From Olivibacter jilunii (GTDB taxonomy: Bacteria; Bacteroidota; Bacteroidia; Sphingobacteriales; Sphingobacteriaceae): a DNA stretch of 64,000 nt. The notes under the pieces are model-generated. The model saw nothing but the letters and a program-made list of their open reading frames with translations, was not told the origin of the DNA and searched no databases. The stretch lies in the NCBI RefSeq assembly GCF_900607235.1, contig NZ_LR027849.1, positions 868,001 through 932,000 on the forward strand. The letters run 5' to 3'. This document shows, in pieces, positions 1 to 64,000 of this stretch (positions are counted from its first letter, which is position 1; each line of letters starts with the position of its first letter). The position numbers and the translations under genes were made by a program.

Positions 1-868
1 AAAGAGATGGCGTAACCAGACTGCCGAAAGCTTCGTTGGCAAAGCCTATTACACCTACTTCTTCCGGTATTCTGATCTGTTGTGATTTTAACTGCTGTAT
101 AACTCCCATAGCAGTAAAGTCTTCTAGTGTAAAAATAGCATCAAAGTCGATGCCTCTGCTTGTCAACTCCTTTACACAGTCTTTACCGAAATTAAGCGAT
201 AAGTTGCCCTTAAGAATTAAATCCTCGTTAACGGGAATATTATAGGCTTTCAAAGCATCTAAATAACCTTTTAGACGTTCCTTAAAAATGGATAGATCCC
301 TTGTTTCTGTAATGTGGATGATCTTTTTATACCCAGATTGGATGAGGTGTTCTGTTGCCATATAGCCACCTTTGTAATCGTCTATAGTAACGGACGGTGC
401 ATTCAATTGATATAACGCACGATCGAAAAACGTAAGCGGAATATTTTTCGAGATAATTTCCTCAAAGATGGTACTATCTTCACGGTCGATAGCAAATGAG
501 GTAATGATGCCATCAACACGCGAATTAAGCAGCGTTTCAATACCTTTGTCCTCTTTTTTATAGGATTCCTGCGATTGGTATAAAAGTATCGAATATCCAT
601 GTTGGTTCATAATAGATTCAATACCATGTACCACTGAGCTGAAGAAACTAACGTCCAACGAAGGGACGAGGACACCGATGATATTACTTTTGCCCGAACG
701 TAGCGAAGAGGCAATCTTGTTTTTACTATACCCTAGTTTCTCGGCTGTCTTCTTTACAGCTTCTTTTGTTGATTTACTAATAGCAGGATGATCATTTAAG
801 GCCCTTGCAACAGTTGAAAATGTGATGTTCAGTTCTTTGGCAATATCCAGTATAGTGACTTTCTTCAT
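1..868 (-). CDS. LacI/PurR-family transcriptional regulator (C-terminus beyond window)
   Basis: A DNA-binding repressor-type regulator, read as 289 codons without a stop from the ATG at 868 to the window edge; the family is usually about 335-345 residues, so roughly 50 are missing. Residues 3-50 form the LacI helix-turn-helix (DIAKELNITFSTVARALND), followed by the hinge and the start of a periplasmic-binding-protein-like sensor domain (NIIGVLVPSLDVSFFSSVV). The segment near residues 275-280 (EVGVIGFANE) matches the usual IPEDVxVIGFDD core. It is divergent from xylB-xylA across 257 bp, so it is probably the local xylose or pentose-responsive regulator; that role is inference from position. Effector unknown. 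Confidence 0.9.
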   Translation of the reverse strand, partial: MKKVTILDIAKELNITFSTVARALNDHPAISKSTKEAVKKTAEKLGYSKNKIASSLRSGKSNIIGVLVPSLDVSFFSSVVHGIESIMNQHGYSILLYQSQESYKKEDKGIETLLNSRVDGIITSFAIDREDSTIFEEIISKNIPLTFFDRALYQLNAPSVTIDDYKGGYMATEHLIQSGYKKIIHITETRDLSIFKERLKGYLDALKAYNIPVNEDLILKGNLSLNFGKDCVKELTSRGIDFDAIFTLEDFTAMGVIQQLKSQQIRIPEEVGVIGFANEAFGSLVTPSL

Positions 869-1125
869 TCGGTAATATAATATTTAAACTTGGGTTGCCG
901 GAACTAGACCACCAAAGCAAAGATCCACGGCTATTATAGAAAATATACGAAATAATTTATCAAACATAGAAAAAATGAAGGTGATATGCAATTTTGCTAT
1001 ATAGCAGCGGGCGATATCATTGTGAAGCCAAAAACAATAAAATAATACGCTGCCTATTGCAATTTTCATTCTTTAGTTCTATTTTTATGCCAACGTTAGC
1101 ATTAACCTAAGTAAACTGGAGATCT
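869..1125. promoter_or_regulatory. Divergent regulatory region between LacI-type regulator and xylB
   Basis: This 257-bp gap separates two divergent genes and must hold both promoters. A short dyad GTTA-GCAT-TAAC lies just upstream of xylB (about 1094-1105). A loose Bacteroidota-type promoter, TTG near 1060 followed 20 bp later by TATTTTTA, could serve xylB. Neither has the CG-centred symmetry typical of many LacI operators, so the operator is not assigned. Confidence 0.3.
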
Positions 1126-2607
1126 ATGTTATTATTAGGAATAGATATTGGAACATCTGCTATTAAGATATCAGTGGTAGACGCTGACAAGCAAAGCTGT
1201 GTCGCCTCGTTAAGATATCCCGAAGAAGAGGAGACAGCGATTTTAACTCCCGAGGCAGGCTGGGCGGAGCAATCACCCGATATGTGGTGGGAGCATGTTC
1301 AACAAGCGATCCGCTCATTAAACAATCAAAAATGTTATAACCCGCAAGATATTAAGGCTATTGGTATTGCTTATCAAATGCATGGATTGGTCATGGTTGA
1401 CAAAGCGTTAAATAATCTTCGTAACGCGATTATCTGGTGTGACAGTCGGGCTGTTTCAATAGGAGAGAAGGCTTTTCGTGCATTAGGAGAAGAAGCCGCT
1501 CTTGCTAGCTTGCTCAATTCTCCCGGAAATTTCACCGCTGCTAAATTGGGATGGATAAAAGAATATGAACCAGTTCTATATGATAGCGTATATAAAGTAA
1601 TGCTTCCAGGCGATTATATTGCCATGAAATTAACAGGAACCATTACGACAAGTATTTCAGCTCTTTCTGAAGGGATATTTTGGGATTTTCGGAACAAGCG
1701 ATTATCCAAAGAACTTATGGACTATTTTGGCTTTAGAGAAGATCTAATACCAACAGTGGCACCCCTTTTCGGGGAACACGGCAGGCTTAGCAAGGAGATA
1801 GCCGATAAATTGGGTCTTGCTGCCGGTATTCCTATAAGTTATAAGGCAGGAGACCAGCCTAATAATGCATTATCCTTAAATGTTTTAAATCCGGGAGAGG
1901 TGGCCGCAACGGCAGGCACATCCGGCGTTATTTATGGTGTAAGTGACCAACTTGTTTATGATCGCCTCTCGCGTGTGAATACATTTGCTCACGTCAATTA
2001 CGGGTTAGATGACCCGAAGGTTGGTGTATTGCTTTGTATAAACGGCACGGGGATTTTAAATAGATGGGTTAAAGAACAATTCGGAAAGGGACTTGATTAT
2101 GAGGATATGAATAGGCTGGCTTCGACAGTTTCCTTAGGAAGCGATGGACTTAAGATACTGCCATTTGGAAATGGTGCCGAACGGATTTTGGAAAACCGTA
2201 TACTTGGTGCGCACTTAGCCAATCTGGATTTAAATAAGCATCAGCGTGAACATGTATTTAGAGCTAGCCAGGAGGGAATTGCCTTTGCTTTTCGATATGG
2301 TCTTGATATTATGAGAGAGAACGGTATGTCTCCCGAGGTGATACGTGCGGGTAAAGCTAATTTATTTTTAAGTGACCTATTCACACAGATTTTTGTGAAC
2401 GTAACGGATACCCCCGTCGAACTTTACAATAACGATGGCAGTGTTGGAGCTGCGCTTGGAGCAGGTATTGGTGCCGGCGTTTTTAATTCATCGAAAGAGG
2501 CTTTTCAAAACGCAAAAGCACTTAGGGTAATTGAACCAAATCCCAACTGGAACTATGAGGAGGAATATGGTCAATGGCTGCATCTATTAGAGAATCAACT
2601 GAAATAA
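1126..2607 (+). CDS. xylB: Xylulokinase
   Basis: Phosphorylates D-xylulose with ATP to xylulose 5-phosphate, feeding the pentose phosphate pathway in the cytoplasm. The 493-residue length fits the FGGY carbohydrate kinase family. The N-terminal phosphate-binding motif is visible ([15 protein letters not shown]), as are the substrate segment YQMHGLV and the catalytic aspartate in the AGDQPNNAL motif near residue 240. The C-terminal actin-like fold has the usual Gly-rich [14 protein letters not shown] segment. The stop overlaps a possible ATG of the next frame (TAATG at 2605-2609), and xylA follows directly, so the two are very probably one transcript. The adjacent xylose isomerase makes xylulose the near-certain substrate. 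Confidence 0.95.
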
Positions 2608-2639
2608 TGTATTATAATAAACTAATAAATAGATATCAT

Positions 2640-3968
2640 ATGTCAATTATTATTGGAGAACGCGAGTATTTTAAAGGAATCGGACAAATAAAGTATGAAG
2701 GTCCGGAAAGTGATAACCCATTAGCTTATCGTTGGTACGATCCTAACCGGGTAGTAGGAGGTAAAACCATGAAAGAGCATCTTCGCTTTGCTGTAGCCTA
2801 TTGGCACTCATTCAACGGAACGGGTTCGGATCCTTTTGGTGGTCAAACGCATGTGTTTCCGTGGGATGAGCACGCAGACGTAATTCAGCGGGCAAAAGAC
2901 AAAATGGATGCCGCATTTGAGTTCTTTACCAAAATTGACATGCCATACTATTGCTTCCATGATGTAGATGTAGTGGATTATGGAGATAATGTTATGGAAA
3001 ATGAAGAACGTCTACAAAAATTAGTCGCTTATGCAAAAGAAAAACAACAGGCTAGTGGCGTAAAATTGCTATGGGGGACGGCTAATCTCTTCAGTCATAA
3101 ACGCTATATGAACGGCGCTGCAACGAATCCTGATTTCCATGTAGTGGCACACGCGGGCGCACAAATCAAAGCGGCGCTCGACGCAACAATCGCTTTAGGT
3201 GGTGAAAATTATGTCTTCTGGGGTGGTAGGGAAGGTTATATGACCTTGCTGAACACGGACATGAAGAGGGAACAGGAGCATTTGGCGAAGATGTTACATA
3301 TAGCAAAAGACTATGCACGTTCGCAAGGTTTCAAGGGCACCTTCTTCATTGAACCCAAACCTTGTGAACCTACAAAACATCAATATGACTACGATGCCGC
3401 GACTGTTATAGGTTTTCTACGTCAATATGACTTGTTAAATGATTTTAAGCTAAATCTGGAAGTGAACCACGCTACCTTAGCAGGACATACTTTCCAGCAT
3501 GAGCTACAAGTAGCTGCGGATGCGGGATTATTAGGTTCCATTGACGCTAACCGTGGCGATTACCAAAATGGATGGGATACGGATCAGTTTCCGAATAATA
3601 TCAACGAACTGGTGGAATCCCTGTTGATCATTTTAGAGGCGGGTGGTTTTGCTGGAGGCGGTATTAACTTTGACGCTAAAATTAGACGAAACTCAACCGA
3701 TCCGGCCGATTTATTCTACGCACATATCGGTGGCGCAGATACTTTTGCACGTGCTTTATTAGTGGCAGACAAAATTTTGAAAAACTCTGACTATACTAAA
3801 ATAAGAAGAGAGCGCTACCTTTCTTTCGATAGCGGTGATGGCAAAGCCTATGAGGAAGGAAAGCTATCGTTAGCGGATCTTCGAAACCTGGCGATTTCGC
3901 TTGGTGAACCGAAAGCAATCAGTGGTAAACAAGAATATTTGGAGAATCTGATTAATCGGTATATTTAA
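2640..3968 (+). CDS. xylA: Xylose isomerase
   Basis: Interconverts D-xylose and D-xylulose with two divalent metals; cytoplasmic TIM barrel. All catalytic and metal positions are present: H107 and D110 in FHDVDVVD, the E/K pair in [16 protein letters not shown] and H in [12 protein letters not shown], the D-N-R-G-D segment in [19 protein letters not shown], and the last metal aspartate in [12 protein letters not shown]. The start at 2640 (MSIIIGERE) gives 442 residues, the usual length; in-frame ATGs at 2574 and 2607 would add 11-22 residues without family resemblance. It lies directly behind xylB and ends before a strong intrinsic terminator. Confidence 0.96.
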
Positions 3969-3981
3969 AAATGTACTCGGA

Positions 3982-4008
3982 AACCCTGCCCCATAAGCAG
4001 GGTTTTTG
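3982..4008 (+). terminator. Intrinsic terminator after xylBA
   Basis: A 9-bp perfect stem AAACCCTGC / GCAGGGTTT with a 7-nt loop, followed by more T residues. It lies 13 bp after the xylA stop and ends the xylBA transcript. Confidence 0.85.
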
Positions 4009-4160
4009 GTTTGCTCAAAAAAATGTAATATATTGAACCCTCAGTATTAGAAAAGCCAACAAAAAGTAAAATTTGGAATGAAACCGAGACGTAAATAATA
4101 TTGACACATAGAGCAATATTATTTACGCGAGCTCTCATCAGCAATTAAAAAAAATAATAG

Positions 4161-5216
4161 ATGAAAACAATTAAAGGACCAGGCATTTTTTTAGCACAAT
4201 TTATTGGAGAAAATCCACCATTTAATACCCTAGATTCTATTTGTAAGTGGGCTAAAGATTTAGGGTTCAAAGGTATACAAATTCCCACATGGGCGACTTC
4301 TTATTTCGACTTGCAAAAAGCCGCTGAAAGCAAGACCTATGCTGATGAAATAAAAGGGCTTGTAAATAGTTACGGTTTAGAGATTACGGAGTTATCAACC
4401 CATTTACAAGGACAACTGGTAGCAGTGAATCCCGCATATGATAAATTGTTTGACGGCTTTGCTCCGGAGAAGTATCATAATAACCCGAAAGCTCGTACCG
4501 AATGGGCGGTTCAGCAGCTCAAATATGCAGCGAAAGCCTCACAGCATCTTGGCCTTACCGAGCATGCTACTTTTAGCGGTGCCTTGCTGTGGCATACCGT
4601 GTATCCTTGGCCGCAACGCCCTGCGGGTCTAGTGGAAGAAGGCTTTAAAGAGTTGGCTAATCGATGGTTACCCATCTTAAATACATTTGACGAAGCTGGT
4701 GTTGATTTATGTTACGAAATTCATCCGGGGGAAGACCTACATGATGGTATTAGCTACGAGATGTTTCTAGATAAAGTCGATAACCACAAAAGAGCTTGTC
4801 TTTTATATGATCCATCTCACTTTGTACTTCAATGCTTGGATTACCTAGCCTATATAGATCATTACCATGAGCGTATTAGAATGTTTCATGTAAAAGATGC
4901 CGAATTTAATCCAACAGGTAAACAAGGTGTTTATGGAGGATATCAGGGTTGGGTTGAACGTGCGGGTCGATTCAGGTCGTTAGGCGATGGTCAGGTAGAC
5001 TTTAAGTCAGTGTTTAGTAAACTCACCGCGTACGATTTTAGCGGATGGGCTGTTATGGAATGGGAGTGCGCACTAAAACACCCCGAAGATGGTGCTAAAG
5101 AAGGGGCTAAGTTTATTAGTGAACATATTATTCGAGTAACGGATAAAACATTCGATGATTTTGCTTCTACCGGGGTGAATGAGAAACTCAATAAAGAGAT
5201 ACTAGGAATCCGCTAG
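4161..5216 (+). CDS. Sugar phosphate isomerase/epimerase family (AP endonuclease 2-like TIM barrel)
   Basis: A 351-residue cytoplasmic TIM-barrel protein of the xylose isomerase-like superfamily that includes IolE, IolI and YcjR. Putative metal ligands fall in the canonical order: E186 (YEIHPGED), D217 (LLYDPSHF), H243 (MFHVKDAEF) and E300 (VMEWECAL). No signal peptide is seen. It stands alone between two terminators, close to xylBA but probably transcribed separately. Members act on inosose, keto-sugars or ketoses; the exact substrate cannot be read from sequence. Because DUF1080 and Gfo/Idh proteins also occur in the window, a role in keto-sugar metabolism is possible but unproven. Confidence 0.85.
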   Translation: MKTIKGPGIFLAQFIGENPPFNTLDSICKWAKDLGFKGIQIPTWATSYFDLQKAAESKTYADEIKGLVNSYGLEITELSTHLQGQLVAVNPAYDKLFDGFAPEKYHNNPKARTEWAVQQLKYAAKASQHLGLTEHATFSGALLWHTVYPWPQRPAGLVEEGFKELANRWLPILNTFDEAGVDLCYEIHPGEDLHDGISYEMFLDKVDNHKRACLLYDPSHFVLQCLDYLAYIDHYHERIRMFHVKDAEFNPTGKQGVYGGYQGWVERAGRFRSLGDGQVDFKSVFSKLTAYDFSGWAVMEWECALKHPEDGAKEGAKFISEHIIRVTDKTFDDFASTGVNEKLNKEILGIR

Positions 5217-5228
5217 ATCAAAGAGTAG

Positions 5229-5262
5229 GAGGTCGTCTAGAAAGTAGTTTCCGGACGACCTC
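5229..5262. terminator. Terminator-like hairpin between convergent genes
   Basis: Perfect 9-bp inverted repeat GAGGTCGTC / GACGACCTC with a 16-nt loop, between the sugar isomerase stop (5216) and the leftward TonB receptor stop (5273). It is well placed to stop transcription from both sides, although the T-tracts are weak. Confidence 0.65.
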
Positions 5263-5272
5263 TTACTTAGAT

Positions 5273-7147
5273 TTAGAAACTGCAATTAAATCCGAGATTA
5301 AACCACCGTCCCGGCAGCGGAATAGCTGATGCTTCAATATAGCTCGTATCGAATATATTATTGGCGTCTAAGAACAGTCTGTAATTCTTCCAGTTATAGC
5401 TCAGTTTTACATCTGTTAAAAAATAATTTTTATAACTTATCCGCTCAACAAAACGTTCTGATATACTGAATGATATAGGTTCTGATCTAAAGCTTAATTG
5501 CAGTGCTGCTTGATGCCTTAAACTCTCAATGGCGTATTTGGACATAACAGGATCCCGGTAAACTGCCTTTACCTTGGGATCTAGGTAATTATAGGCAAGA
5601 CCGAGATACCAGTTACTATTAGCGAGGGTGCTCAATTGCCAATTGGCATTTACATTAAAACCCTGCACTTGATTTTGCATAAAATTGGAAGCACGCCAAC
5701 TTTCATCGGTGTTAGCCCTTGTCCAATCAATAAAATCAGTTATTTTCCTGTAAAAATAACTGATGCTTACAAAACTACGCTCATTGTTATATTTTAATCC
5801 CCCTTCTGTATACCAAGCATTTTCGGAATTTAAATCAGGATTACCAACGTTGCCTCCACCATTGGTGTAAAGATCGGTGAAAGAAGGAATTCGCTGTCCC
5901 GAACCCGCGTTGATATAGAGACGCCAATGAGGAGCTAATTTATAGCCCAAGTCTAAGCCAGGGTATACCTGCCAGCCGAAATGTGTGTTATAATTCAAAT
6001 AGGCGCCGATATTAGCTGTTAACCGTTCCGAAAATTCAGTTTTATACTCAGCGTACAGGCCATAGTTATTTCGTTGTCGATCACCCATATTCGTACTGAT
6101 GAGAAATTCATTTCGCAACTCTATACCTAATCCTAATACACCCCTTCCTGTGCCATAGGTAGCATTGAACTCTGTGTTAACTACATGAGAATGGTGTAAA
6201 TTTCTGAACAAGCTTAAATTATATTGGTTGTAACGATAGTCGTCATAATTATATCGATAACTCAGTCGCGGTGAAAACTTCCATCGATTTAAAGTGCTGC
6301 TGGTAAACCCAAGCGAAAAAAGGGCGGTTTGTACAATCTCCTTTGCTTCTTTGTCATTTGGCGGAGCGTAGAAAGCATTGGCTCCAAAATTATTATAGGT
6401 ATAGCCTCCCATGAGGTTCCACAGTCCCTCATGATGGTTTTTTATCTTTCCTTGATAAAAAATCTTGCTGTTATTGTAGGGCGTATTATAACGATATCCA
6501 TTTCCGGAATCATGACTTCCATATACGAGATGCGTCGCAGTACTATCTGCGAATCCGGTGCCCAATTGGATAGTGCGTCCGTTATAAAGGCCGCGGCCTT
6601 CTTCCTTGCTTTTTAAACTGGAAGCGAGTTGGACAGTTCCCTCGTAGAAATCGTTATCAGGTGTTCGGGTGACGATGTTAATGGCTCCGGTTAAACTATT
6701 TATACCATAGACACGAGCCGCTGGCCCACGGATAACTTCCACTCGTTCTATGGCTCCGATAGGAATTGGGATATTCATGGAATGGTGTGCGGTTTGTGGA
6801 TCATTTACTTTAATACCATTGATCAAAATCATCGTTTGCTCGAAAGTACCCCCATCAATACTGATATCCGCTTGTGCACCCCACGGACCTCGCTGTCGAA
6901 CATCCACACCGGGTATAAAGCTGAGCAACTCACTAACCGAACGCGCAGGTAAATTCTTTATTTGCTCTTTCGTTAGGATATTGATATTTCTGTTTTGTTC
7001 CGAAAAAGGTGTCTGAAGGCGATTTTCATTAATAATCACTTCATTTAGTGAAGTAGTTACGGTATCCGTGTCAATAGATGATAGGGGCGATTGTGCTAAT
7101 AGGGCCTTTGTAAAGAGGCAAAAGACTATAAACGTAAAAACTCTCAT
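5273..7147 (-). CDS. TonB-dependent outer-membrane receptor (BtuB-like)
   Basis: A 624-residue outer-membrane active transporter. The signal peptide ends near residue 19 (LLAQS). The TonB-box-like segment LNEVIINENR is followed by a plug domain (LPARSVSELLSFIPGVDVRQRG, then GGTFEQTMILINGIKVND and VEVIRGPAARVYGINSLTGAINIVT), and then a 22-stranded-type barrel ending in the aromatic Phe of FNLGFNCSF. There is no carboxypeptidase-like N-terminal extension, so it is not a SusC protein. Length and plug resemble the BtuB/siderophore group; the ligand is unknown, and no cobalamin riboswitch is seen upstream. It follows the P1-nuclease-like gene after 122 bp holding two direct repeats and a hairpin. 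Confidence 0.88.
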   Translation of the reverse strand: MRVFTFIVFCLFTKALLAQSPLSSIDTDTVTTSLNEVIINENRLQTPFSEQNRNINILTKEQIKNLPARSVSELLSFIPGVDVRQRGPWGAQADISIDGGTFEQTMILINGIKVNDPQTAHHSMNIPIPIGAIERVEVIRGPAARVYGINSLTGAINIVTRTPDNDFYEGTVQLASSLKSKEEGRGLYNGRTIQLGTGFADSTATHLVYGSHDSGNGYRYNTPYNNSKIFYQGKIKNHHEGLWNLMGGYTYNNFGANAFYAPPNDKEAKEIVQTALFSLGFTSSTLNRWKFSPRLSYRYNYDDYRYNQYNLSLFRNLHHSHVVNTEFNATYGTGRGVLGLGIELRNEFLISTNMGDRQRNNYGLYAEYKTEFSERLTANIGAYLNYNTHFGWQVYPGLDLGYKLAPHWRLYINAGSGQRIPSFTDLYTNGGGNVGNPDLNSENAWYTEGGLKYNNERSFVSISYFYRKITDFIDWTRANTDESWRASNFMQNQVQGFNVNANWQLSTLANSNWYLGLAYNYLDPKVKAVYRDPVMSKYAIESLRHQAALQLSFRSEPISFSISERFVERISYKNYFLTDVKLSYNWKNYRLFLDANNIFDTSYIEASAIPLPGRWFNLGFNCSF

Positions 7148-7177
7148 GACAGCTAGGTGTTTTTAAAAGTGCTTCTT

Positions 7178-7201
7178 CCGGTTTCTCATAGTAGAAACCG
7201 G
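7178..7201. repeat. Hairpin in the leader of the TonB receptor gene
   Basis: Perfect 9-bp inverted repeat CCGGTTTCT / AGAAACCGG with a 6-nt loop, 31 bp before the receptor start. No T-tract follows on either side, so it is not a standard terminator; it may be an operator or an RNA stem. Confidence 0.5.
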
Positions 7202-7230
7202 TGCAAATTAAACAGCTATTACGTTAGATT

Positions 7231-7264
7231 AGGTAGTCCGGTTTTAATATTAGAGGTAGTCCGG
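7231..7264. repeat. Two direct copies of AGGTAGTCCGG, 23 bp apart
   Basis: Copies at 7231-7241 and 7254-7264 are identical over 11 bp and lie on the same face of the helix (23 bp start to start). They sit between the two leftward genes, upstream of the TonB receptor. This suggests a dimeric regulator site; the protein is unknown. Confidence 0.45.
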
Positions 7265-7269
7265 ATTAC

Positions 7270-8244
7270 TTATTGCCATTCTTCCCTGCCAAAGGCTTTA
7301 CCATTAGGGGGGATGCTATCTTTTTCGGGATTAACCAGGTGGCGGCTATCAATTTTTAAAAGATTTTCCAGATCGGGCTGCCCGGCATCGATCCATGCCG
7401 AATACCAGAAACTGCCGGTAGCTAAGATTGATTTCCTCATCTGTCTTTCTACCATTCCGCCCAATGATCGATGATAAGCTGTTGAGTAAGAACGGGAATA
7501 GACCCTTTCCAATGTACGTAGCCGGTTTTCATAGGTGTATTTTTTTTCCTTGGGATGCCGATCGTTAAGCGTAGATTCCAAAGTCAACACGCTGTCGACG
7601 AGTAAAAAACTTTGCTGGACGATTCTCCAAGCCTCATCTAGCGGATCTGCAACATACCGGGCACGGCCGACAATAAAATTATATTGATGAGCAAACAATT
7701 CAGGAAGACGGCTTTCCCAGAACGCGTGGATCCCGACTTGATTGGTCAATTGACCATTGTAATTGTGCGTCGTATGAAGTGGAACATGTGCGTCGGCAAT
7801 ATAGTGCCCCAAGTCAGCAGAATATCGTAGAATCTTCGAAAGTTCGCCATCGCTAAAGGCTTTTGTTAAAAGACGGTAGGTTCGATCGATCTGCCAAGGC
7901 ACAATACCATGGCTGTTGAGCGTATCCTCGCCGTACTTTGAGACGGCTTCCGACCAATGCTTCGGTAAACTATCAAATGGATGGCTTCCATAAGCATCGA
8001 TGTCAATATAGTGTCGGGCCGCCTCGTATTCATTGGCATATCTTCTTTTGTCAGCATCCACCGCGTGTTCACTTAAATACAACAGATGTTTTTTGTAAAA
8101 AGGAGCCAATTGGCTTGGTAAAGTGAAAACGGCTAAGCGATTGATCTCTCTGTGGGCATAAAAGCCCCAAGAACTTAAGAAAAATATGGTTGTACAGGCT
8201 AATAAAAATGTCAGGATACGATTCATAAGCAAGATTCGTTTCAA
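7270..8244 (-). CDS. Zinc-dependent S1/P1 nuclease / phospholipase C superfamily protein, secreted
   Basis: A 324-residue exported protein. The signal sequence ends around residue 25 and leaves the mature N-terminal Trp (SSWGFYAHREIN), which in this superfamily supplies a zinc ligand. Further ligands are visible in ARHYIDID, LGHYIADAHVPLH (HxxxD plus H) and GIHAFWESRL (HxxxE). Known members are single-strand nucleases with 3'-nucleotidase activity or phospholipases C; which applies here cannot be told. The pairing with a TonB receptor downstream suggests scavenging of a product released outside the cell, by inference. An alternative start is the Met at residue 7. Confidence 0.82.
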   Translation of the reverse strand: MKRILLMNRILTFLLACTTIFFLSSWGFYAHREINRLAVFTLPSQLAPFYKKHLLYLSEHAVDADKRRYANEYEAARHYIDIDAYGSHPFDSLPKHWSEAVSKYGEDTLNSHGIVPWQIDRTYRLLTKAFSDGELSKILRYSADLGHYIADAHVPLHTTHNYNGQLTNQVGIHAFWESRLPELFAHQYNFIVGRARYVADPLDEAWRIVQQSFLLVDSVLTLESTLNDRHPKEKKYTYENRLRTLERVYSRSYSTAYHRSLGGMVERQMRKSILATGSFWYSAWIDAGQPDLENLLKIDSRHLVNPEKDSIPPNGKAFGREEWQ

Positions 8245-8261
8245 ACTCTTTTTAAAACTTT

Positions 8262-8293
8262 TTTGTAATATCCAAATCTTAATTCTATATTTG
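8262..8293 (+). promoter_or_regulatory. Promoter of rpsT
   Basis: Bacteroidota-type promoter: TTTG at 8262-8265, a 20-bp spacer, then TATATTTG at 8286-8293, matching TAnnTTTG. Transcription would start near 8300, about 30 nt before the rpsT ATG. Confidence 0.8.
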
Positions 8294-8331
8294 CAGTCCG
8301 AAAAAAAACATTAAGGATTAAAGGCTAAAAA

Positions 8332-8586
8332 ATGGCAAACCATAAATCTTCAATTAAAAGAATTAGAGCTAACGCTGCGAAGCGTTTAAGAAATCGTTAC
8401 CAAGCAAAAACAACGCGTAACGCTATTAAGAAATTACGTGCGACAACTTCGAAAGAAGAAGCTGCTACTTTATTACCTCGTGTAATATCAATGCTAGATC
8501 GTTTAGCAAAGAAAAACGTGATTCATAAAAACAAAGCATCTAACAATAAGTCTAAATTGACGAAGTTCGTTAACGGTTTAGCTTAA
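8332..8586 (+). CDS. rpsT: 30S ribosomal protein S20
   Basis: Primary 16S rRNA-binding protein of the small subunit (bS20). The 84 residues match the family length, with the hallmark N-terminus [19 protein letters not shown] and the C-terminal [15 protein letters not shown] segment; it is strongly basic and helical. It has its own promoter and terminator, so it is a single-gene transcript. Confidence 0.98.
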
Positions 8587-8607
8587 GATATATAGTTTAA
8601 GATTTTT

Positions 8608-8637
8608 GGGGTTGGGATTTTTTCCACAACCCCTTTT
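8608..8637 (+). terminator. Intrinsic terminator of rpsT
   Basis: Stem GGGGTTG / CAACCCC (8608-8614 and 8627-8633), extended by inner GG/CC pairs, followed by TTTT. It lies 21 bp after the rpsT stop and just before the end of the convergent gene. Confidence 0.85.
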
Positions 8638-8638
8638 A

Positions 8639-9505
8639 TTATTTGGTGTCCCTTTCACGAATTTCCTTCAATATACCATCCAACTTTTTTGGATCTTTAG
8701 CATAAGGTTCTAAATCAATAATAGCAACTTTTCTAAATTCTATTGGATGGCTTTCGCTTTGCAGGGAAAAATATCCGCTGCTCAGCAATTTCCCATCTTG
8801 TTTCACTTTAGGGTCGTAATTGCTAACGCCACCACCATTTATCGTCGGCTTGGTATAAACCATTACGGTATCACGATTGATGATATGTTTGATAATGGAA
8901 TCACCGAGCACTAGCACATCCGCAGTAACCCATTGATCACCGGCATAGGTCTTTGAATTAGAGTTCAAACAATGAGGCGTATATTGCTCATTTTTATAAA
9001 CGACCTCGGTACCCGGCGTGCATAAATTTCCGGTGCTTCTTTCTTCTTTTCCATTCCCGCCAAGAAGTTGTGCTTCAAGAGAAATCGGAAAGTCTTGATC
9101 TTTTAACATAGTATGAGGTTCCTGCCCATGAAGCATAATACCGCTGTTTCTCCAGGCCCAACCTTCACCGCCTTTTGCTTGCTCACCAACAAATCGATAT
9201 TCAACTCTTAACAAATAATAAGAATACGGTTTATTATAAAAAATATGTCCGTACTGTTGGTCGAACTGATCATATCCTTCGTAGCCTACCTTGATAACGC
9301 CATTTTCCACCCGAAACGTGTTAGCATAATTTTCGCCAACCTCATGTTTGGCAATCTTTACCGTCCAATCATCAAGGTTTTTTCCGTTGAATAAATCAAC
9401 CCAAGACGGTGTTTCCATTTTTGCTTCTTTCGATTGAATGTGTTGACAAGCCGATAGCGTTCCGCCGATCAATGCGCACATTCCTAACTGTAGTAATTTG
9501 TTCAT
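8639..9505 (-). CDS. DUF1080 (3-keto-disaccharide hydrolase family) lipoprotein
   Basis: A 288-residue exported lipoprotein: N-terminal hydrophobic stretch with lipobox LSAC, Cys at residue 20. The rest is one concanavalin-like beta-sandwich domain of the DUF1080 family (WVDLFNGKNLDDWTVK at the start; NSGIMLHGQEPHTM and FSLQSESHPIEFRKVAI later, all hallmarks). Some family members hydrolyse 3-keto-glucosides; many are uncharacterised. It is convergent with rpsT and divergent from radC, with no operon partner. Activity here is inferred from family only. Confidence 0.88.
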   Translation of the reverse strand: MNKLLQLGMCALIGGTLSACQHIQSKEAKMETPSWVDLFNGKNLDDWTVKIAKHEVGENYANTFRVENGVIKVGYEGYDQFDQQYGHIFYNKPYSYYLLRVEYRFVGEQAKGGEGWAWRNSGIMLHGQEPHTMLKDQDFPISLEAQLLGGNGKEERSTGNLCTPGTEVVYKNEQYTPHCLNSNSKTYAGDQWVTADVLVLGDSIIKHIINRDTVMVYTKPTINGGGVSNYDPKVKQDGKLLSSGYFSLQSESHPIEFRKVAIIDLEPYAKDPKKLDGILKEIRERDTK

Positions 9506-9682
9506 TGCTTATAATTGCGTAAATTAAGGCCTAAAATAGTAAACTTAGATGAATTTGCTACTATAAGATTTGGGTTTTAGCTATCGGGAGGAGGAGAGAG
9601 GATTTCCAACCGAAATTTACTATCTTAGTCCTATAAATTTCACTGAACCTGAAAATCTTTTTTAAACCTTAGAATTAAAATT

Positions 9683-10384
9683 ATGCAGGAAACCTACACC
9701 AAAAGAATGCGTTTAAAACAATGGGCAGAACAAGACAGACCAAGAGAAAAGTTATTATTAAATGGCCGTCGTTTACTCAGTGACGCTGAACTGATAGCCA
9801 TTTTAATAGGCAGCGGATCAAAAGAGGAAACCGCTGTTGAGCTCAGTAAGCGTATTTTAAGTGATGTGGAAAACAACCTGAGTGACTTAGCGCGATTAAC
9901 CCTTGCAGATTTATGCAATTATAAGGGAATAGGAGAGGCGAAAGCTATTGCCATCATTGCTGCTTTGGAGCTGGGACGACGGAGAAAAGAGAATGCCTCG
10001 GTACTAAAGCCTCAAATTGAGAGTAGCGAAGATGCCTATCAGGTGTTGCAATCGGTTTATGCTGATCTATCTCATGAGGAATTCTGGATTCTGTTATTAA
10101 ATACAAATAATAGGGTAATTGCAAAGGAATTAATAAGCAAAGGTGGGAGCGGTGTAGTGGCTGTTGATGCCAAGGGTGTGTTCCAAGCGGTATTGCAGGC
10201 AAAGGCAACGGGTTTGATCTTAAGCCATAACCATCCTTCCGGCTCGCTGAGGCCAAGCATGGCAGACAAACAGCTGACGAAGAAAATTGTTGAGGGAGGG
10301 AAACTGCTTGACGTTAGGGTACTGGATCATCTCATCATTTCCGATGAAGGCTATTACAGCTTTTTAGATCATGGAGATATCTAG
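9683..10384 (+). CDS. radC: RadC family protein (JAB-domain metalloprotein)
   Basis: A 233-residue protein with the RadC arrangement: a helix-hairpin-helix-like segment (LADLCNYKGIGEAKAIAI, about residues 70-95) and a C-terminal JAMM/MPN domain. The zinc motif is complete: H182, H184 and D195 in SHNHPSGSLRPSMAD, plus an upstream Glu in HEEFWILLLN. Despite the name, a DNA repair role has not held up for the family and its substrate is unknown. The gene stands alone before pheT. Confidence 0.93.
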   Translation: MQETYTKRMRLKQWAEQDRPREKLLLNGRRLLSDAELIAILIGSGSKEETAVELSKRILSDVENNLSDLARLTLADLCNYKGIGEAKAIAIIAALELGRRRKENASVLKPQIESSEDAYQVLQSVYADLSHEEFWILLLNTNNRVIAKELISKGGSGVVAVDAKGVFQAVLQAKATGLILSHNHPSGSLRPSMADKQLTKKIVEGGKLLDVRVLDHLIISDEGYYSFLDHGDI

Positions 10385-10447
10385 TAACCGAATTCAAGTT
10401 AATATTCGTGATCTATCTTATCTCAAAGTACGATAAAAATAAAAAAT

Positions 10448-10582
10448 ATGCTAAGTTTGCAACAATTTTTAGCGTTGCAACCGGTGGGACGATTAACAGG
10501 TAGCCTGTTTATTGCAGCCTCCGTATTGAGTCTGGATTTAATAAACTTTTATTGGCGATATTTATTTAATCTGTCACCCTAG
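10448..10582 (+). CDS. Possible 44-residue hydrophobic peptide upstream of pheT
   Basis: An ATG-to-TAG frame of 44 codons in the radC-pheT gap, with one hydrophobic stretch (LFIAASVLSLDLINFYW). It might be a small membrane peptide. However, TAAGTTTG at 10452-10459 looks like the -7 element of a promoter, which would put the ATG upstream of the transcript. No family recognised; it may be chance. Confidence 0.2.
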   Translation: MLSLQQFLALQPVGRLTGSLFIAASVLSLDLINFYWRYLFNLSP

Positions 10583-10622
10583 CAACGTCGAAATAAAAAA
10601 GCAAAGAAAACAGACTATTTCC

Positions 10623-13022
10623 ATGAAGATATCGTACAACTGGCTCAAACAATTTATATCTACTGATAAAAACCCGAACGAACTTTCACAAATATTAACA
10701 GATATTGGTTTAGAAGTTGAAGGTGTTGAAGAAATCCAGGGCATTCCTGGGGGTTTGACAGGTTTAGTGATCGGAGAGGTGAAAACTTGCCAGCAACACC
10801 CAAATGCTGATAGACTGCGTATTACTACGGTCGATGTCGGTGAAGCTTCTTTATTACACATTGTCTGCGGGGCTCCAAATGTCGCTGCCGGCCAGAAAGT
10901 AGTAGTAGCAACCGTTGGTACAACGGTTTACCCATTGGAGGGTGAGCCTTTTAAAATCAATAAATCGAAAATAAGAGGAGAAGTTTCCGAAGGGATGATC
11001 TGCGCGGAGGATGAAATAGGTTTGGGCAAATCGCACGAAGGAATTATGGTATTGCCCGCTGACGCACCCGTTGGAAGTTTGGCTAAAGATTTTTTCGGTG
11101 TAAAAGACGATTATTGCTTCGAAATCGGGCTGACGCCGAATCGTGCTGATGCCGCCTCTCATTTAGGCGTTGCTAGGGATGTAGCGGCTGTTTTGAGACA
11201 GGAAGTAAAGTTGCCGGATATTAGCTCCTTCAAAGCGGGATCGGGTCGTTTGATGCCTGTCACTGTGGATAACACCAATGCTTGTAAGCGTTATTCTTCC
11301 CTGAGTATTAGTGGCGTAAAAGTTGCCGACTCACCTGAGTGGTTACAGGAAAAACTAAGGGCAATTGGCTTAAGACCCATTAATAATATTGTTGACGTCA
11401 CCAATTATGTCCTTCACGAGCTAGGGCAACCACTGCATGCATTTGATGCAGATAAGGTAGCAGGTAGTCACATTATCGTTCGCAACGCAAAAGAAGGCGA
11501 GGCTTTTGTTACATTAGACGAGGTAGAACGTAAGCTATCTTCGGAAGATCTTATGATTTGTGACGAGGAGAAGCCCCTATGCATTGCTGGCGTATTTGGC
11601 GGACTAAATTCAGGCGTTACCGGAACGACTATGAATGTGTTTTTGGAAAGCGCCTATTTTGATGCCGTTTCTATTAGAAAGTCGTCAAAGCGACATAACT
11701 TGAAAACAGATGCTTCGTTCCGATTTGAACGTGGTACAGATCCCGATATGACCGTTTATGCGCTTAAACGGGCGGCGTTGCTAATGGTGGAAGTCGCAGG
11801 TGGAGAAATATCTTCCGAGATATCAGATATTTATCCTGCTCCGGTAAAACCTTTTGTTTTTGAGGTCAATCCGGACAACGTTCGACGTTTGATCGGTAAA
11901 AATATCACTGACGAAAATATTGTTGATATTTTACAGGCATTGCAAATACAGATAGCAAGCAAAGACGCAGGCGTTTTGACGGTTTATGTTCCGCCCTATA
12001 AAGTTGATGTGACGCGGGAGGTTGACATTACCGAAGAAGTTTTGCGCATTTACGGTTATAATAATATCGAGATGAAGCAGCAAATCAAGGCTTCATTGAA
12101 TACTTCTGCAAAACCGGACAAAGAAGTGATTCAGAACCTTGTTGCGGATACTTTAATAGCCAATGGATTTAATGAGATTTTATCCAACTCGCTTACTAAA
12201 CTAGCCTATGCCGATAATGAAGAGACAGTGGTTAAGATACTAAATCCCTTAAGCAGTGATTTGGACGTCATGCGACAAAACTTGCTCTTTTCCGCATTAG
12301 AAGCTGTTGCATATAATCAAAAGCGAAAAAATCCCGATTTGAAATTATTTGAGTTCGGGAAGACTTATCATATGGTAGACGGCGTTTACGAAGAAGAACA
12401 GCAATTAAGTTTAACCATTACGGGCGCTCAACATACCCAGCAATGGAACCAACCGTCGCAGCCCGTTTCTTTTTACGATATAAAAGCAGCAGTTGATGCC
12501 TTAGTGAAGCGTCTTAACATTCGCGATCTCAAAACGGAAGACTTGGAGAGCGTGCATTTTTCATATGGCCTACAATATGTTAAAGGACAAAAGACCTTAG
12601 TGAAATTTGGCGCAATTTCTACAAAGGCTTTAAAAAAAGCCGATGTGAACGGCATGGTATATTGCGCGGTATTCAATTGGGAATTACTACTAAAGGCCAT
12701 CCGTAAAAATAAAATCACCTATAAGGAAGTAGCCAAATTTCCTGCGGTAAGAAGAGATTTATCGCTATTGATTGATCGGCAAGTAACCTTCGACGCTTTA
12801 AAGAATATAGCCGAACGAACCGAACGTAAACTTCTCAAATCAGTAGGTGTTTTTGATGTTTATGTAGGTGACAAGTTGCCGGCGGGAAAGAAGTCCTACG
12901 CTTTGAGCTTTGAGTTGCAAGACGAGGAAAAAACCTTAACAGATAAACAAATTGATTCGGTGATACAAAAATTAATACTTAACTTTGAAAAAGAAGTAGG
13001 TGCAGAAATTAGAAAGGGATAG
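10623..13022 (+). CDS. pheT: Phenylalanine-tRNA ligase beta subunit
   Basis: Large subunit of the alpha2beta2 enzyme that charges tRNA-Phe. The 799 residues carry the expected order: N-terminal B1 (KISYNWLKQFI), an EMAP/OB tRNA-binding domain (about 40-150, LVIGEVKTCQQHPNADRL), B3/B4 editing domain (RPINNIVDVTNYVLHELGQPLHAFD), B5 (VNPDNVRRLIGKNIT), the catalytic-like core (LNPLSSDLDVMRQNLLFSAL) and the C-terminal FDX-ACB domain (KFPAVRRDLSLLID). pheS is not adjacent, as is usual in Bacteroidota. A coiled-coil gene and zapA follow closely and may share its transcript. Confidence 0.97.
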   Translation: MKISYNWLKQFISTDKNPNELSQILTDIGLEVEGVEEIQGIPGGLTGLVIGEVKTCQQHPNADRLRITTVDVGEASLLHIVCGAPNVAAGQKVVVATVGTTVYPLEGEPFKINKSKIRGEVSEGMICAEDEIGLGKSHEGIMVLPADAPVGSLAKDFFGVKDDYCFEIGLTPNRADAASHLGVARDVAAVLRQEVKLPDISSFKAGSGRLMPVTVDNTNACKRYSSLSISGVKVADSPEWLQEKLRAIGLRPINNIVDVTNYVLHELGQPLHAFDADKVAGSHIIVRNAKEGEAFVTLDEVERKLSSEDLMICDEEKPLCIAGVFGGLNSGVTGTTMNVFLESAYFDAVSIRKSSKRHNLKTDASFRFERGTDPDMTVYALKRAALLMVEVAGGEISSEISDIYPAPVKPFVFEVNPDNVRRLIGKNITDENIVDILQALQIQIASKDAGVLTVYVPPYKVDVTREVDITEEVLRIYGYNNIEMKQQIKASLNTSAKPDKEVIQNLVADTLIANGFNEILSNSLTKLAYADNEETVVKILNPLSSDLDVMRQNLLFSALEAVAYNQKRKNPDLKLFEFGKTYHMVDGVYEEEQQLSLTITGAQHTQQWNQPSQPVSFYDIKAAVDALVKRLNIRDLKTEDLESVHFSYGLQYVKGQKTLVKFGAISTKALKKADVNGMVYCAVFNWELLLKAIRKNKITYKEVAKFPAVRRDLSLLIDRQVTFDALKNIAERTERKLLKSVGVFDVYVGDKLPAGKKSYALSFELQDEEKTLTDKQIDSVIQKLILNFEKEVGAEIRKG

Positions 13023-13048
13023 AGGCTAACTAAAAATGCTAAATAGAG

Positions 13049-13357
13049 ATGTCAACGGTTTCAGCGCAATTAGATAATGTCGTAGAGAAAACAGCAAAAC
13101 TGATTGAATTATGTTTATCTTTACAAGAAGAAAACGACATGCTTAAATTGGAGAATCAATCCATTAAAGTAGCATTTGAAGCGTCCAAAGATAAAAATAA
13201 GGATCTGGAGGAGAAACTGAAGGCGCTAACTGTTGCCCGTTCTTTGGAAGGTGCACCGGTAGAAAAGGAAGCCATTAATGAAAAAACACTTGACATCAAG
13301 CAAAAAATTAACGATTTTGTGCGAGAAATAGATAAATGTATTGAGTTACTAAAATAG
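13049..13357 (+). CDS. Small coiled-coil protein between pheT and zapA
   Basis: 102 residues, mostly a predicted coiled coil (about residues 20-65, LCLSLQEENDMLKLENQSIK and on), highly charged, no signal or membrane segment. It lies 26 bp after pheT and just before zapA. This place and the Leu/Glu-rich coil recall ZapB-like partners of ZapA, but that is inference. No enzyme motif. Confidence 0.75.
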   Translation: MSTVSAQLDNVVEKTAKLIELCLSLQEENDMLKLENQSIKVAFEASKDKNKDLEEKLKALTVARSLEGAPVEKEAINEKTLDIKQKINDFVREIDKCIELLK

Positions 13358-13393
13358 AGTAACCCAAATTATATAGTGAATCAAGCTCATTCT

Positions 13394-13684
13394 ATGGGAG
13401 ATATTTCCATAAAAATAAATATTGCAGACAGGATATATCCTTTACGGATAGAGATGGAAGAAGAAGAGATTATCCGTCATGCAGCGAAATTAATTAACGA
13501 CCGTATAAAAGATCTACAGGAGAATTATGCGGTAAGAGATAAGCAAGATCTGCTTTCGATGGCTGTATTGCATTATGCTACAGCAGCCTTAAAGGCAGAA
13601 AAAAAGGTGAGAGAAGAGGATACAAGCGTATCCGATAAAGTTTACCAATTAGATCAATTGCTATCGGAGTTTTTTAAAGATTGA
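13394..13684 (+). CDS. zapA: Cell division protein ZapA
   Basis: FtsZ-ring-associated protein that cross-links FtsZ filaments at midcell. The 96 residues from the ATG at 13394 (MGDISIKINIADRIYPLRI) match the family start; a GTG at 13376 would add six residues of no family value. The N-terminal globular part is followed by the typical helix LINDRIKDLQENYAVRDKQD and a C-terminal coiled coil. It lies 36 bp after the coiled-coil gene and directly before the 6S RNA candidate. Confidence 0.9.
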   Translation: MGDISIKINIADRIYPLRIEMEEEEIIRHAAKLINDRIKDLQENYAVRDKQDLLSMAVLHYATAALKAEKKVREEDTSVSDKVYQLDQLLSEFFKD

Positions 13685-13717
13685 TTCGTTCTTTTGAAAT
13701 ATAGAGCTATAAGATTT

Positions 13718-13887
13718 AACCGCAGTTAATTCGGGTTTCACTATTTTTAAACTTAACACTTCAATATAAAGAAGCGTAAATAGACATACTCCATTTTGCT
13801 TTCGCCACCTGGAGATAGTTAGTACGCTAAACCTGTATATAGAAGTTTAAAATAATTGGAACCTATTTTTAACTGCGGTTTTTTTTT
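13718..13887 (+). ncRNA. ssrS: Probable 6S RNA
   Basis: A gene-free stretch that folds as one long interrupted hairpin. The closing stem is AACCGCAGTTAA / TTAACTGCGGTT (13718-13729 with 13869-13880), followed by seven Ts. Inside are nested pairs TAAACTT/AAGTTTA, AGCGTA/TACGCT and TCCA/TGGA, with unpaired strands between the second and third stems like the central bubble of 6S RNA. The size of about 165 nt and the place directly after zapA agree with 6S RNA, which in many bacteria lies beside zapA and mimics an open promoter bound by RNA polymerase. Assignment rests on structure and position, not on a covariance search. Confidence 0.7.
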
Positions 13888-13961
13888 GCGTAAACCTTCC
13901 TGACCTTATGGGAAAGGTGTTGGTTTTGCACGATGATTAAGCAATCAACGGTTCTAGAAAC

Positions 13962-13979
13962 GGGGATAGTATGATCCCC
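13962..13979 (+). repeat. Hairpin in the rny leader
   Basis: Perfect 6-bp inverted repeat GGGGAT / ATCCCC with a 6-nt loop, 37 bp before the rny ATG. No T-tract follows. It may shape the 5' end of the rny mRNA. Confidence 0.4.
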
Positions 13980-14015
13980 CGGTTCTATTATCAACTAAAT
14001 ATATATATAAACAAC

Positions 14016-15569
14016 ATGGAAATAGTAATTTATGTGTTATTAGGTTTGGCTATTGGCGTATTGATCGGACGCTTTTTACTCCGTAGCTTACTTAAGAAGC
14101 AAGAAATTGCAGCACAGAATAAGGTTAAACGTATCTTAAAAGAGGCTGAACAAGAGGCGGAGATGCTGAAGAAAAATCGTTTATTGGAAGCAAAAGAAAA
14201 GTTTCTTCATTTAAAGGCCGAACATGAACGGGAGGTTAACCAAAAAAATAATGCGATCAATCAAAAGGAGAACTCGCTTCGCCAAAAAGAACAATCACTT
14301 AATTCCAAATTAGAGCAAGTTAATCGGGAAAAGCAAGAGCTTGATAACGTTAAGAAAAATCTGGAACGTCAGATTGAGCTGAACAACAAAAAACAGGATG
14401 AGGTGGAGCATTTGAAAATGCAGCACATTAAGCAGTTAGAAACAATTGCGGGTTTATCGGCGGAAGAAGCGAAAGAACAACTGGTAAATAACCTAAGAGA
14501 AGAGGCACGGTCGAAAGCAATGATCCAGATAAAAGACATTGTAGATGAGGCCAACCTCACCGCCAGTAAAGAAGCAAAAAAGGTGGTCATTCAAACTATA
14601 CAGCGTACGGCTACCGAAAGCGCTATCGAAAATACGGTTTCCATCTTTAACATAGAAAATGATGAAATCAAAGGACGCGTTATCGGTCGTGAAGGACGTA
14701 ATATCCGTGCATTGGAAGCAGCTACTGGCGTAGAGATCATCGTTGACGACACACCTGAGGCGATTATCTTGTCCGGGTTTGATCCGGTAAGAAGAGAGAT
14801 TGCGCGGCTTGCTTTGCACCGATTGGTTACAGATGGACGTATTCACCCCGCCCGCATTGAAGAAGTTGTAGCGAAAACCAAAAAGCAGATAGAAGACGAA
14901 ATTGTAGAGATTGGCGAACGTACCGTTATTGATTTAGGCATTCATGGTTTACATCCGGAGTTGATCCGGATGGTTGGCAGAATGCGTTATCGTTCCTCTT
15001 ATGGGCAAAACTTGTTGCAGCACTCGCGCGAAGTGGCTAATTTTTGTGCAACCATGGCAGCTGAATTAGGGTTAAACGTAAAACTGGCAAAACGTGCCGG
15101 CTTATTGCATGATATTGGCAAAGTACCTGATGATAACCCGGAATTACCTCATGCGATTTTGGGTATGCAATTGGCTGAGAAATACAAAGAACATCCGGAA
15201 GTTTGTAATGCCATTGGAGCTCACCATGACGAAATCGAAATGACTTCACTTATTTCTCCAATTGTGCAAGCTTGCGATGCTATTTCCGGTGCGAGACCGG
15301 GAGCACGGAGAGAAGTTGTTGAAAGTTATATCAAGCGTTTAAAAGAGTTGGAAGAGCTAGCACTTTCTTATCCAGGCGTGGAAAAAACGTTTGCGATACA
15401 AGCCGGTAGGGAATTGCGTGTGGTGGTAGAAAGTGAAAAAGTTACTGATGCCCAGGCAGAAATATTAGCGGCAGATATATCCAATCGTATACAAACCGAA
15501 ATGACATATCCCGGGCAGATTAAGGTTACGGTTATCCGCGAAACCCGATCAGTGGCCTTTGCAAAATAA
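14016..15569 (+). CDS. rny: Ribonuclease Y
   Basis: Membrane-anchored endoribonuclease that starts mRNA decay. The 517 residues from ATG 14016 ([20 protein letters not shown]) give a clean N-terminal transmembrane helix; an upstream ATG at 13971 would put 15 odd residues before it, inside a hairpin. Order: membrane anchor (1-25), long charged coiled coil (about 30-190), KH domain ([15 protein letters not shown] near 218-232), HD domain (HSREV near 333 and the catalytic LLHDIGK near 363), and a conserved C-terminal region. It lies downstream of zapA and the 6S RNA candidate. Confidence 0.96.
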
Positions 15570-15722
15570 ATAATACAAGGAGGTTGTTTAAAAAGGCCTT
15601 TTCTTGACATTTTTTCGATTGCTTGCTCATCGCTGGTAGGCAATCGAAATAAGTTGAGATATGAGTACACGGTCGAATGAACATCGGGAAAGCTTTTAGG
15701 CATCCTCTAAATTCTTACTCTT

Positions 15723-16250
15723 ATGTCAAAACAGCTTAAGTCGGCGAAGCAAATACAGACAAAGAAACGCCCTATTGATCTTTATTTTGAGCAATATGCT
15801 GAACACCACCAACGTTCAAGCAACAAACTGATTCATTGGATCTGTGTTCCACTTATAACCTTTAGTATTTCCGGGCTTATCTGGTTCATTCCTTTTCCAC
15901 ATCTTGAATTCTTAGGGCGCTATAATGGCTTTATTAACTGGTTTACCATCGCAATGGCACTGGTGGTTTACTACTATCTCCGTTTAGCTCCTACGTTATC
16001 TTATGCGATGCTTTTTAGCTTTGGGGTTTTCAGCTATATTATCGTACAACTGGAGTATTGGGAAAAAGCAGGAGGGCCTGCACCTTGGTTGATATGCCTG
16101 ATCATTTTTGTTATAGCATGGATCGGACAATTTATAGGTCACAAAATTGAAGGTAAGAAACCATCGTTTTTGACAGATATCAAGTTTCTTTTAATCGGTC
16201 CGGTTTGGTTATGGCATTTTATTTTCAAAAGGCTAGGAATACCGTATTAA
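15723..16250 (+). CDS. Mpo1-like (DUF962) membrane protein
   Basis: A 175-residue integral membrane protein with about four transmembrane segments. The family signature is present: YAEHHQRSSNKLIHWICVP with spaced histidines near the N-terminus, and GHKIEGKKPSF before the last segment. In yeast, Mpo1 is an iron-dependent dioxygenase in the alpha-oxidation of 2-hydroxy fatty acids, and these histidines are the likely metal ligands. Sphingobacteriaceae make sphingolipids with 2-hydroxy fatty acids, so a similar role is attractive but inferred. No clear operon partner. Confidence 0.82.
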   Translation: MSKQLKSAKQIQTKKRPIDLYFEQYAEHHQRSSNKLIHWICVPLITFSISGLIWFIPFPHLEFLGRYNGFINWFTIAMALVVYYYLRLAPTLSYAMLFSFGVFSYIIVQLEYWEKAGGPAPWLICLIIFVIAWIGQFIGHKIEGKKPSFLTDIKFLLIGPVWLWHFIFKRLGIPY

Positions 16251-16325
16251 GGTCTTAGGTATTAGCTGTTAGGTCTTCAATCCTAACAACCAATAACCAG
16301 TAACCAACAACAAACAATTTTGGTT
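16251..16325. repeat. Degenerate TTAG-type intergenic repeat forming a hairpin
   Basis: The arms TATTAGCTGTTAGG and CCTAACAACCAATA pair at 12 of 14 positions, with an 8-nt loop. It belongs to the dispersed intergenic repeats also seen near 18750, 30150, 33980, 35580 and 63260. It sits after the Mpo1-like gene and could stall transcription. Confidence 0.55.
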
Positions 16326-16382
16326 ACAAATAATTAACTTTAACCTAACCAAAAGATTAAGTATAGTACTTATCATTATCAA

Positions 16383-17375
16383 ATGAAGATATTGTATGCT
16401 GTACAGGGAACAGGTAACGGACATTTAAGCCGGGCGATGGATGTGATCCCTTGTTTAAAAAAACGGGCAGAGGTAGATATTCTTGTGAGCGGTATCCAAG
16501 CCGATTTAGATTTGCCTTTTGAGGTCAAATATCGTAAGCACGGGCTTAGCTTTATCTTTGGAAAAGCAGGCGGTGTTGACCTTTGGCGAACTTTTATGAG
16601 TAATAAAGTTCGAGATATCGTAAAAGAGGTAAATGAAACGCCTGTTGAGGATTATGATCTCGTGATCAACGATTTTGAACCTGTAACGGCTTGGGCCTGT
16701 CATCTACGTGAACACCCTTGCATCGGCATGAGCCATCAATCAGCTGTTTTGGATTCCAAATCGCCAAAGCCTGAAGAAGTGGACATGATGGGTAAGTTTA
16801 TTTTAAAGCATTATGCCCCCGTAGATGTAAGTTACGGCTTCCATTTTCAGCCTTACAGTCCCTCTATATTTACACCGGTTATCAGAAGGCAAATCCGGGA
16901 GCAGGAAATCAGTGATAAGGGGCACTATACGGTGTACCTACCGGCCTATGATGACGCACGTCTATTAAAAAGCCTGCTACGCTTTGATCAAGTTCAATGG
17001 GACGTGTTCTCTAAGCATAATCGAGTGCCCTTTTCACTCAAGAATGTGAACGTTCAGCCTATTAATAATCAGAAATTTGTGGAAAGTATGGCCTCTTGCC
17101 ATGGTATTTTATGCGGGGCGGGCTTTGAGACACCTGCTGAAGCGCTTTTTTTGGGTAAGAAGTTAATGGTTGTTCCGATGAAAAATCAATATGAGCAACA
17201 TTTAAATGCGGCGGCGTTAATGCAAATGGGCGTACCGGTTATCAAAAATCTCAAATCAAAGAATGATGAAGCTATTGAGCGCTGGATAAATACCGATCAG
17301 GGGGTAAAAGTTAGTTACCCTGACAATACACAAGAGATTGTAGATAAGATTTTAGCCACGCATCTCCATATATGA
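16383..17375 (+). CDS. Glycosyltransferase, MJ1255/VC2487-like family
   Basis: A 330-residue protein of the GT-B fold related to family 28 transferases. The N-terminus carries the glycine-rich acceptor-side motif (ILYAVQGTGNGHLSRAMDVI). The C-terminal half has the nucleotide-sugar segment CHGILCGAGFETPAEALFLGKKLMV followed by NQYEQHLNAAALMQMG. No signal peptide; probably cytoplasmic at the membrane face. Its last codons overlap the start of the GH1 gene by 4 bp (ATGA), implying translational coupling. Donor and acceptor are unknown. Confidence 0.82.
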   Translation: MKILYAVQGTGNGHLSRAMDVIPCLKKRAEVDILVSGIQADLDLPFEVKYRKHGLSFIFGKAGGVDLWRTFMSNKVRDIVKEVNETPVEDYDLVINDFEPVTAWACHLREHPCIGMSHQSAVLDSKSPKPEEVDMMGKFILKHYAPVDVSYGFHFQPYSPSIFTPVIRRQIREQEISDKGHYTVYLPAYDDARLLKSLLRFDQVQWDVFSKHNRVPFSLKNVNVQPINNQKFVESMASCHGILCGAGFETPAEALFLGKKLMVVPMKNQYEQHLNAAALMQMGVPVIKNLKSKNDEAIERWINTDQGVKVSYPDNTQEIVDKILATHLHI

Positions 17376-18706
17376 ATCGCAGTTTATTTGGTGAAGAGTT
17401 TATCTGGGGCGTATCTACGGCCGCTTATCAGATAGAAGGGGGGCATAATGCTGACGGGAAAGGCCCATCCATATGGGATGTTTTTAGTAAAAAGAAAGGA
17501 AAAATCAGAAACGGGCATCATGCGCAAGTTGCGTGCGATTTTTACAATCGGTATGAAGACGATATTTTACTAATGAAACAGCTGAATATCCCGCATTTTC
17601 GCTTTTCCATTGCTTGGACACGTATACTGCCGGAAGGTGTGGGAGAAATTAATCGCGAGGGTATCAACTTTTATAACCGGGTCATTGATACGTGTATCCA
17701 ACATGGAATTACACCTTGGGTAACCTTATATCATTGGGATCTTCCGCAAGCACTGGAAAACAAAGGTGGCTGGACCAACCGTTCCATTTTAGAATGGTTT
17801 GAGACCTATGTCCGTTTATGTGTTGATTCTTTTGGCGATCGTGTAAAGCATTGGATGGTTATGAACGAGCCGGTTGCCTTCGTTGGTGCGGGCTATTTTT
17901 TCGGAAAGCACGCGCCGGGACGGTGGGGTCTCCGTTATTTTTTGCCGGCGGTGCACCATGCTACCCTTAGCATGGCCCGAGGGGCCAAAATTATAAAAGA
18001 GCGTTATCCTACGGCAATGGTAGGCACTACTTTTTCACATTCGGTGCTCGAGCCCATATCCCTTAAGACGAGACATATCCATGCACTTAGAAGGGCAGAT
18101 GCAATTATGAATCGCCTTTTTTTAGAACCTATCTTAGGGATGGGATATCCCATCGACGCTGTCAAAGCGCTTAAAAATTTAAAGAAATACATCCTCCCCG
18201 GCGATGAAGATAATATTGCTTTTAATTTCGATTTTATTGGACTTCAAACTTATACCCGAGAGGTTATCCAATTTTCAATGCTGATGCCTTATGTGTGGGC
18301 TAACATTGTTGAACCTCGCAAAAGGGGGATAAAACACACGACGGCGATGGATTGGGAGATTTATCCATCATCTATCTATGAGGCACTCAAAAGATTTCAG
18401 AGCTATCCCAATATGCCGCCTATTATCATAACCGAAAATGGGGCTGCATTTAAAGACGAAGTGATCGGTGATCGTGTTTATGATGCGGAGCGGACAAAAT
18501 ATTTACAAGATCACATTCAGCAGGTCTTGCGCGCTAAAGAGGAGGGAGTGGATGTGCGTGGCTATTTTGTATGGACCTTTACCGATAATTTTGAATGGGC
18601 GGAAGGATACCATCCGCGCTTCGGTCTGGTGCATGTCGACTTTGAAACGCAAAAACGTATCGTTAAAGAAAGCGGGAAATGGTATGGAGAGTGGTTAAGT
18701 CGTTGA
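17372..18706 (+). CDS. Beta-glucosidase, glycoside hydrolase family 1
   Basis: Retaining beta-glycosidase acting on beta-glucosides or related disaccharides. The 444 residues match the family: N-terminal signature FIWGVSTAAYQIEGG, acid/base E166 in MNEPVAF, nucleophile E355 in ITENGAAF, and the C-terminal GYFVWTFTDNFEWAEGY loop whose Glu and Trp bind sugar. No signal peptide, so cytoplasmic. The ATGA overlap with the upstream glycosyltransferase is odd for a catabolic enzyme and suggests a shared pathway, such as recycling of a glycoside the transferase makes. Confidence 0.93.
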   Translation: MNRSLFGEEFIWGVSTAAYQIEGGHNADGKGPSIWDVFSKKKGKIRNGHHAQVACDFYNRYEDDILLMKQLNIPHFRFSIAWTRILPEGVGEINREGINFYNRVIDTCIQHGITPWVTLYHWDLPQALENKGGWTNRSILEWFETYVRLCVDSFGDRVKHWMVMNEPVAFVGAGYFFGKHAPGRWGLRYFLPAVHHATLSMARGAKIIKERYPTAMVGTTFSHSVLEPISLKTRHIHALRRADAIMNRLFLEPILGMGYPIDAVKALKNLKKYILPGDEDNIAFNFDFIGLQTYTREVIQFSMLMPYVWANIVEPRKRGIKHTTAMDWEIYPSSIYEALKRFQSYPNMPPIIITENGAAFKDEVIGDRVYDAERTKYLQDHIQQVLRAKEEGVDVRGYFVWTFTDNFEWAEGYHPRFGLVHVDFETQKRIVKESGKWYGEWLSR

Positions 18707-18966
18707 TTTGTTAAGTAGGGTCTTAAGTGATGAATGTTGAATGATGAATAATGAATGATGAATTTTTGCGTAGAGTAGAATAGTTCATGCCTATAGCTTA
18801 ATATAGACATAGGATGTAAGACAGGAAGTGTTGATACTTGATACCTCCTAAGACATAGGAGGGGAAGAAAACACGCAACCCACAACTCGCAACTTAAAAC
18901 TACTCCCTTAACTATTTTCCTACTAACTATTTCCCCACTCAACTAATTTTTTTATGTTTGCCTATC
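18707..18966. other. Gene-free gap with low-complexity and repeat sequence
   Basis: Begins with degenerate GATGAATAATGAATG runs. A short dyad CCTA-agaca-TAGG sits at 18846-18858, and the gap ends in the CAACTC/AACTA-rich strand of the dispersed intergenic repeat family also present at 30146-30394. No ORF and no convincing terminator. It holds the promoter of the FKBP gene, not identified. Confidence 0.45.
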
Positions 18967-19680
18967 ATGATCAAACCATTAATTATCGCGGGTCTTGTAG
19001 CTGTGTCGGCACTTCCTACATTCGCGCAGCAAAAAACGAAACAAAAAATAATACCCAAGCAAAATAAAGTTACACCCATGTTCGAAAGTAAAATCGACTC
19101 AGCTTCTTATGCCTTTGGTTTAAGTATGGCAAGAGATTTAAAGAAGAGAGGATTGAAAAATCTAAACGGAAAATTAGTAGCACAGGCTATCGAGGACTAT
19201 TTTTCAGAGAGTCCTATCCGTATAAAAGAAGAAGATGAATATAAGGCTATCAGCGACGTGTTAACAGCGGCAGCAGAAGATTTAAAGAAAGAGCAAACAG
19301 CTGCGGGTGATTCCTTCTTAGCACAAAACAAAACGAAAGCAGGGGTTCATACTACAACGAGTGGTTTGCAATATGAAATTATTCGGGACGCTGTCGGACC
19401 GAAACCATTGGCGACAGATTCCGTTACCGTAAACTATAAGGGTGCACTTTTAAGTGGAAAAGTATTTGATAGCTCTTACGATCGGGGCGAACCGATTTCA
19501 TTTCAATTAAATCGCGTTATTCAGGGATGGCAGGAAGGCTTGCAGTTAATGCCTGTTGGGGCGCACTATCGCTTCTATATACCCTATCAATTAGGATATG
19601 GAGAGCGCGGTGCCGGAAACGATATTCCTCCATTTAGCGTTTTGGTATTTGATGTTGAGCTGCTTAAAATAGGAGGCTAG
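18967..19680 (+). CDS. FKBP-type peptidyl-prolyl cis-trans isomerase, exported
   Basis: Catalyses proline isomerisation during folding of envelope proteins. From the ATG at 18967 it has 237 residues: a signal peptide (MIKPLIIAGLVAVSALPTFA, cleaved before QQK), a helical FKBP_N dimerisation segment (SYAFGLSMARDLKKRGL, about 35-110) and a C-terminal FKBP domain (VNYKGALLSGKVFDSSYDRG, FQLNRVIQGWQEGLQLMPVG, YGERGAGNDIPPFSVLVFDVEL), in the Mip/FklB arrangement. A TTG at 18958 is a poorer start. The aldo/keto reductase follows after 5 bp, likely in the same transcript. Confidence 0.9.
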   Translation: MIKPLIIAGLVAVSALPTFAQQKTKQKIIPKQNKVTPMFESKIDSASYAFGLSMARDLKKRGLKNLNGKLVAQAIEDYFSESPIRIKEEDEYKAISDVLTAAAEDLKKEQTAAGDSFLAQNKTKAGVHTTTSGLQYEIIRDAVGPKPLATDSVTVNYKGALLSGKVFDSSYDRGEPISFQLNRVIQGWQEGLQLMPVGAHYRFYIPYQLGYGERGAGNDIPPFSVLVFDVELLKIGG

Positions 19681-19685
19681 TATTC

Positions 19686-20582
19686 ATGAATGTGCTTGGA
19701 AAATCCGATTTAAAAGTTAGCGAAATCAGCTTTGGCTGTATGTCCTTAGGAGAAAACCAATCGCATGCAAGTCACTTATTACGTAAAGCTTTTGACAATG
19801 GCATTAACTTTTTCGATACGGCCGATCTCTACGATAAAGGGATGAACGAAACCTATGTTGGCGAAGCGCTGAAATCGGTCAGAAAAGAGATTGTTCTTGC
19901 CACAAAAGTTGGAAATCAATGGCGACCAGATGGAAATGGCTGGGAGTGGAATCCTTCGAAAGAGTACATTCTCAAAGCGGTAGAGCAAAGCCTTCGACGT
20001 TTGCAGACGGACTATATCGATCTGTACCAGCTTCATGGCGGTACCATAGAAGATCCAATAGATGAGACGATTGAGGCCTTCGAACTATTGAAGCAACAGG
20101 GTAAAATTAGGTGGTATGGAATTTCATCGATTCGACCAAATGTCATTCGCGAATATATTAAGCGATCTAGTATTGTGTCGGTGATGATGCAATACAGTCT
20201 GTTGGATCATCGTCCGGAAGAGGAGATACTGAAGTTGTTAGCTGATCACCATATTAGTGTAATCAGTAGAGGAGCTTTGGCTCAAGGAAGATTGCTTGGA
20301 AAGAAAGAAGGAGATTATTTGCAATTCAGTTCGAGTGAGGTACTCAAAGCCGCTAAAGCCATTCATAAACTAGCCGGAAAGTTGGATACATCGGATACTG
20401 CTGTGGCATTAGCCTATGTACTCGAAAATCGGGCAGTAGCTTCGGCCGTAACAGGCTTTCGTACAGAAGAGCAGTTAGATCAAGGTTTAAGCATTTTGAA
20501 AAACCGGCCGAAACTATCATCTGATGAACTGCAGGTGTTAAGAACGCAAGTCCGAAGCTTTACCTACGATAGCCATAGATAG
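19686..20582 (+). CDS. Aldo/keto reductase
   Basis: NAD(P)H-dependent oxidoreductase with a TIM barrel, 298 residues, cytoplasmic. The catalytic tetrad is intact: D44 (FFDTADLYD), Y49, K74 (LATKVGNQ) and H117 (YQLHGG). The coenzyme-phosphate region near the C-terminus (LENRAVASAVTGFRTEEQL) is of the usual type. It is 5 bp behind the FKBP gene and 29 bp before a sugar isomerase-like gene, suggesting an operon. Substrate unknown; relatives reduce aldehydes and ketones including sugars. Confidence 0.9.
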   Translation: MNVLGKSDLKVSEISFGCMSLGENQSHASHLLRKAFDNGINFFDTADLYDKGMNETYVGEALKSVRKEIVLATKVGNQWRPDGNGWEWNPSKEYILKAVEQSLRRLQTDYIDLYQLHGGTIEDPIDETIEAFELLKQQGKIRWYGISSIRPNVIREYIKRSSIVSVMMQYSLLDHRPEEEILKLLADHHISVISRGALAQGRLLGKKEGDYLQFSSSEVLKAAKAIHKLAGKLDTSDTAVALAYVLENRAVASAVTGFRTEEQLDQGLSILKNRPKLSSDELQVLRTQVRSFTYDSHR

Positions 20583-20611
20583 AATAAACCCACAAACCAA
20601 ATAAAATCAAG

Positions 20612-21469
20612 ATGAACTATAAAAAACATGTATGGAGTAGCCTGATTGCTATCGTAGCAATCGTTTTTACAACAAGCGTTTTAAAAGCGCAAGATAGGCC
20701 GGAAGAAAAATTAGGTTGGAAATTAGGCGCCCAGGCCTATAGTTTTAACCGATTTACTTTCGCCGAGGCAATTGCTAAAGTAGATAGCTGTAAATTGAAG
20801 TATATTGAAGCTTATCCAGGTCAAACTATTGGTGGTGGGATAGAAGGTAAAATGGATTTCGCCATGAGCAAAGAAAAAAGAGCGCAGGTTTTGCAATTGT
20901 TGAAAGACAAAGGAATTACCTTGGTTGCTTTCGGTGTTGTAAGCGCCGATTCGCCGGAAGCTTGGCGTCAACTTTTTGAGTTTGCCAAAGCCATGGGTAT
21001 TAAAAACATCAATACTGAGCCTAAGCAAGAAGATCTTCCTTTAATCGGAAAGTTGGCTACTGAGTTTAAAATCAAAGTATCCATTCACAACCATCCGAAT
21101 CCAACCCACTACTGGAGCCCCGAAATTGTGTTAAATGCTATCCAACTGGCAAACAGTAAATATGTAGGCGCTTGTGCCGATATTGGCCACTGGGTACGTT
21201 CCGGTTTAGATCCCATAGAATGTCTACAAAAGTATAAGGGACATATCAACCATTTACATTTTAAAGATTTGAACGAAAAATCGAGAAATGCACATGATGT
21301 ACACTGGGGTACCGGCGTTGGTAACATAAAAGGGGTGATGCAAGAATTAAAAAACCAAAAGTTTAAAGGGATGCTTTCAGCGGAATACGAATACAATTGG
21401 TTAGCCAATTCTGCAGATATCGCGGCTAGTGCTGAAAACTTCCGCAAATTAGTGAAAGACTTAGAGTAG
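20612..21469 (+). CDS. Secreted sugar phosphate isomerase/epimerase-like TIM-barrel protein
   Basis: 285 residues with a signal peptide (SLIAIVAIVFTTSVLKAQ) and an AP endonuclease 2-like TIM barrel. Putative metal-site segments are YIEAYPGQ, VSIHNHPNP, CADIGHWVRSG, HLHFKDLNE and LSAEYEYN, in the usual order of Glu, His, Asp, His and Glu ligands. Export to the periplasm is unusual for an isomerase but common for this group in Bacteroidota, where such proteins sit with DUF1080 and Gfo/Idh genes that handle keto-sugars. A terminator follows. Confidence 0.83.
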   Translation: MNYKKHVWSSLIAIVAIVFTTSVLKAQDRPEEKLGWKLGAQAYSFNRFTFAEAIAKVDSCKLKYIEAYPGQTIGGGIEGKMDFAMSKEKRAQVLQLLKDKGITLVAFGVVSADSPEAWRQLFEFAKAMGIKNINTEPKQEDLPLIGKLATEFKIKVSIHNHPNPTHYWSPEIVLNAIQLANSKYVGACADIGHWVRSGLDPIECLQKYKGHINHLHFKDLNEKSRNAHDVHWGTGVGNIKGVMQELKNQKFKGMLSAEYEYNWLANSADIAASAENFRKLVKDLE

Positions 21470-21513
21470 GATAAGTTTAAGCTATACGTTGTAAGTTATA
21501 CCGTATAGAATGG

Positions 21514-21542
21514 AGCCATTGCACACCGCAGTGGCTTTTTTA
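21514..21542 (+). terminator. Intrinsic terminator after the FKBP operon
   Basis: Stem AGCCATTGC / GCAGTGGCT (one G-T pair) with a 5-nt loop and a run of seven Ts, 44 bp after the stop of the sugar isomerase-like gene. Confidence 0.88.
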
Positions 21543-21681
21543 TTTACAAATCAACGTAAAATTTTTTTTGAAGCTACCGTGTCACAGCAAGGCGGGGATT
21601 TCGTTTATTATTACAAACATTTCCACTGATTTTAAATACATCAAGAATTTATTATATTCGCCTTAATTATCATATATTCTT
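21543..21681 (+). other. Gap before the exporter leader
   Basis: AT-rich sequence without an ORF between the terminator and the leader ORF. It should hold the promoter of the exporter gene. No clear TTTG / TAnnTTTG pair was found. Confidence 0.3.
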
Positions 21682-21726
21682 ATGAATAAACAATTTTCCT
21701 CAAATACGCCCCCTCCGGTAGCCTAA
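21682..21726 (+). CDS. Short leader ORF with Pro-Pro-Pro (14 residues)
   Basis: ATG to TAA encodes MNKQFSSNTPPPVA, 138 bp before the exporter start. Three consecutive prolines are a known cause of slow translation that needs EF-P. The Pro codons and the stop lie in the left arm and loop of a hairpin at 21714-21742, so a stalled ribosome would keep that hairpin open. This is the layout of an attenuator leader peptide. The function is inference; no homologue is recognised. Confidence 0.4.
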   Translation: MNKQFSSNTPPPVA

Positions 21727-21776
21727 AGGCTAAATAACCGGATTTATCATTTTCATGTTCTCACTTTTTCAGTGAG
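21714..21776 (+). promoter_or_regulatory. Two hairpins of a putative attenuator upstream of the exporter
   Basis: Hairpin 1 (21714-21742) has outer arms TCCGGT/ACCGGA and inner arms AGCC/GGCT closing a TAAA loop that holds the leader stop codon. Hairpin 2 (21760-21776) has arms CTCACT/AGTGAG with a 5-nt loop. The direct repeat CATTTTCATGT occurs at 21748-21758 and 21790-21800, flanking hairpin 2. No T-run follows hairpin 2, so control would be translational or through a factor. Confidence 0.4.
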
Positions 21777-21864
21777 GGGATATTGTCTACATTTTCATGT
21801 GACCATTCAAGGTTGTTTGGCCTCTAAGCAGGTATTAACGTAATTATTTTCTAACAATCTTGAA

Positions 21865-22782
21865 ATGGCAAATTTAAAATACATCATAATGGTCTTAATG
21901 GGAGGCATCATGTATGGTACGATGTCCTCGTTCGTAAAGTTATTCTATTCACGCGGGTACCATGCCGCTGAACTATCCTTTTCACAAGCATTCTTGGCAG
22001 CAGTATTTCTCGGGACAGCCCAATTCCTTTCCCGTAAGGGAAAAGTACGCCTCACACGGAATGAATTTATATCTCTTTTAGCAACAGGCGGAGCGATTGG
22101 TCTCACCAATTATTTATACTATCAGTCCGTAAGCTATATTTCCGCATCACTTGCTATCGTAATTCTTATGCAGTTTACATGGTTCAGTTTATTACTGGAT
22201 TGGGCTGTGTTCGGTAAAAAACCAAATAAGTCGGAATTGCTGACGGTTGTTTTCATTCTTATCGGCACGGTTATGGCCGCAAACCTTTTCGGAGAAGATG
22301 TCCAATCCCTCTCGTGGATCGGTATTACCTTGGCACTTTGTTCATCGTTGACCTATGCCATCTATATCGTTGCGAATAGTAGGGTTGGCCACACGGTGGG
22401 TTGGTTGCCTAAAAGCATGGTAATCATGGCGGGTTCTGCATTGACTATTTTCATCATCAATGTAAAAACCATTTTGGCGGGAAGCTATTTCAGCTATGAA
22501 TTTGCAATGATGGCAGTTTTTCTTGCCATCATCGGAACGACCATTCCTACAGCGCTTTTTGCAGCCGCTATTCCAAAGATCGGGGCAGGCATCAGCTCCA
22601 TACTAATGACGATCGAGCTTCCCGTTGCCGTCCTTTGTGCAAGCATCGTCCTGAATGAACAACTAGGGTTCGTGCAGATTGTAGGCATACTTGTGATGTT
22701 GGCAGCAATATCGACAATGAATTATTATAAATCACTAAAAAACAAAAAAGAAAAGCAATCAGGTTCTGCATTGTCTCCATAA
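21865..22782 (+). CDS. EamA/RhaT-family (DMT superfamily) transporter
   Basis: A 305-residue integral membrane protein with about ten hydrophobic segments in two EamA repeats (about 5-140 and 150-290), for example VILMQFTWFSLLLDWAVFGKKP at the end of repeat one and LMTIELPVAVLCASIVLNEQL at the end of repeat two. DMT members export amino acids, metabolites or drugs by proton exchange; the substrate here is unknown. The upstream leader ORF and hairpins suggest inducible expression. It is isolated between a terminator and a long gene-free region, which fits an acquired single-gene cargo, though nothing proves transfer. Confidence 0.88.
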   Translation: MANLKYIIMVLMGGIMYGTMSSFVKLFYSRGYHAAELSFSQAFLAAVFLGTAQFLSRKGKVRLTRNEFISLLATGGAIGLTNYLYYQSVSYISASLAIVILMQFTWFSLLLDWAVFGKKPNKSELLTVVFILIGTVMAANLFGEDVQSLSWIGITLALCSSLTYAIYIVANSRVGHTVGWLPKSMVIMAGSALTIFIINVKTILAGSYFSYEFAMMAVFLAIIGTTIPTALFAAAIPKIGAGISSILMTIELPVAVLCASIVLNEQLGFVQIVGILVMLAAISTMNYYKSLKNKKEKQSGSALSP

Positions 22783-23357
22783 TTTAAGCATTATATGTAC
22801 CTGGTTTAGCCATTTATCTATTTTAGTATGCTTCTACGGAATTGATTTGGGACGCGGTTGTTGCAAGCGCTTAGATCCGACCTTGAGCCGTGCTCCATCC
22901 GTGTCCCATTCGCCCTATATCCCAGTGATATCCTTATATGGTACGTAAAAAGGCCCAAAACACGGCTTTTTAAGCAATACCTATCGGACTCCTATCGAAC
23001 TAAGCTATAGATGCGATCAAGCATGAACAAAGATCGTGTAAAGCAGTTTGGGCCCCTCGCTTGTACCTCTTTTGGAGATGGCTTCGGTGGTTCGATTCAC
23101 CTTGGTCGGAGCTCAATGGGGACTCGTGGCGAGATCCTTGGGGAAACACTCCATTAAGTGCGCCTTCAGCCCCGCTCAAGTTAGCTCGCTGGGGAGAGGA
23201 TGGGGAGGGGCGAGGGAGTAACTAGATAGCTTTTCAGGGATCTTATCTTCGAGAGGTGCTTAAATAGTATCTACGACGTTCTGTCTTATGCCTGATGATT
23301 CATCGAATCCACGTGGTAATCCCTTTTTATTCCATTCAATTACCCCTTAACTCCGTA

Positions 23358-23469
23358 CCAAATTCGTAAGTTTATTAGGTGCTGTTCAGGTTTTACCAGA
23401 TTTTAGTCAGGTTTATCTGATAAAAAGCTGATAGGATCTGGTAAATATCTGATGAAATCTCGAATTTGG
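23358..23469. repeat. Nested inverted repeat, 112 bp
   Basis: Outer arms CCAAATTCG (23358-23366) and CGAATTTGG (23461-23469) are perfect complements. Inside them TTTACCAGAT (23392-23401) and ATCTGGTAAA (23436-23445) are also perfect. The core holds TTATCTGATAA, itself nearly palindromic. It can form a long interrupted hairpin in RNA, or a cruciform. Confidence 0.55.
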
Positions 23470-23617
23470 CACGAATTTAACCTGAAGTTGGTTATGCCTT
23501 TTAGACTTTGGCATGCTAAGCAGCGCAGCTTCAGGCAGTGTATATGTGCTTAGTCTTACATTTAAATACAAGTAGGTAGCTGTCTCCGTTATCTTTTTTG
23601 AACTGTTGATGATTTAT

Positions 23618-23643
23618 AACATCACTTCGAGGGGGTGTTTTTT
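23618..23643 (+). terminator. Terminator-like hairpin in the gene-free region
   Basis: AACATCAC pairs with GGGGTGTT (one mismatch, one G-T) around the loop TTCGAG, followed by Ts to 23643. If functional, it ends a rightward transcript made within the 1.15-kb region. Confidence 0.5.
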
Positions 23644-23937
23644 ATGAACGAACACGAAATGATCCATTTACGAGTTCCGAAATCATGAAGATTTTATTTA
23701 AGTTATTTTTATAGTCTCGAATTGCGAAAGCAATATTATAAAGAGGTTATGAAAGTGTTAAGCGTTATATAAAATGCTGATTTTATGCTTAATATTCCAA
23801 TGACAAGGTATGTCTAACAATTCAATCCTTGTTTAGTCTTAACACTATATTAACAATAGATATATATAAGAATAATACGAACTTAACATTCTGTTTACCT
23901 GTTCTTGCGTCCTTTGTAGCGGAATATTACAAGTTAC

Positions 23938-26676
23938 ATGAAAGTCAAGACCCTAATCTTTTTAACTCTATTATTTAGCGGTTCAATTACTTTTGCTCAA
24001 CAAAAGGGAATCGTTAGTGGTGTTGTGGTAGATGCTTCATTAAATAATGAAACCATGCCCGCGGTGTCCGTCGCCGTGCAAGGTACCAAGTTGGGTGCCA
24101 ATACAGATATCGACGGAAAATTCAAATTAGAACTTAATCCTGGAACTCATATCCTCGTGTTTAGTTATGTAGGTTACCAAACTTTACGGGATACAGTCAC
24201 TGTAAAAGCAGGAAACAACATTAATCTTAATGTCGCCATGGCCTCCGATGCACAGATGCTCGATGATGTAGTGATTGTTGGTGAAGTAAGAAAGGATACT
24301 GAATCGGCTTTGTTAAGAAAGCAGATGAACTCGGCTGTGATTACGCAAAGCATTGGCTCACAGGAAATGAGCCGAAAAGGTATCAGTAATGCAGCCGTTG
24401 CTATTACGAAAGTAACTGGTATTGCGAAACAAGAAGGGACAACGGGTGTATTTGTTCGTGGTTTAGGAGATCGTTATAATAATACCTTGTTAAATGGTTT
24501 GCCGTTGCCATCGAATGAGCCAACAAGTAAGAACATCTCGTTAGATTTATTTGGAACGGATGTTATTCAATCAATTGGCATTAGTAAAACATATACTGCA
24601 GAGGACTATGGTGATGTTGGAGGTGCTACTGTTAACATTCTTTCGAAAGAACACGTTGGTAATCCTACATTAAGCGTAGAAATTGGTGGTGGTTTAAACA
24701 CAAATGCTTTTCGGTCTGATTTTAAAAGAGCAGATAACTGGAAGCGCTTTGGTTTCTATAATATCAAGCCACCTACTACGCTGCAACAATATACTTTCGG
24801 GAGTAAATGGTCGCCTAATACTGTTGATAAGCCTTTTAATTATGACTTTTCTATTCAAGGGGGAAAAAGTTTTCAGATAGGCCAAGAAGGGAGATTAAAT
24901 GTTTTTGCAACTGTCTCTCATAAAAACAATTATCAGTTTAGAGAAGGTTCTGAGAAAGTAATGGGTTCAAGGGTTGATATCGTCAATGCCGATTACTTCA
25001 ACATAGAGAAGAATGTTTACGAGACGAATACCACTGGTATGTTCAACCTAGATTATCGAGTTAATTCAAAAAACCGATTAAGGTGGAATAGCATATTCAT
25101 TAATGGCTCTTCTAGTGCTGTGAATGATTATGATGTGGCTCCATTAGATGAACCAATACAATTTACACGACAAACATTGACCCAGCAAAACCAATTATTC
25201 TTGAATCAGTTGCTCGGAGAACATCAATTAAAAGAACGTTTATCTTTAGACTGGGGAGCATCTTATGGTATCGTCAATGCTGATATGCCTGATCGGATTA
25301 CTAGTACCTTATCAACTAGTAACAGTGGAGGTTTTGAGTTCAACAATTCTCAGGTAAATAATCAGAATAGGTATTTTCAATATATTAATGAGAAAGAAGT
25401 CGCAGGGAGATTTGCTTTTAATTATAAGCTGTTTGAAAATGAAGCAGGGGAATACGACGGAAAACTAAGTGTGGGTTACACCGGACGGTATAAAAAACGG
25501 GATTTCGAAGCTACTCAAATTAACGCTCGCATCCAACAGTCCGGCATAGCAGCTGATCCTAACAATCTAGATGCATTTTTGAATGCAGATAACTTTACAA
25601 CTGCTACTGGTACAGGTCCAACGTTTCGCTTTGAAACCGCAAGAGTTTTAAGTTTGGTTCCCCAAACATACGACGCTAATTTAAATATACATGGTGGCTT
25701 CGCCCTTTTTGAGCATAGTCCAAACAAAAAACTTACCTATACATTGGGGTTAAGAGCAGACAAGGTCTTACAAAAAATGACATGGGACGTAAATATTCTG
25801 CAACCCATAGTAGATTTTGATCAAGCGGACATTGATAAAATTTTTATATTACCTGAAGCTACTCTTAAATATGCTTTGTCGGAAAATCAAAACTTACGAG
25901 TAGCAGCTAGTAAATCTTATACGCTTCCTCAATTCTTAGAAAAAGCCCCTTTTCAATACGAAGATGTGACATCTTTGACCTTCGGAAACGGAGCGTTAAA
26001 GCCCGCAGACAATTATAATTTAGATATCAAATGGGAGCAGTTTCCAAGTTCTGATGAATTATTTTCGGCAGGAATCTTTGGTAAATATATCAAAGATCCG
26101 ATTAGCCAAACATTAATCACGTCAGCGGCATCGAACTTGTTTTCATTTCTAAATGCTGGAGATTATGCTTACGTATTTGGTGCCGAAGTAGAGATGAGAA
26201 AGAACATTGCTGGCGGTTTTTCGGGAGGGATGAACGTAACTTATATGTATAGTCGCCAAGAGTTGGATCCCGAGAAAGTTGCGGAAGAGACCGACTACAC
26301 AATGAGTGTTAATTTTAATGGTGATCATGATCGCCTACAAGGAGCCTCGCCTTTGTTGGTGAATGCAGACTTGACTTATAAGTTAAATACTGGAAAAATC
26401 AGGCCAACTGTTGCTGTCGTAGGAAATTACTTCTATGATCGAATTTTTTCATTGGGAGCTTTCGGTAGAGGGAACATAGTAGAAAAAGGCTACCCTACTT
26501 TGAATTTTATTTCAAACACTGCAATAAATGAAAGATGGGAGGTAGGATTGAAAATTAATAACTTATTAAATAATGAAGTGCGTATGGAACAGGAAAATAC
26601 CGATCAAAGTGTAGAGGTATATAACTACAGGAGAGGATTGGACTTTAGTTTAGGTATTAAATACAAGATTTTTTAG
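23938..26676 (+). CDS. TonB-dependent receptor with carboxypeptidase-like regulatory domain
   Basis: A 912-residue outer-membrane transporter. Signal peptide to about residue 21 (GSITFAQQ); an N-terminal beta-sandwich extension (VSGVVVDASLNNETMPAVSV ... FSYVGYQTLRDTV, about 25-105); the plug (SNAAVAITKVTGIAKQEG, GVFVRGLGDRYNNTLLNG, AEDYGDVGGATVNILSK); and a barrel ending FSLGIKYKIF. It is not a SusC protein: shorter, with no SusD beside it. Instead a surface beta-helix lipoprotein follows after 50 bp, presumably its partner. The ligand is unknown. The endonuclease/exonuclease/phosphatase-fold gene further right could hint at phosphate compounds, but the tandem arrays separate them. Confidence 0.9.
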   Translation: MKVKTLIFLTLLFSGSITFAQQKGIVSGVVVDASLNNETMPAVSVAVQGTKLGANTDIDGKFKLELNPGTHILVFSYVGYQTLRDTVTVKAGNNINLNVAMASDAQMLDDVVIVGEVRKDTESALLRKQMNSAVITQSIGSQEMSRKGISNAAVAITKVTGIAKQEGTTGVFVRGLGDRYNNTLLNGLPLPSNEPTSKNISLDLFGTDVIQSIGISKTYTAEDYGDVGGATVNILSKEHVGNPTLSVEIGGGLNTNAFRSDFKRADNWKRFGFYNIKPPTTLQQYTFGSKWSPNTVDKPFNYDFSIQGGKSFQIGQEGRLNVFATVSHKNNYQFREGSEKVMGSRVDIVNADYFNIEKNVYETNTTGMFNLDYRVNSKNRLRWNSIFINGSSSAVNDYDVAPLDEPIQFTRQTLTQQNQLFLNQLLGEHQLKERLSLDWGASYGIVNADMPDRITSTLSTSNSGGFEFNNSQVNNQNRYFQYINEKEVAGRFAFNYKLFENEAGEYDGKLSVGYTGRYKKRDFEATQINARIQQSGIAADPNNLDAFLNADNFTTATGTGPTFRFETARVLSLVPQTYDANLNIHGGFALFEHSPNKKLTYTLGLRADKVLQKMTWDVNILQPIVDFDQADIDKIFILPEATLKYALSENQNLRVAASKSYTLPQFLEKAPFQYEDVTSLTFGNGALKPADNYNLDIKWEQFPSSDELFSAGIFGKYIKDPISQTLITSAASNLFSFLNAGDYAYVFGAEVEMRKNIAGGFSGGMNVTYMYSRQELDPEKVAEETDYTMSVNFNGDHDRLQGASPLLVNADLTYKLNTGKIRPTVAVVGNYFYDRIFSLGAFGRGNIVEKGYPTLNFISNTAINERWEVGLKINNLLNNEVRMEQENTDQSVEVYNYRRGLDFSLGIKYKIF

Positions 26677-26726
26677 ACAAAAATAAAAACAGAAAACAAC
26701 AGAGTTATTCATTCAAAATGACAATT

Positions 26727-27878
26727 ATGAAAAAATTATTCTTAAGCATGATGGTTATCGCAACTATGTTTGCAAGCTGTAGCAGCGATGATGATAATAA
26801 TCCAGGCCCTGATGGTGGAGAAATTACTTTTGAGGATGGTATTATTAGTGGAAATATCGATAGAAACGCTCGTGTAACCGCGGGGAGAACATATACTTTG
26901 CGTGGTCCGGTCTATGTTAAGTCAGGAGCAACCTTAACAATTGAACCAGGTGTGCGTATTGAAGCGGAATATTCAGAGAATGTAACAAATGTAGCTTTTT
27001 TAGCTGTTGAACGAGGTGCTATGATCAATGCTGCCGGAACAGCGGAAAATCCAATAGTATTTACTTCAGGCGCTGCTACACCTGCTGCTGGGCAATGGGG
27101 TGGCATTGTTATTTGCGGAAATGCTGGCACTAATAAAGGTGCAAATGCACAAGCAGAAGTGGCTGGTTTGATATATGGCGGTAATAATAATACTGATAAT
27201 TCAGGTGTCTTATCACACATCATTATTGAGTATTCAGGCAATAAAATTAATGACGAATCTGAATTCAATGCGCTTACGTTATACGCTGTTGGTAACGGGA
27301 CTACTGTAAACAATATATTTATCAATCAAGTTTCCGATGACGGTGTAGAATGGTTTGGAGGTTCGGTAAATGCTGAAAATTTGACAGTGATCGGGTCGCA
27401 AGATGATTCCTTTGACTGGGCTGAAGGCTGGAATGGTAGAGTGACGAACTTGTATGCTGATCAATCTGCAGCTACAACTTATTCTTCAGATAGCCGTGGC
27501 ATTGAAGCGGACAGCAACCAGGATAATCCAACTTTAGCTCCTGTTTCAAGTCCGACGTTAACAAATTTAACATTAATAGGTCGTAATAGCACCTCTGTAA
27601 CTTCGGAAGCGGGAATGATGTTGCGTCGTGGTACATTAGGCTCAATCACCAATGTTTATCTAAAAGATTTTATCGCTGGAGAAGGCGTTGTTGCAAGTGG
27701 TGCAGAATCTTTAGCTCATTTTCAAGCTAATAAAGTGAAACAAGTTCGTTTTGATAACGTACCAAATAAAGGTACTGCTGGAACGTACGAAGAAGATCCT
27801 AACGCTACGGGCGCTGGTAACGGTGCTGCTCGTCCTAATTGGTCAACTTGGGCTGAGTCGCATTTAACTGCCAACTAG
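26727..27878 (+). CDS. Surface-exposed beta-helix lipoprotein paired with the TonB receptor
   Basis: A 383-residue lipoprotein with lipobox MFASC. The Cys is followed by SSDDDNN, an acidic tract of the type that acts as the lipoprotein export signal to the cell surface in Bacteroidota. The body has a right-handed parallel beta-helix look, with repeated turns such as GATLTIEPGVRIEA, GTAENPIVFTSG and QWGGIVICGNAG. Related proteins are often mislabelled as multidrug transporters. The ATG at 27 bp after the position expected from the first ORF start (26718) was not chosen; 26727 gives MKKLFLSMM, a clean signal start. A strong terminator follows. Ligand capture for the upstream receptor is inferred. 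Confidence 0.82.
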   Translation: MKKLFLSMMVIATMFASCSSDDDNNPGPDGGEITFEDGIISGNIDRNARVTAGRTYTLRGPVYVKSGATLTIEPGVRIEAEYSENVTNVAFLAVERGAMINAAGTAENPIVFTSGAATPAAGQWGGIVICGNAGTNKGANAQAEVAGLIYGGNNNTDNSGVLSHIIIEYSGNKINDESEFNALTLYAVGNGTTVNNIFINQVSDDGVEWFGGSVNAENLTVIGSQDDSFDWAEGWNGRVTNLYADQSAATTYSSDSRGIEADSNQDNPTLAPVSSPTLTNLTLIGRNSTSVTSEAGMMLRRGTLGSITNVYLKDFIAGEGVVASGAESLAHFQANKVKQVRFDNVPNKGTAGTYEEDPNATGAGNGAARPNWSTWAESHLTAN

Positions 27879-27902
27879 TCTATTGTTAACATAAATGCTT
27901 TA

Positions 27903-27934
27903 AAGCGGCTATCTAACAGGATAGCCGCTTTTTT
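27903..27934 (+). terminator. Intrinsic terminator after the TonB receptor/lipoprotein pair
   Basis: Perfect 11-bp stem AAGCGGCTATC / GATAGCCGCTT with a 6-nt loop and six Ts. Confidence 0.95.
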
Positions 27935-27985
27935 GTTATCTATACTTGGATGTTTGATATAGGATGACTGTTAGGTTTAACTAAA

Positions 27986-28468
27986 ACCTCACTTCAAAGA
28001 GGTTCGTCCTTATAGCAAACACTATTGGCTTTATAATAAACACATTCAGATTTAATTTAAAGTTGTTTGCCTTTATCTTGTTTCCGTACAACTTTGCCTT
28101 AATTCCGGTCGTCTTTACTTCAAAGTCGGTTGGGTTTATGATGAATCCTTTTGGGTTTATTTCATTGCTGTACGACTTTGTAGCAAAGTTGATCGACCTT
28201 ATATGAAGGACGTTTCCATCTATAATAAAGTCATATGGGTTTATAGTAAAAACCGTTGACTTTACTATAAAGACAATTGGGATTACGTTAAAGTCAATTG
28301 GAATTGAGGTAATTCCGTACTTCTTTAAAGCAAAGCTAATTGCCGTTACATTTATGTTGATCGGCTTTATAATAAAGGTGATCAAATTTGTATTAAATAT
28401 GGTTGTCTTTATGACGATCCCGGTTGACTTTACATCAATACTAGTTAGGTTTGTTTTAATGTCATTTG
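27986..28468. repeat. Degenerate tandem array of 23 units of 21 bp
   Basis: Counting in steps of 21 from 27986 to 28468 gives 23 consecutive units with no slip in phase. Each approximates NN-TTTA-N4-AAA-N5-TTG. Units differ strongly at the N positions but keep the A/T core. Because 21 is three times seven, the minus strand reads as a heptapeptide repeat of the form P-x-x-F-x-I-K (for example PIVFIVK, PYDFIID, PTDFEVK) for about 150 codons, but without any ATG start. Many units carry an internal dyad such as CTTTA-cta-TAAAG. Not a CRISPR array: no constant repeat with unique spacers. Confidence 0.85.
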
Positions 28469-28481
28469 GGATGGGATTGAA

Positions 28482-29049
28482 ACTGGAGGGAATAGGGAGT
28501 AGTTAGTAATGAATAGGACTTAAATGAGGACGTAAGGTATGTTCCCAACTAACAGGTTCCCTTGTTCACTGGGGGAGGTGAATAGAGAGTAGTTAATAGG
28601 ACTTAAATTAGGACGTAAGGTATGTTCCCAACTACCAGATTCCCTTGTTCACTGGAAGGAGATGAATAGGAAGTAGTGAGTAGTTAATAGTGAATGGAGT
28701 AGGAGTTAAATGAGGACGTAGGGCCTATTCCCAACTAACAGGGTCCCTTGTTCACTGGAAGGAGGTGAGTAGTGAGAAGGGAGTAGTTAATAGTGAATAG
28801 GACTTAAATGAGGACATAAGGCATGTTCCCAACTACCAGGTTCCCTTGTTCACTGGAAGGAGGTGAGTAGTGAGAAGGGAGTAGTTAATAGTGAATAAGA
28901 CTTAAATGAGGACGTAAGGTATGTTCCCAACTACCAGGTTCCCTTGTTCACTGGAAGGAGGTGAGTAGGGAGTAGTTAACAGTGAATGGGGTAGGACTTA
29001 AATGAGGACGTAAGGCCTATTCCCAACTACCAGGTTCCCTTGTTCACTG
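28482..29049. repeat. Tandem array of six units of about 82-104 bp
   Basis: Six direct copies end at about 28572, 28654, 28758, 28856, 28953 and 29049. Each has the core GACTTAAATGAGGACGTAAG, then TTCCCAACTACCAGGTTCCC and TTGTTCACTGG. The length varies in a purine-rich AGTAGTTAATAGTGAATAG-like stretch between cores. Most copies carry AAGGAGGTGA or a close variant. It starts 13 bp after the 21-bp array and ends 80 bp before the next gene. No coding frame runs through it. Confidence 0.88.
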
Positions 29050-29128
29050 CGGGAATATAGCGTACTGCCTATAGCCTAAAAAAAATAACATTCCTTTAAC
29101 ATTTAAACGACGTTCTGTTTAACTCTCC

Positions 29129-30145
29129 ATGCTAGTTTTATGCCAGGAAAGCCTTACTTTTATGGAACTTATTCTTCGTCGTAAACTAAGCAGAAAGTGG
29201 ATGAACTTCTTCTTTATTACCTGTCTTTTGTTTTTGGTTGTGAAGCGATATTTTCAAGTTTGTCGTGTTCCTACACAAAGTCATTCGTTTATTAGCTTCA
29301 ATACCCATCCTCCTGAAGAATTGCCCATCAATTATGAGGGTGAATTTTCCGTCATAACTTATAATATAGCGGGTTTGCCACAGCTTATTTGCAGCGCTGT
29401 TACCGAGCGTTCGTCAAGTATTGCAGAAATTGGGCGTCGATTGAATGATTATGATATTGTTCATGTGCAGGAAGACTTTAACTATAATAGCTTCTTGTAC
29501 TATAGTGGTAATGAGCATCCTTATAAAACCAAAACGAAAGGAGGCGTACCTTTTGGTGATGGTTTGAATACACTCTCAAAATATCGTATTACGGAAATAC
29601 ACCGCATTCCTTGGAATAATTGCACAGGGGCGGACTGTTTGACACCTAAGGGTTTTACGTTTAGTAAGATTGAAGTAGGGAAGGGCGTATTTATCGATTT
29701 TTATAATGTACACGCAAATGCGGCGGATGATCCGGCCGCTGCTGCCGCGAGACGGAAGAATATGATTCAACTGTCCAATTATATTAAAGAGCACTCAGGC
29801 GATCGAGCGGTCATCGTTATGGGTGATTTAAATGCGCACTTCTGCTATGAACATGACAATATTCGCGATCTGCTTGCCCAAAATGGTTTGAAAGATGCAT
29901 GGGTAACGCTCAAGGCTAAGGATAGCTTCCCCGCTTTCAAAAAATTTGTGAAAGAGGATATTTTGAAGTTGACTGACGACTGTGAGTCTATCGATAAGAT
30001 ACTCTTTCGAAGCAGTGCTGATCTGTTGCTGACTCCAAATGCCTACCGTTTCGAGAACGAGAAATTCAATAATAAAGAAGGAATACCGCTCTCGGACCAT
30101 TGCCCCGTGAGTTTATCGTTTAGTTGGCAGCAACGTAGTTATTAG
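29129..30145 (+). CDS. Endonuclease/exonuclease/phosphatase-fold protein, membrane-anchored or exported
   Basis: 338 residues. A hydrophobic N-terminal segment (MNFFFITCLLFLVVKRYF, about 25-42) acts as signal anchor. The rest is a DNase I-like metal-dependent phosphodiester hydrolase fold: VITYNIAGLPQ, the catalytic Glu in VHVQEDFNY, VHANAADDPAA, VIVMGDLNAHF (D and N) and the final LSDHCPVSL with the catalytic D-H pair. Relatives cleave nucleic acids, sphingomyelin or inositol phosphates; the substrate is not readable here. A second ATG at 29162 would also keep the anchor and is a real alternative start. The six-unit array lies just upstream and may carry its promoter. Confidence 0.85.
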   Translation: MLVLCQESLTFMELILRRKLSRKWMNFFFITCLLFLVVKRYFQVCRVPTQSHSFISFNTHPPEELPINYEGEFSVITYNIAGLPQLICSAVTERSSSIAEIGRRLNDYDIVHVQEDFNYNSFLYYSGNEHPYKTKTKGGVPFGDGLNTLSKYRITEIHRIPWNNCTGADCLTPKGFTFSKIEVGKGVFIDFYNVHANAADDPAAAAARRKNMIQLSNYIKEHSGDRAVIVMGDLNAHFCYEHDNIRDLLAQNGLKDAWVTLKAKDSFPAFKKFVKEDILKLTDDCESIDKILFRSSADLLLTPNAYRFENEKFNNKEGIPLSDHCPVSLSFSWQQRSY

Positions 30146-30394
30146 TTGTTGGTTATTAGTTATTGGTTATTAGTTGTTGGTTATTGGTTGTTGGTTGTGG
30201 GTTATTGGTTGTGGGTTGTGGGTGTGAGTTTTCTTCCTGTCTTTATGTTCTAGCAGGTATCAAGTATCAAGACACCAGCCTACCGGCAGGCAGGTAAGTA
30301 TCAGGACATAAGTATCACGACTTTCCGTTCTATGTCAACTATTTTCCTGTTCAACTACTCAACAACTTAACTACTTAACAACTCGGCGACTTAA
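30146..30394. repeat. Intergenic TTAGTTATTGGTTG-type repeat block
   Basis: The left part consists of runs such as TTGGTTATTAGTTG on the plus strand; the right part is rich in CAACTACTCAAC, the complementary type, so the gap can fold back on itself. The imperfect palindrome GCCTACCGGCAGGC lies near 30282-30295. Between convergent genes; no ORF. Confidence 0.55.
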
Positions 30395-31561
30395 CTACTC
30401 AACTAACCCCAAAAATGCCTCATAATAAGCTTTGACCATTTTCTTCCAACCGAAGTGTCTTTTTGTATAATTAACCGACGCTGTCTTTTTCTCCTCGTCG
30501 CTAGGTTTCTTCATAAACTCGTTTAGTGTCGTAATCCATTCTTCTGCTTGTTCTGATGGTAACAGATAACCGTTCTTCCCGTGTTTTACAGCGTCCGAAA
30601 TACCTCCTGTGTGGGAGGCAAAAACAGTTGTTCCACATAAGGCAGCTTCCAAACAAACCAGGCCAAAGCCCTCCATATCACCCTCTACTTCGATATTGGG
30701 CATAATAAAGGCACTTGCATGATACAGGATGTTCAGAATTTCATCGAACGGCAATCGTCCCAAGTGTTTGGCTCTTTTTCTTATTTCAGGCTTGCTTAAT
30801 AACTGACGCAATTTCGGCTCATCGGTGGCCGCACCTAGAAATAACGCAAGTTTGTTTCGGAAAAAGGGTGGAAGGAATTTAAAGAAGCGTTCTTGTTTGG
30901 TTGCTTTCCAATGAAACGGCCCTATAAAGAGCAATAAATAATCATGTTGCAAATGAGGCATTACGCGTTCGACAAACCAAGAAAATCCCTTTCTCTTAAC
31001 GGGCCTGCCCATGGCTACCAATAATTGTTTTCCACGAATATCCAAACGGTACCTTGCTTGGAAATCGTCATGGAAATTTAATGAGAATTTATGTTTAGGT
31101 ATTTTTTCATCGACACCGTTTGAAATGACTCGTAGCTTTCCCGTAGCGATCCCCACGCTTTGTGCGGCTTGGGCCGTAGCTTTGCTTACTGCCACGATAA
31201 GATCAAAGCGATTCAGTTTTGGGAGAATAAATTTCCTATATAAAAAACTCGGAAAGACGACGTCTAAACCATGTATGGTAACCGTGTGTTTAATGTGCGG
31301 ATTGAATCGACAGCACAATAAATAATAGGAGGCAATCAATGCATCATTAAAATGGATAAGTTTAATATTGGGATGCTGATTGATAAGATGTCTTATGTTT
31401 TTTCCGAGTGCTAGAAAAAAGCTCAGCCGGCTACCGATGCCTTTGTATATTAACTCGTGCACCGTACACCATTTTCTCATACCCACTACCAGTTCATAGC
31501 TTTGCTTTTCCATACCGCCGGTAGTAGGGGGATATTTATGACTTACAAATAGAACTTCCAT
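30395..31561 (-). CDS. Glycosyltransferase family 4 protein
   Basis: A 388-residue cytoplasmic GT-B transferase. The N-terminal domain starts MEVLFVSHKYPPTTGGMEKQ with the acceptor-side glycine motif; the C-terminal domain shows VAMGRPVKRKGFSWF and the nucleotide-sugar motif EGFGLVCLEAALCGTTVFAS with the E-x7-E pattern. It is last in a leftward operon of three genes, 6 bp after the flippase-like gene. It probably adds a sugar to a lipid or cell-surface glycan; donor and acceptor unknown. Confidence 0.88.
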   Translation of the reverse strand: MEVLFVSHKYPPTTGGMEKQSYELVVGMRKWCTVHELIYKGIGSRLSFFLALGKNIRHLINQHPNIKLIHFNDALIASYYLLCCRFNPHIKHTVTIHGLDVVFPSFLYRKFILPKLNRFDLIVAVSKATAQAAQSVGIATGKLRVISNGVDEKIPKHKFSLNFHDDFQARYRLDIRGKQLLVAMGRPVKRKGFSWFVERVMPHLQHDYLLLFIGPFHWKATKQERFFKFLPPFFRNKLALFLGAATDEPKLRQLLSKPEIRKRAKHLGRLPFDEILNILYHASAFIMPNIEVEGDMEGFGLVCLEAALCGTTVFASHTGGISDAVKHGKNGYLLPSEQAEEWITTLNEFMKKPSDEEKKTASVNYTKRHFGWKKMVKAYYEAFLGLVE

Positions 31562-31567
31562 GAATAA

Positions 31568-32542
31568 TTATACTGCTTGCAGTTGCGGGGCCTTTCTATG
31601 ATATACAACATAACTGATACCGCCAAAAAGTAACCAAACGAGTTGTCGAGCCCGCCGGACAACGGAGACGCTAAGCCATAGGCTGCCCGTTATACCAATA
31701 AATTCTAACATAAATTGATTGCCATACTCTTCAATACCGATTTGCCCCGGAATTATTGCGCCTGCTGATTTAAAAAAAATAACGCCCATATCCATGGCTA
31801 AACTTTCAATTACGTCAATATTGATATCCAGCGAATGCAAGATGAGCAGGAATTCAAGGGAACCGACAAACCAATGGAGCGAGAAAAAGAGAAACGACAG
31901 CCATAGCGCCTTTTTCTCTTGGTGATAGTATAACTTTGTTTCGGATAGGGTAGTTGTTAGACTTAATTTGAGTTGACTAAAACGGGTTGTAAGTTTCTTA
32001 TGCAACGATTTAGTAAGGCGAAATATTAAGAAAATAAGCAGACTGATGACTAAAAAAACAATCACAAAATAAGGGAAAAAAGACGCTACTTGTCGATTAA
32101 AACTATCGTCGCTGCTCTGCTTAAGTAGAATAGCTACCGCTAGTGCCGACAACAGAAGCTGCGAAGCGATCATCAGAAAGCGTGAAACGATAACCGATCT
32201 AATAGCCGATTTTCTTTCGATCATATAGGGTTTCAACAATTCGGCCTTTAGAAAATCGCCCCCAATAATGCTACTGGGATTAAAAAGGCTCACCGTTTCA
32301 CCAATAAGTCTGATCCAAAACAATTGATAAATGTTGATTCTCTTTCGCTGGTCTCCCAAGCAATAAGCCCAGGCCAGAGTGCCTAGGAGATACGCGAGGC
32401 AGGTAAGGATCAAAACCCAGCAAAAACCCCAACCGATATGTGCTAACGACCGGGTTACCTGCGTAAGGTCTGTATGAGCAATGTAGATTCCTAAAGAAAT
32501 AACAACAGATAAGAATAGTATAATTTTAATAAATCGAAGCAT
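31568..32542 (-). CDS. Flippase-like membrane protein (LPG synthase transmembrane-domain family)
   Basis: A 324-residue protein with about eight transmembrane segments, from the family named after the N-terminal half of MprF and the UPF0104/AglD-like proteins. Hallmarks include WIRLIGETVSLFNPSSIIGGDFLKAELL and IIPGQIGIEEYG. The synthase domain is absent. In MprF the transmembrane half flips a modified lipid. Here the two flanking glycosyltransferases suggest a glycolipid or lipid-linked glycan as cargo; this is inferred. Confidence 0.82.
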   Translation of the reverse strand: MLRFIKIILFLSVVISLGIYIAHTDLTQVTRSLAHIGWGFCWVLILTCLAYLLGTLAWAYCLGDQRKRINIYQLFWIRLIGETVSLFNPSSIIGGDFLKAELLKPYMIERKSAIRSVIVSRFLMIASQLLLSALAVAILLKQSSDDSFNRQVASFFPYFVIVFLVISLLIFLIFRLTKSLHKKLTTRFSQLKLSLTTTLSETKLYYHQEKKALWLSFLFFSLHWFVGSLEFLLILHSLDINIDVIESLAMDMGVIFFKSAGAIIPGQIGIEEYGNQFMLEFIGITGSLWLSVSVVRRARQLVWLLFGGISYVVYHRKAPQLQAV

Positions 32543-32549
32543 TCCGGTA

Positions 32550-33725
32550 CTAAGAGGTTAGTTTGTAAATGCTGGGAACTTTGCCCAACTGCTCAATATC
32601 GTTAAAGTAAATGTCCGCTAGCCGCTCCCAGTTCCGTTTTGTGCTTTCTTGTATGCCAAGCATGCTGAATTGCCGGTGAATCGTTTTTTTATTCAATAAC
32701 GTTTCTATACAGTCTACAAATTCTCCCTCACTGTTAGGATTGCAAGCAAAGCCATTAACACCATTTTCTATTAGATCTTTGGAACCCCCACCGTTGGCAA
32801 TGACACAAGGCAGGCCGGGGGCCTGTGCTTCTAAAATAACATTGCCATAAGTTTCACTAACAGATGGGAAGACAAAAATGGAACTCGATGCATAAAGACT
32901 TGCTAATTCGTCGTGACCAACATGGCCTAAAAAGATTGCTTCAGGCATATTGCTTTCGCATGCTTTTCTTGCGGATCCATCTCCTACAACTAAAAAATTA
33001 CATGCAATTCCTCGTATTTTAATTAATCGATAAATTTTAAAGAGCATTTTTAGGTTTTTTTCCCATACCAAGCGGCTTACAAACAAGAGTGTAGGCTGTT
33101 GGTTCCCGGTTATTTTTTCAAGCTTTGCCAGATCCTTTTTCAGCGGATTAAACAATGTATTGTCAATTCCTCTTTCCCATAGCAACATCTTCGATGCTTG
33201 AATGCCGTAATTGATTAGTTCCTGTTTAATGGATTTTGTTGGAACATAAATGCAATCACATTGATTATAAAATAATTTTTTCTTCGACGAAACATATCGC
33301 TTAACCGGGCCGATAAGAAAAGGCAAATGTTTCAAGTAGTAGTCTATATATGAAATAAAGTGGGTGTGATAAATGCTGACGACCGGGATATGCCGCTTGC
33401 TGGCGTAAGTGACCGCGAAATGCCCCAAAAGAGAAGGGGTAGCGATGTGTACGATATCCGGACCGAATGTATCTAGTTTACGGATTAATCTTCTTTTTAT
33501 TAAGGAAGGAATCGATAACGTATAATTCTTATTGGAAGGAATGGTGATAGTTGGAACTTTAAGCGAAGGAAAGTCTAACAGCTGATCCGGGCCATCACCA
33601 TAAATAAACATGAATTCAAAACGATCGAACGGAATCCTCTTAATAAGCTGAAACATCGTTCGGGATGCCCCATCTTTATCTTCATGCAAGATTTCCGCAA
33701 AAAACGCTACTTTAATTTTTCGCAT
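32550..33725 (-). CDS. Glycosyltransferase family 4 protein
   Basis: 391 residues, first gene of the leftward three-gene operon. GT-B fold: N-terminal KVAFFAEILHEDKDGASRTM; middle HIATPSLLGHFAVTYASKRH and HTHFISYIDYYLKHLPF, which resembles the mannosyl/glucosyltransferases acting on diacylglycerol or phosphatidylinositol; C-terminal LLFVSRLVWEKNLKMLF and VSETYGNVILEAQAPGLPCV with the E-x7-E type motif. No signal peptide. The likely product is a glycolipid handled by the neighbouring membrane protein; the exact substrate is unknown. Confidence 0.88.
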   Translation of the reverse strand: MRKIKVAFFAEILHEDKDGASRTMFQLIKRIPFDRFEFMFIYGDGPDQLLDFPSLKVPTITIPSNKNYTLSIPSLIKRRLIRKLDTFGPDIVHIATPSLLGHFAVTYASKRHIPVVSIYHTHFISYIDYYLKHLPFLIGPVKRYVSSKKKLFYNQCDCIYVPTKSIKQELINYGIQASKMLLWERGIDNTLFNPLKKDLAKLEKITGNQQPTLLFVSRLVWEKNLKMLFKIYRLIKIRGIACNFLVVGDGSARKACESNMPEAIFLGHVGHDELASLYASSSIFVFPSVSETYGNVILEAQAPGLPCVIANGGGSKDLIENGVNGFACNPNSEGEFVDCIETLLNKKTIHRQFSMLGIQESTKRNWERLADIYFNDIEQLGKVPSIYKLTS

Positions 33726-33897
33726 AGCATATACTTCGTATTTATAAAGCTATCGGTTTAAATTAATAATAGCATTAATCAATTGTTATGAATTCGTCAT
33801 GTAATGAAGAAAATCTAGCCGATAGCCTTGTTTTTTTCACAAAGGCATAATGCTTTTTTAAAATAGGCTTAACGCGGATACCTTAGATTTGTATCAG

Positions 33898-33976
33898 AGT
33901 TAAATAGTAATTGATTCATGTAAATTAGGTTTGGTTAAAATTGGGAAAAGGCTCGCTGTGAAGCGCGCCTTTTTTT
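33898..33976 (+). ncRNA. Possible small RNA between promoter element and terminator
   Basis: A perfect -7 element TAGATTTG lies at 33884-33891; a matching TTTG at -33 is lacking. About 50 nt later a stem AAAAGGC / GCCTTTT with inner CGC/GCG pairs and seven Ts forms an intrinsic terminator (33946-33976). No gene on this strand precedes it, so the terminator has no other known use. Any transcript would be about 80 nt. Confidence 0.35.
33946..33976 (+). terminator. Orphan intrinsic terminator
   Basis: AAAAGGC / GCCTTTT with inner CGC / GCG pairs, loop about 6 nt, followed by a long T-tract. Both neighbouring protein genes run leftward. Confidence 0.7.
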
Positions 33977-34087
33977 GTTGTTATTAGCTGTTAGTTATTA
34001 GCTGTTAGTTATTAGCTGTTAGTTATTAGTTGTTAGTTGTTAGTTATTAGTTATTGGTTGTTAGTTGTTAGGTGCTATTATTAAACT

Positions 34088-34516
34088 CTATTCCTTCATG
34101 CTAAGTGTCAGGGTCATTTTTCCATAGTCAATGATACCTTGATATTGGGTGAGTATATCGCCGCCAATAACGCCGATTACAGGCTCGACTGAAAGATTCT
34201 CGTAGGCAAAATTAATAGAAGACAGATCCAGTACGGCCACTTCAAAATTTTTAAGGTGGAAAGTGCCGATTTGAAAATCAGGAAGTTGCCAAGTAAAGCT
34301 TTCCATATTAGTCGTACCCAAACCGGTAGATACGCGGTCACTGCTTTTAAGTTGCTCATTACCTATGTGACGCTCTACGATTGTTTTGTCGAATACAGTT
34401 TTGGACGCACCCGTGTCCAATACAGCTTTAAAGCTATGTTCGAAAACAACGACTTCCACCAATAAGTGGAAGCCGTCATCTTGAAGATTTAATAATGCTA
34501 GTGGTATTTTAATCAT
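34088..34516 (-). CDS. Retropepsin-like aspartic protease family protein
   Basis: 142 residues, a single domain of the clan AA fold that dimerises in known members. The catalytic motif is D34-T-G-A-S (AVLDTGASKTVF), and the second-half segment GVIGGDILTQYQGIIDYG matches the Ile-Gly-Gly-Asp type strand. No signal peptide or membrane segment, so cytoplasmic. Many bacterial relatives are uncharacterised. It lies 16 bp after mdh on the same strand and probably shares its transcript. Confidence 0.83.
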   Translation of the reverse strand: MIKIPLALLNLQDDGFHLLVEVVVFEHSFKAVLDTGASKTVFDKTIVERHIGNEQLKSSDRVSTGLGTTNMESFTWQLPDFQIGTFHLKNFEVAVLDLSSINFAYENLSVEPVIGVIGGDILTQYQGIIDYGKMTLTLSMKE

Positions 34517-34532
34517 TAACGATATTAGTTTT

Positions 34533-35471
34533 TTAGATGATTTTACTCTCAGAAAGCACGTTATTCATGCTTCTCACGGCTTCGGCACTTTGTCTGAATT
34601 TAGCCTTGTCTTCTTCGTCCAATTGAAGAGCAATTATTTTTTCGGCGCCGTTTTTACCGATAATAACAGGAACTCCCAACGTGATGTCCTGCTCACCATA
34701 TTCGCCTTCTAAATAAACAGAAGCCGTGAATAGTTTTTTCTGATTTCTGACAATACTTTCCACCATCCCGGCGATAGCTGCACCCGGCGCATACCAAGCA
34801 GAGGTGCCTATAAGTTTCGTTAAAGTGGCTCCACCTACCATCGTGTCGGCTACTACTTGTTCCTGTTGCTGTGCAGATAAAAACTGTGTCACTGGAATAC
34901 TGTTCCAAGTGGCGTGTTTTATCAACGGAATCATCGTAGTATCACCGTGCCCGCCTATGACAATGGCGTTTAAATCGGAAGGAGAGGCTCCGGTATGCTG
35001 ACTGATCTGATATTTAAATCGGGAAGAGTCCAATGCGCCACCCATACCGATAATTCTGTTTTTAGGTAAGCCAGTGGCTTTAAGGGTAAGGTAGGTCATG
35101 GTGTCCATGGGGTTAGAAACCACTAGAATAATCACCTCAGGCGAATATTTTAGCAGATTCTCGGCAACCGATTTAACAATATTTGCATTTGTTCCGATCA
35201 ATTCCTCACGTGTCATTCCCGGTTTACGCGGTATACCTGAAGTAATAACAGCAACGCTTGATCCGGCAGTTTTTTCATAATCATTTGTTACCCCCGTGAT
35301 TTTAGTGTCAAATCCTAAAAGGGCTGCGGTTTGCGAAATATCCTGCGCCTTGCCTTCGGCAACTCCTTCTTTGATATCCAGCAGTATAACTTCTTCTGCA
35401 AGTTCTTTCCTTGTGATATTGTCTGCAGCGGTTGCGCCTACGGCACCGGCGCCAATAACGGTGATTTTCAT
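34533..35471 (-). CDS. mdh: Malate dehydrogenase
   Basis: Oxidises malate to oxaloacetate with NAD+ in the citric acid cycle. 312 residues of the LDH-like malate dehydrogenase type: Rossmann motif GAGAVGATAADNI at the N-terminus, the Arg-bearing substrate loop GIPRKPGMTRE (an Arg where lactate dehydrogenases have Gln, favouring malate), D148 of LDSSRF and the catalytic H175 of GGHGDTTM. Cytoplasmic. The retropepsin gene follows after 16 bp. Confidence 0.96.
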   Translation of the reverse strand: MKITVIGAGAVGATAADNITRKELAEEVILLDIKEGVAEGKAQDISQTAALLGFDTKITGVTNDYEKTAGSSVAVITSGIPRKPGMTREELIGTNANIVKSVAENLLKYSPEVIILVVSNPMDTMTYLTLKATGLPKNRIIGMGGALDSSRFKYQISQHTGASPSDLNAIVIGGHGDTTMIPLIKHATWNSIPVTQFLSAQQQEQVVADTMVGGATLTKLIGTSAWYAPGAAIAGMVESIVRNQKKLFTASVYLEGEYGEQDITLGVPVIIGKNGAEKIIALQLDEEDKAKFRQSAEAVRSMNNVLSESKII

Positions 35472-35664
35472 AAATTTCCGGAATTAAATGATTCGTTAAA
35501 ATTATTGTTTTTTACCTCAGTTCCGCACGATGGTAAAATAGTAAAAAGGAATGGGAATGGCAAAACAAGTCGTAAGTTATAAGTCATAAGTTGTATGCTA
35601 TTACTTATATGGGGTAAATCGTGTTACCGTTGCTACTAACAACTCAAAAACTTATAACGTATAA
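35472..35664. other. Gap with mdh promoter region and degenerate repeats
   Basis: The right part (about 35565-35660) contains GTAAGTTATAAGTCATAAG on one side and AACTTATAACGTATAACT on the other, which can pair as a long imperfect hairpin and resembles the dispersed intergenic repeats. No ORF. Confidence 0.4.
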
Positions 35665-37965
35665 CTAAAACGGATAACCAATAGCCAAGTTGAAGACCAA
35701 GTTATCACGTCGCCAATCAGGGTCTCTAAAATTAATTTTATTGAAAACCCAGCGCTGGCCATCCGGTAAATAAGGGATACGGAGTGGAATAGCAAGATCC
35801 GTTCTTAAAATGAGGAAAGTCAGATCAAAGCGGAGCCCCACGCCGCCGCCAACCGCTAATTCCTTAAAGAAATTCTTGGAAAATTTACCACCTTGAAATA
35901 CCGTATCTGCATTTTGTAACCAAATGTTACCGGCGTCGATAAAGGCCGCCCAATCTAATATACTAACAATCTTAGACCGATACTCTAAATTGAATTCCAT
36001 GCGGATATCACCGGTCATATCCGGAACGAAATTATCGTTTCCAAATCGCTCGGGGTTATAAGATCCCGGACCAATTGCCCGGGCTCTAAAAGCACGTAGA
36101 CTGTTAGGCCCACCCGCAAAGAACTGCTTCACATAGGGAAGTCGAGTCGAATTGCCATAGGAATAACCATAACCAAACAAAGCACGAGCGGCAAGCGTCC
36201 GATTTTGCCCCAGTTTCATATAATGACGGTACTCAATTTCGGTTTTAATATATTGCGAAAATGCAGCGTTAAAAATACTGTCTTGCTTCCCTTTTTTTAC
36301 GTTTGATCCCAAAATCAAGCCAACGGTATTGGCGGAAAGATCCAAACCACCGGAAAAGTAAAAGGTATGTTTCCTGTCGGTTTCCATGGTATTGGTATAG
36401 GTAAATTTGTAGTTCGGACCAAAGGTGAACTGTCGGTCGATCGCTCTTTGTAAATAGGGAAACTCTGTAGCTAAGCTATCGTAAAAGCGGGTTACATTTA
36501 CCGGTTGCACGTAAGCAACGTCTAATACGTTCAGTTGATGTGTTTTTTTTGCGGATTCCTGCCAGTTATAGCCCCATGCAAAACGTAACGAATTCAAACG
36601 GTAGGCCTGTCTTCTATTTAGAAATTCGTAGCCTACCAGCGTGGTAGTATGCGGGACGAACCGACGCGTAGGCTCCCAACCAAAAGGAGCAATGATACGT
36701 GGCCAAGTTAAGGAGGCTTCTAAACCATAACGGTAAAAATTGGAGTTGATATTGATACCACCACCTGATTGCACTTCGTAGCCGCCATAAGCAGTTAAAC
36801 GTAAAAGTTCGGCTCCTTTGAACGCATTTCGATGACTCCAGCTGACGTTAACCTCGGAACCATTGTAAACAGCAGCTGTTTTACCAAGCAATTCAACACG
36901 TACAGCCTTTTTTTGTTGTGGCGTAAGGTAGTAATGGACATCTAATTTATTGCTTTTTCCACGATCGGCCAACATAAAGTTATTTTTAACAAAGCGGAAA
37001 GTTCCCATTCCGACAAGCTGGCTAATCGTTTGATTTTGCCGATCTCGGTTATAAAGATCGCCTTTATGGAAAAACATCGTTCTGGCGAGTGCAAACTTTC
37101 GAAAGGTCCGATGTGGATCTATAAAATAAAAGCCTTTGTATTCTTCGGCATCTTTGGGAGTAGCCACTTCATAATTACCCTGAACTAGTGAATATTCCGG
37201 ATAAATGAAAATGTTGTTGATCGTATAAGGTTGTTTCGCATTTTTTGGTGTTTCCTCTTTTAGTTTGACATTCATGTCTACCATGTGATTGCCAATCATA
37301 CTGTCTACCTGTACCAAAAGGTGATCAGGGCTGAAAAAATAATAACCTTTATCCTTGAGGATATTATCAATCCGCTCGCGTTCCGCAATGATCCTATCCA
37401 AGTTATAAGGTCTACCGGGCACCAAAAGCGATCCTTCCTGCGCTAATTTTAACTCCCTTCCAATCTGTGTAGTTGTGTCAGCTTCATACGTTACTTTATT
37501 GATACGGTAAATTTTATTGGTCGTAGCTACATAGTTCAGCGTCGCCTTTCTGTTTTCAATAGTCGTATCTGTCGTTACATAAGCATTAAAGAAGCCGATG
37601 TTTTCCAACCTATTCCTGACGAGATTTTCATTGTACGGAACATTTACATCTTGGAGCAATACCGGAGGTTCACCTACTTTATTTTTCAACCAGTGTTTAA
37701 ATCCTTTGTTTTTCTTGGGCTGACCGGCAATGTTATAGAAATAGAGTTTGGTACGTAAGCCTAAAAACTTCTTATTCGGACGCGGCCGTAGCACCCCCTC
37801 CAGTCGTTCGGTTAGCGGTCCTCTATACTGGTCCGGAATCGAATCGTTATTCAATTCCACCTCACCTTTCACATACAAGTTTTCACCTTCCTTTAAATAC
37901 TTGATATTACTACAGGAAGCAAAAAGTACTGAAATCGCTATATATGTGTATATTTTAATTCTCAT
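35665..37965 (-). CDS. tamL: TamL: lipidated TamA/BamA-family outer-membrane assembly protein
   Basis: An Omp85-family barrel working with TamB in envelope biogenesis. From the ATG at 37965 it has 766 residues: signal with lipobox VLFASC (Cys at 18), which marks the lipidated Bacteroidota form TamL; POTRA-like domains (about 30-330, e.g. VRNRLENIGFFNAYVTTD); then a 16-stranded-type barrel with the Omp85 signature FFAGGPNSLRAFRARAIGPGS. The end, VFNLAIGYPF, has the C-terminal Phe. The start overlaps the end of tamB by 11 bp, showing translational coupling. An earlier in-frame ATG at 38010 adds 15 residues with no family sense. Confidence 0.88.
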   Translation of the reverse strand: MRIKIYTYIAISVLFASCSNIKYLKEGENLYVKGEVELNNDSIPDQYRGPLTERLEGVLRPRPNKKFLGLRTKLYFYNIAGQPKKNKGFKHWLKNKVGEPPVLLQDVNVPYNENLVRNRLENIGFFNAYVTTDTTIENRKATLNYVATTNKIYRINKVTYEADTTTQIGRELKLAQEGSLLVPGRPYNLDRIIAERERIDNILKDKGYYFFSPDHLLVQVDSMIGNHMVDMNVKLKEETPKNAKQPYTINNIFIYPEYSLVQGNYEVATPKDAEEYKGFYFIDPHRTFRKFALARTMFFHKGDLYNRDRQNQTISQLVGMGTFRFVKNNFMLADRGKSNKLDVHYYLTPQQKKAVRVELLGKTAAVYNGSEVNVSWSHRNAFKGAELLRLTAYGGYEVQSGGGININSNFYRYGLEASLTWPRIIAPFGWEPTRRFVPHTTTLVGYEFLNRRQAYRLNSLRFAWGYNWQESAKKTHQLNVLDVAYVQPVNVTRFYDSLATEFPYLQRAIDRQFTFGPNYKFTYTNTMETDRKHTFYFSGGLDLSANTVGLILGSNVKKGKQDSIFNAAFSQYIKTEIEYRHYMKLGQNRTLAARALFGYGYSYGNSTRLPYVKQFFAGGPNSLRAFRARAIGPGSYNPERFGNDNFVPDMTGDIRMEFNLEYRSKIVSILDWAAFIDAGNIWLQNADTVFQGGKFSKNFFKELAVGGGVGLRFDLTFLILRTDLAIPLRIPYLPDGQRWVFNKINFRDPDWRRDNLVFNLAIGYPF

Positions 37966-40900
37966 CGTTGCTCTTCTCTGATGATTCTTGCTCTGTAACT
38001 TCATCCTCATTCCGGTAGGCTTTGTTTAACTTTTCGACGTGATCCGCAGGTATGTCTTCTTTCTTTTCTTCGGCCACCCCATCTTCTTTCTTCGTCTCCT
38101 TAGGTTGATGGTCATTGCGGCGCTCCACACTATCCTGGCCGTTTTCATCCTCCTCATCATTTTTTTCCAAATGCTCTTTCATCTCCTCTGCTCGTTCTTC
38201 ATTAAGCTTTTGAATGCGCTTAGCGCTCATAAACAGCTCCCTGAATTCATCGTAATTCATATTGATAATGAAACCCAGCCCGGTCTCAATAAATTGGCCC
38301 TGTAGGGTTACCTGATATTGATTTTTTCGATATACACGGGCGATATAACGACCGTCTCTTGATAATTGGTATTCAACCGAGATATCACCCGCAATATTCG
38401 TAGCCTTTTGACCAGGTTGCGTAGCTCCTTCTAATTCAAAATTGGAGCCGACGGTCACTTTCAACCGATCATCTAACATTCGTTTTGAAACCCCGACGTT
38501 TAGATCTGTCCGATTTTGCGCTTGCCCCGTGCTATAGTCATCCGCAGTAGATTGTAGATCAAAATTCAATTCTACACCGGCAATTAGATCACCGGCCATT
38601 TTATTTAGCTGACTTGTTAACAAACTACTAACGCTGGATCGTACCATCGTTTCAGTGCTGGATCCGCCTGCACTGGAGAAAGGATTCTCAGCGATAAACC
38701 TACCTAATACAATCAGAGCAAAGGTCTGCTTGTTCATCTCCGAAGGGTTGTCTCGTAGTTGTGCCAGTTTTGCTTCTACATTTTGGGTCACATCTTGCGA
38801 TACCGTATTGGCATTTCCGCCGGTTCCCAAATCAATGTCAAAAGAAATCTCGGGTTTTAACATTTTGCCCCCTATATGAAGATTGACATTGAAAGGAAGG
38901 CGTTGTCGATAATAATTTGCTTGCGTGCCGGTAACCTGTACCAAATCAATCGGTTGTGCTTGCAAGGTATAAACTGCCGTCATATTAAGATCAGCGTCCA
39001 TAATGTCGCCACCCCAAGTGATTGTACTTCCTTTTTTAAAGTCAAATCTTCTTTTGATCATATTAAAGGATAGGGAATAGTTACCTTCTTCCACTTCGTA
39101 AGTTCCGGCAAGGGTCATCTCGCCGCCCGGATTGATACCGAAGTTAAGTAGAGCCTGGCCTTTGACAAATAATTTATCGCCGGTTCCGGGATCAACGATC
39201 ACAGTAAAGGCCGCGTTTCTATCCACATCGATATTTAAGGATATGTTCATCCCGGTAATGGTATTGCCCGTCGTTTCGGTTGTATCGTAAACCGCTAAGA
39301 TCTCCGCGCTATCTCGAGGACTCAAACTAGTAAATTCTACAATGCCCTCACGTTCCACTAAACCGGGATCCGTTTCTGGCATGGTCAGTGTCATGTCGGT
39401 ATTTTCATTGACTCTTAAGGTACCATTCACAGACGGACTCATGGCTGCGCCACGGATACGCAGGTCGGTATCGATGTTCAGTTTTCCATAGAATAAGTTG
39501 TTATCGACCTCTGTAGAATTTAAAACCTGGAAATCATCAGCTTTTACGTCCATACCCAAAGCAAATTCGGTATACGTCTTTGTTCTGATATTGCCATTGA
39601 TAATCGCTTTATTACCAACACTATCAGTCAAGGTAAATTGTTTAAAGCTGATGCCTCGATCATTGAAATTAATCCGCTGCTGATCCATGTTAAACGTAGC
39701 GTTTAGCATGGAAATATTCATTCTGGCTCGGTTAAAGATCAAATCGCCGTTGATGATCGGTGCATCTAAACTTCCCGTTAAATCAAGCTTTCCGGAAATG
39801 CTTCCGGATGAGCGCCTTAAATTGCCGAAACTAAAGGCTTCGATGGTACTCATATTAAGATTATTAACCAACAAATCAAAATCCATCGTAGATTCGGCGT
39901 CAAGCGGTGTAATATAGTCGCCACTTAATTGAATATCGTTTCCTTTTCCTTGAATAGTAATATTCGCATTGTAGGTGTTTTCCTTCGCATTATTTATTTG
40001 AACGCCAATATCTCCAATAGTGTCTTTGCCAAAGTAGAAGTCGTTGATGGTTATATCGGATGTAAAAACGGGGTAGCCATCGAGTCGATCGACTAAGGCA
40101 TTACCGTTTATTCCGCCACCTAAGTCTAAATTTGCACTTTCCACCATATTAGCAAAAGTTTCAATACGAAAGTTTTTGAAATTAACGGCTAAAGGTGAAT
40201 TGGGTACGGAGTCTTGCGATGCAATAGTCATTTCTTGCCCATTTTGGCTGAGATCGAAGTGAGAAGCCAATAAACCTTTTGCGCCAAAGCTAATAGCGTT
40301 TTGGGGATTAACGGACCATTTGTCATAATTTAACATAAGGCCGTTTTCCTTTAAGGAAAAGAGAAAGTCTTCGGCACGGGCCTGTAGATTAGCGCCCAAA
40401 TGATATTGCTCTTTACCTTTCTTATCTTTGATCCACAAACCCGCATCAATAGAACTGTTCTTTACGGTACCGCTTAAAAGTGTATTCATGATTTCGATAC
40501 CGGATACTTTAATGTTATTAATAAGTGCAGCGTAGTAGAGTGTACTATCTAAAGTGTTGACATCAAAGCTAACATTTTGTATATCGGTGCCTGCATATAC
40601 CGCCTTCGGTGCAACACCCTTAATGTTAATCGATTTGGTTTCGCTATTGAAGTTGCCGTCTAAAGTAATAGGTTGCATTTCGGTTAGTTCCGGCATTACA
40701 CGGATGATGAGTGGTGACCTTCTGAAAGTTGCACCAAATTCGATTTGTGCAGGACTATATGCAGGAATGGTGTCCGGTAGGCCTGTCTTTTTATTAATGG
40801 CCGGATTGGGATTATAATACGTGTTTAGTATATCCTGAAAAGCATAGGATAAAGAAGTGAGTTTATAAGATCCAATCATATGTGCATGGAGAAACTCAGA

Positions 40901-43234
40901 ACGTAATTGTAAGAGATTTTGACTACTGTCAGTCTGCGCAATCAAACTGATCGTGTCTAATACGTATCGATCAGTATTATAAGCGATAATAGCATTTGTT
41001 AAATCCAGCTTTCCATTGAGATAATCTGGATCGGCTGAATCAAAATTAGCAAGCAATTTGCCATGAAACCGGATATTGTCGTTGGTCAGGTTTAAATTTT
41101 TGGTGTTGATACTATCCACTAGTAGATCCATGTTAAACGTTGGGTATCGCTCTTTCAAGTTTGCAAATGCCTGCATTTCCAGGCTTATGTTTGGATCTTT
41201 ACTGCTAAGCGATGCTTTTACATCGCCACTATTGGCTGTGGCCGCTAAGTTTATATTGGTATAGGTATAACCCAGGGCTTCCGCACGTATCAGCTTGGCT
41301 TTGGCATCTGCTACTAGTTTAGATGGATCAAGACCTTTCCCTTTGATTTGTGCAGCAAATGATATCTTTCCAAGTGTTGAATCCATCTTCATCAGATGAC
41401 CTACATTCACATCTTGGATTGTAATATCTGCATCATAACTCGTATCCCTTTGGGCGGCATAGTTTGCTCGGAGATTTGCATTTCCCATAGATGATCGAAG
41501 ATGCATGTTGGTAGTAAATTGATTAAGCCCTCCTTTGAACGTACCGTTCAAGTTCAGCTGTTTTGGCAATTCGATGCTATCAGGCAGCATGCTCTTCGCT
41601 ACCAAGCGATCCAGGTCTCGCTTTCCGGTCTGTAGATCTTTTAATTGTAAATCGATATAGAATTTGTCGATGTCAGGTAATCCTTTTATATGTGCGCTGG
41701 CTTGCAAGCGGGTTTGATCTAAGGTTGTAAATGTCAAATTAGCTATGCGAAGATCATCAACACGCCCCTTTACGTTTCCGTCCACAAAAAAGGTATGGCC
41801 GAGTAGCGGCTTCATTACTTCCATCGTATCTAAATCCGGAACTAACAAGAGTACATCCTTCATTCCAATTTTACTCTTTTGGATATTAGCATTCAATTGA
41901 ATTTCGCCAATGCGCTCCGTAATTTGTTCCAGCGAGGGATAGTTTACCCGGGCATAGTTTCGAATAAGGGTGTTAGGGGTTTCAATGTATAAGTCTTTTG
42001 CCTCCGCGCCTTTTTCTGTATAGACGAAATCAGCTTCCGCTTTCGTGATGGTAAAGCCACTTCTATCCTTGAAATTCAATTGGTTTAGCTTCCCACTTAT
42101 CGAATCAATCGAAAAGAAAAAGTCAGACATTTTCAGGTCTACGCCCGTCATATCAAGATTTCCATAATCCATGCCCTTGGCCACTTTTGGCTGATTTGCG
42201 TCAAAATAAGCAAGTTTATTCTTTCCAATAATTAAGTCGGAGATATTTACTTGCCATTTTATAGGTGTGGTTTCGCCGGTATCAAGCGTAAAGGTGCTAG
42301 GGGTTGGTTTTTGTATCCTTCCAAAGGATACCTTTGCCGTATTGTTTTCTAATACGGCCTGTTTTATATCTATTCGCTCGCCACTCAAATCGATGTCTTT
42401 AAAATCAACCAAAAGTCGATCAAACAGAACTTGCGCATTTAAAGCACTTGCTTCGTCCACGTATTGTGCTTTGATATCTTCTAAGCTGACACTGCCAAGT
42501 TGAATGTCGGGGAGGGGAGCCTCTTCTCCAACGGCTGCTTCCACTCCTAAGTTTTTGCTAGATGGGATCGCTGTGGAGTCTGCTACCGTCCATTGTCTGA
42601 TAGCTGTATTGACTCCTTGGATGTTGATCTTTGGAATCTCGAAACGCATTTTGTTCAGGTCGAAAGTCTTAATCCGTGTATCTAAATGGCCTAAATTGAA
42701 ATCGGCATTGGTACCAATAACTTCGTCTTGATAAACGAGTCGAATACGGTTGAGATTAATCTTATCAATCGAAAACTCCATGCTGGAGGTTGTATCTTCC
42801 GGCTTAGGCTGCGTTTGCTCTTCACTAACAAATGCTCGCATAATGTAATCGAAGTTGAAGCTACTGTCAGGTAAAGTGCGGTCAATCTTGACGGTAATGC
42901 CTCTTAAATCGATTTCGTTTATTTCCACTTTGTTTTTTAGGAGCTTAAGTAGACTTATATCGACTTTTAATTGCTCTCCTGCGAGCAATGTATCTTTCTT
43001 TTGGTCTTCGAAATAAACACCTTCCAATACCAATAATTTAGGTAAATCGAGCGATACCCTTTCAATTTTAACCGGCGTTTCGATTTTTTTCTCCAGATAG
43101 GATACTACTTGTTGGACCAAAAAATTCTGAACGGCTGGAATACGAATTAAAATAAAAATCAGGAGTACTAAACCAATGATACTACCAACGACCCATAAAA
43201 TGGTCTTGAGTGCAATTCTTCCAACTTTATTCAA
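37955..43234 (-). CDS. tamB: TamB: translocation and assembly module protein
   Basis: A very long (1759 residues) inner-membrane-anchored AsmA-like protein that spans the periplasm and works with TamL in outer-membrane protein or lipid delivery. One transmembrane helix near the N-terminus (ILWVVGSIIGLVLLIFILI), then long beta-rich repeated segments, and the C-terminal TamB/DUF490 domain around residues 1250-1600 (DPGTGDKLFVKGQALLNFG, GEMTLAGTYEVEEGNYSLSF). The last 90 residues are an acidic and lysine-rich low-complexity tail. First gene of a two-gene operon with tamL. Confidence 0.9.
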   Translation of the reverse strand: MNKVGRIALKTILWVVGSIIGLVLLIFILIRIPAVQNFLVQQVVSYLEKKIETPVKIERVSLDLPKLLVLEGVYFEDQKKDTLLAGEQLKVDISLLKLLKNKVEINEIDLRGITVKIDRTLPDSSFNFDYIMRAFVSEEQTQPKPEDTTSSMEFSIDKINLNRIRLVYQDEVIGTNADFNLGHLDTRIKTFDLNKMRFEIPKINIQGVNTAIRQWTVADSTAIPSSKNLGVEAAVGEEAPLPDIQLGSVSLEDIKAQYVDEASALNAQVLFDRLLVDFKDIDLSGERIDIKQAVLENNTAKVSFGRIQKPTPSTFTLDTGETTPIKWQVNISDLIIGKNKLAYFDANQPKVAKGMDYGNLDMTGVDLKMSDFFFSIDSISGKLNQLNFKDRSGFTITKAEADFVYTEKGAEAKDLYIETPNTLIRNYARVNYPSLEQITERIGEIQLNANIQKSKIGMKDVLLLVPDLDTMEVMKPLLGHTFFVDGNVKGRVDDLRIANLTFTTLDQTRLQASAHIKGLPDIDKFYIDLQLKDLQTGKRDLDRLVAKSMLPDSIELPKQLNLNGTFKGGLNQFTTNMHLRSSMGNANLRANYAAQRDTSYDADITIQDVNVGHLMKMDSTLGKISFAAQIKGKGLDPSKLVADAKAKLIRAEALGYTYTNINLAATANSGDVKASLSSKDPNISLEMQAFANLKERYPTFNMDLLVDSINTKNLNLTNDNIRFHGKLLANFDSADPDYLNGKLDLTNAIIAYNTDRYVLDTISLIAQTDSSQNLLQLRSEFLHAHMIGSYKLTSLSYAFQDILNTYYNPNPAINKKTGLPDTIPAYSPAQIEFGATFRRSPLIIRVMPELTEMQPITLDGNFNSETKSINIKGVAPKAVYAGTDIQNVSFDVNTLDSTLYYAALINNIKVSGIEIMNTLLSGTVKNSSIDAGLWIKDKKGKEQYHLGANLQARAEDFLFSLKENGLMLNYDKWSVNPQNAISFGAKGLLASHFDLSQNGQEMTIASQDSVPNSPLAVNFKNFRIETFANMVESANLDLGGGINGNALVDRLDGYPVFTSDITINDFYFGKDTIGDIGVQINNAKENTYNANITIQGKGNDIQLSGDYITPLDAESTMDFDLLVNNLNMSTIEAFSFGNLRRSSGSISGKLDLTGSLDAPIINGDLIFNRARMNISMLNATFNMDQQRINFNDRGISFKQFTLTDSVGNKAIINGNIRTKTYTEFALGMDVKADDFQVLNSTEVDNNLFYGKLNIDTDLRIRGAAMSPSVNGTLRVNENTDMTLTMPETDPGLVEREGIVEFTSLSPRDSAEILAVYDTTETTGNTITGMNISLNIDVDRNAAFTVIVDPGTGDKLFVKGQALLNFGINPGGEMTLAGTYEVEEGNYSLSFNMIKRRFDFKKGSTITWGGDIMDADLNMTAVYTLQAQPIDLVQVTGTQANYYRQRLPFNVNLHIGGKMLKPEISFDIDLGTGGNANTVSQDVTQNVEAKLAQLRDNPSEMNKQTFALIVLGRFIAENPFSSAGGSSTETMVRSSVSSLLTSQLNKMAGDLIAGVELNFDLQSTADDYSTGQAQNRTDLNVGVSKRMLDDRLKVTVGSNFELEGATQPGQKATNIAGDISVEYQLSRDGRYIARVYRKNQYQVTLQGQFIETGLGFIINMNYDEFRELFMSAKRIQKLNEERAEEMKEHLEKNDEEDENGQDSVERRNDHQPKETKKEDGVAEEKKEDIPADHVEKLNKAYRNEDEVTEQESSEKSNDEN

Positions 43235-43385
43235 AATAATATATTCTTAAAAGTGTTCCCAAATTCATGTGTTTTCGAACCCCTAACGAATGCTGTCGCT
43301 CTTTTGCTTTTCACCTGTTTGTGTTAATGACCCTCTTCCCCCGGTAAACCTTCAGCACTCAAATAGTTGTGCAGAATAGAAAAAA

Positions 43386-43406
43386 CAAAGGTATCAAACT
43401 TTGATA
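43386..43406 (-). promoter_or_regulatory. Possible tamB promoter element with overlapping palindrome
   Basis: On the minus strand TACCTTTG (plus 43386-43393) fits the -7 element TAnnTTTG. It abuts the perfect 15-bp dyad TATCAAACTTTGATA (43392-43406), placed where a repressor would block RNA polymerase. No clear -33 TTTG at the usual distance. The leader to tamB would be about 145 nt. Confidence 0.4.
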
Positions 43407-43481
43407 AAAGACAGGGCCGATCTTGTTTTAAATAACGTTTTTTTTGTTTTTTATACTTGATATTATTGGCAGCTTTACTGC

Positions 43482-43682
43482 TTAGGTAAGCATCCACACA
43501 ATGATCAGAATAACGACAATCAGCGCCAGTATCAAAAATAAAAATCTTCCTGAACCTCTGTCTGTTTTTTCGAATGCTTCCGGTGAGGGTCCTGGATTTT
43601 CTTTATGTGCCACATAATCCTCTTCAGCCTTCGTTTTACTGCTGTTTTTATCATTATCTACCATTTTCTCTCTTCCTGTCAT
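43482..43682 (-). CDS. Small single-pass membrane protein, unknown function
   Basis: 66 residues: a hydrophilic, charged N-terminal part with Pro/Glu (HKENPGPSPEAFEKTDRG) and one C-terminal transmembrane helix (RFLFLILALIVVILIIVWML). Tail-anchored topology. No family recognised. Met 7 (43664) is an alternative start. It lies alone between tamB and a divergent small gene. Confidence 0.65.
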   Translation of the reverse strand: MTGREKMVDNDKNSSKTKAEEDYVAHKENPGPSPEAFEKTDRGSGRFLFLILALIVVILIIVWMLT

Positions 43683-43833
43683 TTTATTAATGCGTCCATC
43701 TGAGCTGTTTTTACATTCTTAACTCTAAACACGCTTTTGGACAAAAGGTTTAGCCTAATTCATCCTTTATCTCAGATAAAGTCAACAACAAAGCGCTTGT
43801 TAAATTGTATTAATAGGGAAGAAGCTTTTTGAT

Positions 43834-44055
43834 ATGCATACAGATAAAGAGATTAAGGACTGGGTTTGCAGTCACATTCACCAACTCATTCAGGAAAATG
43901 AGGCCTCGAGTGAAACTGAATTCAAAACGAGTGTCGATATAGAAGGGGAGGATGGCCGTGTACATACTTATACCGTTTTTCTGGAAAGAAGCAATATAAA
44001 TGACAGGGAAGAATGGATTGTCCGCAACATTGTTAGACCGGAGCAATTGCAATAA
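43834..44055 (+). CDS. Hypothetical 73-residue protein
   Basis: A small acidic soluble protein with ordinary amino-acid composition (MHTDKEIKDWVCSHIHQLI at the start, ending IVRNIVRPEQLQ). No motif, signal or membrane segment. The opposite-strand frame over the same region reads as a Phe/Ile-rich shadow. Preferred over the shadow by composition; function unknown. Confidence 0.6.
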   Translation: MHTDKEIKDWVCSHIHQLIQENEASSETEFKTSVDIEGEDGRVHTYTVFLERSNINDREEWIVRNIVRPEQLQ

Positions 44056-44122
44056 TTAGGATACAATGGCTTTTTGTTTGCCTGAATCACTACCTTTAGC
44101 CTGACAGAATAGCCATACACTC

Positions 44123-45202
44123 ATGAATCTATTATTTAAAGTAACGCTTGCTATTGTTTTGCTTATGCCTAACCATCTATTCAGTAGGGAGGTATTAAAA
44201 GTTGCCGTGGCTGGCCTAAACCATGACCATGTACATCTTTTGCTGAATTTGTATGAGCAACGGAAAGTTGATATAGTAGGAATAGCTGAATCAGATGAAC
44301 AGTTAGTGCGAAGAATGCAAACAAGGTATAAAATTCCGGGGAATCTGTTTTACAAAGATCTTGCTACCTTATTACAACATGTAAAGCCAACCGTTGTACT
44401 CGCGTACAATCCCACGAATGAGCATGTACAGGTTGCTGAATTATGCATGCCGCTCAAAATACCCGTCATGGTAGAAAAGCCTTTAGCGACCAATACGGGG
44501 GAAGCTGCACGGATTGCTCAATTAGCAGAAGAGAATGCCACGCTATTTTTAACTAATTACGAAACTACCTGGTATAGAAGTAACCAACGTCTCAAAGCTT
44601 TGCTTCGTGAACAAGCAGCTGGAACTATTAGGAAAATGATGGTGAAAGATGGTCATGAAGGCCCTAAAGAAATAGGATGTAGCGAAGATTTCCTTAATTG
44701 GTTAACTGATCCGGTAAAGAATGGGGGCGGTGCTTTAATGGATTTCGGGTGTTATGGAGCTAATTTGATGACTTGGCTTAAAAACGGAGAAAGACCGAAG
44801 GCCGTTATGGCTATCACCAAACAGCTCAAACCCATGATTTATCCGAAAGTAGAGGATGATGCTACCCTTGTTCTTGAATATGCGGATGGCAGCACGGGGA
44901 TTATCCAAGCTTCCTGGTGCTGGCCTTATAGCGTTAAGGATTTACAGGTGTTTACTACGAAAGAGCAGTGGCACGCAGTAAATGGGACCACGCTCCTGAA
45001 GTATACTTCGCATCAGAAACCAGAATCGATTTCGCTTACAAACGAGTATTACGAAAATCATTTAGCCTATCTAGAAGCCCTTTTAAAAGGTGAGGTGCGA
45101 GCAGACGACGATTTGTCTTCTTTAAACAATAATGTGATTGTTGTAGAAATTTTAGAAGCTGCAAAAAAATCAGCTATGGAAGGTAAGCGTGTTGAATTGT
45201 AA
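44123..45202 (+). CDS. Gfo/Idh/MocA-family oxidoreductase, probably exported
   Basis: 359 residues. The N-terminus has a hydrophobic signal-like stretch (LLFKVTLAIVLLMPNHLFS), then a Rossmann domain (VLKVAVAGLNHDHVHLLLNL, with Gly-Leu-Asn-His in place of the classical GxGxxG), the family motif VEKPLATNTGEAARIAQLA with the conserved Lys, and a C-terminal alpha/beta domain (GGGALMDFGCYGANLMTWL). Members oxidise or isomerise sugars using bound NAD(P). Export is common in Bacteroidota members. The His-rich replacement of the dinucleotide motif is notable. Convergent with the SusE-like gene. Confidence 0.85.
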   Translation: MNLLFKVTLAIVLLMPNHLFSREVLKVAVAGLNHDHVHLLLNLYEQRKVDIVGIAESDEQLVRRMQTRYKIPGNLFYKDLATLLQHVKPTVVLAYNPTNEHVQVAELCMPLKIPVMVEKPLATNTGEAARIAQLAEENATLFLTNYETTWYRSNQRLKALLREQAAGTIRKMMVKDGHEGPKEIGCSEDFLNWLTDPVKNGGGALMDFGCYGANLMTWLKNGERPKAVMAITKQLKPMIYPKVEDDATLVLEYADGSTGIIQASWCWPYSVKDLQVFTTKEQWHAVNGTTLLKYTSHQKPESISLTNEYYENHLAYLEALLKGEVRADDDLSSLNNNVIVVEILEAAKKSAMEGKRVEL

Positions 45203-45241
45203 AATAGAAAGCAGGCTTCATACGAAGCCTGCTTTCTATTT
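45202..45241. terminator. Bidirectional terminator between convergent genes
   Basis: Perfect 18-bp stem AAATAGAAAGCAGGCTTC / GAAGCCTGCTTTCTATTT with loop ATAC. It begins in the stop codon of the oxidoreductase gene and ends beside the stop of the leftward lipoprotein gene, with T-rich flanks in both directions. Confidence 0.95.
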
Positions 45242-46108
45242 TTACTTATTTTGACTTTCAGCAAAGTCTTTAGCTATAAAATTGTATACCAATAGCGCTA
45301 AGCCTTCACCGTCGACATCCTTATCACGGTAAACTCCTAATCGCAGCGTGTTTTCATCAAGGGCTAAAATTTCGTAGGTAGTCCAATTAGATACACCGGT
45401 AATACCGTTTTTAGCCGGCTTATATCCTCTGAGTATCGTTCCTCCGTTTATCGTTAAGGTTTTGTCGGCTATATTTAGCATATAGGTGCCTTTTTCTTGA
45501 ACGTTATTTTCCATCCTCTTGATGTTCCGGAAATCGGGACTTGTTAAGAGCGAGAAGGTCATTTCACCATAATCTCCTCGTGCCATATTGTCGGGATAGA
45601 TTCCTTGCCCGGCATCCCACCAAATAGTCGAGAAATTATTGGGATCAACAAAAGTCATCGGACCCTCAAAAAAAAGGCCGTCGGTGTCGAGCACCCAAGT
45701 TTTTTCATGACCGGCGCCACCGGATATATAGGTCCACATAGGATCGCTAACATAATTGAGATTATTCTCAGTAACTGTGATTTTCACAGAATCAACCTCA
45801 ACAATACCACCACCTGTCATAGCCGAAAACTTAATCGTGTAATCGCCTTTAAATGCATAATGAATGGTATCTTGTTGTCGGGTTGATTTTCCGGTTTGAT
45901 AATCCCATATGGATACTGTACTAGCTGTGTTATTTTTTAATATAACCGTATTACCACCTGCATCGGCATTGAAATCTTGCACAACTTCGAACTGGATTTG
46001 GGACTTATCCAAAGGTTCATCCAATTGATAGTCTTTTTTCTGACAGGAGCTTGTCAGTATAGTGATACAAGTCACGATCAGTGCTATATTTATTTTCTTT
46101 GCTTTCAT
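45242..46108 (-). CDS. SusE-like lipoprotein of the polysaccharide utilisation locus
   Basis: A 288-residue lipoprotein. The start at 46108 (MKAKKINIALIVTCITIL) gives a clean signal with lipobox TSSC; the longer frame to 46159 adds 17 residues of no use and runs into susD. A PKD-like immunoglobulin domain (about 30-105, NTASTVSIWDYQTGKSTRQ ... KFSAMTGGGIVEVDSVKITV) is followed by a beta-rich C-terminal domain (TWVLDTDGLFFEGPMTF). By position after SusD it is probably a surface glycan-binding protein. It does not show the usual SusE/SusF domains clearly, so the name is positional. Confidence 0.75.
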   Translation of the reverse strand: MKAKKINIALIVTCITILTSSCQKKDYQLDEPLDKSQIQFEVVQDFNADAGGNTVILKNNTASTVSIWDYQTGKSTRQQDTIHYAFKGDYTIKFSAMTGGGIVEVDSVKITVTENNLNYVSDPMWTYISGGAGHEKTWVLDTDGLFFEGPMTFVDPNNFSTIWWDAGQGIYPDNMARGDYGEMTFSLLTSPDFRNIKRMENNVQEKGTYMLNIADKTLTINGGTILRGYKPAKNGITGVSNWTTYEILALDENTLRLGVYRDKDVDGEGLALLVYNFIAKDFAESQNK

Positions 46109-46127
46109 TTTTAATAGCTTTAGTATG

Positions 46128-47717
46128 TTACCACCCTGCATTTTGAACCAGTACACCATTAGACAGGGTTATTTGATTGTTCGGAATTTGTTGTAATCCG
46201 TTTGTTTCATTGATTTTCCCGGCACTGATCGTTTTACGCACTTCTTGGCCCCCGTTTAATACGGTGGTGCTTTCAGCGATTGTTGAAGCAGCTACGTCTA
46301 CGCCTTGACGTAGTAAATCCCAGTAACGAATTCCTTCTAACGCAAATTCAAGCTTGCGCTCATTCATAATGGCCGACTGACTAACCGGTTGAGCGGAAAA
46401 ATTAGTGCCAAAAGCACGCCTGCGTACGGCATCAAAATAAGTTTGGGCGTTAGGGCTTCCAAGTTCTGCTGCCATTAAAAGCACATCCGCATAACGAATG
46501 GATACATAATCTTGGAATTGGCCAATTTGAAAGTTGACCCCTCCTTTGTTTACGGCAATGCTGTTTCCGTTTTCATCTACCAATGGGCTGTACTTTTTGT
46601 TGTAATAGCCGGTATACTCTCTTTGCTTACTTTGATTGGTGAAGTTGATGCCCTCTTCTGCGATGGCGATGATGGAAGCTGTTCTGCGACTATCATTTCT
46701 ATTATAAGCATTCCATAACTTTGGATTGACAGTTGCGCCACCCCATCCGTTGCCATAAGGAAAACTCCATTGCTCGCGCATGCCAAACATAACCATCCAA
46801 TGATTACCATCCGTATTTCCATCATAGTCGCTTGTAAAGGTATACTTGATAGCAAAAACGGTTTCTTTATTATCCTCTCCCACATAGTTTTCTAAGGAGG
46901 CTGGCCATAGATGAGCAAAATTCTCTACCAACGAAAAGCCTCCGTTATTGATAACGTCTTCCAAGTAGTTGAGTGCAGCACTACGGTCAACCACGCCTGC
47001 CAAGTCGGTTTGCTTGTAGTAACCTGTATAATAAAGGAACACTCGGCCCATTAAACTTTCAGCTGCCCATTTTGTAACCCGCCCATAAGTGGCGGTTGGT
47101 TGGCTTGCGTAAGATGTTGCCGGCAAATTTTCTATAGCGAACTTAAGATCATTGGCTATAACCGTATAAACTTCATTAGGATCGGCTTGCGGTATATTTT
47201 CATTGCTCGGCTCCGTTAATAAAGGAACGTGCCCCCATAACCGGATCATATCAAAATACAAATAGGCACGGATAAAACGTGTTTCTGCTTCGTATACAGG
47301 ACGCAGATCGGCTTTGTTTCCCCATTCTATACCGTCCAATTTTCCTAAGAGCATATTACATCGATAGATTGCCTTATAATAGGCGATCCAATTATCAACA
47401 AATAAATTTTGGTCAGCGGGTGAACGTAGCCGATCAAATTCGTCCAACATTTGATAACCAAAGCCGTCCGAATTACCCGTACCACCAAAGCAGTTATCAG
47501 ATAGGATCTCAGTGGCAACTGGTAAGCTAACGCCACCGGCCCAAACGATCTGTAAACCATCGTAACAGCCGACAAGAGCTTTATATGCATCGTCCGTGGT
47601 ACGATAAAAGTTTTCATCCGTCAATTCGGTTATTGGCTCTGTATCTAAAAATCCTTTCGTGCACGATCCTAATGTTAACGTGCTCGCTAAAAGCGTATAG
47701 AGAATGAAATTTTTCAT
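46128..47717 (-). CDS. susD: SusD/RagB-family outer-membrane lipoprotein
   Basis: Surface glycan-binding lid of the SusCD import complex. 529 residues from the ATG at 47717 (MKNFILYTLLASTLTLGSC); lipobox LGSC. The family core is present: FLDTEPITELTDENFYRTTD, then the helical TPR-like scaffold (AIYRCNMLLGKLD, ETRFIRAYLYFDMIRLWG) and the conserved end ERKLEFALEGIRYWDLLRQG. It lies 19 bp after susC. The earlier in-frame start at 47759 would overlap susC and add non-signal residues. Confidence 0.93.
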   Translation of the reverse strand: MKNFILYTLLASTLTLGSCTKGFLDTEPITELTDENFYRTTDDAYKALVGCYDGLQIVWAGGVSLPVATEILSDNCFGGTGNSDGFGYQMLDEFDRLRSPADQNLFVDNWIAYYKAIYRCNMLLGKLDGIEWGNKADLRPVYEAETRFIRAYLYFDMIRLWGHVPLLTEPSNENIPQADPNEVYTVIANDLKFAIENLPATSYASQPTATYGRVTKWAAESLMGRVFLYYTGYYKQTDLAGVVDRSAALNYLEDVINNGGFSLVENFAHLWPASLENYVGEDNKETVFAIKYTFTSDYDGNTDGNHWMVMFGMREQWSFPYGNGWGGATVNPKLWNAYNRNDSRRTASIIAIAEEGINFTNQSKQREYTGYYNKKYSPLVDENGNSIAVNKGGVNFQIGQFQDYVSIRYADVLLMAAELGSPNAQTYFDAVRRRAFGTNFSAQPVSQSAIMNERKLEFALEGIRYWDLLRQGVDVAASTIAESTTVLNGGQEVRKTISAGKINETNGLQQIPNNQITLSNGVLVQNAGW

Positions 47718-47736
47718 TTTTTCAATAGATAATTGG

Positions 47737-50700
47737 TTAAAAAGTAATGTTAGTTCCAATCATAAAAGTTCTTGGGCGTGGATAATAACCTAGGTCGACA
47801 CCACTGGCAAATCCTTCGGCATATCCTATTTCCGGATCCATACCGTCATATTTCGTAAAAGTGAAGGCGTTCAATACAGAAGCAAATAGGCGAACTTTTC
47901 TTAAATAATTCTTTTTAATGATTTTTCCGAAATCATAACCCAATGTAATGGTACTTACACGAAGGAAATCACCGTCATGAATGTATAGGTCAGAAAAGTT
48001 AGTCCAGTTACGTGCATCTTCGGTAATGCGAGGAGTGGTATTCGATGATCCCGGCCCGTGCCAACGGTCAAGTATGGCGGTTGTGTAATTGGAATATGGA
48101 TCCGTATGATTGCGGTACGATTGCACTAATTGATTACCTGCCACGCCCGAAGCCTGAATTGCTAAATCGAAACCTTTATAATTAGCTGTAATACTGAAAC
48201 CATAGGTAAAGTCGGGGTTTGGGTTGCCAATCATGGTTTTATCCGTTTCGCCGATCTGTCCGTCACCGTTTACATCAACATAACGAACATCTCCCGGTTG
48301 CGCACTGGGTTGTATAAGCGTACCATTGGCATTGCGGTAGCTGTTAACCTCGTCTTCAGTCTGAAAAATCCCATTTGTTTTATATCCCCAGAAATAGCCA
48401 ATGGGAAAGCCGTTTTGTGCACGATAAAACTCACCGGAGTTAGCAAACAGTAAATTGTTGGCACCATGGATAATTCCGTCTGCAGTGGGTATACTGCCTA
48501 CTTTATTTTTATTGTAAGTACCATTAAGGCCTACACTGTAGTTAAACTCACCAATATGATCATGATAATTCAATGCAAGTTCTACACCGGTGTTTTTCAC
48601 ATCACCGCCATTTATAAATGGTCCGTCTGCTCCCGCTGTTGCCAACACGGGAACCTGGATTAACCAATCTTTTGTGATTTTATCATACCAATCAAAGGCA
48701 ATGTCCAGCCGATTTTGTAACAATCGGGCATCGAAGCCGATGTTTGTCTGTTGCGAAGTTTCCCATTTCAGGTTAACATTGCTTAAGCGACTTGGATAGG
48801 CGCCCGGTGTAAGCACACCCTCTTGATTTCCAAAGATGTAATTGGTATTCAGGAATGTTACCGGCGACATAAATTGAAAGGCATCTATTCTTTGATTACC
48901 AACCTGTCCCCAGCTCGCCCTTAGTTTAAAGAAATCCAACCAGTTTTTGGTGCTTTCTGCAAAAGCCTCGTTGGAGATAACCCAACCGGCAGAAATGGAC
49001 GGAAAATATCCCCAACGATTACCGCGCGCAAATCGCGATGAACCATCCGCTCTAAAGGTCGCATTTAATAAATACGTGCCTTTATAGTTATAGTTAAGCC
49101 GTCCAAAATAAGACATACGCTTATCCGCATCATCGGGTGCGCCCCTTAAAGTCATCTGTGCTGCATCATTAGCGTTGGTGGCATTAGATAACCAGGCGTG
49201 CTCTAGATCGTTGAAGACCGCATTTATATTGGCTCCCCAGATACTCGATCCATCGTATTGAAAGGCCGAAGATCCAACCATGGCCTCAAAGTGGTGATCG
49301 TCTTTTATATCGAACGTATAACTAAGTAAATTATCCCATAGGAGGGATTTATTCTTTCCCATATTTTGATTAATTCTGGAAAAATCATTGAAAGAATAAG
49401 CAGAAAGCCTATATATGGGGGTAAAAGATCTACTTTCATTAACATTATAGTCCAGCCCTAAGCTGGTTCTAAAACGTAGGCCTTTCATAGGTTCTACTAT
49501 TAAATAAACATCGCCAAATAAACGCTGACTATTGCGATCATGTTGATTGCCATAATACATGGTTGCATAAGGGTTTGCCTCACCGGTGTTCCATGAGGAA
49601 TTGGTGTTGTCATAGAAATTCCCCTCTTCATCGTACATTGGCACCAAAGGACTGGTATTGAAAGCCCCCCTTAACGAGTTGTTGTATTGATTTCCTACCC
49701 CAATCCCGTTACTGTTCAAATAGGTAAATGTGAGATGTTCTCCTAACCGTATAATGTCATTGTATAAGTTGTGTTCTGAATTGATGCGATAATTGAAACG
49801 CTCATAGTTGGATAAACTTTTACCTCCTACAATTCCCTCCTGCGACGTATACGCAAAGGAAGTCGAATAGGTTGATTTTGTACTGCCCCCTTGTGCACTT
49901 AGCGAATAATTTTGCGTTAATGCATTATCCTTGAACATTTCGTCCATCCACATGGTCCCTTCTCCGAGATTGGTTATCTCTTCATTCGTAAAATAAGGCA
50001 CTTTTCCGGCGTTAATAGCTCCTTCGTTCATAATAATGGCGTATTGTTTGGCATTGAGCATATCGATTTTCCTTGCCAATTTTTGTAAGCCGGTATAAGT
50101 GTCCACGGAAATTTGTGCGGGCTGATCCGATTTACCTGTTTTAGTAGTAACGAGTATCACGCCATTGGCGGCCTGTGAGCCATAAATAGCCGCAGAAGCA
50201 GCATCCTTTAGCACATCCATGGAGGCGATGTCGTTGGGATTCAGGTAACTGATGTCGTTTGTTAAAACACCGTCTACTACGTAAAGTGGACTGGCATTGG
50301 CGATCGTTCCGACACCCCGGATGATGACACGCATGCTTTCTCCCGGCTGTCCGGAGGTTGAACTAATCTGAACCCCCGGTGTTTGTCCTTGTAAAGCTTG
50401 CAGTGCATTGGTTGTGCTTTGCTTTTGAATGTCATCGCCTTTTACTTGAACAGAGGCACCGGTTATCAACTTTTTCTGCTGCACGCCATAGCCTACCACT
50501 ACTACCTCGTCTAGATTTCCTGTTGTTGGCTCGAGCGCGACGTTAATAGGTGCAGCGGATGTCAATTTTACTTCCTTTTCTTGCATACCGATATAGGAAA
50601 ATATCAATGACTGGCCAACGTTGGCATTAATGGAGAAATTACCGTTTTCGTCGGTTGATATACCCTGAGCGGTCCCTTTGATTTTTACACTTACCCCTGG

Positions 50701-50838
50701 AATAGGAAGTCGGTCTTCCGTAGAGACCACCTTCCCTCTAATTGCTTGTTGGGCGAATGTCAATTGTACTGAAAATAGCAGTAAAAGAGCCCATAATCCA
50801 AGCTGTTTAATGGTTTTTTTGAATGTTAGCATATTCAT
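47737..50838 (-). CDS. susC: SusC/RagA-family TonB-linked outer-membrane protein
   Basis: The importer barrel of the SusCD complex. 1033 residues: signal peptide (LWALLLLFSVQLTFAQQ), carboxypeptidase-like regulatory domain (GKVVSTEDRLPIPGVSVKIK, about 33-110), TonB box region LDEVVVVGYGVQQ, plug (DVLKDAASAAIYGSQAANGV, VRGVGTIANASPLYVVDG-type motif) and a 22-stranded barrel ending in Phe (RTFMIGTNITF). It sits between the GH31 enzyme and SusD in the same operon, and imports the oligosaccharide bound by SusD. Confidence 0.94.
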   Translation of the reverse strand: MNMLTFKKTIKQLGLWALLLLFSVQLTFAQQAIRGKVVSTEDRLPIPGVSVKIKGTAQGISTDENGNFSINANVGQSLIFSYIGMQEKEVKLTSAAPINVALEPTTGNLDEVVVVGYGVQQKKLITGASVQVKGDDIQKQSTTNALQALQGQTPGVQISSTSGQPGESMRVIIRGVGTIANASPLYVVDGVLTNDISYLNPNDIASMDVLKDAASAAIYGSQAANGVILVTTKTGKSDQPAQISVDTYTGLQKLARKIDMLNAKQYAIIMNEGAINAGKVPYFTNEEITNLGEGTMWMDEMFKDNALTQNYSLSAQGGSTKSTYSTSFAYTSQEGIVGGKSLSNYERFNYRINSEHNLYNDIIRLGEHLTFTYLNSNGIGVGNQYNNSLRGAFNTSPLVPMYDEEGNFYDNTNSSWNTGEANPYATMYYGNQHDRNSQRLFGDVYLIVEPMKGLRFRTSLGLDYNVNESRSFTPIYRLSAYSFNDFSRINQNMGKNKSLLWDNLLSYTFDIKDDHHFEAMVGSSAFQYDGSSIWGANINAVFNDLEHAWLSNATNANDAAQMTLRGAPDDADKRMSYFGRLNYNYKGTYLLNATFRADGSSRFARGNRWGYFPSISAGWVISNEAFAESTKNWLDFFKLRASWGQVGNQRIDAFQFMSPVTFLNTNYIFGNQEGVLTPGAYPSRLSNVNLKWETSQQTNIGFDARLLQNRLDIAFDWYDKITKDWLIQVPVLATAGADGPFINGGDVKNTGVELALNYHDHIGEFNYSVGLNGTYNKNKVGSIPTADGIIHGANNLLFANSGEFYRAQNGFPIGYFWGYKTNGIFQTEDEVNSYRNANGTLIQPSAQPGDVRYVDVNGDGQIGETDKTMIGNPNPDFTYGFSITANYKGFDLAIQASGVAGNQLVQSYRNHTDPYSNYTTAILDRWHGPGSSNTTPRITEDARNWTNFSDLYIHDGDFLRVSTITLGYDFGKIIKKNYLRKVRLFASVLNAFTFTKYDGMDPEIGYAEGFASGVDLGYYPRPRTFMIGTNITF

Positions 50839-50871
50839 GTTTTTAGGTCTTACCGTTGCTGGCTTGTTTAT

Positions 50872-53730
50872 TTAATTGTTTGTTAGTTTTACCTTGATAC
50901 TATTGCCCTTATAGCTCACGCTTGTGTTGGGTTTAGCTTGGCTATCTATACCGCTAGGTCGTTGCTTGCTGACAAAAACGATGTTAAACATCCGACTTTT
51001 AGGCGCGGCCGTGTAGTTTCCTGTTCTTTTTGAAAAGGTGACTGTTTTTGTTTGATCGTCGTATTCAATTTGAATGTAGTTAAAACCTCCTTTTTCATAG
51101 TTATAGGTGAGTCCATCGTCTTCATACAAGGTGAAATCGCCATTTCCGCCTTCGAAAACATACAACGTAGTGGCTTGATCATTTTTTTCGTCAGTATACT
51201 GTAGGGAGGGGCCCAACGGTAGAATGGAGCCCGCTTTAACAAAAACAGGTATACGCTCGAAGGGAGCAGGTGCATCGATTTGTTGGCCTCCTTGGACCTG
51301 TTCACCGGTGTAAAAGTTATACCAGGAAGTTCCGGTCGGTAAATAGAGGGTGCGACTGTTGGCTCCTTTACGGGTGACCGGGTTGACAAGCAAGGACGGA
51401 CCCAACATAAACTGGTCGTTGATATTGTAAGTTGTAGTATCGCCGGTGAAGTCCATAGCCAATCCCCGTAGTATACTATAGTCGTCGTGATAGGTTTTAC
51501 AGGCTAAGCTATACAGATAGGGAAGCAACCGATAACGTAGGCGTATATAGTATACCATGCTATTGTAGGCCGGATGTCCTTCAGGAGCGATGTTAAAGGG
51601 CTCTCGGAACGGAAACTGCCCGTGAGCCCTAAAAATAGGCGTAAAAGCGCCAAATTGGTACCATCTGCTGTTTAGTTCGCGCCATTCTTCCTGATCGGCA
51701 GCCTGAGGTTGGTAATATCTTTTTTCAACTAAAAAGCCGCCAACATCCATTGTCCAATAGGGAAGTCCGGACATTGAGAAATTCACACCAGCTGCTATCT
51801 GGTCTTTCATATCATTCCAGGTAGAAGCAATATCTCCACTCCATGTGGCAGCGGCGTAGCGCTGTTGCCCGGAAAATCCGGAACGTGTAAGCATAAAAAC
51901 TCTTTTATTAGGATCTTCCGCTCGCTGACCTTCGTAAATTCCTTTGGCATTTTGCAATGGGAAGGCATTATAATAACGTGTCGAAGATCCGATAGACGGT
52001 TGAAACACGTCTTTCCTTTCCTGAACACTTATATTCGAATGAATATCCGGTTCGCTAGCATCCATCCAGAAAGCATCAACACCTTTTTGATAGAGCTTTT
52101 TATTGAGCAAGTCCCAGAATCCGCGCCTTGCCTCGGCATTGAAAGGATCGTAAAACGTCGAAGTGTACCCTTTTCCTATCCAATCTTTCCTGCCATCCGC
52201 AATGTTTCGTCTATATAGCCAACCATATTCCATGAATTGAGAATAGGTGGTAGCTTCTTGGTTAAATTTAGGCCATACGGAAATCATGAGTTTGAAATGG
52301 TCTTTATGCAGTTGAGAGATCATTCCTGTTGCATCAGGGAAGCGTGCAGCATCAAAATTTTGGCCTCCCCAATCTTTTTCGGGCCAATATGACCAATCGA
52401 GTACAAGATTATCAATTGGAATGCGGCGTCGTCTAAATTCTTTGGCTACTTCTAGGATTTCAGCTTGCGTTTTATAGCGCTCGCGACTTTGCCAATAACC
52501 AAACACCCATTTGGGCATCACGGGTGCCTTTCCGGTAAGCGTACGATACCCACTGATTACGTGGTCCATATTACTTCCTTTAATAAAGTAGTAGTCAATG
52601 CCATCACCCGCTTCTGAATCGAAGCCAAAGATTCGTCGCCCTGCTTGTGGAATGGGGCGTTGCCAATTTATTCCTAAATACGACTGGGCGCCTTCCGGTT
52701 TCCAATCGATTTGTATGGCGTGTTTCTCATTGGCCTCCGTGGCGAATTCCAATTCGAAGGTTCCGGCATTCCATGATTCCCTCCACCGGTCCTGTAAAAG
52801 TTTGCCGTCGATCCAAACCTTGATATAGCCTGCATACTTAAAGTGTAGGCGTTGTTTACCGGTTAAAGGAGAGCTAAAGTGACCCTCGTAACGAACTAAA
52901 CACTTGGAGAGGTCAATTCCTTGAGGAAATTTATATAAATCACTCAGATCATTGTAATCGATATCCGATTCGGCGCGCGTTGTAAAAACCTCTTTTTCGT
53001 TTTCTTTATTTACATAGCTCGCTGTTAACCAGCCTTGTTGACTATCTTTTGCATACAATGCTAAACCGGATAAAGGCAATAGTTCGCGCGTGTCTCCGAC
53101 TTTAGTAATAGCGTAATTATTCCATAAGAGCCCATAGTTTTTTGTAGACAATAACATGGGTACGGCAACATCGGTGTTGTATTGCAAAAGGGTGACTTGC
53201 TTGCCCTGGTAATTCATAATACCGTTTTGATGTTGGCCAAGTCCGTATAAGCCTTCGTCTTCACTTATTTTAAAATCTTGCTTTATTTTGTAAAACACAT
53301 CGCCGTTGGCAACGCCCGGAGTAAATGCTTGGGCATTTCTTGGCATTTCGCATAAGATGGTATCGCCATTAGGATTTAAGAAGGCTATCTGGCCTGTCAG
53401 CAGGGAAATACTAAGTTGAAGCACTTTGTTTTTGAGGTGAATGGTATTCCCGGTTTCCTCAATAGCGTGTGGCGTCGACTTACTTTGAAGTGTATCGGTG
53501 ATGGAAAGTTGGGCCGACTGCTTTACCGAGTTGTTTAAGGGAGTTGACCTGATATGTACAATGCTGTCACGAATGAATTCAATTGCTAGATTTTGATCAA
53601 TCGTTCCGGGAGCATTTCTAAATGTCAACGAAATTCCGTTTTCAGTTTTTCGATAATCAGCTTTCTGTGCATTTACCAGTAGTGGTAAACTGCAACAAAG
53701 TAGGGCAAAAAGAGTAGGTAATTTTGGCAT
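50872..53730 (-). CDS. GH31 alpha-xylosidase-like enzyme with PA14 insert, exported
   Basis: A 952-residue glycoside hydrolase with signal peptide (LFALLCCSLPLLVNAQ). Family 31 layout: N-terminal beta-sandwich, a PA14-type insert (about 265-365, SPLTGKQRLHFKYAGYIKVW), then the (beta/alpha)8 barrel with nucleophile D557 (FWMDASEPD) and acid/base D633 (WSGDIAST), then C-terminal beta domains including a DUF5110-like end (GNGDFTLYEDDGLTYNYEKG). A PA14 insert is known in alpha-xylosidases active on xyloglucan oligosaccharides. First enzyme of the operon, 32 bp before susC. The alpha-xylosidase call is likely, but alpha-glucosidase cannot be excluded. Confidence 0.87.
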   Translation of the reverse strand: MPKLPTLFALLCCSLPLLVNAQKADYRKTENGISLTFRNAPGTIDQNLAIEFIRDSIVHIRSTPLNNSVKQSAQLSITDTLQSKSTPHAIEETGNTIHLKNKVLQLSISLLTGQIAFLNPNGDTILCEMPRNAQAFTPGVANGDVFYKIKQDFKISEDEGLYGLGQHQNGIMNYQGKQVTLLQYNTDVAVPMLLSTKNYGLLWNNYAITKVGDTRELLPLSGLALYAKDSQQGWLTASYVNKENEKEVFTTRAESDIDYNDLSDLYKFPQGIDLSKCLVRYEGHFSSPLTGKQRLHFKYAGYIKVWIDGKLLQDRWRESWNAGTFELEFATEANEKHAIQIDWKPEGAQSYLGINWQRPIPQAGRRIFGFDSEAGDGIDYYFIKGSNMDHVISGYRTLTGKAPVMPKWVFGYWQSRERYKTQAEILEVAKEFRRRRIPIDNLVLDWSYWPEKDWGGQNFDAARFPDATGMISQLHKDHFKLMISVWPKFNQEATTYSQFMEYGWLYRRNIADGRKDWIGKGYTSTFYDPFNAEARRGFWDLLNKKLYQKGVDAFWMDASEPDIHSNISVQERKDVFQPSIGSSTRYYNAFPLQNAKGIYEGQRAEDPNKRVFMLTRSGFSGQQRYAAATWSGDIASTWNDMKDQIAAGVNFSMSGLPYWTMDVGGFLVEKRYYQPQAADQEEWRELNSRWYQFGAFTPIFRAHGQFPFREPFNIAPEGHPAYNSMVYYIRLRYRLLPYLYSLACKTYHDDYSILRGLAMDFTGDTTTYNINDQFMLGPSLLVNPVTRKGANSRTLYLPTGTSWYNFYTGEQVQGGQQIDAPAPFERIPVFVKAGSILPLGPSLQYTDEKNDQATTLYVFEGGNGDFTLYEDDGLTYNYEKGGFNYIQIEYDDQTKTVTFSKRTGNYTAAPKSRMFNIVFVSKQRPSGIDSQAKPNTSVSYKGNSIKVKLTNN

Positions 53731-53762
53731 GTTTTGTTACAAAAAAAATTCTTGTTTTACAA

Positions 53763-53788
53763 GTTTTGGTTAGTTTGTTTTGGTTAGT
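53763..53788 (-). promoter_or_regulatory. Candidate regulator site upstream of the GH31-susCD operon
   Basis: Two direct copies of GTTTTGGTTAGT (53763-53774, 53777-53788) spaced 14 bp apart, within an inverted repeat ACAAGTTTT / AAAACTTGT (53759-53767, 53794-53802). They are 33-58 bp before the GH31 start, the place for an activator site. An 11-of-12 match recurs at 58050-58061 in the leader of the adjacent regulator gene, so the hybrid regulator is the prime candidate protein. Confidence 0.5.
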
Positions 53789-53932
53789 CCTGTAAAACTT
53801 GTGAGACAAAACTACGTGTACACCCAATATGGGAGGGGACGGAAATGTTTATAAATAGGGGTATTTTGGTTAACAATATAGATGTGGATGCTTGCTTTAT
53901 CGCGTTTTTTCGTCGCAAAAGGTATAGAAAAT

Positions 53933-56900
53933 CTACTGATTCTGTTTATACACAGAAGGCAATACCGCATACATTGCCTTAAAATATTTGCTGAATTGTT
54001 TAGGATTATTGAAACCGACTTGATAAGCTACCTCTGCAACACTTAGATTGGATTTTACCAGGAGTTGAGCGGCTTTGCGCAATCGAATATTACGAATAAA
54101 CTCGGAGGGCGTATGGCCATTTAATGCTAAAAGGCGTTTGTATAAACCTACGCGACTAATGTTTAGGGCTGCCGCTAAATCTTCTACTGAAAATGTCGTG
54201 TTGGCTATATTATCTTCCACGATTTTGGCTGCACGCCGTAGAAATTTTTCGTCCTCAGATTCAATGGCGGTGATAGAAGGAATAACTTCAAGTTGTTTTT
54301 TATAAGTTCTTTCCAATAATGTCTTTTGCTTTAATAGGTTGTCGATTTTTGCTATTAGCAACTGGAAATGAAAAGGTTTGATGATATAATCTGACGCGCC
54401 GGAATCAGTAGCTTTTAGCTGTATCGCTTCATCGCTATAGGCTGTCAATAACATAACGGGTATATGACGGGTTCGGGAATCGTCTTTTATCTTTTTGCAT
54501 AAGTCAATACCCGAATCGCCGGGCATCTGTATATCCGAAATGATTAAGTCGGGATGTTGCCCAAGTGCTTTTACCCACGCTGATTGTGCATCAAAAGCAT
54601 AATCCAGTTGAAACTTATACTTTAAGTTTTCATATAGGTAAAAAATCAAATCTTCATCATTATCAACCAAAAGTATTGATGGAAGCTTTTTCCCTTGCTC
54701 CCTTTTGTGTTTTTGTGGATGGAGATCGGGTCCAACTTCAGCTAGTGCAGATAGGGCATCGCTGTTTTTTTCAACATTAACAGGTAATGGTAGATCAATT
54801 GTAAAGGTGCTACCCACGTTCTCTTGGCTATTGAGTGTAATTGTTCCACCTAGCAGTTGCACGTAATCATGTGTAATTGATAATCCAATACCGTATCCTT
54901 GATTGTAAAGGTTCTTGGTGTCAACATGTTGAAAATAACGTTCAAAGATTTTTTCTTGCTGATCTGCGGGTATACCTATTCCTGTATCTTTCACTTTTAT
55001 TTCTAAGTAATGTGAATTTGCAGCATCTTTTACTGTAAGTATTACCTCCACTTTACCATTTTTGTCGGTGAATTTCAACGCATTACTTAATAAATTAAAT
55101 GTAATACGTTCGATTTTTTCTTGATCGAAATAGGCGTAAAAGCTGCCTTTATTTGAGATGAATGAGAGTGTTATATGTTTTACGGCCGCCAGATCCATAA
55201 AAGAATCAACATGTTCTCTGATGTGCGAGATGATATCACCTAAAGTTAAGTCTATCTTTAGCTTGTTGCTGTCAACCTTTTTTAAATCAAGAAGTTGATT
55301 GACTAAATTCAATAACCTTTTGGCATTGCGCTTCATGGTTTGCAACTGAGTCTTTTGTCCCTCATTTAGCTTTTCATCCAGTAATCGATCAATTGGTGCT
55401 AGGATGAGACTTAATGGTGTGCGAAATTCATGACTTATGTTAGTGAAAAATTGTGTTTTAGTTCTGTCTAGCTCAACTGCCTGTTTAAAAGCTTCGCGCT
55501 CCTGTTGCAGTCGAAATCGGCTTTTTTGTCGTTTCCTTTCAATATGTCGGATCAGTAAAAGCGAGGCACCAAGCAACAGAATGTAAGAGACATAGGCCAG
55601 AGGTGTTTTCCAAATGGGGGGAGCAATTTCAATGCGGAGCAAGGTATAGGGATCGCTCCATTGTCCATTATCGAGCGACGCTTTTACCTTGAATTCGTAA
55701 ACACCCGGATCCAAATTCGTAAAGGTTATTTTGTGATCGCCCTGGTCAGGTAACCAATTGTCATTAAAACCTTCAAGCTGATAGAGAAACCGTCGATGCT
55801 CCTTCGTTATATATTCAAGCGGCGAGAAGGTAATTGTAAAAATATTCTGATCATAATTTAGGGATATGTTTTTGGTATAGGTAGGGGAATTGATTAAAAT
55901 GGAACGACCATGATATTCTTTATCGATTTCCAATGTCTCGTTGAATAATGAGAAGGCTGTTATTACCGGTTTAAATGGCGCTTTTAATTTAGGAATATCC
56001 TTTGGGACGATGATGTTAAAACCAGCTGGCCCACCGAAAATAAGCTCTCCCGCTTTTGTTTTGTATACTGCATTTTCATTAAAAGAAAGGCCCTGAAGAC
56101 CATCTTGGGTATGGTAATTTTTGATATCCGGTAATTCGTTATCGCTTTCCCGATAGTGTATGCATGATAGGCCTTTTAAGGTGCTTACCCAAAGTCTGCC
56201 CTGTGCGTCTTCTAATAAATTCAGCGCAAAATTATCAGGTAGGCCATTTGTATTCCGAAAAACTTGAAAGCTATTTGATCCAGGTTTATACAAGTTTAGA
56301 CCATCTTGTGTAGCAATCCAAATACGGCCATGTTTATCTTGCAATAAATCCGAGATATAGTTATTGCTCAAGCTGTCTTTCCCGGTTCCGGCCGTAAACT
56401 TGTAAATGATTTCGTTAGATCGATTCAATATCACAATTCCCTGCGCACCTCCGACCCATAGATGTCCGTTTTTATCTTCCATTATGGCTGATATGTATTT
56501 CGGTATGCCTGCATTGTTCACACTGACAAACCGATCGTATTCCGCTTCATAGTAATAAAGCCCGTTTGATAGCGTTCCTACCCATATCCGGCCTCTGCTA
56601 TCCTGATAGATTTCCCATATATTATTATCATGAGGGTATCCATCTCGATCTGATTCAAGCGGGTATTGCTTAAACGTCTTGCCGTCGAACATATTTAGGC
56701 CGCCGTGGTAAGTGCCAACCCAAAGTCTATCTTTTGTATCGAGCAGCATGCTGACAATGATATTGCTACTTAGGTCGTTGGGTAAGTCGGTTTGCTTATA
56801 AGTTTTGAACTGATTCTTGGCGCGGTCGAAATACAAAAGACCACCGCCATTTGTACCTATCCATAAATTGCCCTGACGATCTTCTGCAAATCGATTTACA

Positions 56901-57994
56901 TCTTCAAAGGGTAACCCTGTTTGCTTGTTTACCAGCGGGAACATAAAAAGTTGCTTATGATAATAGCTTAGCCCTTGTTTATATGTTCCAACCCATATGA
57001 TTTGCTGGTCATCCTTATAGAGTGAAATGGTGCTGTTCTGTGCTATCGTGGAAGCATTGGCATCATGATGAAGAATATAGGACACGGAGAAATCCTTTTT
57101 GTGTAATAGATTAATTCCACCATGATCAGTTGCTAACCAGATATTGTTGTTTTCATCCTCGGTAATATGGGTAACTACATCCGTATTCAGCGCAGCAGGT
57201 TTGCTGTTTTTATGCAGGTGTCTGGCGTCTGTTTTTCCCTTTTGGAGGTAGTAAACACCAAGCGGAACATCTGTTGAGTAAACCCAAAGGTCGTCATGCC
57301 GATCACAAAATAGTTTAAAGATTGCACCAGACAAACCATCAACCGCTTTTGTGATCGCTTGAAGACGTTTTCTGCACACGAGGGTTTGAATATCTATAAT
57401 CTCTATCAATCCATTTGCGTAAATTGTATGCAATGTTCCATTGCTTTGCGAAAGCGCTATACCGGTTATGTTTTGTCCGTTGAGGCTTTGAAGGCGGACG
57501 CTCGTTTTTTTTACAGGATTATATCGATATAAGCCATTTCCAACAGTTAGAAACCAAAAATTCCCCTGACTATCTCGCTCTATTTGAATAATGTCTGTAG
57601 GCGGTAGTCCATAGGTTTTTAATACGCTATCTACATTCCTGACGAAATTTTCGTGTTTGTCCTGATAGATGTTTAAGCCTTTTTTACTTTTTATCCACAG
57701 TTTGTTTTCAGGGCCGATAAACAGATCGATGATATTATTGTCCTTTATGCTGGTAATATTTGCGTTAGAGTGGCGGTAAACCTTGATTTGACGGCCATCG
57801 TACCGGTTTAAGCCCGCTGAAGTACCGAACCAAAGAAAACCGGTTGAATCTTTAATAATGGCGCTTATGTGGTTATTGGATAAGCCATGCTGCTCGTTCA
57901 ACTGGTAGAATCGAATATTAGCTATACGTTGTGCTAACGTTGTCATTATGCTAAACAGCATCAAAATCAGGGTATATAGGGTAACTCGTCGCAC
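53933..57994 (-). CDS. Hybrid two-component system sensor/AraC regulator (HTCS)
   Basis: A one-protein signalling system for glycan detection. 1353 residues from the GTG at 57994, which gives a signal peptide (RRVTLYTLILMLFSIMTTLAQ). Order: periplasmic two-component propeller repeats (about 25-690, repeats of DxxGxLWIGT type), Y_Y_Y domain (PGVYEFKVKASLDNGQWSD), transmembrane helix (about 795-815), HisKA with H855 (ISHEFRTPLSLI), HATPase (NLLSNALKFTDKNG), receiver with D1154 (LIISDIQMPGDSG) and a C-terminal AraC helix-turn-helix (VAYQVGFNNPKQFSKYFKAM). A TTG at 58075 extends the frame but lies within the promoter. It controls the PUL next to it. Confidence 0.93.
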   Translation of the reverse strand: MRRVTLYTLILMLFSIMTTLAQRIANIRFYQLNEQHGLSNNHISAIIKDSTGFLWFGTSAGLNRYDGRQIKVYRHSNANITSIKDNNIIDLFIGPENKLWIKSKKGLNIYQDKHENFVRNVDSVLKTYGLPPTDIIQIERDSQGNFWFLTVGNGLYRYNPVKKTSVRLQSLNGQNITGIALSQSNGTLHTIYANGLIEIIDIQTLVCRKRLQAITKAVDGLSGAIFKLFCDRHDDLWVYSTDVPLGVYYLQKGKTDARHLHKNSKPAALNTDVVTHITEDENNNIWLATDHGGINLLHKKDFSVSYILHHDANASTIAQNSTISLYKDDQQIIWVGTYKQGLSYYHKQLFMFPLVNKQTGLPFEDVNRFAEDRQGNLWIGTNGGGLLYFDRAKNQFKTYKQTDLPNDLSSNIIVSMLLDTKDRLWVGTYHGGLNMFDGKTFKQYPLESDRDGYPHDNNIWEIYQDSRGRIWVGTLSNGLYYYEAEYDRFVSVNNAGIPKYISAIMEDKNGHLWVGGAQGIVILNRSNEIIYKFTAGTGKDSLSNNYISDLLQDKHGRIWIATQDGLNLYKPGSNSFQVFRNTNGLPDNFALNLLEDAQGRLWVSTLKGLSCIHYRESDNELPDIKNYHTQDGLQGLSFNENAVYKTKAGELIFGGPAGFNIIVPKDIPKLKAPFKPVITAFSLFNETLEIDKEYHGRSILINSPTYTKNISLNYDQNIFTITFSPLEYITKEHRRFLYQLEGFNDNWLPDQGDHKITFTNLDPGVYEFKVKASLDNGQWSDPYTLLRIEIAPPIWKTPLAYVSYILLLGASLLLIRHIERKRQKSRFRLQQEREAFKQAVELDRTKTQFFTNISHEFRTPLSLILAPIDRLLDEKLNEGQKTQLQTMKRNAKRLLNLVNQLLDLKKVDSNKLKIDLTLGDIISHIREHVDSFMDLAAVKHITLSFISNKGSFYAYFDQEKIERITFNLLSNALKFTDKNGKVEVILTVKDAANSHYLEIKVKDTGIGIPADQQEKIFERYFQHVDTKNLYNQGYGIGLSITHDYVQLLGGTITLNSQENVGSTFTIDLPLPVNVEKNSDALSALAEVGPDLHPQKHKREQGKKLPSILLVDNDEDLIFYLYENLKYKFQLDYAFDAQSAWVKALGQHPDLIISDIQMPGDSGIDLCKKIKDDSRTRHIPVMLLTAYSDEAIQLKATDSGASDYIIKPFHFQLLIAKIDNLLKQKTLLERTYKKQLEVIPSITAIESEDEKFLRRAAKIVEDNIANTTFSVEDLAAALNISRVGLYKRLLALNGHTPSEFIRNIRLRKAAQLLVKSNLSVAEVAYQVGFNNPKQFSKYFKAMYAVLPSVYKQNQ

Positions 57995-58072
57995 GGTTAA
58001 GCAATTTATTTCAGTGGATCGACAGTAGATGATTAGATCAAAACTGTTGGTTTTTGTTAGTTTTTGTTCCAC

Positions 58073-58103
58073 CAAACCTATAGAAAATTGGCGTGATTTC
58101 CAA
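58073..58103 (-). promoter_or_regulatory. Promoter of the HTCS gene
   Basis: On the minus strand TTG (plus 58101-58103), a 20-bp spacer, and TAGGTTTG (plus 58073-58080): a full match to the Bacteroidota promoter. Transcription should start near 58065, which rules out the TTG start at 58075 and supports the GTG at 57994. Confidence 0.75.
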
Positions 58104-58291
58104 TTTGCTAAATAACCTTAACTGAAATAAGCATAAATATAAAACAATAATATACCGTTAAAAAGCGAAATCTCTGATAGTTTGAACAGAATAGCGGTAG
58201 CGGAAAAAAACTTGCTTTCTCTACGGTATAATTTCTGACATATGTGGATACTTTTGTGATCAGGTGGCAAGCGGATACGTTTAATTTTCTG

Positions 58292-58299
58292 TAGTTTTG
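58292..58299 (+). promoter_or_regulatory. Probable -7 element of dnaE
   Basis: TAGTTTTG matches TAnnTTTG and lies 33 bp before the dnaE ATG at 58332. No good -33 TTTG at the right distance. It overlaps the GTG that would start a longer dnaE frame, so that start is unlikely. Confidence 0.45.
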
Positions 58300-58331
58300 T
58301 GTCATCTTATTGCTCAATCCATTTAATAGCT

Positions 58332-61300
58332 ATGTACTTAATTTTTGATACTGAAACGACAGGATTACCGAAACGTTGGGATGCACCCATTACCGATACA
58401 GATAATTGGCCGCGCTGTGTGCAGATAGCTTGGCAATTACATGACGATATGGGCCGTTTGATTGAGCATCAGGACTATCTGGTTAAGCCGGAAGGTTTCA
58501 ATATTCCTTATGATGCTGAACGGGTCCATGGTATCTCTACCGAGCTAGCTTTAGAACAGGGAATTGATCTGGTTGAGGTGTTGGAAAAGTTCAATATTGC
58601 TTTGGATAAAGCCAAGTTTATTGTTGGACAGAATATCGGTTTTGACATCAATATTATGGGTTGTGAGTTTCATCGGATGGGAATTGCCACAACCATGGGC
58701 GAGAAGGCGGTATTGGATACCTGTACAGAGGTTACGGCAAATTTGTTACAGCTACCGGGAGGTAGGGGTGGTAAATTTAAACTTCCCAATCTGACAGAGC
58801 TGCATGCATATTTATTTGGAGTACCCTTCGCTGAAGCACATAATGCAACCGCCGATGTTGAAGCTACGACACGCTGTTTTCTAGAGCTGATCAAGAAGAA
58901 TATTTTCACTGCGGCTGAGTTACAAGTTCAGGAAGATTATTTTGAGGTTTTTCGAACGAATAATCCAGATCCTATCGCGGCAGTTGGTTTACAGCATGTT
59001 AATCTGAAAGCAGCCTCTGATTCAATTAGGCGACGTTTAAAGGCTGATCAAGATAGCATTTCACAAAAAGAGCTTGACGCCAACAGAGAGGAGCTTAAAG
59101 AAGTCGATTACGTACACCTTCATAACCATACGCAATTTTCCATTTTGCAATCGACCATTTCTGTTTCCGATTTAGTGAAGGCCGCCGCTAAGCATAGAAT
59201 GCCTGCTGTAGCAATTACTGATCATGCAAATATGATGGGCGCTTTTCACTTTGTCAGCAACGTGCTGAATCATAACAAGGCGGCAGAAGCCAAAAATAAA
59301 ACAGCCGTGGAGAATGGAGAGGAGCCGAGCGAAGTGATCATTAAGCCTATCGTGGGCTGCGAATTTTTTGTTTGTGATAATCATGCGGATAAGACGAGAA
59401 AGGACAATGGTTACCAGATTGTAATGTTAGCAAAGAACAAGACAGGCTACCATAACTTGGCCAAGATGTCTTCGTTAGCTTATACTGATGGATTTTATTA
59501 TGTACCTCGTATCGATAGGAAGATAATTGAGCAATATAAAGAAAACATTATCGTCCTTTCAGGAAACTTATATGGTGAAATACCGAATAAGTTACTCAAT
59601 ATGGGAGAAAACCAGGCGGAGGAAGCTTTGATATGGTGGAAGGAGACTTTCGGTGAGGACTTCTATATCGAATTGATGCGACATGGCCAGGAAGATGAAA
59701 ATCGTATCAATGCCAGTTTAGTTGAACTGGCAAGGAAACACGGGGTAAAACTTATTGCAACTAACAATACGTACTATATAAACAAGGAAGATGCGCATTC
59801 ACATGACATTCTTTTATGTGTTCGGGATGCGGAGAAACTAGCGACACCTAAAGGGCGCGGTCGAGGCTTCCGTTACGGACTGCCCAATGAGGAGTACTAC
59901 TTCAAATCGGGCGAAGAGATGAAGAAACTCTTTACCGACATCCCTGAAGCGATTGCAAACATCCAGGAGATTGTAGACAAGGTAGAGGTTTACTCACTTT
60001 ATCGTAATGTACTTTTGCCAAAGTTTGATATTCCTGAAGAATTCCAGGTAGCAGAAGATCAGCTGGACGGCGGTAAAAGAGGAGAGAATAAATACCTTCG
60101 ACATTTAACTTATGTAGGTGCCGCTAAGCGTTATAGCGAGATTACACCGGAGATAAGAGAGCGGCTTGATTTTGAGTTACAAACAATCGAAAAAACCGGT
60201 TACCCAGGCTACTTCCTGATTGTACAAGACTTTATTGCGGCGGCTAGAGAAATCGGCGTGTCCGTTGGGCCGGGTCGTGGCTCGGCTGCAGGCTCCGCGG
60301 TCGCTTATTGCTTGGGAATTACAAACATCGATCCAATTGCATATGATTTACTTTTTGAGCGTTTCCTAAATCCCGATCGTGTTTCCATGCCGGATATTGA
60401 CATCGATTTTGATGATGAAGGCCGAGGACGGGTAATGGACTACGTTATAAATAAATACGGCGCCAATCAGGTAGCACAGATTATTACCTATGGTACAATG
60501 GCCGCCAAATCTTCTATTCGAGATACGGCAAGGGTGTTGGACTTACCATTATTTGAAGCGGACAAAATTGCGAAACTCGTACCAAACTTAAAGCTTAACA
60601 AGCTATTTAATATGGATGCACAGGCCTTGAAGAGCGCTTTAAGAACAGAAGAGCTTGAGAGTGTCCGCGAATTAATCAATTTGGCAAATGGTAATGATCT
60701 CGGAGCTGAAACAATCAGGCAGGCGAAAGCATTAGAAGGGTCTGTGAGAAATACAGGAATACATGCCTGTGGTGTAATCATTACGCCGGATGATATTACC
60801 AATTTCGTTCCTGTATCCACGGCGAAAGATTCCGAGCTTTACGTAACGCAGTTCGATAACTCGGTGGTTGAAAGCGCAGGTTTATTAAAAATGGACTTTC
60901 TGGGTTTGAAAACCTTAACCTTGATTAAGGACACGGTCAGCTTGGTGAAACATACGAAGGGGATTGAACTAAATCCTGACTTTTTTCCGATTGACGATGT
61001 GAAGACCTACGAGCTTTTCCAGCGCGGTGAAACGGTAGGTATTTTCCAATACGAGTCGCCCGGCATGCAGAAGTATATGAAGGAGCTAAAGCCGACCGTT
61101 TTTGGTGACCTGATTGCTATGAACGCTCTTTATAGACCCGGGCCATTGGAATATATCCCCAGTTTTATCCGACGAAAAAATGGAGAGGAACCCATTACCT
61201 ACGATTTGGAAGCTTGTGAAGAGTACTTAAAAGAGACCTACGGTATCACCGTTTATCAAGAGCAGGTGATGCTTCTCTCCCAGAAGCTAGCCGGTTTTAC

Positions 61301-62813
61301 CAAAGGTGAAGCGGACGTTTTGCGTAAGGCTATGGGTAAAAAGCAGCGCGATGTACTGGATAAAATGAAACCGAAGTTTGTGCAACAAGCAGCGGAAAAA
61401 GGACATGATGAAAAGGTTTTGGAGAAGATATGGAAAGATTGGGAGGCCTTTGCAAGTTATGCCTTTAATAAATCGCACTCCACTTGTTATGCGTGGGTGG
61501 CCTACCAAACAGCCTACTTGAAGGCTCATTATCCTGCCGAATATATGGCCGCTGTATTATCCAATAATATGAACGATATCAAGCAAATATCATTCTTTAT
61601 GGAAGAGTGTAAACGAATGGGATTAACGGTTTTGGGTCCGGATGTAAATGAATCATTCTACAAGTTTACGGTGAACGACCAGGGAGCTATACGCTTTGGT
61701 ATTGGTGCAGTAAAAGGAGTTGGAGCCGGCGCTGTAGACACCATTGTGAGCAATAGGGATGAAGGCAAGTATCTATCCATTGCCGATTTTGCCCGGCGCA
61801 GTAATCCACGTACGATCAATAAGAAGGTATACGAAAGTTTGGTGTATAGTGGGGCTTTTGACTGTTTTGGTATAAACAGGGCGCAATTCTTCCATGTGCC
61901 TGAGGGGCTAAGCCAAAATGGGATAGAGCGTCTAATAAAATATACGAATGATTACCAGTACAACAAAAATAATGCAGCTATGTCATTGTTCGGAGGAACC
62001 AGTGATGCGGATATTCCCGAACCATCCTTACCGCCATGCCCTGAATGGGGATTGATGGAGAAGCTGCGTTACGAAAAAAACGTTGTTAGTATGTATATAA
62101 CCGGGCATCCAATGGATGACTATCGTTTGGAATTGGAGTATTTTTGTCAACACAAGGTGAGTCAACTCCACTTGATTGACAAAATGAAAGCCGGTGCAGG
62201 GAAAGATGCTGATAACGGACAGGACGCAGGACTAGAATCTCCGGAGGAAGGAGTAGAAGATGTCAAAACGGAATTTGCTAAGATAAAAAATAAGGATTTA
62301 GTAGTAGGAGGGATGGTTACCGCAGTTTACCATGGCATGACCAAAACGGGCAAACCCTATGGACGTATGACCTTTGAGGATTACAGCGATTCGTATGAAA
62401 TGGCACTTTTTGGTGAAGATTATGTTAAATTTAAAGGGTTTATGAACGAAAACTACTTTTTGCAGATTAGGGGCACAGTTAGTGAACGTTTTCGACAACA
62501 AGATAATTGGGAGTTTAAAATCACTTCGATTCAACTATTGTCTGAGCTTCGGGATAAAATGGCGAAATCGATCAGTATTCAGGTACCGCTGCATGAACTG
62601 AACAATAAGTTTGTAGATAATCTGCAACAAATTATTCATAAGAATCAGCAGGAACAGGAAATTAGAAATTGTCAATTGAAGTTTGTATTGTTAGACTATG
62701 AAGATAAGGTAAGCTTAGAGATGCCTGCAAAGGGCATGAAAGTACATCTAAGTAATGAGTTTTTACAAGATTTGCGAGCTTTAACGGGCGATAGGGGCTA
62801 TAAGTTAAATTAG
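58332..62813 (+). CDS. dnaE: DNA polymerase III alpha subunit with fused proofreading exonuclease
   Basis: Replicative polymerase. From the ATG at 58332 it has 1493 residues. The N-terminal about 200 form a DnaQ-type 3'-5' exonuclease (D6 and E8 in IFDTETTG; HGISTELALE; NIGFDINIM; HNATADVEAT with the last acids). Then PHP domain (about 255 on, H262/H264/H266 in HLHNH), the palm with catalytic D688 and D690 (MPDIDIDFDDEGRGRVMDYV), polymerase core (GPGRGSAAGSAVAYCLG), tandem HhH and the OB fold (VGGMVTAVYHGMTKTGKPY). The fusion puts polymerase and proofreader in one chain. Confidence 0.95.
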   Translation: MYLIFDTETTGLPKRWDAPITDTDNWPRCVQIAWQLHDDMGRLIEHQDYLVKPEGFNIPYDAERVHGISTELALEQGIDLVEVLEKFNIALDKAKFIVGQNIGFDINIMGCEFHRMGIATTMGEKAVLDTCTEVTANLLQLPGGRGGKFKLPNLTELHAYLFGVPFAEAHNATADVEATTRCFLELIKKNIFTAAELQVQEDYFEVFRTNNPDPIAAVGLQHVNLKAASDSIRRRLKADQDSISQKELDANREELKEVDYVHLHNHTQFSILQSTISVSDLVKAAAKHRMPAVAITDHANMMGAFHFVSNVLNHNKAAEAKNKTAVENGEEPSEVIIKPIVGCEFFVCDNHADKTRKDNGYQIVMLAKNKTGYHNLAKMSSLAYTDGFYYVPRIDRKIIEQYKENIIVLSGNLYGEIPNKLLNMGENQAEEALIWWKETFGEDFYIELMRHGQEDENRINASLVELARKHGVKLIATNNTYYINKEDAHSHDILLCVRDAEKLATPKGRGRGFRYGLPNEEYYFKSGEEMKKLFTDIPEAIANIQEIVDKVEVYSLYRNVLLPKFDIPEEFQVAEDQLDGGKRGENKYLRHLTYVGAAKRYSEITPEIRERLDFELQTIEKTGYPGYFLIVQDFIAAAREIGVSVGPGRGSAAGSAVAYCLGITNIDPIAYDLLFERFLNPDRVSMPDIDIDFDDEGRGRVMDYVINKYGANQVAQIITYGTMAAKSSIRDTARVLDLPLFEADKIAKLVPNLKLNKLFNMDAQALKSALRTEELESVRELINLANGNDLGAETIRQAKALEGSVRNTGIHACGVIITPDDITNFVPVSTAKDSELYVTQFDNSVVESAGLLKMDFLGLKTLTLIKDTVSLVKHTKGIELNPDFFPIDDVKTYELFQRGETVGIFQYESPGMQKYMKELKPTVFGDLIAMNALYRPGPLEYIPSFIRRKNGEEPITYDLEACEEYLKETYGITVYQEQVMLLSQKLAGFTKGEADVLRKAMGKKQRDVLDKMKPKFVQQAAEKGHDEKVLEKIWKDWEAFASYAFNKSHSTCYAWVAYQTAYLKAHYPAEYMAAVLSNNMNDIKQISFFMEECKRMGLTVLGPDVNESFYKFTVNDQGAIRFGIGAVKGVGAGAVDTIVSNRDEGKYLSIADFARRSNPRTINKKVYESLVYSGAFDCFGINRAQFFHVPEGLSQNGIERLIKYTNDYQYNKNNAAMSLFGGTSDADIPEPSLPPCPEWGLMEKLRYEKNVVSMYITGHPMDDYRLELEYFCQHKVSQLHLIDKMKAGAGKDADNGQDAGLESPEEGVEDVKTEFAKIKNKDLVVGGMVTAVYHGMTKTGKPYGRMTFEDYSDSYEMALFGEDYVKFKGFMNENYFLQIRGTVSERFRQQDNWEFKITSIQLLSELRDKMAKSISIQVPLHELNNKFVDNLQQIIHKNQQEQEIRNCQLKFVLLDYEDKVSLEMPAKGMKVHLSNEFLQDLRALTGDRGYKLN

Positions 62814-62836
62814 TGTCAGATTGTCAGATACTATAC

Positions 62837-62865
62837 TTTGGCAAAGCTTTTGAAAGTTATCTTTG
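62837..62865 (+). promoter_or_regulatory. Promoter of trxA
   Basis: TTTG at 62837-62840, 17-bp spacer, TATCTTTG at 62858-62865: complete match to the Bacteroidota consensus. Transcription would start near 62872, about 60 nt before the trxA ATG. Confidence 0.8.
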
Positions 62866-62931
62866 TAATATCAATTCTAGGATGTAGGAAAATCTTGGAT
62901 ATTAATAATAAGCATATAAAATAAAAAGATA

Positions 62932-63252
62932 ATGGCATTAGAAATCACAGATAGCAACTTTGATGAAGTTGTTTTGAAATCAGACAAACCCGTGTTGGTG
63001 GATTTTTGGGCAGAGTGGTGCGGACCATGCCGTATGGTAGGACCTGTTGTTGAAGAATTAGCAAAAGATTACGACGGTAAAGTTGTTGTAGGAAAAGTGA
63101 ACGTGGATCACAACGCCGAAATTTCTACTAAATACGGAATTAGAAATATCCCGGCTTTATTGTTCTTTAAAAACGGTGAGATTGTGGACAAACAAATCGG
63201 TGCCGTGCCTAAGTCGGTTTTGGCTAGTAAGTTAGAAGCACAGTTAGCTTAG
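62932..63252 (+). CDS. trxA: Thioredoxin
   Basis: Small cytoplasmic disulfide reductase that passes electrons from thioredoxin reductase to target proteins. 106 residues, the standard size. Active site W29-C30-G31-P32-C33 in FWAEWCGPCRM, and the cis-Pro segment GIRNIPALLFFKNG. No signal peptide. Own promoter; single gene. Confidence 0.97.
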   Translation: MALEITDSNFDEVVLKSDKPVLVDFWAEWCGPCRMVGPVVEELAKDYDGKVVVGKVNVDHNAEISTKYGIRNIPALLFFKNGEIVDKQIGAVPKSVLASKLEAQLA

Positions 63253-63317
63253 GTTTTCGCTGTTAGGTATTAGCTGTTAGCAAATTAGCTAATGGCTAAA
63301 GCCTAATAGCTTAAAGC
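63253..63317. repeat. Short intergenic TTAGGTATTAGCTG-type repeat
   Basis: A copy of the dispersed intergenic repeat: TTAGGTATTAGCTGTTAG then TTAGCTAATGGCTAAAGCCTAA, which folds on itself. It lies between the convergent trxA and aminotransferase genes and may help terminate both. Confidence 0.45.
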
Positions 63318-64000
63318 TCATAAACGATCCAAACCCTGTTTAATAACCGTACAAGCTGCTATTATTTCTTCCTCTTTAATAATTAATGGCGGAGAAACGC
63401 GCAAAGCCGTTTCGTGATGTAAAAACCAATCGATCATGACGCCATTTTCTGCACAGTATTTACTAACAGCTTCGACTTGCTGAAAAGACGTTAGCTGAAT
63501 GCACATCATGAGGCCAATGCCTCTTACTTCTTTTATGAGTGGGTGCTTCAAATGAGCTTTGAATATTTCATGTTTCTGTGGAACAGTATCCATTAATTTC
63601 TCTTCCAAAATAACCGTTAAGGACGCCAGCGCTGCAGCACACGATACAGGATGTCCGCCGAAGGTGGTAATATGGCCTAAGATCGGATTTTCTTTAATAA
63701 CATCCATTATTTCTCTTCTAGCAATAAATGCCCCTATGGGCATACCCCCACCTAAGCCTTTTGCAGTTAATAATATATCCGGGACAATACCATAATGCTC
63801 AAAAGCGAAAAGTTTTCCAGTTCGTCCCAGCCCTGTCTGTATTTCATCTAGTATAAGAAGAGCTCCCGTCTCATTGCAACGTTTACGTAGCTGTTGCATA
63901 TAATTTATATCCGGCACACGGATGCCCGCCTCTCCCTGTACGGCCTCAAGCACTACGCCAGCGGTATCTGTGGTGATTTTTGAGAGATCGTTGAGTTCGT
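63318..64000 (-). CDS. Class III aminotransferase, acetylornithine/ornithine type (N-terminus beyond window)
   Basis: PLP-dependent transaminase; the reading frame runs open to the window edge, giving the C-terminal 227 codons of about 380-400. Conserved parts: LILDEIQTGLGRTGKLFAFE with the PLP Asp, the Schiff-base Lys in LTAKGLGGGMPIGAF, THR/Gly loop HITTFGGHPVSCAAALA and the C-terminal Arg in ALRVSPPLIIKEEEI. The family covers ArgD, RocD and lysine or putrescine transaminases; the N-terminal part needed to tell them apart is missing. Confidence 0.88.
   Translation of the reverse strand, partial: ELNDLSKITTDTAGVVLEAVQGEAGIRVPDINYMQQLRKRCNETGALLILDEIQTGLGRTGKLFAFEHYGIVPDILLTAKGLGGGMPIGAFIARREIMDVIKENPILGHITTFGGHPVSCAAALASLTVILEEKLMDTVPQKHEIFKAHLKHPLIKEVRGIGLMMCIQLTSFQQVEAVSKYCAENGVMIDWFLHHETALRVSPPLIIKEEEIIAACTVIKQGLDRL

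Follow-up and report, generated by a model that had tools for sequence, protein, structure and literature searches.

Which kind of element keeps an exact step of 21 bp over more than twenty consecutive units while the units themselves diverge widely is the question raised by an array found in the 64,000-nucleotide stretch of Olivibacter jilunii DNA analysed here (the window; positions 868,001 to 932,000 of contig NZ_LR027849.1). A first-pass annotation of this stretch had proposed that such constancy reflects selection on spacing or on a reading frame, and had considered both an array of protein sites and a gene for a repetitive peptide.

Extent and surroundings of the array

The array occupies positions 27986 to 28468 of the window, with no strand assigned, and consists of 23 contiguous units with a consensus of about rCTTTRnnnYAAAGnYRwTYG. 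That these units follow each other without a slip, as first described, was confirmed both by cutting the sequence every 21 bp from 27986 and by a chain search in which jumps of up to 10 bp were permitted at a cost, the latter giving for the window array (L010) a chain of 24 units that ends at 28489 and contains zero jumps. The 24th unit (28469 to 28489) is degenerate, lies in the same phase, and has its counterpart in unit 24 of a paralogous array (L009), which is also 24 units long. Tandem Repeats Finder saw only 2.1 copies (28262-28305), and the wide divergence noted between the units is therefore real. The core pattern proposed for them, with one mismatch allowed, was counted 36 times in the window, where 19.4 would be expected, and none of 100 shuffles reached that count, the largest giving 34. 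A pattern scan over contigs proved unspecific: it gave at least 117 stretches, and the best-scoring among the 80 loci listed resemble other 21-bp or 7-bp repeats by eye.

The array had been placed between a terminator and a second repeat, and both are present. The left border is formed by a terminator-like hairpin on the plus strand (27902 to 27931), located 3' of the upstream gene, which matches the consensus in a scan that found one such hairpin where 1.1 were expected by chance. To the right, positions 28505-29049 hold a second array, with units of about 83-98 bp and 86-87% matches, which is unlike the 21-bp array in appearance. Elsewhere in the window, intergenic 7/14-bp repeats resembling TTAGTTATTAG are located at 30138-30223 and 33976-34083.

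Coding potential

The minus strand of the array is open, as had been reported, with 173 codons free of stops and a 134-aa ORF from a TTG start (27981 to 28385, minus strand). A gene for a heptapeptide-repeat protein, on this strand or on the plus one, would be in keeping with that frame and with a unit length that is a multiple of three; it would also be in keeping with the 190-aa ORF of the sister array L016, whose ATG stands at the array edge in the plus frame, with the in-frame ATG at the edge of L015, and with the absence of plus-frame stops from 5 of 13 arrays. However, column-shuffled versions of the window array contain on average 0.7 stops in the same minus frame, and its openness is thus a by-product of composition. 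The two frames with the fewest stops are both interrupted in some of the 13 arrays, the stops per array being 0, 2, 4, 3, 2, 4, 1, 0, 1, 3, 4, 2 and 2 in the minus frame, and 1, 0, 3, 1, 0, 3, 8, 0, 0, 0, 5, 6 and 3 in the plus frame. The codon-position comparison that the first-pass annotation had advised points in the same direction, since the differences between the window array and L009 fall 61/55/64 by column modulo 3, with no favour for the third position, and 8 of the 13 arrays show little strand polarity. On these grounds coding on either strand was dropped, and the minus-strand ORF was judged to be no gene. The window array is non-coding, and the heptapeptide-gene explanation is highly improbable.

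Symmetry of the unit

A TTTA/TAAA dyad had been seen in many units, and the symmetry turns out to extend over the whole 21 bp. The dyad axes of the window unit lie at base 8 and between bases 18 and 19, and over the 315 units of 13 arrays the mirror columns are near-complementary throughout: T at position 4 (269 units) faces A at position 12 (272), A and G at position 6 (198 and 109) face T and C at position 10 (194 and 116), and C and T at position 16 (185 and 101) face G and A at position 21 (208 and 83). Because contig orientation averages over pooled arrays, the arrays were also tested singly. Taken by itself, the window array has a best mirror axis of 8.6 bits per unit, whereas its 20 remaining axes average -18.9 (sd 5.6). 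When columns were permuted array by array, the dyad reached p<=0.05 in 14 of the 15 arrays of the genus, the freshly amplified L016 being the one that failed, and in 23 of the 34 arrays linked to the gene family described below, despite their unrelated units.

A dyad-symmetric unit reads nearly identically on both strands. When half of the units were held out, the scores of the two orientations were at most 1.4 bits apart in 8 of 13 arrays (forward/reverse, 6.69/6.60 bits in L056, 7.25/7.28 in L058, and 7.55/7.85 in L051). The gap is larger in the recently homogenised L016, L052 and L053, and also in the window array (11.53/8.48) and L014 (9.26/6.22), some polarity thus being left in the window array. 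At the variable positions 6, 10, 16, 17, 20 and 21, the purine/pyrimidine class is largely kept.

Such a unit might also fold on itself, the consensus allowing a 5-bp stem and a 3-base loop in each, and the array would then be a structured RNA or a row of single-stranded hairpins. Against this, the dependence between bases within units is mostly between neighbours, Watson-Crick covariation at the within-unit dyad pairs does not rise beyond about z 1.5 save at the adjacent pair 18-19, a single dyad pair reaches z 2.0 for Watson-Crick pairing across units, and Rfam at gathering thresholds returns 0 matches in the window. For want of covariation this candidate was dropped, and we regard it as extremely improbable.

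Constancy of the step

A profile of the units run against relatives, as the first-pass annotation had suggested, finds arrays in other genera and, with 168 positions, in four of the five genomes of the genus. In the fifth (G001), no array is detectable by this profile, and the genome is also without the ~209-aa gene discussed below. The genome of the window (G000) carries at least four arrays, namely those of the window and of contig C5, and two at C1:372724-373164 and C2:1164639-1165121. The 15 arrays of the genus that were analysed comprise 368 units; of the 353 steps between them, 351 measure exactly 21 bp and the other two 20 bp, with jumps penalised. Among further matches, L214 (within a 1333-aa ORF) and L220, L226 and L227 (four units or fewer each) were omitted from the survey of neighbours, and L059 in G118, with 3 units only and inside a gene that is coding-like by eye, was dropped.

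The closest relative of the window array is its paralogue L009, at an unrelated site (C5:155523-156026), in which 23 of 23 units correspond in order with 63% identity (z 6.3). Unit-by-unit homology is not claimed beyond this pair, L056/L058 (z 4.1) and the window array with L014 (z 3.7) being among the next best of 6279 diagonals. Over 504 bp, the two paralogues differ by 192 substitutions and 0 gaps, whereas five non-coding flank segments of orthologous loci hold 125 substitutions and 5 internal gaps. At the flank rate about 8 gaps would be expected between the paralogues (one-sided Fisher p 0.010), the control being small; counting end gaps as well gives 8 flank gaps and 12 expected; the 30-bp flank segment of L208/L211, with 3 substitutions, is excluded from both totals. 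This result speaks for the proposed selection on spacing, which it does not prove.

Association of arrays with a gene family and small HTH genes

In the genus, the arrays L051, L054 and L056 are separated by 313-323 bp from the start of a gene for a protein of ~209 aa, in the full order HTH gene, array, ~209-aa gene, and relatives of this gene adjoin profile-detected arrays in three other genera. In G000, a complete module stands at the C1 array, its HTH gene lying at C1:373308-373583. Four members of the protein family show only a weak fn3 match in Pfam and nothing passing in NCBIfam, and 18 members combined into a profile find their match in fn3 domains of solved structure, at about residues 113-202. 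The gene family has 110 matches in 21 of the 121 genomes of the bacterial family, at least 25 of them in G022. Sixty of the 110 matches were fetched, and the gene was placed in 59. Taking periodicity within 1.5 kb at lags 12-40 and z>=7, the best 5' period is 21 bp at 33 of these 59 loci and 22 bp at one (L298 in G148, the sole such case), with none at 25, two of which (L277 and L293) are short of upstream sequence. In the 3' direction, the best period is 21 bp at seven loci and there is none at 52; and of 42 control blocks from the window, 39 have none, two have 14 bp, and one has 21 bp and is taken as the window array itself. A second threshold (z>=8 at lag 21) gives 34 arrays located 5' of the gene, at a distance of up to 400 bp in 24 cases and of 708-1714 bp in the other ten. 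These arrays have 9-50 units each, and the units are unrelated between loci, L285/L292 being the sole pair among 561 with a score above 5 bits. Outside the bacterial family, seven relatives matched over 185 or more of 206 positions likewise show 21- or 42-bp periodicity 5' of the gene (z 7.5-26, L321 being the weakest); the shorter match L336 (query 63-204 of 206) was left out.

Leave-one-out profiles at E<0.05 place a small HTH gene next to the array in 23 of the 34 cases, on the same strand and ending between -60 and +300 bp from the array start, L273 and L278 being the weakest (0.025-0.042); the two HTH types, a and b, were defined from the same loci on which the adjacency was counted. The proteins are either HTH_17-like or of a short type with no family assignment. 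The pair that stands out, L285 (G150) and L292 (G007), belongs to two genera and combines similar HTH proteins with a common unit, GCTTCCGnnYCGnAAGC (13.3 bits mutual), as would be expected of a cognate pair.

Further ORFs stand between the array and the ~209-aa gene at several loci of G022 and at L292; by eye they look like a membrane protein and a peptidase-like protein, and the second such ORF of L270 matches CHAP below the curated cut-off. Read by eye, L270, L275, L278 and L292 form cassettes of HTH gene, array, membrane-like and peptidase-like ORFs, and ~209-aa gene, some with a lipoprotein-like ORF in addition, which have the look of a lysis cassette. The ~209-aa protein of L051 has no tblastn match at E<=0.01 in phages and plasmids, and a peptide pattern from the L270 protein occurs in five stretches of viral contigs, none of them confirmed. 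At L303, L304, L296, L297, L051, L054 and L056, repeats of about 10 bp lie between array and gene (by eye), in several loci just 5' of a TAnnTTTG motif, e.g. GTACCGTTTT in L303, which we take to be promoter-like.

The window array has neither an HTH gene of type a or b nor a ~209-aa gene beside it, and it is thus a solo member of this class of arrays, present without partner genes. Twelve of the 15 arrays of the genus likewise lack both the ~209-aa gene and a type-b HTH gene in the stretch read. Arrays are present in G004, where no type-b HTH gene is detected at E<=0.001, and both ~209-aa genes of G004 lack an array; a single trans-acting type-b HTH protein serving all arrays of the genus is weakened as a candidate by this genome. 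Among seven loci of distant type-b HTH relatives, none has a strong 21-bp array beside it. Outside the genus, 15 of 26 array-positive genomes, chosen from 62, have no ~209-aa gene, and some array matches there may be unrelated 21-bp minisatellites. L204 and L206, in a genome (G226) without the ~209-aa gene at E<=1e-6, are freshly amplified 21-bp arrays of the ACTTGGTAACAGTCGCAATTG type.

A Fur-like gene facing the array was also considered. It is intact in G004 (L016, 9056-9352), interrupted by stops in G003 (L015, 5534-5785), and left with too little room in G000 (L225), and the array scores at these sites fall in the same order (12.6, 10.8 and 2.7 bits per unit). By the lag test, none of nine loci of Fur-like relatives outside the genus has a strong array beside it, and the gene was dropped as a general partner of the arrays.

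Arrays that stand alone bring in an explanation that does without the HTH genes, namely an element of chromosome architecture that either has a general nucleoid protein binding or wrapping it or is curved by itself. A unit of two helical turns would suit it, as would the conserved purine/pyrimidine class with its neighbour-base dependence, the arrays of G004 with no type-b HTH gene, and the window array with no HTH neighbour. The linkage of arrays to a single gene family as well as to small HTH genes argues against it, together with unit sequences that are unrelated between loci, and we consider this explanation unlikely.

Turnover at orthologous sites

In three orthologous pairs of sites, the flanks align near the array edges and the arrays themselves are largely unalignable. 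The flanks of L051 and L054 are 79% and 87% identical and can be aligned up to 38-60 bp from the arrays; those of L015 and L016 align to 19-76 bp on one side, and on the other to 72 bp in L015 and 300 bp in L016; and those of L208 and L211, which belong to another genus, are 82% and 86% identical and align up to the left array edge. The L208 and L211 arrays match in one internal stretch of 70 bp and hold common units at different unit numbers. L014 and L057 have common flanking genes, but the alignment ends several hundred bp from the L014 array, and L217 and L219 are 97% identical overall, with no gap among the differences between their arrays. By these alignments, array sequence is replaced quickly while sites and phase persist between species. 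Indels in sister strains, or a missing array at the same site, had been named as evidence against selection: the phase is kept at orthologous sites in several species, whereas one genome in five of the genus has no detectable array and the sequence turns over quickly. At L051 and L054, the conserved parts of the HTH proteins are identical next to unalignable arrays, so recognition by these proteins would have to be loose.

Within the genus, arrays of one genome are also more alike than under shuffled labels, none of 300 shuffles attaining the observed value, and most strongly so in G002. Their own genome is the best fit for 9 of 15 arrays; for the window array, L009, L014, L016, L054 and L055, another genome is the better one. 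A single array of the same genome is a better fit than the array at the same site of another genome in 7 of 8 cases. The window array and L009 being paralogous, these counts are not independent. Such likeness within genomes is what a trans-acting factor would cause. The window unit fits the profile of the genus arrays, including those beside the ~209-aa gene, and scores 9.81 bits per unit with the other arrays of its own genome, 11.11 with G003, 10.65 with G004, and 8.01 with G002.

Another explanation is a non-functional minisatellite, amplified by slippage or unequal crossing-over and now decaying, whose phase would be a memory of its amplification. Several features agree with such an origin: some arrays are freshly homogenised and carry higher-order repeats (with a period of 4 units in L016 and 3 in L052), units are wholly different between loci, the common units of L208 and L211 stand at different unit numbers, and other kinds of 21-bp repeats exist. 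Neutral decay, however, should leave indels, which the 192 substitutions between the window array and L009 do not bring with them; the dyad symmetry recurs among arrays with unrelated units; the period is 21 bp in all but one of the gene-linked arrays; and the array sites persist between species. A minisatellite is accordingly an unlikely explanation.

Proposed working of the arrays

We put it at slightly better than an even chance that the window array is a double-stranded DNA scaffold, or operator platform, for a dimeric DNA-binding protein with a two-turn spacing. The symmetry of the unit, the two-turn step, the transitions at positions where the purine/pyrimidine class is conserved, and the likeness within genomes together point to a dimeric protein that binds double-stranded DNA from one face. 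The idea of protein sites two helical turns apart, already voiced in the first-pass annotation, gains from the symmetry and from the gapless phase and is not proven by them, the binding being a prediction. About 24 dyad-symmetric sites, exactly two helical turns (21 bp) apart, would allow one homodimeric protein to sit on unit after unit along a single face of the helix and could give rise to a regular and cooperative nucleoprotein tract ~500 bp long. In its complete form, the proposed system would comprise a small HTH gene, the 21-bp array, a promoter region, and the ~209-aa gene with its C-terminal fn3-like domain, the array serving as the operator platform by which the adjoining HTH protein may control the downstream gene. 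Since partner genes are absent beside the window array, it would work in trans, as an additional platform or a sink for a factor whose gene lies elsewhere, or it would be a relic.

Among the findings that run counter to the dimeric-protein reading are the better fit of the window array to G003 and G004 arrays than to the others of its own genome, the share of ~209-aa loci (25 of 59) where no strong array is seen, the lack of both partner genes beside the window array, the remaining polarity of that array, and the failed dyad test of L016. The arrays of G004 without a type-b HTH gene, as well as its own ~209-aa genes without an array, argue for another binder or for relics.

A broader proposal, which is possible but which we hold as rather doubtful, would see in the HTH gene, array and ~209-aa gene a Bacteroidota-wide module whose DNA conserves its 21-bp step and often its dyad, but not its sequence: the array would be a scaffold for a protein filament, coded by length and phase and constantly renewed with new sequence in steps of 21 bp, resembling a satellite centromere, and solo arrays would be extra loading sites. 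If the proposed working of the arrays is right, Bacteroidota would carry an undescribed kind of array, in which a two-turn step is held while the sequence turns over faster than its flanks, much as in eukaryotic satellites but in a small, experimentally tractable genome. It would also give a first context to the ~209-aa family, whose tested members pass no Pfam or NCBIfam cut-off and which is so abundant in G022.

Comparison with known systems

In a limited search of open-licence full texts, with subscription journals outside its reach, no description of such arrays was found, and the class of 21-bp phased arrays located 5' of a ~209-aa fn3-like gene is, as far as that literature goes, apparently undescribed.

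The centromere-like arrays of ParR-parC systems and the iterons of plasmids consist of tandem sites spaced by roughly two helical turns beside a gene for a small DNA-binding protein. The arrays described here share this arrangement, the binding being predicted in their case, and they also share with them a site sequence that differs between copies. Unlike in those systems, several arrays are present per genome, the one in the window has about 24 units, and complete modules have a ~209-aa fn3-like gene downstream. Among the neighbouring ORFs read by eye, none resembling ParM, ParA or Rep was noticed. We therefore liken the array to iterons and ParR-parC in its putative way of working and do not file it with them, the partner motor or initiator being unseen.

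REP/BIME palindromic repeats are dyad-symmetric, intergenic and clustered. The present units have these three features in common with them, but are strictly contiguous, keep a fixed 21-bp phase, and are unrelated between gene-linked loci.

Operator arrays, including the direct repeats of LytTR-type regulators, line up a regulator gene, its sites, a promoter and a target, with few sites at a spacing of about 21 bp. The complete modules follow the same order of regulator gene, site array, promoter-like region and target gene, with about the same spacing. They differ from them in the 9-50 units of the gene-linked arrays, where operators have a few, and in their putative regulators, which are HTH_17-like or belong to a type with no family assignment.
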